Assembly: GCA_017629615.1 (NCBI GenBank)
Contig: JAGBWT010000024.1
Location: 1-19,772 of the forward strand
DNA from: Alistipes sp.
GTDB lineage: Bacteria; Bacteroidota; Bacteroidia; Bacteroidales; Rikenellaceae
Direction of reading: 5' to 3'
Length of the DNA: 19,772 bases
Under the pieces are notes generated by a model, which saw nothing but the letters and a program-made list of their open reading frames with translations, was not told where the DNA came from and ran no database searches. Positions 1-19,772 of this stretch are shown piece by piece (within the stretch, counting starts at the first letter, position 1; every line of letters begins with the position of its first letter). The translations under genes were made by a program, and so were the position numbers.

Positions 1-228
1 GCTGGGTAGAATGGGTTGTGCTGGGTTCGGCTGGGTTTGGCTGGGGAGAGTGGATTTTGCTGGGTTTGGCTGGGTAGAGTGGGTTGTGCTGGATTTGGCT
101 GGGTAGAGTGGGTTGTGCTGGGTTTTGCTGGGTAGGCTGGGGAGAGTGGGTTGTGCTGGATTTCAGGCTACCCAGACTACTCAATCTACCCCGAACGCCC
201 CTAACGCCTCTAACGCCCTCAACGACCC
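1..228. repeat. G-rich intergenic repeat, copy A (left end outside window)
   Basis: Non-coding repeat-rich stretch downstream of the fadL-type gene. Positions 1-150 are built from 9-10 bp units of the type GCTGGGTTTG and GGGTAGAGT, with GGG tracts at 4, 13, 23, 33, 43 and again at 101, 110, 120, 130, 139, 148. Loops within each group are 5-7 nt, so both 4-46 and 101-150 fit the G-quadruplex pattern. From 168 the units change to CTACCCAGA/CTACTCAAT (168-191) and then to four 9-bp units of CTAACGCCY type (192-227). It shares 25- and 26-nt exact matches with copy B (3-27 with 2074-2098; 116-141 with 2129-2154) in the same orientation. Short open frames here are low-complexity by-products. Confidence 0.9.
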
Positions 229-234
229 CCCCAC

Positions 235-270
235 AAAAAAAGCATCGGCACGGATTGCTCCGTGCCGACG
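235..270 (-). terminator. Intrinsic terminator of the fadL-type gene
   Basis: A perfect 10-bp stem pairs TCGGCACGGA (245-254) with TCCGTGCCGA (259-268) around a TTGC loop. Read on the minus strand it is followed by seven T (A run at 235-241). It lies about 30 bp past the stop codon of the minus-strand gene, as expected for a Rho-independent terminator. Confidence 0.88.
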
Positions 271-299
271 ACACACACATTATAAATTGATTACCTCTT

Positions 300-1739
300 T
301 TAGAAGTGGAAATCCAAACCGAGACCCCAGCAGTAGCGCGAGTTCTTGAAGATGTCTTTGCCCGGGAGACCGAGGCTGTTGTCGTTATAGACAGCCGACT
401 CCTTAACAACGTCCTTGTAGATTACGCCCATAGCACCTGCGTTGAGGCGGATATGCTTGTTGAAGTTGTAGGCGAAACCGAGACCAATAGCGTGAGCATC
501 GCACTGGAAATCGAGGTCGGAGTATGCCTGTGGGTTGAGGCTGTAATCGGTGTACTGATAACCTGCGCTCACGAGCCACTTGTCGTTAATCTTGTACTCC
601 AAACCTGCGAGGTACTCCTGCGTATTGTTGAGGATTGCAGGTGTGAACGAGTTTTGCGCATCTTTATCGAAGTAGTAGTGCCACTCACCGGTGATGGTGA
701 ACTTCTCGCAGAAGGTCTTGCTTGCGGCAATCGACAAGAGAGCAGGCATATCGGCCTTGCTCTTTGCGCCATCGGCGAACATTGTGCCGAGAACAGGGTC
801 GTTTGCAGTTGCGGCAGCGGTGGCGTTTGTGAGCGACATCGACTGCTTGAACTCATACTTTGCAGTTGCAGCCCAACCGTTCTTCTGGAACATAATCGCT
901 ACAACAGGCGAAATCGACCAGCCACTCTGCTTAACGTCGAGTGTGTGGTCCGAAACCATCGCTGCGTAGGTCATATACTGTGTATAAGCTGCCAAAGCCG
1001 CAGCGTCGCCAGCCAACGCACCCTGCTGATATGGTGCTGCCAAGCCCTGGAAGATTGCAGCGGCAGGCGCCATCTGACCACTCATAGGGTTGAGCATCTG
1101 GATATTCTTCAAATAGCCGGTGTACGACTTGGTAGCGTAGTTCAAACGAGCCTGTGCAGCAACCGACAACCACTCGGTAATCTTAAATGCTACACCCACC
1201 TGGCCCTGGAAGGTCATCGACGAACCCTTGATGTACATATCCATCGAGTATGGGAGAGGCTGACCTGCTGCCTGCATACCTACGCCAAATGGCAACTGAC
1301 CTACCATTGACTCGAACGATGCAAGACCGTTGTTGAATTTTGCAGTACCGCCGCCACCGCCGATTCCGAACGATGCCATCACAGCCCAACGATTCTTCTT
1401 CCACACAAAGTCAACGCTTGGAATCACGGGAGCGAACGTTTTACCTACAAATTCACGAGTGTCGGTGTTGTTACCATTTGTATTATATGCGAATGGTGCG
1501 AATGTCGAAACTGTCGAACGATTCTGTATAGCCTCCTGAATGCTCAACGTGAAGTGGAAGCCGTCCTCCATCATCGCCGCGCCGGCAGGGTTGTGGTATA
1601 CAGCATCGGGGTCGAGAGTCGTGCCTCGTGCTACACCTCTAATAAAATTAACAGTGTGATTAGTGTTTACGTTTGTACCTCCTGCAAAGGCCGTAGCCAC
1701 AGCGGCAAGAGAGACGATTGTCATCAAAATTTTCTTCAT
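300..1739 (-). CDS. OmpP1/FadL-family outer membrane transport protein
   Basis: Predicted 479-residue outer membrane beta-barrel of the FadL/TodX/OmpP1 family, which lets long-chain fatty acids or other hydrophobic compounds cross the outer membrane; the substrate here cannot be told. The start at MKKILM is chosen because it opens a signal peptide (residues 1-19, ending AFA before GG); 14 further upstream codons are open but would spoil it. After the signal comes the family's N-terminal plug-like region with LDPDAVYHNPAGAA (about 42-55; NPAG is a family hallmark). The remainder is alternating aromatic/polar beta-strand sequence ending in Phe (LDFHF), the usual C-terminal signal for Bam-dependent insertion. 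An Ala/Gln-rich insertion sits in the middle (about 230-290). It is monocistronic with its own terminator, bracketed by G-rich repeats, and its promoter was not identified with confidence. Confidence 0.85.
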   Translation of the reverse strand: MKKILMTIVSLAAVATAFAGGTNVNTNHTVNFIRGVARGTTLDPDAVYHNPAGAAMMEDGFHFTLSIQEAIQNRSTVSTFAPFAYNTNGNNTDTREFVGKTFAPVIPSVDFVWKKNRWAVMASFGIGGGGGTAKFNNGLASFESMVGQLPFGVGMQAAGQPLPYSMDMYIKGSSMTFQGQVGVAFKITEWLSVAAQARLNYATKSYTGYLKNIQMLNPMSGQMAPAAAIFQGLAAPYQQGALAGDAAALAAYTQYMTYAAMVSDHTLDVKQSGWSISPVVAIMFQKNGWAATAKYEFKQSMSLTNATAAATANDPVLGTMFADGAKSKADMPALLSIAASKTFCEKFTITGEWHYYFDKDAQNSFTPAILNNTQEYLAGLEYKINDKWLVSAGYQYTDYSLNPQAYSDLDFQCDAHAIGLGFAYNFNKHIRLNAGAMGVIYKDVVKESAVYNDNSLGLPGKDIFKNSRYCWGLGLDFHF

Positions 1740-1828
1740 TTCTGTTTTTAATTTGTGATTTCGGCTGCGAATATCGCACATTTGGATTATACCCCCAAAT
1801 AAAAGTGATAAACACCCCTCTGTTGGGA

Positions 1829-1877
1829 TAAAAAACCCTTTTTTAGGGGTAAAATTTGCTATTTAGGGGCGAAATTG
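1829..1877. promoter_or_regulatory. Possible operator upstream of the fadL-type gene
   Basis: TTTAGGGG occurs at 1842-1849 and again at 1862-1869, exactly 20 bp apart, and each copy is followed by a related A-rich tract (TAAAATTTG, CGAAATTGG). The first copy overlaps a perfect dyad TAAAAAA-CCC-TTTTTTA (1829-1845). A partial inverted copy, ACCCCCAAAT, lies at 1791-1800. The sites are about 100-130 bp upstream of the fadL-type start. Two-turn direct repeats suit a dimeric regulator; the identity of any binder is unknown. Confidence 0.35.
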
Positions 1878-1881
1878 GAGC

Positions 1882-1918
1882 AAAAACGCTTCGCTCTTCC
1901 AGGTTAAGGCGAGGTTTT
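1882..1918 (-). terminator. Weak hairpin, possible terminator of the pdxJ-cca operon
   Basis: AAAAC (1883-1887) pairs with GTTTT (1914-1918), and CTTCGC (1889-1894) pairs with GCGAG (1909-1913), with one bulged G and one bulged T. On the minus strand the descending arm ends in a T run. It is imperfect and lies almost 400 bp after the last gene of the leftward operon, beyond repeat copy B, so the assignment is tentative. Confidence 0.28.
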
Positions 1919-1928
1919 AGGGTGGCAC

Positions 1929-2288
1929 CGGGAGGGGCGAGAGGGGGCGGTTGGGTAGAGTGGGTAGGGGCGTTAGGATAGAGGCGTTAGAGGCGTTAGG
2001 GGCGTTAGGGACGTTAGGGGTAGAATGGGTTTGGTTGGGTAGGCTGGGTTGTGCTGGGTTTGGCTGGGGAGGTTGGGTAGAATGGGTTGTGCTGGGTTTG
2101 TCTGGGTTTTGCTGGGTGGGCTGGGTTTTGCTGGGTTTTGCTGGGTAGGCTGGGTAGAATGGGTTTCGATGGGTGGAGGGGGGTGTGCTAGGTAGGCTGG
2201 GTGGGCTGGGTTTTAGGCTACCCAATCTACCCAATCTACTCAATCTACCCAATCTACCTATTTTGCTCTAACAACCGCTAACGCCCCA
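1929..2288. repeat. G-rich intergenic repeat, copy B (complete unit)
   Basis: A stretch of about 360 bp without a credible gene. From left to right: 9-bp units of GGCGTTAGR type (about 1967-2020); a core of GCTGGGTTTG/GGGTAGAAT-type units (about 2017-2183); a short GGG cluster (2199-2210); four copies and a part of CTACCCAAT (2218-2259); and degenerate CTAACR units near 2268-2285. GGG tracts starting at 1999 and ending at 2183 form an unbroken series of 21, with every gap 7 nt or less and start-to-start spacing mostly 9 or 10. The outer arrays are inverted relatives: GGCGTTAGR on the left matches CTAACGCCY on the right of copy A. Frames through it read as Pro/Asn/Gln or Trp/Gly low-complexity strings and are not treated as proteins. 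Confidence 0.9.
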
Positions 2289-2295
2289 ACAGCTG

Positions 2296-2949
2296 TTAAT
2301 TCCTAACTTTCAGGCTTTGGGCAAAGTAGATAAGCGCCGCGAAGAAGAGCAATTCAGGACCGAAGTCGATAATAAAAGTGACGGCGTTGTACAAGAAGAG
2401 CAGAGCCTTCTCGCTGCCCGAATTGTAGATATAATGCCAGAAGTCTGGCGAGACGAAGATATAGAACAGCGTAATTGCCATTTGCGAAATGGCAAAGACG
2501 ATGCTTGTGATGCGCAACGGAATAGAGCGTACCGCCACAGCCAACCAAATCAGTCCGACCATAGATAGGGTGGTGGTAAAGAAGCTCGTTGCGCCTGTAA
2601 TGCCGTACCACGCAGTTGGGATATTCTCGGTTACGAACGAGTAGATGTTGCCCGCAATGTTTCCGATGTTGAGAAGAACTCCGAACAGACAACTAACAGC
2701 GAGTACCACAAACGGGATTTTGCACTTGTCGCCCTGCGGTAGGCCGAAGGCTGCCGTGCCGTATGCTACGAGCAGAAGCAGTTTCGATACCAGATAGATT
2801 ATGTTGGTCGAGATTCCGAGCCAAATGTGGCCATCGTAGATATCCAAAGCCTCAAAAATCAGAGGTGTCACCCAATTTACAACATTGGCAAAGAGTTGGG
2901 CAATGATGGTCAAAATGACGAGTGCAATTACTGCTTTGTAGCCTTTCAT
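2296..2949 (-). CDS. Hypothetical six-helix membrane protein
   Basis: A 217-residue integral membrane protein that I cannot assign to a family. Hydrophobic segments fall at roughly 5-23, 44-68, 79-105, 119-141, 146-166 and 183-212, giving six predicted helices with short loops. A small cytoplasmic-type loop, LPQGDKCKIP (70-79), and a basic tail (KVRN) are the only polar landmarks. No catalytic motif is visible. It begins 21 bp after the cca stop on the same strand, so it is probably the last gene of the pdxJ-cca transcript. The gene ends at the edge of repeat copy B. Codon use looks like that of its neighbours. A role in tRNA or B6 metabolism should not be inferred from position alone. Confidence 0.75.
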   Translation of the reverse strand: MKGYKAVIALVILTIIAQLFANVVNWVTPLIFEALDIYDGHIWLGISTNIIYLVSKLLLLVAYGTAAFGLPQGDKCKIPFVVLAVSCLFGVLLNIGNIAGNIYSFVTENIPTAWYGITGATSFFTTTLSMVGLIWLAVAVRSIPLRITSIVFAISQMAITLFYIFVSPDFWHYIYNSGSEKALLFLYNAVTFIIDFGPELLFFAALIYFAQSLKVRN

Positions 2950-2970
2950 AATTGGTTGAGTTTTAGGTTA

Positions 2971-4371
2971 TTATCGTTTTACCAAGCCACGCTCCGCGGC
3001 CAGGCGTTCGAGCATTGCGTGGGCAGCATCGTAGTCGTTGGGTATCTCGCCATCGAGAATGGCGTTCTTGATAATCTCCTTAATCTCGCCCAGCAGTGCG
3101 CACGGAGCAACATCGTACTCGCGCATAATAATGTCGCCCGTGATTGGTGGCTGGAAGTTGCGTATGCGGTCGCGCTCCTCCAAGTCGCGCATCTTCTCGC
3201 GAACAAGGGCGAAGTTGGCAAGATAGCGTTTGACCTTCTCCTCGATGCCCGAGGTGATGTCGGCCTCGCAGAGCGTCATCAGCGACTCTATGTCGTCGCC
3301 CGCCTCGAAGAGCAGTCGTCGCACAGCCGAGTCGGTAACCAAATCCTCGGAGAGGATAATAGGTCGCAGATGGAGGAACACCATCTTCTGAACGAAGCGC
3401 ATAGGCTCGCCAAGAGGCAGTTTGAGTCGGCGGAATATCTGTGGTACCATCTTCGAGCCGAGGACCTCGTGGCCGTGAAAAGTCCAGCCGATTTTTGGGT
3501 CGAAGGCCTTGGTTTGAGGTTTGGCAATGTCGTGCAGAACGGCAGCCCAACGCAACCAAATGTCGTTGCTCTTGCGGGCCACGTTGTCGAGAACTTTGAG
3601 CGTGTGGCGGAAGTTGTCCTTGTGGGCGTAGTTGCCTCGTCGCTCCACACCACAGAGACGGTGCATCTCGGGGAAGATAAGTTCGAACAAGCCCGTCAGT
3701 TCGAGCAACTCAAAGCCGATTGAAGGCACGGGCGAGGCGACTATCTTGTTGAGTTCGACGATGATGCGCTCCTGCGATACGATTTTGATGCGCTCGCGGT
3801 TGCGCTTTATGGCGTCGAACGTCTCGTCGTCGAGCGAGAAGCCGAGTTGCGAAGCGAAGCGTATGCCGCGCATCATTCGCAGAGGGTCGTCCGAGAATGT
3901 TATGTCGGGGTCGCAAGGTGTGCGGATTATACAATCTTCGAGGTCGTACATACCGTCGAACGGGTCTACCAATTCGCCAAAGGTGGCCGAGTTGAGCGAC
4001 CAAGCCATAGCGTTTATCGTAAAGTCGCGACGACACTGGTCGTCCTCGATGGTGCCGTCCTCGACGTGCGGCTTGCGCGAATCGGGTGAGTAGGACTCTT
4101 TGCGTGCGCCGACAAATTCGACCTCCAAGCCGTCGGCTCGCAACATCGCTGTACCGAAGGTCTTGAAGACCGAAACTTTGGTGTGCAACTCCTTGCCCAG
4201 AGCCTCGGCAATCTCGATGCCGCTGCCAACTACGACAACGTCGATATCGGTACACTTGCGGCCCAGATAGTGGTCGCGAACGTAGCCGCCAATAACAAAG
4301 GCCTCGACGCCTCGTTCATCGACAAGGCGCGATATGCGACCGAAGATTGGCAGACTTAATGGGTTATTCAT
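2971..4371 (-). CDS. cca: CCA tRNA nucleotidyltransferase / poly(A) polymerase family protein with HD domain
   Basis: A 466-residue class II nucleotidyltransferase. In the family these enzymes add or repair the 3' CCA of tRNA in the cytoplasm; some relatives make poly(A) tails. The head domain shows GGYVRD (28-33) and the metal-binding DID (42-44), followed by RRDFTINAMA (114-123) and the neck motif DDPLRMMRGIRFASQL (161-176). An HD hydrolase-type domain follows, with HD at 280-281 in VLHDIAKP and a further His in FHGHE (298-302). The order matches bacterial CCA enzymes with a C-terminal HD domain. The ATG is 39 bp after the pdxJ stop, consistent with co-transcription. The tRNA-Val in this window lacks an encoded CCA, which fits a CCA-adding role. 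A poly(A)-polymerase specificity cannot be excluded from sequence. Confidence 0.9.
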   Translation of the reverse strand: MNNPLSLPIFGRISRLVDERGVEAFVIGGYVRDHYLGRKCTDIDVVVVGSGIEIAEALGKELHTKVSVFKTFGTAMLRADGLEVEFVGARKESYSPDSRKPHVEDGTIEDDQCRRDFTINAMAWSLNSATFGELVDPFDGMYDLEDCIIRTPCDPDITFSDDPLRMMRGIRFASQLGFSLDDETFDAIKRNRERIKIVSQERIIVELNKIVASPVPSIGFELLELTGLFELIFPEMHRLCGVERRGNYAHKDNFRHTLKVLDNVARKSNDIWLRWAAVLHDIAKPQTKAFDPKIGWTFHGHEVLGSKMVPQIFRRLKLPLGEPMRFVQKMVFLHLRPIILSEDLVTDSAVRRLLFEAGDDIESLMTLCEADITSGIEEKVKRYLANFALVREKMRDLEERDRIRNFQPPITGDIIMREYDVAPCALLGEIKEIIKNAILDGEIPNDYDAAHAMLERLAAERGLVKR

Positions 4372-4410
4372 AAGCGATGTGGTGGGTTGCAGTTCGGTTT
4401 TGGGGTTGCT

Positions 4411-5124
4411 CTATTGCAGACAACGACGATAGAGCTGTACGGTGTTCTCCAATCCGAGGTAGAGGGCGTCGCTGATAAGTGCGTGACCAATCGAAACCTC
4501 GTCGCACCACGGAATACGCTCGTAGAAGTAACGGAGATTTTCGAGCGAGAGGTCGTGACCTGCATTCAGTCCCAGACCGCACTCGCGAGCCGCCTCGGCC
4601 GCCTCGACATAAGGGGCAATGGCCGCTTCGCGGTCGGCAGCATAACCCGCAGCATAGGCTTCGGTGTAGAGTTCGACACGGTCGGCACCGCACTCCTTCG
4701 CTCCACGAACCATCTCGACCACAGGGTCTACGAAAATCGACACACGGATACCGAGGGCCTTGAATTTGCTGCATATCTCGGTCAGTCGTTCGCGGTTGGC
4801 GATTGTGTCCCAACCGGCATTGGAGGTTATGGCGTCGGGCGCATCGGGTACGAGTGTAACCTGCGTAGGACGCACCTCGCAAACGAGGTCGATGAACTCG
4901 CCAACGGGGTTACCCTCGATGTTGAGCTCGGTTGTGATATTCTGTTTCAGGTCGCGCACGTCGTCGTGGCGGATATGTCGTGCATCGGGGCGCGGGTGGA
5001 CTGTGATGCCCTCGCCTCCAAATTGCTCGATTGCCAATGCGGCCTTCAAAACGTTGGGGGTGTTGCCACCGCGCGAATTGCGGATAACCGCAATTTTGTT
5101 GATATTTACACTCAATTTTGTCAT
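4411..5124 (-). CDS. pdxJ: Pyridoxine 5'-phosphate synthase
   Basis: A 237-residue cytoplasmic TIM-barrel enzyme that condenses 1-deoxy-D-xylulose 5-phosphate with 3-amino-1-hydroxyacetone phosphate to make pyridoxine 5'-phosphate in the DXP-dependent vitamin B6 pathway. Visible landmarks are [16 protein letters not shown] (5-20), the phosphate/catalytic region HPRPDARHI (43-51), ELNIEGNP (66-73), [10 protein letters not shown] (187-196, catalytic-type His190) and EVSIGHALI (209-217). The position that is LVPE in the E. coli enzyme is LVPD here (91-94), a conservative change. Length is normal. It is the first gene of the leftward group pdxJ-cca-membrane protein. Its promoter region overlaps that of the divergent nadK gene. 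Confidence 0.96.
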
Positions 5125-5148
5125 AACGCCATAAAATAGTTATATTTG
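5117..5148 (+). promoter_or_regulatory. nadK promoter (Bacteroidota type)
   Basis: TTTG at 5117-5120, 20 nt, then TATATTTG at 5141-5148 matches the primary-sigma consensus of Bacteroidota closely. Transcription would start near 5153-5157, leaving a leader of about 70 nt before nadK. The upstream element lies inside the first codons of pdxJ on the other strand. Confidence 0.75.
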
Positions 5149-5162
5149 CATCGTACTTGTGG

Positions 5163-5170
5163 CAAATGTA
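5163..5170 (-). promoter_or_regulatory. pdxJ promoter, -7 element
   Basis: On the minus strand 5170-5163 reads TACATTTG, a full match to TAnnTTTG, about 40 bp before the pdxJ ATG. No clear TTTG -33 element is seen at the right distance. The element lies within one arm of the inverted repeat GGCAAA (5161-5166)/TTTGCC (5185-5190). Confidence 0.55.
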
Positions 5171-5225
5171 GGGCTTTTGTCCCGTTTGCCGTGGTAAAGT
5201 TAAACATTTTCTTTAAGACAGGGTA

Positions 5226-6101
5226 ATGAAAATCATACTTTTTTCGCGTTCGCAAAGCGAATCGCATATAGGCGACATCGTCAGTATATTCGATGCGATA
5301 GCTCGTTACGGCTTCGAATATATGGTAAACGAGGAGTTTGCGGCCTCCATCGAGCGGCTCGTCGGTCGGTCGATTCCGCACTCGTTGCGCTATGGCTCGT
5401 CGGTCGGTCATCAAGGCTCCGAGGCGGTGATGGTCTGCTATGGTGGCGACGGAACACTGCTCGAAGGTGTGCATCGCTTGGAGGGCGAAACTATCCCTGT
5501 TGTCGGCATCAATTCGGGTCGCTTGGGCTTCCTGGCTCTGGCGGGTCGCGAGCAGATTGATGCTGTATTTGAGCAAATAGCGTGCAACAATCTCCAAATC
5601 GAGGAGCGTCAGATGTTGTGCGTCGAGGGTGTGCTTGATGGCGAGCGCCGAGAGTTGCACGCTCTGAACGAGATTGCGGTGCAGCGTTTGGGTGCTTCGA
5701 TGATTTCGGTCGATGTGGCTGTCGATGGCAAACCTACGCTGGTCTGCTATGGCGATGGCGTTGTAGTATCGACCCCGACAGGCTCGACTGCCTACTCGCT
5801 CAGTGCGGGAGGTCCGATTGTCGCGCCATCGTGCCGCTGTATGGTTATCACGCCACTCTCGCCTCACAACCTTACGATTCGTCCGCTTGTGGTTGCCGAT
5901 TCGTCGGTCGTGTCGCTCGTAATTCATACGCGTAGCAACGAGGCATCGCTCTCGATTGACAATCGCACCTACAAGGTTAGCGACGGTATGGAGGTCGAGG
6001 TAAAATTGTCGAAAAGAGCCATCTCGTTGGCCGTGCCACACAATATATCTTTCTACGATACGTTACGGAATAAGATGATGTGGGGTGTCGATTTGAGGTA
6101 G
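5226..6101 (+). CDS. nadK: NAD kinase
   Basis: A 291-residue cytoplasmic ATP-NAD kinase that phosphorylates NAD to NADP. The N-terminal alpha/beta domain carries the diagnostic GGDGTLLEG (73-81), with catalytic-type Asp75, followed by VVGINSGRLGFLA (92-104). ALNEI (146-150) and STPTGSTAYSLSAGGPIV (182-199) form the second signature and nucleotide-binding region, and HNLTIRPLV (214-222) closes the core. Length is usual for the family. The ATG at 5226 is preceded by its own promoter and about 70 nt of leader. It diverges from pdxJ and is followed after about 90 bp by uppS, which has a separate promoter but could also be reached by read-through. Confidence 0.96.
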   Translation: MKIILFSRSQSESHIGDIVSIFDAIARYGFEYMVNEEFAASIERLVGRSIPHSLRYGSSVGHQGSEAVMVCYGGDGTLLEGVHRLEGETIPVVGINSGRLGFLALAGREQIDAVFEQIACNNLQIEERQMLCVEGVLDGERRELHALNEIAVQRLGASMISVDVAVDGKPTLVCYGDGVVVSTPTGSTAYSLSAGGPIVAPSCRCMVITPLSPHNLTIRPLVVADSSVVSLVIHTRSNEASLSIDNRTYKVSDGMEVEVKLSKRAISLAVPHNISFYDTLRNKMMWGVDLR

Positions 6102-6121
6102 AGCCTCGTGCAGAGCTGGCA

Positions 6122-6143
6122 ATATAATTATTCATAATTATAT
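6122..6143. promoter_or_regulatory. Perfect AT-only dyad upstream of the uppS promoter
   Basis: ATATAATTAT (6122-6131) is followed by TC and its exact reverse complement (6134-6143): ten-bp arms with a two-bp spacer. It lies 20 bp after the nadK stop and 6 bp before the TTTG element of the uppS promoter. It could be an operator or an AT-rich upstream activating element. As a hairpin it would be weak and it lacks a T run, so a terminator is unlikely. Confidence 0.4.
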
Positions 6144-6149
6144 GTAATT

Positions 6150-6181
6150 TTTGGTGAATTTCGTAAAAAGTGATATATTTG
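6150..6181 (+). promoter_or_regulatory. uppS promoter (Bacteroidota type)
   Basis: TTTG at 6150-6153, exactly 20 nt, then TATATTTG at 6174-6181 is a full consensus match. Transcription should start around 6186-6190, at or just before the ATG codons at 6190 and 6199. This argues against a longer uppS reading that begins at the TTG at 6151, since that codon lies inside the promoter. Confidence 0.75.
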
Positions 6182-6189
6182 CGAGTTAT

Positions 6190-6900
6190 ATGGAGAAGAT
6201 GAAACGCATACCAACCCACGTTGCAATCATTATGGACGGCAACGGACGCTGGGCCAAACAACAGGGCAAAGAGCGTTATGAGGGTCATATTGAGGGAGTT
6301 CACTCGGTTCGTGAAAGCATAAAGGCTGCTACGCGACACGGGGTGCGCTACCTGACTTTGTATGCCTTCTCGACCGAAAATTGGGGCCGCCCGATAGAGG
6401 AGGTCGATGCCTTGATGGAACTCTTCTGTAAGAGCGTTATGGCCGAGACTCCCGAACTCGTAAAGCAGGGTGTGAGGGTAGTGATGATAGGCCGTCGTGA
6501 CCGCTTCTCGGAGCGTGTTCGTGAGCACCTCACCACTATCGAGTCGCAGACAGCCGCAGGTGAGCGCCTGACGTTGGTGCTTGCATTCGACTACTCGTCG
6601 CGCGACGAGATTACGACCGCCGTGCAGTCGATTGCCCGCCGTGTTGCAGAGGGCGAGTTGCAGGCCGATGCGATTACGGAGCAGACGATTGCCGAGTCGC
6701 TCTATACGGCTGCGATTCCCGACCCCGACTTTATTATCCGCACCAGCGGAGAGTGCCGTTTGAGCAACTTCCTGTTGTGGCAGGCTTCGTATGCCGAGAT
6801 GTACTTCCCGAGCGTTATGTGGCCCGACTTTAAGCAGAACGAATTTGACGAGGCTATGGAGGTCTATGCAATGCGTGACCGCCGATACGGTAAGTTGTAG
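6190..6900 (+). CDS. uppS: Undecaprenyl diphosphate synthase (isoprenyl transferase)
   Basis: A 236-residue cis-prenyltransferase that elongates farnesyl diphosphate with isopentenyl diphosphate to C55 undecaprenyl diphosphate, the lipid carrier for peptidoglycan and surface glycans; it acts at the cytoplasmic membrane face. Numbered from the ATG at 6190: HVAIIMDGNGRWA (10-22) holds the catalytic Asp16, and AFSTENWGRP follows, as do LAFDYSSRDEI, PDPDFIIRTSGE and RLSNFLLWQASYAEMYF, the C-terminal signature. I chose 6190 over an upstream TTG because a perfect promoter occupies 6150-6181; the ATG at 6199 (MKRIPTH) is equally possible. The bamA gene follows after 30 bp, so uppS probably leads the uppS-bamA-ompH-ompH transcript. 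Confidence 0.95.
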   Translation: MEKMKRIPTHVAIIMDGNGRWAKQQGKERYEGHIEGVHSVRESIKAATRHGVRYLTLYAFSTENWGRPIEEVDALMELFCKSVMAETPELVKQGVRVVMIGRRDRFSERVREHLTTIESQTAAGERLTLVLAFDYSSRDEITTAVQSIARRVAEGELQADAITEQTIAESLYTAAIPDPDFIIRTSGECRLSNFLLWQASYAEMYFPSVMWPDFKQNEFDEAMEVYAMRDRRYGKL

Positions 6901-6930
6901 CCCGAAAAGATAACGAGAAAATAGAGATAG

Positions 6931-9621
6931 ATGAGACATCTGATGAGAATATTTTTATTGGCGAGCGTTGCTACAATGCTATTTACGGTAGCGGCTGTTG
7001 CCCAAGGTACAGATACGGTTGCCGTCGCATCGCAACCACAAAGCGCAAAGGCTGCCCGTGAGGCTGCCAAGGCCGAGCGAAAGGCTGCGCGAGAGGAGTT
7101 GCGTCGAGCTTTGCGTGAGAATCGTTTGACTCCGCAGCAACACAAGCGAGGCCCGGTTGAGATTGCCGAGAACCCTGACGACGGATTTGTGATGCCGGAG
7201 GGAGCTTCGTACCTCTCGGAGAAGGAGCGCAAGAAGTACTATCTGCGCAACGTCAATATTCACGGCGTAAAGTATCTCAACCACGATATTTTGCGTTCGG
7301 CCTCGGGTTTGATTCCGGGCGATTCGGTCTTTTTGCCCGGTACGTTTATTCAGAATGCGGCAAACCGATTGTGGATGCAGCGCTATTTCGAGGATATTCA
7401 GATTGGAGCAACCATCGAAGGTGATAGCGTCGATTTGGAGGTTATGCTCAAAGAGCGCCCTCGTGTAATTAACTGGGCTATCACGGGCGTAGCAAAGAGT
7501 AAGGCTGCCGACCTGCTTACAGAGTTGAAACTCAAACGTGGTCACGAACTTTCGGACTACGTCATCGACAAAAATACAAAACTCATAAAGCGTCACTTCG
7601 GCGAGAAGGGTTTTCGTAATTGTGATGTCGAGGTGAAGATTGAGCAGGATACCGTTATCAAGCAGGGTGTAAACGTTACGTTCGCCGTCAAGAAAAACTC
7701 GCGTGTGAGAATTGGTGAGATTACCTTCTCGGGCAATAACTCGTTCGAGGAGAAGCGTCTGCGTCGTACCTTCAAGAAGACCCACAAGACGAGCATCTTG
7801 TTCTGGCGTAACACCAAGTTCAAGGAGAGCGATTTCGATGCAGATAAGGAGTTGCTTATCGACTTCTACAACTCGAAGGGTTATCGTAACGCCAATATTA
7901 TCAGCGACTCGGTCTATCAAATCAACGAGAAGCGTTTGGGTATACACATTGCGCTCGAAGAGGGTAACAAATACTATATCCGCAATGTGACGTGGATGGG
8001 TAACTCGCGCTTCGAGACCGACTATCTGCGTCAGATTCTCTCGGTTAAGCGAGGCGACACCTACGACAAGAAGTCGATTCACAAGCGTCTGGGTCTTGGC
8101 AAGGAGGCTAACCCCGACGATATGTCGATTTTGACGCTCTATCAGAACGATGGTTATCTGACGTCGCAAATCGAGCCCGACGAGGTTATTGTCGGCGCCG
8201 ATTCGCTCGACCTCGAAATCAAGGTCTTTGAGGGTAAGCAATTTACAATCAACAACGTCGGCATTACGGGTAATAACCGTGTCGATGACGAGGTTATCCG
8301 TCGCGAACTCTATACCCGTCCGGGCGAGTTGTACAACCGAAGCCTGCTGATGCAGTCGATTCGTACGCTTGCCGCAATGCAGCACTTCAACGAGGAGGCG
8401 ATTATGCCTGATATTAAGTTGGTGCAGGGCGCCAACGACTTGGTCGATATAAATTGGCCACTCGAAGAGAAGGCTTCGGACCAATTCAATATCGCCGCAG
8501 GTTGGGGTTCGGGTACGTTTGTCGGCTCGGTGGGTATTACGCTCAACAACCTCTCGATTCGCAATTTCTTCAAGAAGAGTGCTTGGCGACCATATCCTAT
8601 GGGTCAGAACCAGCGTCTGTCGATTTCGGGTCAGACCAACGGTACCTACTACAAGGCCCTCTCGTTGAGCTTCTCCGACCCGTGGTTGGGTGGTCGTAAG
8701 CCAAATTCGCTCACTATCTCGGGCCATATCTCGGAGACCAACGACGCATACTATATCTGGCAGAAGGCAACAACCTACTTCCGCTCCTATGGTTTGGCGG
8801 TTGGTTTGGGTAAGCGTCTGTCGTGGCCCGACCCATACTTCTCGCTCTATGCCGAGTTGGCATATCAGCGCTACGACTTGAAGGGTTATACCTCGTTCAT
8901 TATGGAGAACGGTAATGCGAATATGCTCTCGCTCCGATTGGTATTCTCGCGTAACTCGACCGACCAGCCAATCTATCCGCGTCAGGGTTCCGACATCTCG
9001 TTCTCGGTGCAATTTACACCTCCATTCTCGGCGTGGGACGGCAAGGACTATGCTTCGAACACGTTGAGCGAGCAGGACCGTTGGCGTTGGGTTGAGTTCC
9101 ATAAGTGGAAGTTCAAGGCGCAGTGGTTCCAGGCGCTGACGCCAAACCGCAACCTCGTCTTGATGGCCAAAGCCGAGATGGGATTCCTTGGCCACTATAA
9201 TAAACATAAGGTGTCGCCATTTGAGCGATTCCAGGTCGGTGGTGACGGTATGACGGGTTATAGCATCTATGGTGTCGATATTATCTCGTTGCGTGGTTAC
9301 GAAGATGGCGACCTCGACCCTGTTGATAGCCGCTACTCGATTGGTTACAACAAGTATACGTTGGAGTTGCGTTACCCGATTGTGTTGAAGCCGTCGTCGC
9401 AAATCTATGTTCTCGGTTTCTTGGAGGGTGGTAACGGATTCTCGTCGTGGAAGGACTTCTCGCCATTCAAGATTAAGCGTTCGGCCGGTCTCGGTGTGCG
9501 CCTCTACCTGCCTATCGTCGGTATGCTCGGTATCGACTGGGGTTGGGGCTTCGATGCTCCTGCCGGCAAGACGGAGCGTAGCGGTAGCCAATTCCACTTC
9601 GTTATCGGTCAAAATTTCTAA
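6931..9621 (+). CDS. bamA: Outer membrane assembly protein BamA (Omp85 family)
   Basis: An 896-residue Omp85-family protein, the central subunit that folds beta-barrel proteins into the outer membrane. The signal peptide spans 1-24 (AVA before Gln25). Residues about 35-66 form an unusual Ala/Lys/Arg/Glu-rich, probably helical segment. Then follow POTRA-type repeats from about 104 to 490; clear starts include YYLRNVNIHGVKYLN, VRIGEITFSGNNSF, YYIRNVTWMGNSRF and FTINNVGITGNNRV. The 16-strand barrel includes LSFSDPWLGGRKPNSL and the Omp85 lid-lock motif as LRGY (787-790, VRGF in E. coli), and ends in Phe. It is longer than the E. coli protein, as is common in Bacteroidota. It sits between uppS and two ompH genes. 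Confidence 0.96.
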   Translation: MRHLMRIFLLASVATMLFTVAAVAQGTDTVAVASQPQSAKAAREAAKAERKAAREELRRALRENRLTPQQHKRGPVEIAENPDDGFVMPEGASYLSEKERKKYYLRNVNIHGVKYLNHDILRSASGLIPGDSVFLPGTFIQNAANRLWMQRYFEDIQIGATIEGDSVDLEVMLKERPRVINWAITGVAKSKAADLLTELKLKRGHELSDYVIDKNTKLIKRHFGEKGFRNCDVEVKIEQDTVIKQGVNVTFAVKKNSRVRIGEITFSGNNSFEEKRLRRTFKKTHKTSILFWRNTKFKESDFDADKELLIDFYNSKGYRNANIISDSVYQINEKRLGIHIALEEGNKYYIRNVTWMGNSRFETDYLRQILSVKRGDTYDKKSIHKRLGLGKEANPDDMSILTLYQNDGYLTSQIEPDEVIVGADSLDLEIKVFEGKQFTINNVGITGNNRVDDEVIRRELYTRPGELYNRSLLMQSIRTLAAMQHFNEEAIMPDIKLVQGANDLVDINWPLEEKASDQFNIAAGWGSGTFVGSVGITLNNLSIRNFFKKSAWRPYPMGQNQRLSISGQTNGTYYKALSLSFSDPWLGGRKPNSLTISGHISETNDAYYIWQKATTYFRSYGLAVGLGKRLSWPDPYFSLYAELAYQRYDLKGYTSFIMENGNANMLSLRLVFSRNSTDQPIYPRQGSDISFSVQFTPPFSAWDGKDYASNTLSEQDRWRWVEFHKWKFKAQWFQALTPNRNLVLMAKAEMGFLGHYNKHKVSPFERFQVGGDGMTGYSIYGVDIISLRGYEDGDLDPVDSRYSIGYNKYTLELRYPIVLKPSSQIYVLGFLEGGNGFSSWKDFSPFKIKRSAGLGVRLYLPIVGMLGIDWGWGFDAPAGKTERSGSQFHFVIGQNF

Positions 9622-9634
9622 CGGCCTTTGGCAA

Positions 9635-9642
9635 TATATTTG
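9635..9642 (+). promoter_or_regulatory. Possible internal -7 element before ompH
   Basis: TATATTTG at 9635-9642 matches TAnnTTTG in the 56-bp gap between bamA and the first ompH gene, 36 bp before that ATG. No TTTG is found at the proper upstream distance, so this may be a weak internal promoter or chance. Confidence 0.3.
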
Positions 9643-9677
9643 ATATTTCCACCGTATAAATAAGAAAGGTTGCAGAT

Positions 9678-10187
9678 ATGAAACGGATTTTTATAGCACT
9701 GATACTTGCGCTTGCTGTTGTGTTGCCTGCCTCGGCACAGCGATATATTGTGGTGGATAGCGAGAAGATTTTTCGCTCGATTGAGGAGTATAACAAGGCG
9801 CTCACGTCGCTCGATGCGTTGGCCAAAGATTATCAGTCGAAGGTCGATGCCAAGTTCCGCGAGGTGGAGTCGCTCTACAATAGCTATATGGCTCAAAAGG
9901 CTGCGCTGCCAAGTACGACCCGTGCGGAACGCGAACAGGCAATACTTGCTCGCGAGAAGGCGGCTACCGAGTATCAGGAGTCGATTTTCGGCAACGATGG
10001 TGTGTTGATGAAGCGTCGTGTGGAGCTTATCCAACCTATCCAGAGCCGCGTATTTACGGCCATCGAACAGTATGCGAAGGCTGGCGGCTACGATATGGTA
10101 CTCGACAAGGCGTCGAACGTCGCGATGCTCTATAACTCGGATAGTGTGGACCATACGCAGGCGATAATAGATATGTTGAAAAAATAA
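9678..10187 (+). CDS. OmpH/Skp family periplasmic chaperone, first copy
   Basis: A 169-residue Skp/OmpH-type protein. In the family such trimers hold unfolded outer membrane proteins in the periplasm on their way to BamA. A signal peptide covers about 1-20 (ending ASA before QRY), then comes YIVVDSEKIFRSIEEY, the typical first strand and helix. A long Lys/Glu/Arg/Ala-rich helical hairpin follows (about 45-125), and the C-terminal strand region is GGYDMVLDKASNVAMLYNSDSVDHT, ending in an Asp-Met-Leu-Lys-Lys tail. An AGAAAGG stretch lies about 10 nt before the ATG. It begins 56 bp after bamA and is followed by a second paralogue 18 bp later. Confidence 0.92.
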   Translation: MKRIFIALILALAVVLPASAQRYIVVDSEKIFRSIEEYNKALTSLDALAKDYQSKVDAKFREVESLYNSYMAQKAALPSTTRAEREQAILAREKAATEYQESIFGNDGVLMKRRVELIQPIQSRVFTAIEQYAKAGGYDMVLDKASNVAMLYNSDSVDHTQAIIDMLKK

Positions 10188-10205
10188 TCCAAAAACAATA
10201 GAGAG

Positions 10206-10742
10206 ATGAAAACAATCATTAAACTGACCCTTGTGCTGGCGATGACCTTCTCGGCTTCGTCGCTCTTTGCACAGAAATTTGCTCGCGTTAATTCGCGCGA
10301 AATTCTTACATTGATGCCAGAAACCAAAGAGATGCAGGCCAACCTCGAAACCTTCGGTAAGGAGCTTCAAGACCAGTTGGAGCAGATTCAGGTTGAGTTC
10401 AACAACCGCTATGCCGAGTTCGAGAAGTTGCCAGCAACGACGGCTGCTTCGGTTAAGCAGATGAAACAGCAGGAGTTGCAGCAGTTGCAGGCTCGTGCGC
10501 AGGAGTTCCAGCAGATTGCACAGCGCGACTATCAGAACAAGGAGCAGGAGTTGCTTTTGCCTATCACCGAGAAGTTGATGAACACTATCAATGGTGTCGC
10601 AAAGGCTGCTGGTTATGCTGCCGTGTTCGATACGATGAACTTCGTATACTACGACGATGCACAGATTGTAAATATCGACGATGCTGTTAAGAAGGCGTTG
10701 GGTATTGCCGATGCTGCTCCTGCGGCTGCACCAGCAAAATAG
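10206..10742 (+). CDS. OmpH/Skp family periplasmic chaperone, second copy
   Basis: A 178-residue paralogue of the preceding protein. The signal peptide covers about 1-22 (SLFA before QKFARVNS), then REILTLMPETKEMQANLE starts the core. The helical arms (about 45-120) are rich in Gln (QMKQQELQQLQARAQEFQQ), unlike the Arg/Glu-rich arms of the first copy, suggesting divergence in client or partner. The C-terminal domain has AGYAAVFDTMNFVYYDD, and the protein ends in an Ala/Pro tail (ADAAPAAAPAK). It is the last gene of the rightward group; its stop is 20 bp before a strong hairpin terminator. OmpH pairs after bamA are common in Bacteroidota. Confidence 0.92.
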   Translation: MKTIIKLTLVLAMTFSASSLFAQKFARVNSREILTLMPETKEMQANLETFGKELQDQLEQIQVEFNNRYAEFEKLPATTAASVKQMKQQELQQLQARAQEFQQIAQRDYQNKEQELLLPITEKLMNTINGVAKAAGYAAVFDTMNFVYYDDAQIVNIDDAVKKALGIADAAPAAAPAK

Positions 10743-10761
10743 TTGTTATACAACTTCTACG

Positions 10762-10801
10762 AAAAAGGGCTGTCCAACCGAAGGTTGTGACAGCCCTTTT
10801 T
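10762..10801. terminator. Bidirectional intrinsic terminator
   Basis: GGGCTGTC (10767-10774) pairs with GACAGCCC (10789-10796), extended inside by CAACC/GGTTG around a GAA loop. The stem is flanked by AAAAA on the left and TTTTT on the right, so it works on both strands. It separates the convergent ompH and DUF4465 genes. Confidence 0.95.
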
Positions 10802-10819
10802 GTTTAGTGTAGCCCCTCG

Positions 10820-11650
10820 CTATCTCCAAACAGTCACGTTGTCGAATGCGAAGTACGAAGGATACTCGTTGTATTCGGCGGTGCTATCGACACGCAAGCC
10901 GTCGATAATCTTGCCCTCGATAACGCGGAACTCCAAACGCTTGATGTCGCCCAACTCGCGAAGGTCGATGCGCTTGGTCGAGATGCCGTTGCGACCCTCG
11001 TAGAGGAGTGTCGTCACCTCGCCGGTCTTGTTGCCCGCCTTGTTGATACCCGTCATCACGAGTTTGATGTAGCCGTTGTCGGGCATAGGTTGCACACCGA
11101 GGTCGTTGCCATTGGCTACAACGTGGTCGGGATACTCGGTATTGAAGATGTAGAGTTGCTCGATTGTGCCGACGCCATACTTAAACTCGATGTATGGTGG
11201 CACTTGGTTAGAGCCTACGTAGCAGACCGCAAAGTTGGTGTTGGCTCTGCCGGCAACGCTCTTGATGTTGGTCGTAAGTTGCTGTGTATAGTCGGGGTTC
11301 GTAGGGTTTGCGATGTAGTTCGATATGGCGATACCGCCACCATAGAACGTGCCATCGCCCCACGGGTCAGGCAGTGCGCTGAACAGGTCGGTCTCCGAGT
11401 CGTACCACGAGTAGCCATTGCCACCATAGAGCAGTGGGCCACCATATTGAGGTGTGTCGATGCGGCTTTTCCACCAATCGGTTGTTACGACGCCATCGGG
11501 ATTTTCGATGTCGCCACTGCCGTAGGAGTAGTCCTCGAAGGTGAGTGTGCGGCGACGACGATTTGCGTTGGGGTCGGAGTTGTCGGAGTCGGAGCAACCT
11601 ACCCCTGCGAAGAGGCCTACAAAGAGAGCCAAATAGAGAAATCGTTTCAT
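10820..11650 (-). CDS. DUF4465 domain lipoprotein, probably surface-exposed
   Basis: A 276-residue predicted lipoprotein. The signal sequence MKRFLYLALFVGLFAGVG leads to Cys19; the residue three before the Cys is Gly, so the lipobox is not ideal. The acidic run after Cys (SDSDNSD) resembles the lipoprotein export signal that sends Bacteroidota lipoproteins to the cell surface. The body fits the DUF4465 pattern: LTFEDYSYGSG (35-45), a GGGIAISNYI segment, NFAVCYVGSNQVPPYIEF, IFNTEYPDHV, KLVMTGINKAGNKTGEV, RIDLRELGDIKRLEFRV and a C-terminal SYFAFDNVTVW. The function of this domain is not established to my knowledge. It lies 33 bp after rodA on the same strand and shares the following terminator, so it may be the tail of the mre-rodA transcript; no separate promoter was recognised. 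Confidence 0.8.
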   Translation of the reverse strand: MKRFLYLALFVGLFAGVGCSDSDNSDPNANRRRRTLTFEDYSYGSGDIENPDGVVTTDWWKSRIDTPQYGGPLLYGGNGYSWYDSETDLFSALPDPWGDGTFYGGGIAISNYIANPTNPDYTQQLTTNIKSVAGRANTNFAVCYVGSNQVPPYIEFKYGVGTIEQLYIFNTEYPDHVVANGNDLGVQPMPDNGYIKLVMTGINKAGNKTGEVTTLLYEGRNGISTKRIDLRELGDIKRLEFRVIEGKIIDGLRVDSTAEYNEYPSYFAFDNVTVWR

Positions 11651-11683
11651 TGTATAGATTGTTTTATGTTTATCTTGCGATGA

Positions 11684-13153
11684 CTATTTTGTACCATAGG
11701 TCGGCAACCCCTTGCGAGTCGAGGCGTCGAGCGAGAAGGCGATAAATAGGAGTATCGTAAAGGCGAAGAGCGACGAGCCTCCGTAGCTGATAAACGGCAG
11801 CGGTATGCCCATTACCGGAACAACGCCCATCGTCATACCTATATTTATAAATGTGTGGAACAGCAGGATTGAGGCGACGCAGTAGCAATATACACGGCCG
11901 AATGTCTCCTGCTGGTTGTCACCCATACGCATCAGGCGCAGAATGAGTGCGCAGATGAGCGACAGCAGAATGGCTGCGCCGACAAAACCCCACTCCTCAC
12001 CGATGGTACAGAATATGAAGTCGGTGTGGCGCTCGGGGACAAATCCGTAGCGAATTTGCGACCCTTCGAGGTAGCCCTTGCCCCAAAAGCCGCCCGAGCC
12101 GATTGCGATTTTCGACTGATTGACGTTGTAGTCGGCCGTAGCATCTTTGGCAAGGCCGAGGAAGGTCTGTATTCGTTTTTGCTGGTGATGCTCCAAGATG
12201 TTGTTATAGACGAGGTCCGATGTCGGCAAAATCATCACCGAGGCAAAGAATAGCGCAACGAGTATGTAGAGGTTGCGCAAGGCGGTACGGAATGCATAGA
12301 CAAGCACACCGAGCATCGAGACTATGGTCGTGATGAGCAGACAATAGTAGTAGTTGGCGCTCTCGATTGTGAAGGTCGCAACGACAAATAGTAACGTGCT
12401 GACGATAAACAGAGCTGCGACATACTTGACGCAGAGCGTCCAGCGGTCGGGAGCCATCATTGCGGCCGAGAAGGTAAAGAGTATGATGAGCGCAATGAGC
12501 AGTGTCGTCGGAGTGTAGAGGAACGAGAGGATAAAGAGTGCCGCGATAAAGAGTATCGGGATTGTTATCCAATTATTCAGACCCTCGCGATAGAGCATAA
12601 AGAGGAACGACGCAAGTACCAAACCCGAGCCGAGGTCGTTTTGCAATACGGCGATGGCAAGTGGTGCGAAGATAAGTAGCGCCAAGCGGAAGAGGTCGCC
12701 GATTTTGGTGACCGAGAACGAATATCCGCTGGCCAAGCGAGCTGTGGCCAATGCAACGGCAATCTTGGTGAACTCCATAGGTTGTACGCGGAAGCCACCT
12801 ACGCCGAGCCAGGCAGTTGCGCCATTGACCTTTACACCAATACCCGGAATGAAGGTCAGCAGCAATATGAGTATGCCGGCACCATAGAGAAAGTATGCAA
12901 ATTTGTGCCATACGCTACTGTCGAGCAACAATATTATGAGTGCCGCAACCCAACTCAAACCGAGCCACATCACCTGCTTCATATAGTTGTGCGAGAGGGC
13001 AAACATATTCTCGGCACTCTCGTTCCACGAGGCCGAAAATACTGCCGCCACGCCAATAACCGTCAGCAACAGGTAGAGCGATACGGCAACCAAATCGACT
13101 CCGCCAAAGAGCGAAACACCACGCTGTCTATTTCTTTGATTTATGCCTGTCAT
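11684..13153 (-). CDS. rodA: Rod-shape peptidoglycan polymerase RodA (SEDS family)
   Basis: A 489-residue polytopic membrane protein of the SEDS family, which polymerises lipid II into glycan strands of the lateral wall with PBP2. Visible motifs are NGATAWLGVGGFRVQPMEFTK (110-130), QNDLGSG (171-177), NVNQSKIAIGSGGFWGKG (343-360), PERHTDFIF (373-381), which contains the conserved loop Asp, and GIPLPFISYGGSS (449-461). It is over 100 residues longer than E. coli RodA because of extra hydrophobic segments between about 205 and 310, a form found in Bacteroidota. The ATG lies 26 bp inside the end of mrdA, in another frame, so translation of the pair is probably coupled. Confidence 0.95.
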   Translation of the reverse strand: MTGINQRNRQRGVSLFGGVDLVAVSLYLLLTVIGVAAVFSASWNESAENMFALSHNYMKQVMWLGLSWVAALIILLLDSSVWHKFAYFLYGAGILILLLTFIPGIGVKVNGATAWLGVGGFRVQPMEFTKIAVALATARLASGYSFSVTKIGDLFRLALLIFAPLAIAVLQNDLGSGLVLASFLFMLYREGLNNWITIPILFIAALFILSFLYTPTTLLIALIILFTFSAAMMAPDRWTLCVKYVAALFIVSTLLFVVATFTIESANYYYCLLITTIVSMLGVLVYAFRTALRNLYILVALFFASVMILPTSDLVYNNILEHHQQKRIQTFLGLAKDATADYNVNQSKIAIGSGGFWGKGYLEGSQIRYGFVPERHTDFIFCTIGEEWGFVGAAILLSLICALILRLMRMGDNQQETFGRVYCYCVASILLFHTFINIGMTMGVVPVMGIPLPFISYGGSSLFAFTILLFIAFSLDASTRKGLPTYGTK

Positions 13154-14975
13154 ACGCTTTGAAGTAGTCGAGTTTGAGGGTTTTTACATAATCGACCAGG
13201 TGAGGTCGCTTGATAGTGTCGGTCAGATATAGCTCCTCGATAAGCGAGGCGATTGGCACAGCAGCCGAAGCTCCGAAACCTCCGTGTTCGACATATACGG
13301 CAATGGCTATGCGCGGATTGTTGCGCGGAGCAAACGAGATGAAGGTCGAGTGGTCGTCGCCCTTCGGGTTTTGGGCTGTACCTGTTTTGCCGCAGACGTC
13401 GAGACCTGGCAGAGCCGCTCCGCGACACGTTCCATCGACATTGACGCCACGCCACATACCTTTGACGATTGTCTCGAAGTGGCGCGAATCAACCTTCGTG
13501 TAGTTTTTGCGGTAGAAGCGTGCATCGAGCGAATCGCAACCCTCGTAACTGCGCACGATGTGAGGCGTATAGTAGTAGCCTCGGTTGGCAAGTGTGGCGG
13601 CAAAGTTGGCCAACTGCAACGAGGTGCACTCCAACTCGCCCTGACCAATCGAGAGCGACAATACTGTCAGTGCGTTCCACGAGCGACGATAGCGTTTGTC
13701 GTAGAACTCGCGGTCCATAACTTGTCCGCGTCGCTCGCCATAGAAGTCGGTTTCGAGGTTGGTGCCGAAGCCGAAGCTCATAACATAGTCGCGCCACACC
13801 TCGTAGCCATCTTTGGACGAGGCGAACTTCTTGTTTTCGAGTATGTTGCGATAGACGTTGCAGAAGTAGGCGTTGCACGAGGTCGCGATTGCAAAGTCGA
13901 GGTTCAGGGGCGAAGCGTGTTCGTGGCAACCCATCTTCTTGTTCTTGGCGTAGGTGTAACCGCAGTTGCACGAGTAGCGGTAGTGTGGTTTGAGAACGCC
14001 CTCTTGCAGACCAATCAATCCGTTTACAAGTTTGAAGGTCGAGCCTGGTGGCTGCGACGACTTTATTGCGCGGTTGATAAGTGGTCGGCGAGGCTCGTTG
14101 TTGAGCAGGTGCATATAGTTGTTGCCTCTATCGCGACCCACAAGTTGGTCGGGGTCGAATGTTGGCGACGATGCCATAACCAATATTTCGCCCGTCGAAG
14201 GCTCGATAGCCACGACCGAACCTACCTTGCCCGCCATCAACTCCTCGGCAAAGGCTTGCAGGCGAGCATCGATGGTACAGATGAGCGCCTTGCCCGGAAC
14301 AGGCTCTTTGAGCGTCTGGTCGTTGGAGTTGTCGATGGCATATAGGTCGTGCAAGACCAGACCCTTCTCGCCTCGAAGCACCTCCTCGTAGGCCGACTCC
14401 AAGCCCTGCTCGCCGATGTAGTCGCCAATGGCGTAGTAGCCCGATTCGGCATATTTCTGCAACTGCCACGGCTGGATTTCGCTCAAACTACCGAGCAGAT
14501 TGCCTCCAATCTTGCGCGGATATTGGCGAACGGTGCGGGGTACGGTATAGAAGCCGGGTATGTTCCACTCGTCGAGGCGGAGTTTATCTTCGGGTGTGAG
14601 ATATTTCGCTACGGGCATACCCAGGCGCGGGCGACTTGCAGCGTCGGCAAAGCTCTTGCGGAGTTGTTTGAGCGATAGGTGCGTAATCTCGGCAAGGCGC
14701 ATTGTGTCGATACCGCTCTTCGGCATATCGCGACGCACGACCATAAGGTCGTAGCAAAGACGGTTTTGTATCAGGTACTCGCCATTGCGGTCAAAGACCT
14801 CGCCTCGCGGAGGATAGGTGACAACATAGCGGAGGTAGTTGTTGCTGGCCAGGTCGTCGTAGCGGCCATCAATAAATTGCAGATAGCCAACCCTCGCCAA
14901 AAATAGGGCGAAGATTGTACAAACTACACCTCGCGCAACTAATTTGCGCAATCTGTTGTCGCGCTGAATTTTCAT
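13128..14975 (-). CDS. mrdA: Penicillin-binding protein 2 (elongasome transpeptidase)
   Basis: A 615-residue class B penicillin-binding protein that cross-links new peptidoglycan during side-wall growth, anchored in the inner membrane with its active domain in the periplasm. One membrane helix lies at about 12-32. PPRGEVFDRNG (55-65) is the pedestal-domain motif typical of PBP2. The transpeptidase domain contains all three active motifs: STFK (312-315, nucleophile Ser312), SCN (366-368) and KTGT (530-533). YIGEQGLESAYE (186-197) is also characteristic. Its start overlaps the mreD stop by 4 bp (ATGA), and its end overlaps rodA by 26 bp, so the three genes are tightly coupled. Confidence 0.96.
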   Translation of the reverse strand: MKIQRDNRLRKLVARGVVCTIFALFLARVGYLQFIDGRYDDLASNNYLRYVVTYPPRGEVFDRNGEYLIQNRLCYDLMVVRRDMPKSGIDTMRLAEITHLSLKQLRKSFADAASRPRLGMPVAKYLTPEDKLRLDEWNIPGFYTVPRTVRQYPRKIGGNLLGSLSEIQPWQLQKYAESGYYAIGDYIGEQGLESAYEEVLRGEKGLVLHDLYAIDNSNDQTLKEPVPGKALICTIDARLQAFAEELMAGKVGSVVAIEPSTGEILVMASSPTFDPDQLVGRDRGNNYMHLLNNEPRRPLINRAIKSSQPPGSTFKLVNGLIGLQEGVLKPHYRYSCNCGYTYAKNKKMGCHEHASPLNLDFAIATSCNAYFCNVYRNILENKKFASSKDGYEVWRDYVMSFGFGTNLETDFYGERRGQVMDREFYDKRYRRSWNALTVLSLSIGQGELECTSLQLANFAATLANRGYYYTPHIVRSYEGCDSLDARFYRKNYTKVDSRHFETIVKGMWRGVNVDGTCRGAALPGLDVCGKTGTAQNPKGDDHSTFISFAPRNNPRIAIAVYVEHGGFGASAAVPIASLIEELYLTDTIKRPHLVDYVKTLKLDYFKAYDRHKSKK

Positions 14976-15493
14976 TTGGCAGCCGTGAGTCTTGGTGTGA
15001 ATATAGCCAAAAGCAGGTAGACGACGGCCAAAGTCGAGGCCGAGCTAACTATCAATCGACCCACGAAGAACCAAAAGTGGTCGAACGACAGCTGCTCAAA
15101 ACCAAAGAAGAGAAGTGCGTGCAAAACGACCATAACGACCACATAGCGATGGAAACGGAATGTGCCGAGTCGCTTTGGGCTTGGAATACCGCCCTCGTTG
15201 TCGATATCCGAATAGTCGGCCAGGAAGTGGAGTATCGGACGACGGAAGAAGGCTACGGGCAGTGTCGCAATGACATTCAACCCCACGACGCCCATCGTAA
15301 TATCCATCAGTGCGCCAAGCAACACCCCGACGCACAACATTCGTAGCGGAGTGGAGGATAGCGGCATCATAATGATACAGGCGATATATACCAGCGGAGC
15401 GATGAGCGTACCGATGGTCAGGTTGTTGAATAGCAACACCTGCCAGGCTATCGTGACCACGAAAAATAGTATGTAGGAGTTGCTAATCTTCAT
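14972..15493 (-). CDS. mreD: Rod shape-determining membrane protein MreD
   Basis: A 173-residue inner membrane protein of the MreD type, the poorly conserved third member of the mreBCD set, thought to help position the elongasome. About five hydrophobic segments lie at 6-22, 28-44, 48-83 (probably two) and 118-165 (probably two); TPLRMLCVGVLLGALMDIT (48-66) and the small charged loop ADYSDIDNEGG (92-102) match MreD layout. The frame is open 54 codons further upstream, but those codons run through mreC in another frame; the ATG at 15493 starts directly before the first membrane segment and overlaps the mreC stop by 11 bp. The identification rests on position together with length and topology. 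Confidence 0.88.
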   Translation of the reverse strand: MKISNSYILFFVVTIAWQVLLFNNLTIGTLIAPLVYIACIIMMPLSSTPLRMLCVGVLLGALMDITMGVVGLNVIATLPVAFFRRPILHFLADYSDIDNEGGIPSPKRLGTFRFHRYVVVMVVLHALLFFGFEQLSFDHFWFFVGRLIVSSASTLAVVYLLLAIFTPRLTAAK

Positions 15494-16334
15494 TGCTTTG
15501 CGAATTGCTTCTTTGACCCAGAGGGTCGCTTTCCAACATTGTTGCCTCGTCGGCCGAGTTGTTTTTGATAAGTAGCACGTTGTAGAGGCGCGACATATCG
15601 GCCGACAGACGTACTCGACAGTTGTAGGTCGTTGCGTGTTCGGGCAAGACGACACTCTCGATAGTGCCTATGACAATATCGGAGGGGAAGTAGTGCGAAA
15701 ATCCCGAGGCGGTAACCACATCGCCAACCTCGACCTGCGCATACTTTGTGACTTCGCTGAAATCGACAATCTGCGAGTCGCCTCCGTTCCACCCGATTGT
15801 GCCGATGCTGCCATCTTTGGCCAATCGCGCACCAACGCGCAACGAGGTGTTGAGCATCGAGCGGGCTATTGCGAAGTTGTCGGAGCAATTTACGATGGTG
15901 CCGACGGCATAGCCATCGGGCGTAACAACGGCCATATTGATTCTGACTCCATCGGCTATGCCCTTGTTGAGCGTGATGTAGTTCTCGGCTCGATTGACCG
16001 AGTTCGACACGACGCGGGCGGCCATAAATTCGTATTGCTGGAAGATGTTGGGTGCAACGTCGGTCGCAATCGACCCATCTTCGAGAACATCGAGCCGATT
16101 CTCCAACTCGGCAAGTCGCTCGGTGAGCATAATGTTCTCACGACGAAGCGAAAAGTAACTGCCAATATCGTTGAAGAACGACTGCACGAAGCGCGTTACG
16201 CTATTGGTCGTCGAGAGGAGTTGCGATTGCGTGTATGGTGTCGAATAGGCATAGGAGCGTATGGCGACAATCTCCAATACGATGAAGATTATCGCCACGT
16301 AAGAGTTGCGAATAAAGTATAGTAGTTTGTGCAT
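15483..16334 (-). CDS. mreC: Rod shape-determining protein MreC
   Basis: A 283-residue bitopic protein that links cytoplasmic MreB to the periplasmic cell-wall enzymes. A membrane anchor lies at about 11-28, followed by a coiled-coil region (about 58-88; ENIMLTERLAELENRLDVLED) and the two-barrel beta domain (about 100-255), with ENYITLNKGIADGVRINMAVVTPDGYAVGTI and SGFSHYFPSDIVIGTIESV as typical stretches. The C-terminus is hydrophilic (DPLGQRSNSQSNED) and probably disordered. A Shine-Dalgarno-like AGGAG lies 5 nt before the ATG (minus strand 16344-16340), unusual in this window. It follows mreB by 56 bp and overlaps mreD. Confidence 0.94.
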   Translation of the reverse strand: MHKLLYFIRNSYVAIIFIVLEIVAIRSYAYSTPYTQSQLLSTTNSVTRFVQSFFNDIGSYFSLRRENIMLTERLAELENRLDVLEDGSIATDVAPNIFQQYEFMAARVVSNSVNRAENYITLNKGIADGVRINMAVVTPDGYAVGTIVNCSDNFAIARSMLNTSLRVGARLAKDGSIGTIGWNGGDSQIVDFSEVTKYAQVEVGDVVTASGFSHYFPSDIVIGTIESVVLPEHATTYNCRVRLSADMSRLYNVLLIKNNSADEATMLESDPLGQRSNSQSNED

Positions 16335-16390
16335 ACCCTCTCCTCTCTCTCCGCTTTGCCTCTAACTCTCGTGGGCTGTTGCGCGGTTGT

Positions 16391-17410
16391 TTAACGCAAC
16401 AGGAACGAGAAACGGTTGATGTTTTTGAGTGCGATGTTTGTTCCGCGAGCAATAGCGCGCAAAGGGTCGTCGGCAATGTGGAACGGAATACCGGTCTTGT
16501 CCGACAGACGCTTGCTCAAACCCTTGATGAGCGCACCACCGCCTGCGAGGTAGATACCGTTCTGCACAACGTCGGAGTACAACTCTGCCGGCATATCGGT
16601 CAGCACCTTCATTAGGGCCTCGTCGAGTTTCAGGAGCGATGCTTCGAGAGCGTAGGCAATCTCGCTGTAATTGAGCGTGATGGTCTGTGGCAGCGAGGTG
16701 AGTACGCTTGGGCCTGTGATAGCCAAATCGTCTGGCTCATCCTCCAACTCCGGCAGTGCAGCACCGATACGGCACTTGATATTCTCGGCCGTGCGCACAC
16801 CGATACGGATATTGTGCTGCTGGCGAATGTAGTTCATAATGTCGTTGGTGAAGGCGTCACCTGCAACGTTAATCGACTCCTTTGTGACGATACCGCCGAG
16901 CGAGATACAAGCAATCTCCGACGTACCACCACCGATGTCGATAATCATATTGCCATCGGGGGCCTCGACGTCGATACCTGCACCGAGAGCGGCAGCCATA
17001 GGCTCGTAAATCATCGCTACCTCGCGAGCGCCTGCGTGCTCGGCCGAGTCGCGTACGGCACGAACCTCGACGTCGGTCGAACCCGAAGGTATGCAGATAA
17101 CCATTTTGAGCGATGGTGAGAAGAGCGAACCCGAGGTCTTAATCTTGCTGATAAAGCCCTTCAACATCAGTTCTGTTGCGTTGAAGTCGGCAATCACACC
17201 ATCTTTCAGCGGACGGATTGTGCGCAGATTTTCAGGCGTTTTGCCGATGTAGCGGTTGGCCTCGCGACCCAATGCGTGAAGTTGGCCCGAGCGAACGTCG
17301 ATAGCAATGACCGACGGCTCATCGACAACAACTTCGTCGTTGTAGACAATCAGAGTGTTGGCGGTACCGAGGTCGATTGCCAACTCTTGTGTCAAAGAAA
17401 AGAATCCCAT
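16391..17410 (-). CDS. mreB: Rod shape-determining actin homologue MreB
   Basis: A 339-residue bacterial actin that assembles under the inner membrane and directs side-wall synthesis. Nucleotide-binding motifs of the actin/Hsp70 fold are clear: phosphate 1 AIDLGTANT (11-19), phosphate 2 IDIGGGTSEIA (157-167) and adenosine LAGGGALIKGL (288-298), with the connecting EPMAAALGAGIDV (136-148). The N-terminal MGFFSLTQ is a short amphipathic stretch like the membrane-binding start of Gram-negative MreB. Length is normal. It is the first gene of the mreB-mreC-mreD-mrdA-rodA group, with a promoter -7 element about 72 bp upstream. Confidence 0.97.
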   Translation of the reverse strand: MGFFSLTQELAIDLGTANTLIVYNDEVVVDEPSVIAIDVRSGQLHALGREANRYIGKTPENLRTIRPLKDGVIADFNATELMLKGFISKIKTSGSLFSPSLKMVICIPSGSTDVEVRAVRDSAEHAGAREVAMIYEPMAAALGAGIDVEAPDGNMIIDIGGGTSEIACISLGGIVTKESINVAGDAFTNDIMNYIRQQHNIRIGVRTAENIKCRIGAALPELEDEPDDLAITGPSVLTSLPQTITLNYSEIAYALEASLLKLDEALMKVLTDMPAELYSDVVQNGIYLAGGGALIKGLSKRLSDKTGIPFHIADDPLRAIARGTNIALKNINRFSFLLR

Positions 17411-17481
17411 AGTTGTATCTGTTTTTTATAATTTTTGCTCCTCAAAAAAGTGTGGCAGCGAGGTTGTCCGCTACCTTTTTG

Positions 17482-17489
17482 CAAAGGTA
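17482..17489 (-). promoter_or_regulatory. mreB promoter, -7 element
   Basis: The minus strand reads TACCTTTG from 17489 to 17482, a full match to TAnnTTTG, giving an mreB leader of about 65-70 nt. A TTTG element at the right spacing is not obvious. It points away from the identical octamer before pgi. Confidence 0.55.
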
Positions 17490-17534
17490 GGAAAAAAGAT
17501 GAATATCTTTTATAGTTTTTCTGAAAAAATTTTT

Positions 17535-17542
17535 TACCTTTG
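17535..17542 (+). promoter_or_regulatory. pgi promoter, -7 element
   Basis: TACCTTTG at 17535-17542 matches the Bacteroidota -7 consensus; transcription would start near 17548, leaving a leader of almost 90 nt. The -33 region is T-rich but lacks TTTG. The 45 bp between this element and the mreB element must hold both upstream regions, a back-to-back divergent arrangement. Confidence 0.55.
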
Positions 17543-17636
17543 GAGTGCGGAAAATGCAACTCTCGTCGTGGAGGTGTAGAAGAGCGCTGAAATTGGAAGT
17601 TTCAAACACAAAAAACACAAAAATAGAGTCTATACT

Positions 17637-18968
17637 ATGGAATTTATCAAACTTGATACCTCGAAGTGTGGTATCGCTATTTCGGACGAATTGAAGGCTG
17701 CCGCAATCGAGGCCAATCGCCTTCTTCACGCTGGCAAAGGTGCCGGTAACGACTTCCTCGGTTGGATTACCCTCCCGTCGGATATTACGGCCGACCATCT
17801 TGCCGAAGTTAATGCTTGTGCAGCGCGTCTGCGTAAGTTGTCGGAGGTGGTTATCTGTATCGGTATCGGTGGCTCGTATCTCGGTGCAAAGGCTGTTATC
17901 GATGCTATGACCAACTCGTTTGAGTTGCTCCACAAGAAGCACGACAACCCAATCGTCCTCTTCGCCGGTCAGAATATCTCGGAGGACTACCTCGGTGAGA
18001 TGCTCGAAGCGTTGAAGGACTACTCGATTTCGACCATCGTGGCATCGAAGTCGGGAACGACAACCGAGCCTGCAATCGCATTCCGTATCATCAAGGAGGA
18101 GATTGAGCGTCGCTATGGTAAGGAGGAGGCAAAGCAGCGTATCGTTGCTGTGACCGACAAGGCGCGTGGCGCACTCAAAACTCTCGCAACAAACGAGGGC
18201 TACGATACATTCGTTATCCCTGACAACGTGGGTGGCCGTTTCTCGGTTCTTTCGCCTGTGGGCCTTCTTCCGCTCGCAGTCGGTGGTGTCGATATTGAGG
18301 CTCTTGTCGAGGGCGCAAAGTCGGTTGAGTTGGCAACGGGTGCAGAGACCTCGTACGAGGAGAATATCTCGGCTCAATATGCAGCTGTGCGCAACGCACT
18401 CTATCGCGACGGCAAGAAGATTGAAATCCTCGGTTCGTATGAGCCTAAATTGATGAATATCAACGAGTGGTGGAAGCAACTCTATGGCGAGAGCGAGGGT
18501 AAGGACGGCAAGGGTATCTACCCTGCAAGCGTAACGCTGACGGCCGACCTTCACTCGATGGGTCAGTATATTCAGGACGGTGAGCGCACCCTCTTCGAGA
18601 CCATAATCTCGGTTGGCGCTCCTAAATACGACGTTCGCGTAGGTGCCGATGCCGACAACCTCGACGGTTTGAACTACCTCGCAGGTAAGCGTCTGCACGA
18701 GATTAACCGTATGGCCGAACTCGGTGTGCAGATTGCCCACATCGACGGTGGTGTGCCTAATCTCCGCGTTGAGATTCCGACTATCGACGAGCATACGCTT
18801 GGCGCACTCATCTACTTCTTCGAGAAGGCGTGCGGTATCAGTGGTTATATGCTCGGAGTTAATCCATTCAACCAGCCTGGTGTAGAGGACTACAAGCGCA
18901 ATATGTTTGCTCTCCTCGAAAAGCCTGGTTATGAGGAGCAGACGAAGGCTATTAAGGCTCGCCTGTAA
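17637..18968 (+). CDS. pgi: Glucose-6-phosphate isomerase
   Basis: A 443-residue cytoplasmic enzyme that interconverts glucose 6-phosphate and fructose 6-phosphate in glycolysis and gluconeogenesis. It belongs to the shorter bacterial form (about 440-450 residues; E. coli has about 550). Sugar-phosphate-binding motifs are [11 protein letters not shown] (76-86) and SKSGTTTEP (138-146). [17 protein letters not shown] (196-212) is the first family signature. [11 protein letters not shown] (283-293) holds the probable catalytic Glu285, ADLHSMGQ (303-310) follows, and [13 protein letters not shown] (408-420) is the C-terminal signature with catalytic-type Lys420. It is monocistronic, with its own promoter and a terminator shared with the convergent argR. 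Confidence 0.97.
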
Positions 18969-19001
18969 ATTGTATTTTAGGCGGATTCTACTTCTGCTAA
19001 C

Positions 19002-19056
19002 AAAAAAAAGCGTCAATGGGACGTACACCAAGTACTACCTATCGACGCTTTTTTTT
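19002..19056. terminator. Bidirectional terminator between pgi and argR
   Basis: AAAAAAAAGCGTC (19002-19014) pairs with GACGCTTTTTTTT (19044-19056) across a 29-nt loop that itself contains the short repeat GTAC-ACCAA-GTAC. A and T runs on the two sides let it serve both convergent genes. The long loop makes it less classical than the hairpin at 10762-10801. Confidence 0.75.
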
Positions 19057-19069
19057 GTCGAGCGCTGTG

Positions 19070-19537
19070 CTACTGTTGTTTGAACGAGGGGAATACGCTC
19101 TGCAACATCTCGACAATCTCGTGATGCTCGACGCCCTCTTTGAGAACCATAATTATCACGTTGTCGCCGGCAACCGTACCCAAAACGTTTGGCGATTTGC
19201 GGTTATCGACAACGACCGACACGGCGCTGGCATAGCCCGACTTGGTCGTAATGACACCAATGTTGCCCGAGAACTTTATGCCGATAACAGCGTCGCCGAG
19301 ATTGGACGTTCCGCCCTCGTTGTGGGGAGCAATATGCTCGGCAAGTACGTAGATGTAGCCCTTTTCGGGGTGTGGGGTCTTTGAGATGTTAATCTCCTTG
19401 AAGTCGCGCGACAAGGTGCTTTGAGTCGCCTTTACGCCACGAGCCTCCAAACTCTTGATAAGTTCCTCCTGTGAGCTGATGAACTCTTCGGATATAATCT
19501 GCTTGATGAGAGCGAGTCTTTCGCTTTTCTTTCCCAT
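19070..19537 (-). CDS. argR: Arginine repressor ArgR
   Basis: A 155-residue transcription regulator that, with arginine as co-repressor, binds ARG boxes as a hexamer to control arginine synthesis or breakdown. The N-terminal winged helix-turn-helix contains SSQEELIKSLEARGVKATQSTLSRDFKEI (21-49), whose TQSTLSRD is the recognition signature. The C-terminal oligomerisation and arginine-binding domain has GNIGVITTKSGYASAV (91-106) and GTVAGDNVIIMVL (120-132). The second acidic residue of the usual GDD is Asn126 here. The ATG at 19537 gives the standard family length; 17 more open codons upstream overlap the promoter and are rejected. No arginine genes are in the window. Candidate ARG boxes overlie its promoter, so autoregulation is likely. 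Confidence 0.93.
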   Translation of the reverse strand: MGKKSERLALIKQIISEEFISSQEELIKSLEARGVKATQSTLSRDFKEINISKTPHPEKGYIYVLAEHIAPHNEGGTSNLGDAVIGIKFSGNIGVITTKSGYASAVSVVVDNRKSPNVLGTVAGDNVIIMVLKEGVEHHEIVEMLQSVFPSFKQQ

Positions 19538-19565
19538 AATAATATTGTTTGTGGTGTTTGTACAG

Positions 19566-19596
19566 CAAAAATATGCAATAAAATTCATTTTGGCAA
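19566..19596 (-). promoter_or_regulatory. argR promoter
   Basis: The minus strand reads TATTTTTG from 19573 to 19566, matching TAnnTTTG, with ATTG (its TTG at 19596-19594) 20 nt upstream as a fair -33 element. The predicted leader is about 20 nt. Confidence 0.55.
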
Positions 19597-19606
19597 TTTA
19601 TTCATT
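19572..19606. promoter_or_regulatory. Candidate ARG boxes over the argR promoter
   Basis: Compared with the E. coli consensus TNTGAATWWWWATTCANW, 19572-19589 (TATGCAATAAAATTCATT) agrees at 16 of 18 positions and 19589-19606 at 15 of 18. Both keep a perfect ATTCA right half. They span the interval between the -33 and -7 elements, where binding would block transcription. The region is AT-rich, which inflates the score. Confidence 0.45.
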
Positions 19607-19634
19607 ATGTTTTTTTACAATTTTGCCTCGAAGA

Positions 19635-19665
19635 TTTGTTTTTTGAGAAAAACTATATATCTTTG
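19635..19665 (+). promoter_or_regulatory. tRNA-Val promoter
   Basis: TTTG (19635-19638), 19 nt, then TATCTTTG (19658-19665) matches the Bacteroidota consensus, with transcription expected about 10 nt before the tRNA. Confidence 0.75.
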
Positions 19666-19681
19666 CACCCCGAAACGAGAA

Positions 19682-19756
19682 GGGAGCTTAGCTCAGCTGG
19701 TTCAGAGCATCTGCCTTACAAGCAGAGGGTCGGGGGTTCGAATCCCTCAGCTCCCA
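19682..19756 (+). tRNA. tRNA-Val, anticodon UAC
   Basis: A 75-nt cloverleaf. The acceptor stem GGGAGCT (19682-19688) pairs with AGCTCCC (19749-19755), with discriminator A at 19756. The D stem is GCTC/GAGC. The anticodon stem TCTGC/GCAGA encloses loop CTTACAA with anticodon TAC at 19717-19719, so it reads GUA and related Val codons. The T arm is GGGGG-TTCGAAT-CCCTC with one G-T pair. The next bases are CAAA, so the 3' CCA is not encoded and must be added enzymatically, consistent with the CCA enzyme gene in this window. No second tRNA follows before the window ends. Confidence 0.97.
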
Positions 19757-19772
19757 CAAAACAAAAGACGAC

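Follow-up and report, generated by a model that had tools for sequence, protein, structure and literature searches.

The chain of GGG runs at 1999-2183 of the window, the whole 19,772-nt stretch of Alistipes sp. DNA analysed here, is a real and well-seen pattern, and it is probably best read as the G-rich arm of a hairpin-forming intergenic minisatellite, whose quadruplex potential would be a by-product since the GGG runs come from the core word TGGGTA and its like. The initial annotation, on the other hand, was wrong to lay the stress on quadruplexes and on a neighbouring surface protein.

The GGG chain and the two arrays of the window

Re-scanning of the window recovered all 21 GGG tract starts that had been listed between 1999 and 2183, with gaps of 7 nt or less throughout, and the plus strand satisfies the usual G-quadruplex rule (four runs of at least three G with loops of 1-7 nt) many times over. 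The density is beyond chance, as had been claimed: when the whole window was simulated 100 times with a first-order Markov model, the longest chain held 6 runs compared to 21 in the real sequence, and the simulated copies averaged 0.16 chains of at least four GGG runs whereas the window has four, at 4-46, 101-150, 1920-1970 and 1999-2183. The G4Hunter-type score of 1999-2183, computed with an in-house script, was 1.35, and 31 GGG runs lie between 1920 and 2210. The period of about 9.5 bp put forward in the initial annotation was borne out in part only: 17 of the 20 spacings are 9 or 10, but the others are 4, 5 and 7, and the apparent period is in fact a mixture of 9-nt and 10-nt units. This mixture results from a 6-nt core followed by a 3- or 4-nt linker, which is a better account than the helical turn. 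Likewise, the chain itself is real, but the interval 1999-2183 covers only part of a two-armed feature that extends from about 1920 to 2290.

Two arrays, A at 1-235 and B at approximately 1920-2290, flank an outer-membrane protein gene and share the same layout on the plus strand, in which a short loop separates the G-rich left arm from the C-rich right arm. The left arm of array A (1-163), cut by the window start, is made of TGGGTA/TGGGGA cores followed by 3 nt and TGGGTT/TGGATT cores followed by 4 nt; its loop and right arm (164-235) contain TACCCA/TACTCA units and then CCCCTA/CCTCTA units with ACG, with seven C at the end. Array B runs from outer TAGGGG words through inner TGGGTW words, the loop and inner TACCCA words to outer CCCCTA words. 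Its outer left words, TAGGGG/TAGAGG with CGT, occupy 1920-2019 together with an irregular G-rich stretch, and its inner left arm (2020-2213) consists of TGGGTA/TGGGGA with 3 nt and TGGGTT with 4 nt; the 21 GGG runs correspond to this inner left arm plus the outer left words. The short loop and inner right arm follow at 2214-2258, with four TACCCA/TACTCA units carrying ATC and a part unit (inverted repeats I1 and I3-I5), the C-rich stretch (CTACCCAAT)n at 2218-2258 having a period of 9 with 93% matches. The outer right word CTAACGCCCC (2278-2290) forms inverted repeat I6 with 1964-1976 (13 nt, 92% complementary) and is the mirror of the TAGGGGCGT words at 1964-2019.

The linker length follows the last base of the core, cores ending in A being followed by 3-nt linkers (6/6 in array A, 5/5 in array B) and cores ending in T by 4-nt linkers (10/10 and 9/9 respectively), in counts that exclude irregular stretches and edge units such as the last unit of array A. 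The arrays have related unit words in differing orders, inner and outer words are shared by both arms of the window arrays, and a 29-nt higher-order repeat is present in the G-rich array. The left arms are far longer than the right arms, which speaks against the hairpin reading. A protein-coding origin was rejected as the 111-aa frame at 1917-2252 of the minus strand was passed over by gene calling and matched no Pfam family; a structured RNA family was also set aside, Rfam matches being absent at the window arrays and in seven loci with framed copies (see below).

Dispersal, turnover and arm-to-arm covariation in relatives

Using 1900-2300 as a DNA query gave matches in 16 of the 180 genomes of the genus, with up to three candidates scored per genome, chiefly through the TTAGGGGCG and CTACCCAAT words, and many intergenic arrays were seen in the matched loci and in 40 stretches from 19 genomes. 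Arrays of this kind are intergenic and dispersed in the relatives, and the window has two, as is the case for short-word tandem repeats. In eight group-A relatives (G022, G077, G081, G131, G038, G028, G029 and G084), some of whose stretches were picked because they contained search matches, 59 of the 283 gaps of at least 20 nt bear arrays, compared to none in a Markov control of one copy per gap. Their periods are 7 (53), 14 (6), 8 (2), 9 (11) and 10 (8), with no others within 3-15; thus 7-nt words dominate in these relatives while the window arrays, with units of 9 and 10 nt, lack a 7-nt unit. Among stretches not picked for arrays, 35 of 193 gaps carry one, distributed as 33/141 tandem, 1/26 convergent and 1/26 divergent gaps. 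G083 and G076 have arrays in 6 of 25 gaps, mostly of period 9, and elsewhere array-bearing gaps number 0/44 (G058, G074, G125, G080), 1/18 (G132, G025) and 0/32 (G014, G153, G003). One 20-kb stretch, L062 (G022:C34:1-20000), was dropped from these counts because the simple caller used assigned just 21% of it to coding sequence, against at least 69% in the other stretches.

Whole-genome counts place GCTAATRGCTAATRGC in 27 of 180 genomes (121 times in G022, 113 in G029) and GCGTTAGNGGCGTTAGNGGCGTTA in 7 of 180, while the same patterns read backwards have no match in the 180 genomes. The window's own CTGGGTTNNGCTGGGTNNNGCTGGG word (TGGGTT plus 4 nt) was found in none of the 180 genus genomes. In the relatives, the TTAGGGGCG-type word retains GGG in just 59 of its 110 units (GAGG 36, GGGG 31). 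Among pairs of adjacent G-rich and C-rich arrays, 21 have the G-rich member first and 2 the C-rich one, or 20 of 22 G-first once a stretch counted twice (L047, identical to L083) is removed, both C-first pairs being joints between consecutive hairpins in L080. Single-armed arrays are also common in relatives, and no fixed orientation relative to the upstream gene was seen, 26 of 58 arrays being sense. Runs of six or more G or C (6-10) number 28 in about 113 kb of intergenic DNA versus 20 in about 727 kb of coding DNA (L063-L101, L032-L061 and the window); as a constant array boundary they were rejected, since many intergenic runs do not lie beside arrays when inspected by eye. Some such runs open arrays right after a terminator T run (window 226, L055, L090, L111). 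In L072, tandem repeats of 39 and 27 nt at 12117-12761, both lengths being divisible by three, probably lie within a protein gene. No description of the Alistipes-group arrays was found in the open-licence PubMed Central literature, which is not proof of their absence from print.

Related species have other arrays, or none, at the corresponding junctions. Reading by eye of the junction between pdxJ and the poly-A polymerase gene showed that its words differ among the eight group-A genomes, with 7-nt words of the AATTGAC, TTAGCCA, TTTTGCA, TTTTCCG or CTCTCGT types, the 9-nt TTAGGGTCG in G022 and a gap of only 26 nt in G131. The gap is array-free, at 1-39 nt, in the window and in G080, G058, G074, G125, G132 and G025, and three other genomes have 654 nt of another kind there. 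In all eight group-A genomes, the promoter region between pdxJ and nadK measures 83-84 nt and contains no array.

Covariation between arms was observed in arrays framed by the boxes GCGCAGTYAT and AGCGCT, which are present in G083 (25 counted), G076 (2), G039 (2) and G069 (2); the pattern also occurs without an array in twelve other genomes, and a backward control matches two genomes. Twenty framed copies were read, of which 16 full-length ones were aligned and four 49-nt copies left out. By manual reading, 13 of the 14 copies with TGGGTA-type left cores have a TACCCA-type right arm, the exception (L127) having TCCCTA, and all six copies with TAGGGA/TAAGGA-type left cores have a TCCCTA/TCCTTA-type right arm. 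The core word is swapped in both arms such that pairing is kept, and GGG not always. For the 18 proposed pairs, arranged in three 6-bp helices, 88.5% of cells are paired and 33 cells are changed on both sides in the 16 copies; none of 500 shuffles attains either the pairing or the double-change value, and slid structures pair at 29-52%. The number of pairs changed on both sides (8, attained by 60 of 500 shuffles) and that of further pair types (14, attained by 475 of 500) are less impressive. Since the framed copies are mutually related, the double changes are not independent and the events are few.

A second short element, CTTTCAGCGCA ... TGCGCCKTGA, has nine copies in G077, G028 and G131 (L047, L059, L069-L073, L084, L087), with an interior that varies between 9-nt words, 10-nt words and small hairpins such as AAGCGAACGGAGTGAGCGC.

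Within the window, the minus-strand RNA of 1920-2295 has a fold better than those of 100 out of 100 dinucleotide shuffles (z -4.59), and the plus-strand DNA is less marked (z -2.39, one of 100 shuffles equally good). As a control that preserves periodicity, each left arm was paired with the right arm written backwards, which gave -67.4 compared to -68.7 with its own right arm in array B, and -51.9 compared to -44.3 in array A, where the own arm is thus worse. Because the backwards arm pairs about as well (B) or better (A), the pairing in the window is indistinguishable from an effect of composition. Over 20 islands, the own right arm has a mean rank of 7.4 among 19 others (chance 9.5) and is the best in two only. 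Specific pairing of the window's own arms was consequently not established by the backwards-arm control or the 20-island ranking. The GCGC frame was not found at the window arrays either, the one GCGCA in window 1-2400 being at 656 and the one GCGCT at 565.

A covariance model built from the 16 framed copies, with the window left out, nevertheless matches 2141-2268 of the minus strand (39.4 bits, E 6.7e-7) and, at array A, 128-210 of the minus strand (22.2 bits, E 0.013), with plus-strand matches at 2130-2261 (E 0.0077) and 130-191 (E 0.27); these matches may partly mirror G-rich/C-rich composition. The trait of the framed hairpin family, 6-nt cores complementary between arms with 3-nt linkers, is found in the window at 2141-2268 of the minus strand with its TACCCA and ATC units, to which composition may contribute. 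The same model gave nothing at E of 1 or below in L092, L094, L095 and L099-L101, and two matches near E 0.8-1 in L096. By extension from the framed relatives, we infer that the arms in the window pair in the same manner, and likewise the mechanism set out below.

Neighbouring genes and rival explanations

The gene between the two arrays (300-1736, minus strand) encodes a FadL/OmpP1-like outer-membrane protein, its Toluene_X match (E 5.9e-7, 28.7 bits) just missing the cut-off of 29.7 and its OMP_b-brl match of 30.2 bits being above cut-off. It is followed by an intrinsic-terminator-like hairpin with a 12-pair stem (243-270, minus strand), right after whose T run array A begins; a hairpin and T run likewise follow the gene in those orthologues aligned, and terminator-like sites in the region number 3 versus 2.5 expected in shuffles. 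Its promoter motif pair, ATTTCRCCCCTAAATA then TTTYRCCCCTAAA (1841-1877, minus strand), lies outside the array. All 13 aligned upstream regions (window 1841-1877, L102-L110, L116-L118) contain the pair, in the form ATTTCRCCCCTAAATA ... TTTCRCCCCTAAA with a spacing of about 20 nt, and it is probably a regulator site. Its core TTAGGGGCG doubles as an array word (window 1863 and 1996). Array B is situated between this upstream region and the adjoining stop codon (2296) of a gene for a 217-aa protein (2296-2949, minus strand), which is without Pfam family and for which a search among about 5.8 billion proteins yielded only five relatives. As in Alistipes-group genomes, the genes pdxJ, CCA/poly-A polymerase, nadK, uppS and bamA follow in this order in the window; of 180 genomes in the genus to which G001 belongs, 175 contain the poly-A polymerase gene, the best being 89% identical.

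The initial annotation had raised as a speculation, by analogy with Neisseria pilE, a role of the chain beside the surface-protein gene. This idea did not survive comparison with the orthologues, as the array is not conserved there though the promoter motif is. By a fixed array test, one of 12 upstream regions (L118, period 11) and one of 10 downstream regions (L108, period 7) of orthologues bear an array, both made of other words; the window, by contrast, has arrays on both sides of the gene. Other-word arrays downstream of the orthologue were also noted by eye or with lower-threshold Tandem Repeats Finder in G067 (L103), G075 (L111) and G025 (L109). The outer-membrane protein gene is found in 16 of 36 relatives' genomes, always in single copy, a lone second match in G075 being another piece of the same gene; therefore, these 36 genomes showed no silent donor copies comparable to pilS. 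The period-11 array upstream of the gene in G075 (L118) consists of CTGCCCCTCTC and degenerate 11-nt units, a period otherwise absent from the sample, and Alistipes sp. RGIG8565 (L001 9482-9530) has a 9-nt array of ACTGAGGCC/ACTGGGGCC approximately 500 nt upstream of the orthologue.

In the preferred reading of the chain as one arm of a hairpin-forming minisatellite, each unit would comprise a 6-nt core, having its reverse complement in the opposite arm, and a 3- or 4-nt linker, giving the 9- and 10-nt periods. The arrays would be drawn from a stock of 7-, 9- and 10-nt words located between genes, mostly tandem ones, in the genomes of some Alistipes-group gut bacteria; replication slippage would lengthen and shorten the arms, and fold-back of a strand or recombination between copies would keep the two arms matching in their words. 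Gaps devoid of promoters would tolerate the arrays, which would be replaced quickly, and transcription or RNA ends might be affected locally. A more speculative and rather unlikely proposal is a rewriting of words at intergenic hairpins, whereby both arms would change in step between 6-nt cores while array length and boxes stay the same and pairing is preserved despite the turnover of sequence; the GGG chain of the window would then be an overgrown arm, and the strict periods of 7, 9 and 10 nt would reflect the copying step, for example fold-back synthesis with one arm as template.

No dedicated enzyme for such rewriting was identified. A reverse transcriptase as writer was rejected, RVT_1 being present in 18 of 36 relatives but in 7 of 18 array-rich versus 11 of 18 array-poor ones, classes picked manually and mainly by heptamer counts (the 'poor' G037 has one heptamer match); it is absent from the array-rich G022, G028, G029, G038 and G131. 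Loss of mismatch repair was rejected as well, with MutS in 31 of 36 relatives (15/18 array-rich, 16/18 array-poor). SbcC is above cut-off in none of the 36, which is uninformative since merely one of 14 control genomes passes it. Spread by plasmids was discarded with zero matches among 72,556 plasmid records, the BLAST low-complexity filter being on.

Slippage alone could yield an ordinary G-rich minisatellite whose C-rich partner and fold are incidental, the pairing being unmaintained in the window. The weak arm specificity over 20 islands and its absence for array A agree with this, as do the frequent single-armed arrays of relatives and the 29-nt higher-order repeat, expected from block slippage; it is nonetheless judged unlikely, while deserving serious weight, in view of the covariation in framed relatives, the G-first order of neighbour pairs and the inner and outer words common to both window arms. 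Distinctly less probable is a small mobile element of the MITE/REP class with a minisatellite interior, similar to BrickBuilt of Porphyromonas gingivalis. Such an element would account for the fixed boxes around the G083, G076, G039 and G069 arrays and for the nine CTTTCAGCGCA copies with changing interior, but the window arrays lack the GCGC-type frame, and the Y1 transposase family PF01797 was found in 0 of 36 relatives, which do not include these four framed genomes.

A functional DNA quadruplex cluster, regulating the outer-membrane protein gene or driving recombination as at Neisseria pilE, is improbable. It would fit the 21 closely spaced GGG runs, far above simulation, and the quadruplexes that G-rich heptamer repeats of Xanthomonas and Nostoc form in vitro (PMC4692102). 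The loss of GGG from many units in relatives argues against it, as do the conservation of the promoter motif rather than of the array, the single-copy gene and the second array of the same kind beyond the gene's terminator-like hairpin. Finally, tandem repeats in general are prone to misassembly, but an assembly artefact has a negligible chance of being the explanation here given that one window holds two arrays with related but differing unit orders and that the same kind of arrays recurs in many separately assembled relatives.

Comparison with known short-word repeats

Dispersed short-word repeats have been known in bacteria for decades, and we know of no good account of their origin and spread. 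The window arrays extend this class with 9/10-nt, two-armed members and with word swapping in framed relatives. With differing words at the same junctions, the 7/9/10 periods and the framed covariation, they offer a concrete case for separating slippage, fold-back copying and selection for hairpins. They also indicate that a count of quadruplex motifs can by itself give a false picture when a repeated word produces G runs as a by-product.

The resemblance to the pilE quadruplex of Neisseria gonorrhoeae lies in a G-rich run near a surface-protein gene; there, gene conversion from silent copies requires the quadruplex and a promoter that starts inside it (PMC3547852), whereas in the relatives studied here silent copies were not seen and the array beside the gene is not conserved.

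The TAACTGA heptamers of Beggiatoaceae, cyanobacteria and some Bacteroidetes are likewise direct repeats of a short word with a patchy distribution between genes; they differ in being a single word that, in the genome described, mostly lies immediately before start codons, and inverted arms are not mentioned in the available part of that report (PMC4679880).

BrickBuilt of Porphyromonas gingivalis, also in the Bacteroidales, is an intergenic minisatellite with predicted long stem loops that is sometimes placed just after a terminator, as described in the available part of its report; it is, however, a 23-nt minisatellite within a MITE with leader and tail segments of up to about 300 nt, unlike the window arrays, which show neither leader nor tail, and word swapping is not described for it in that part (PMC4596501).

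The GGGNATC heptamers of Xanthomonas and Nostoc are, like the arrays described here, dispersed G-rich tandem words located between genes and scarce between divergent ones, those of Xanthomonas often forming convergent pairs that could fold into stem-loops, with array lengths varying between related species (PMC4692102). Unlike these systems and their one dominant 7-nt word, the arrays described here combine 9- and 10-nt units, several words per genome and matched swaps between arms.
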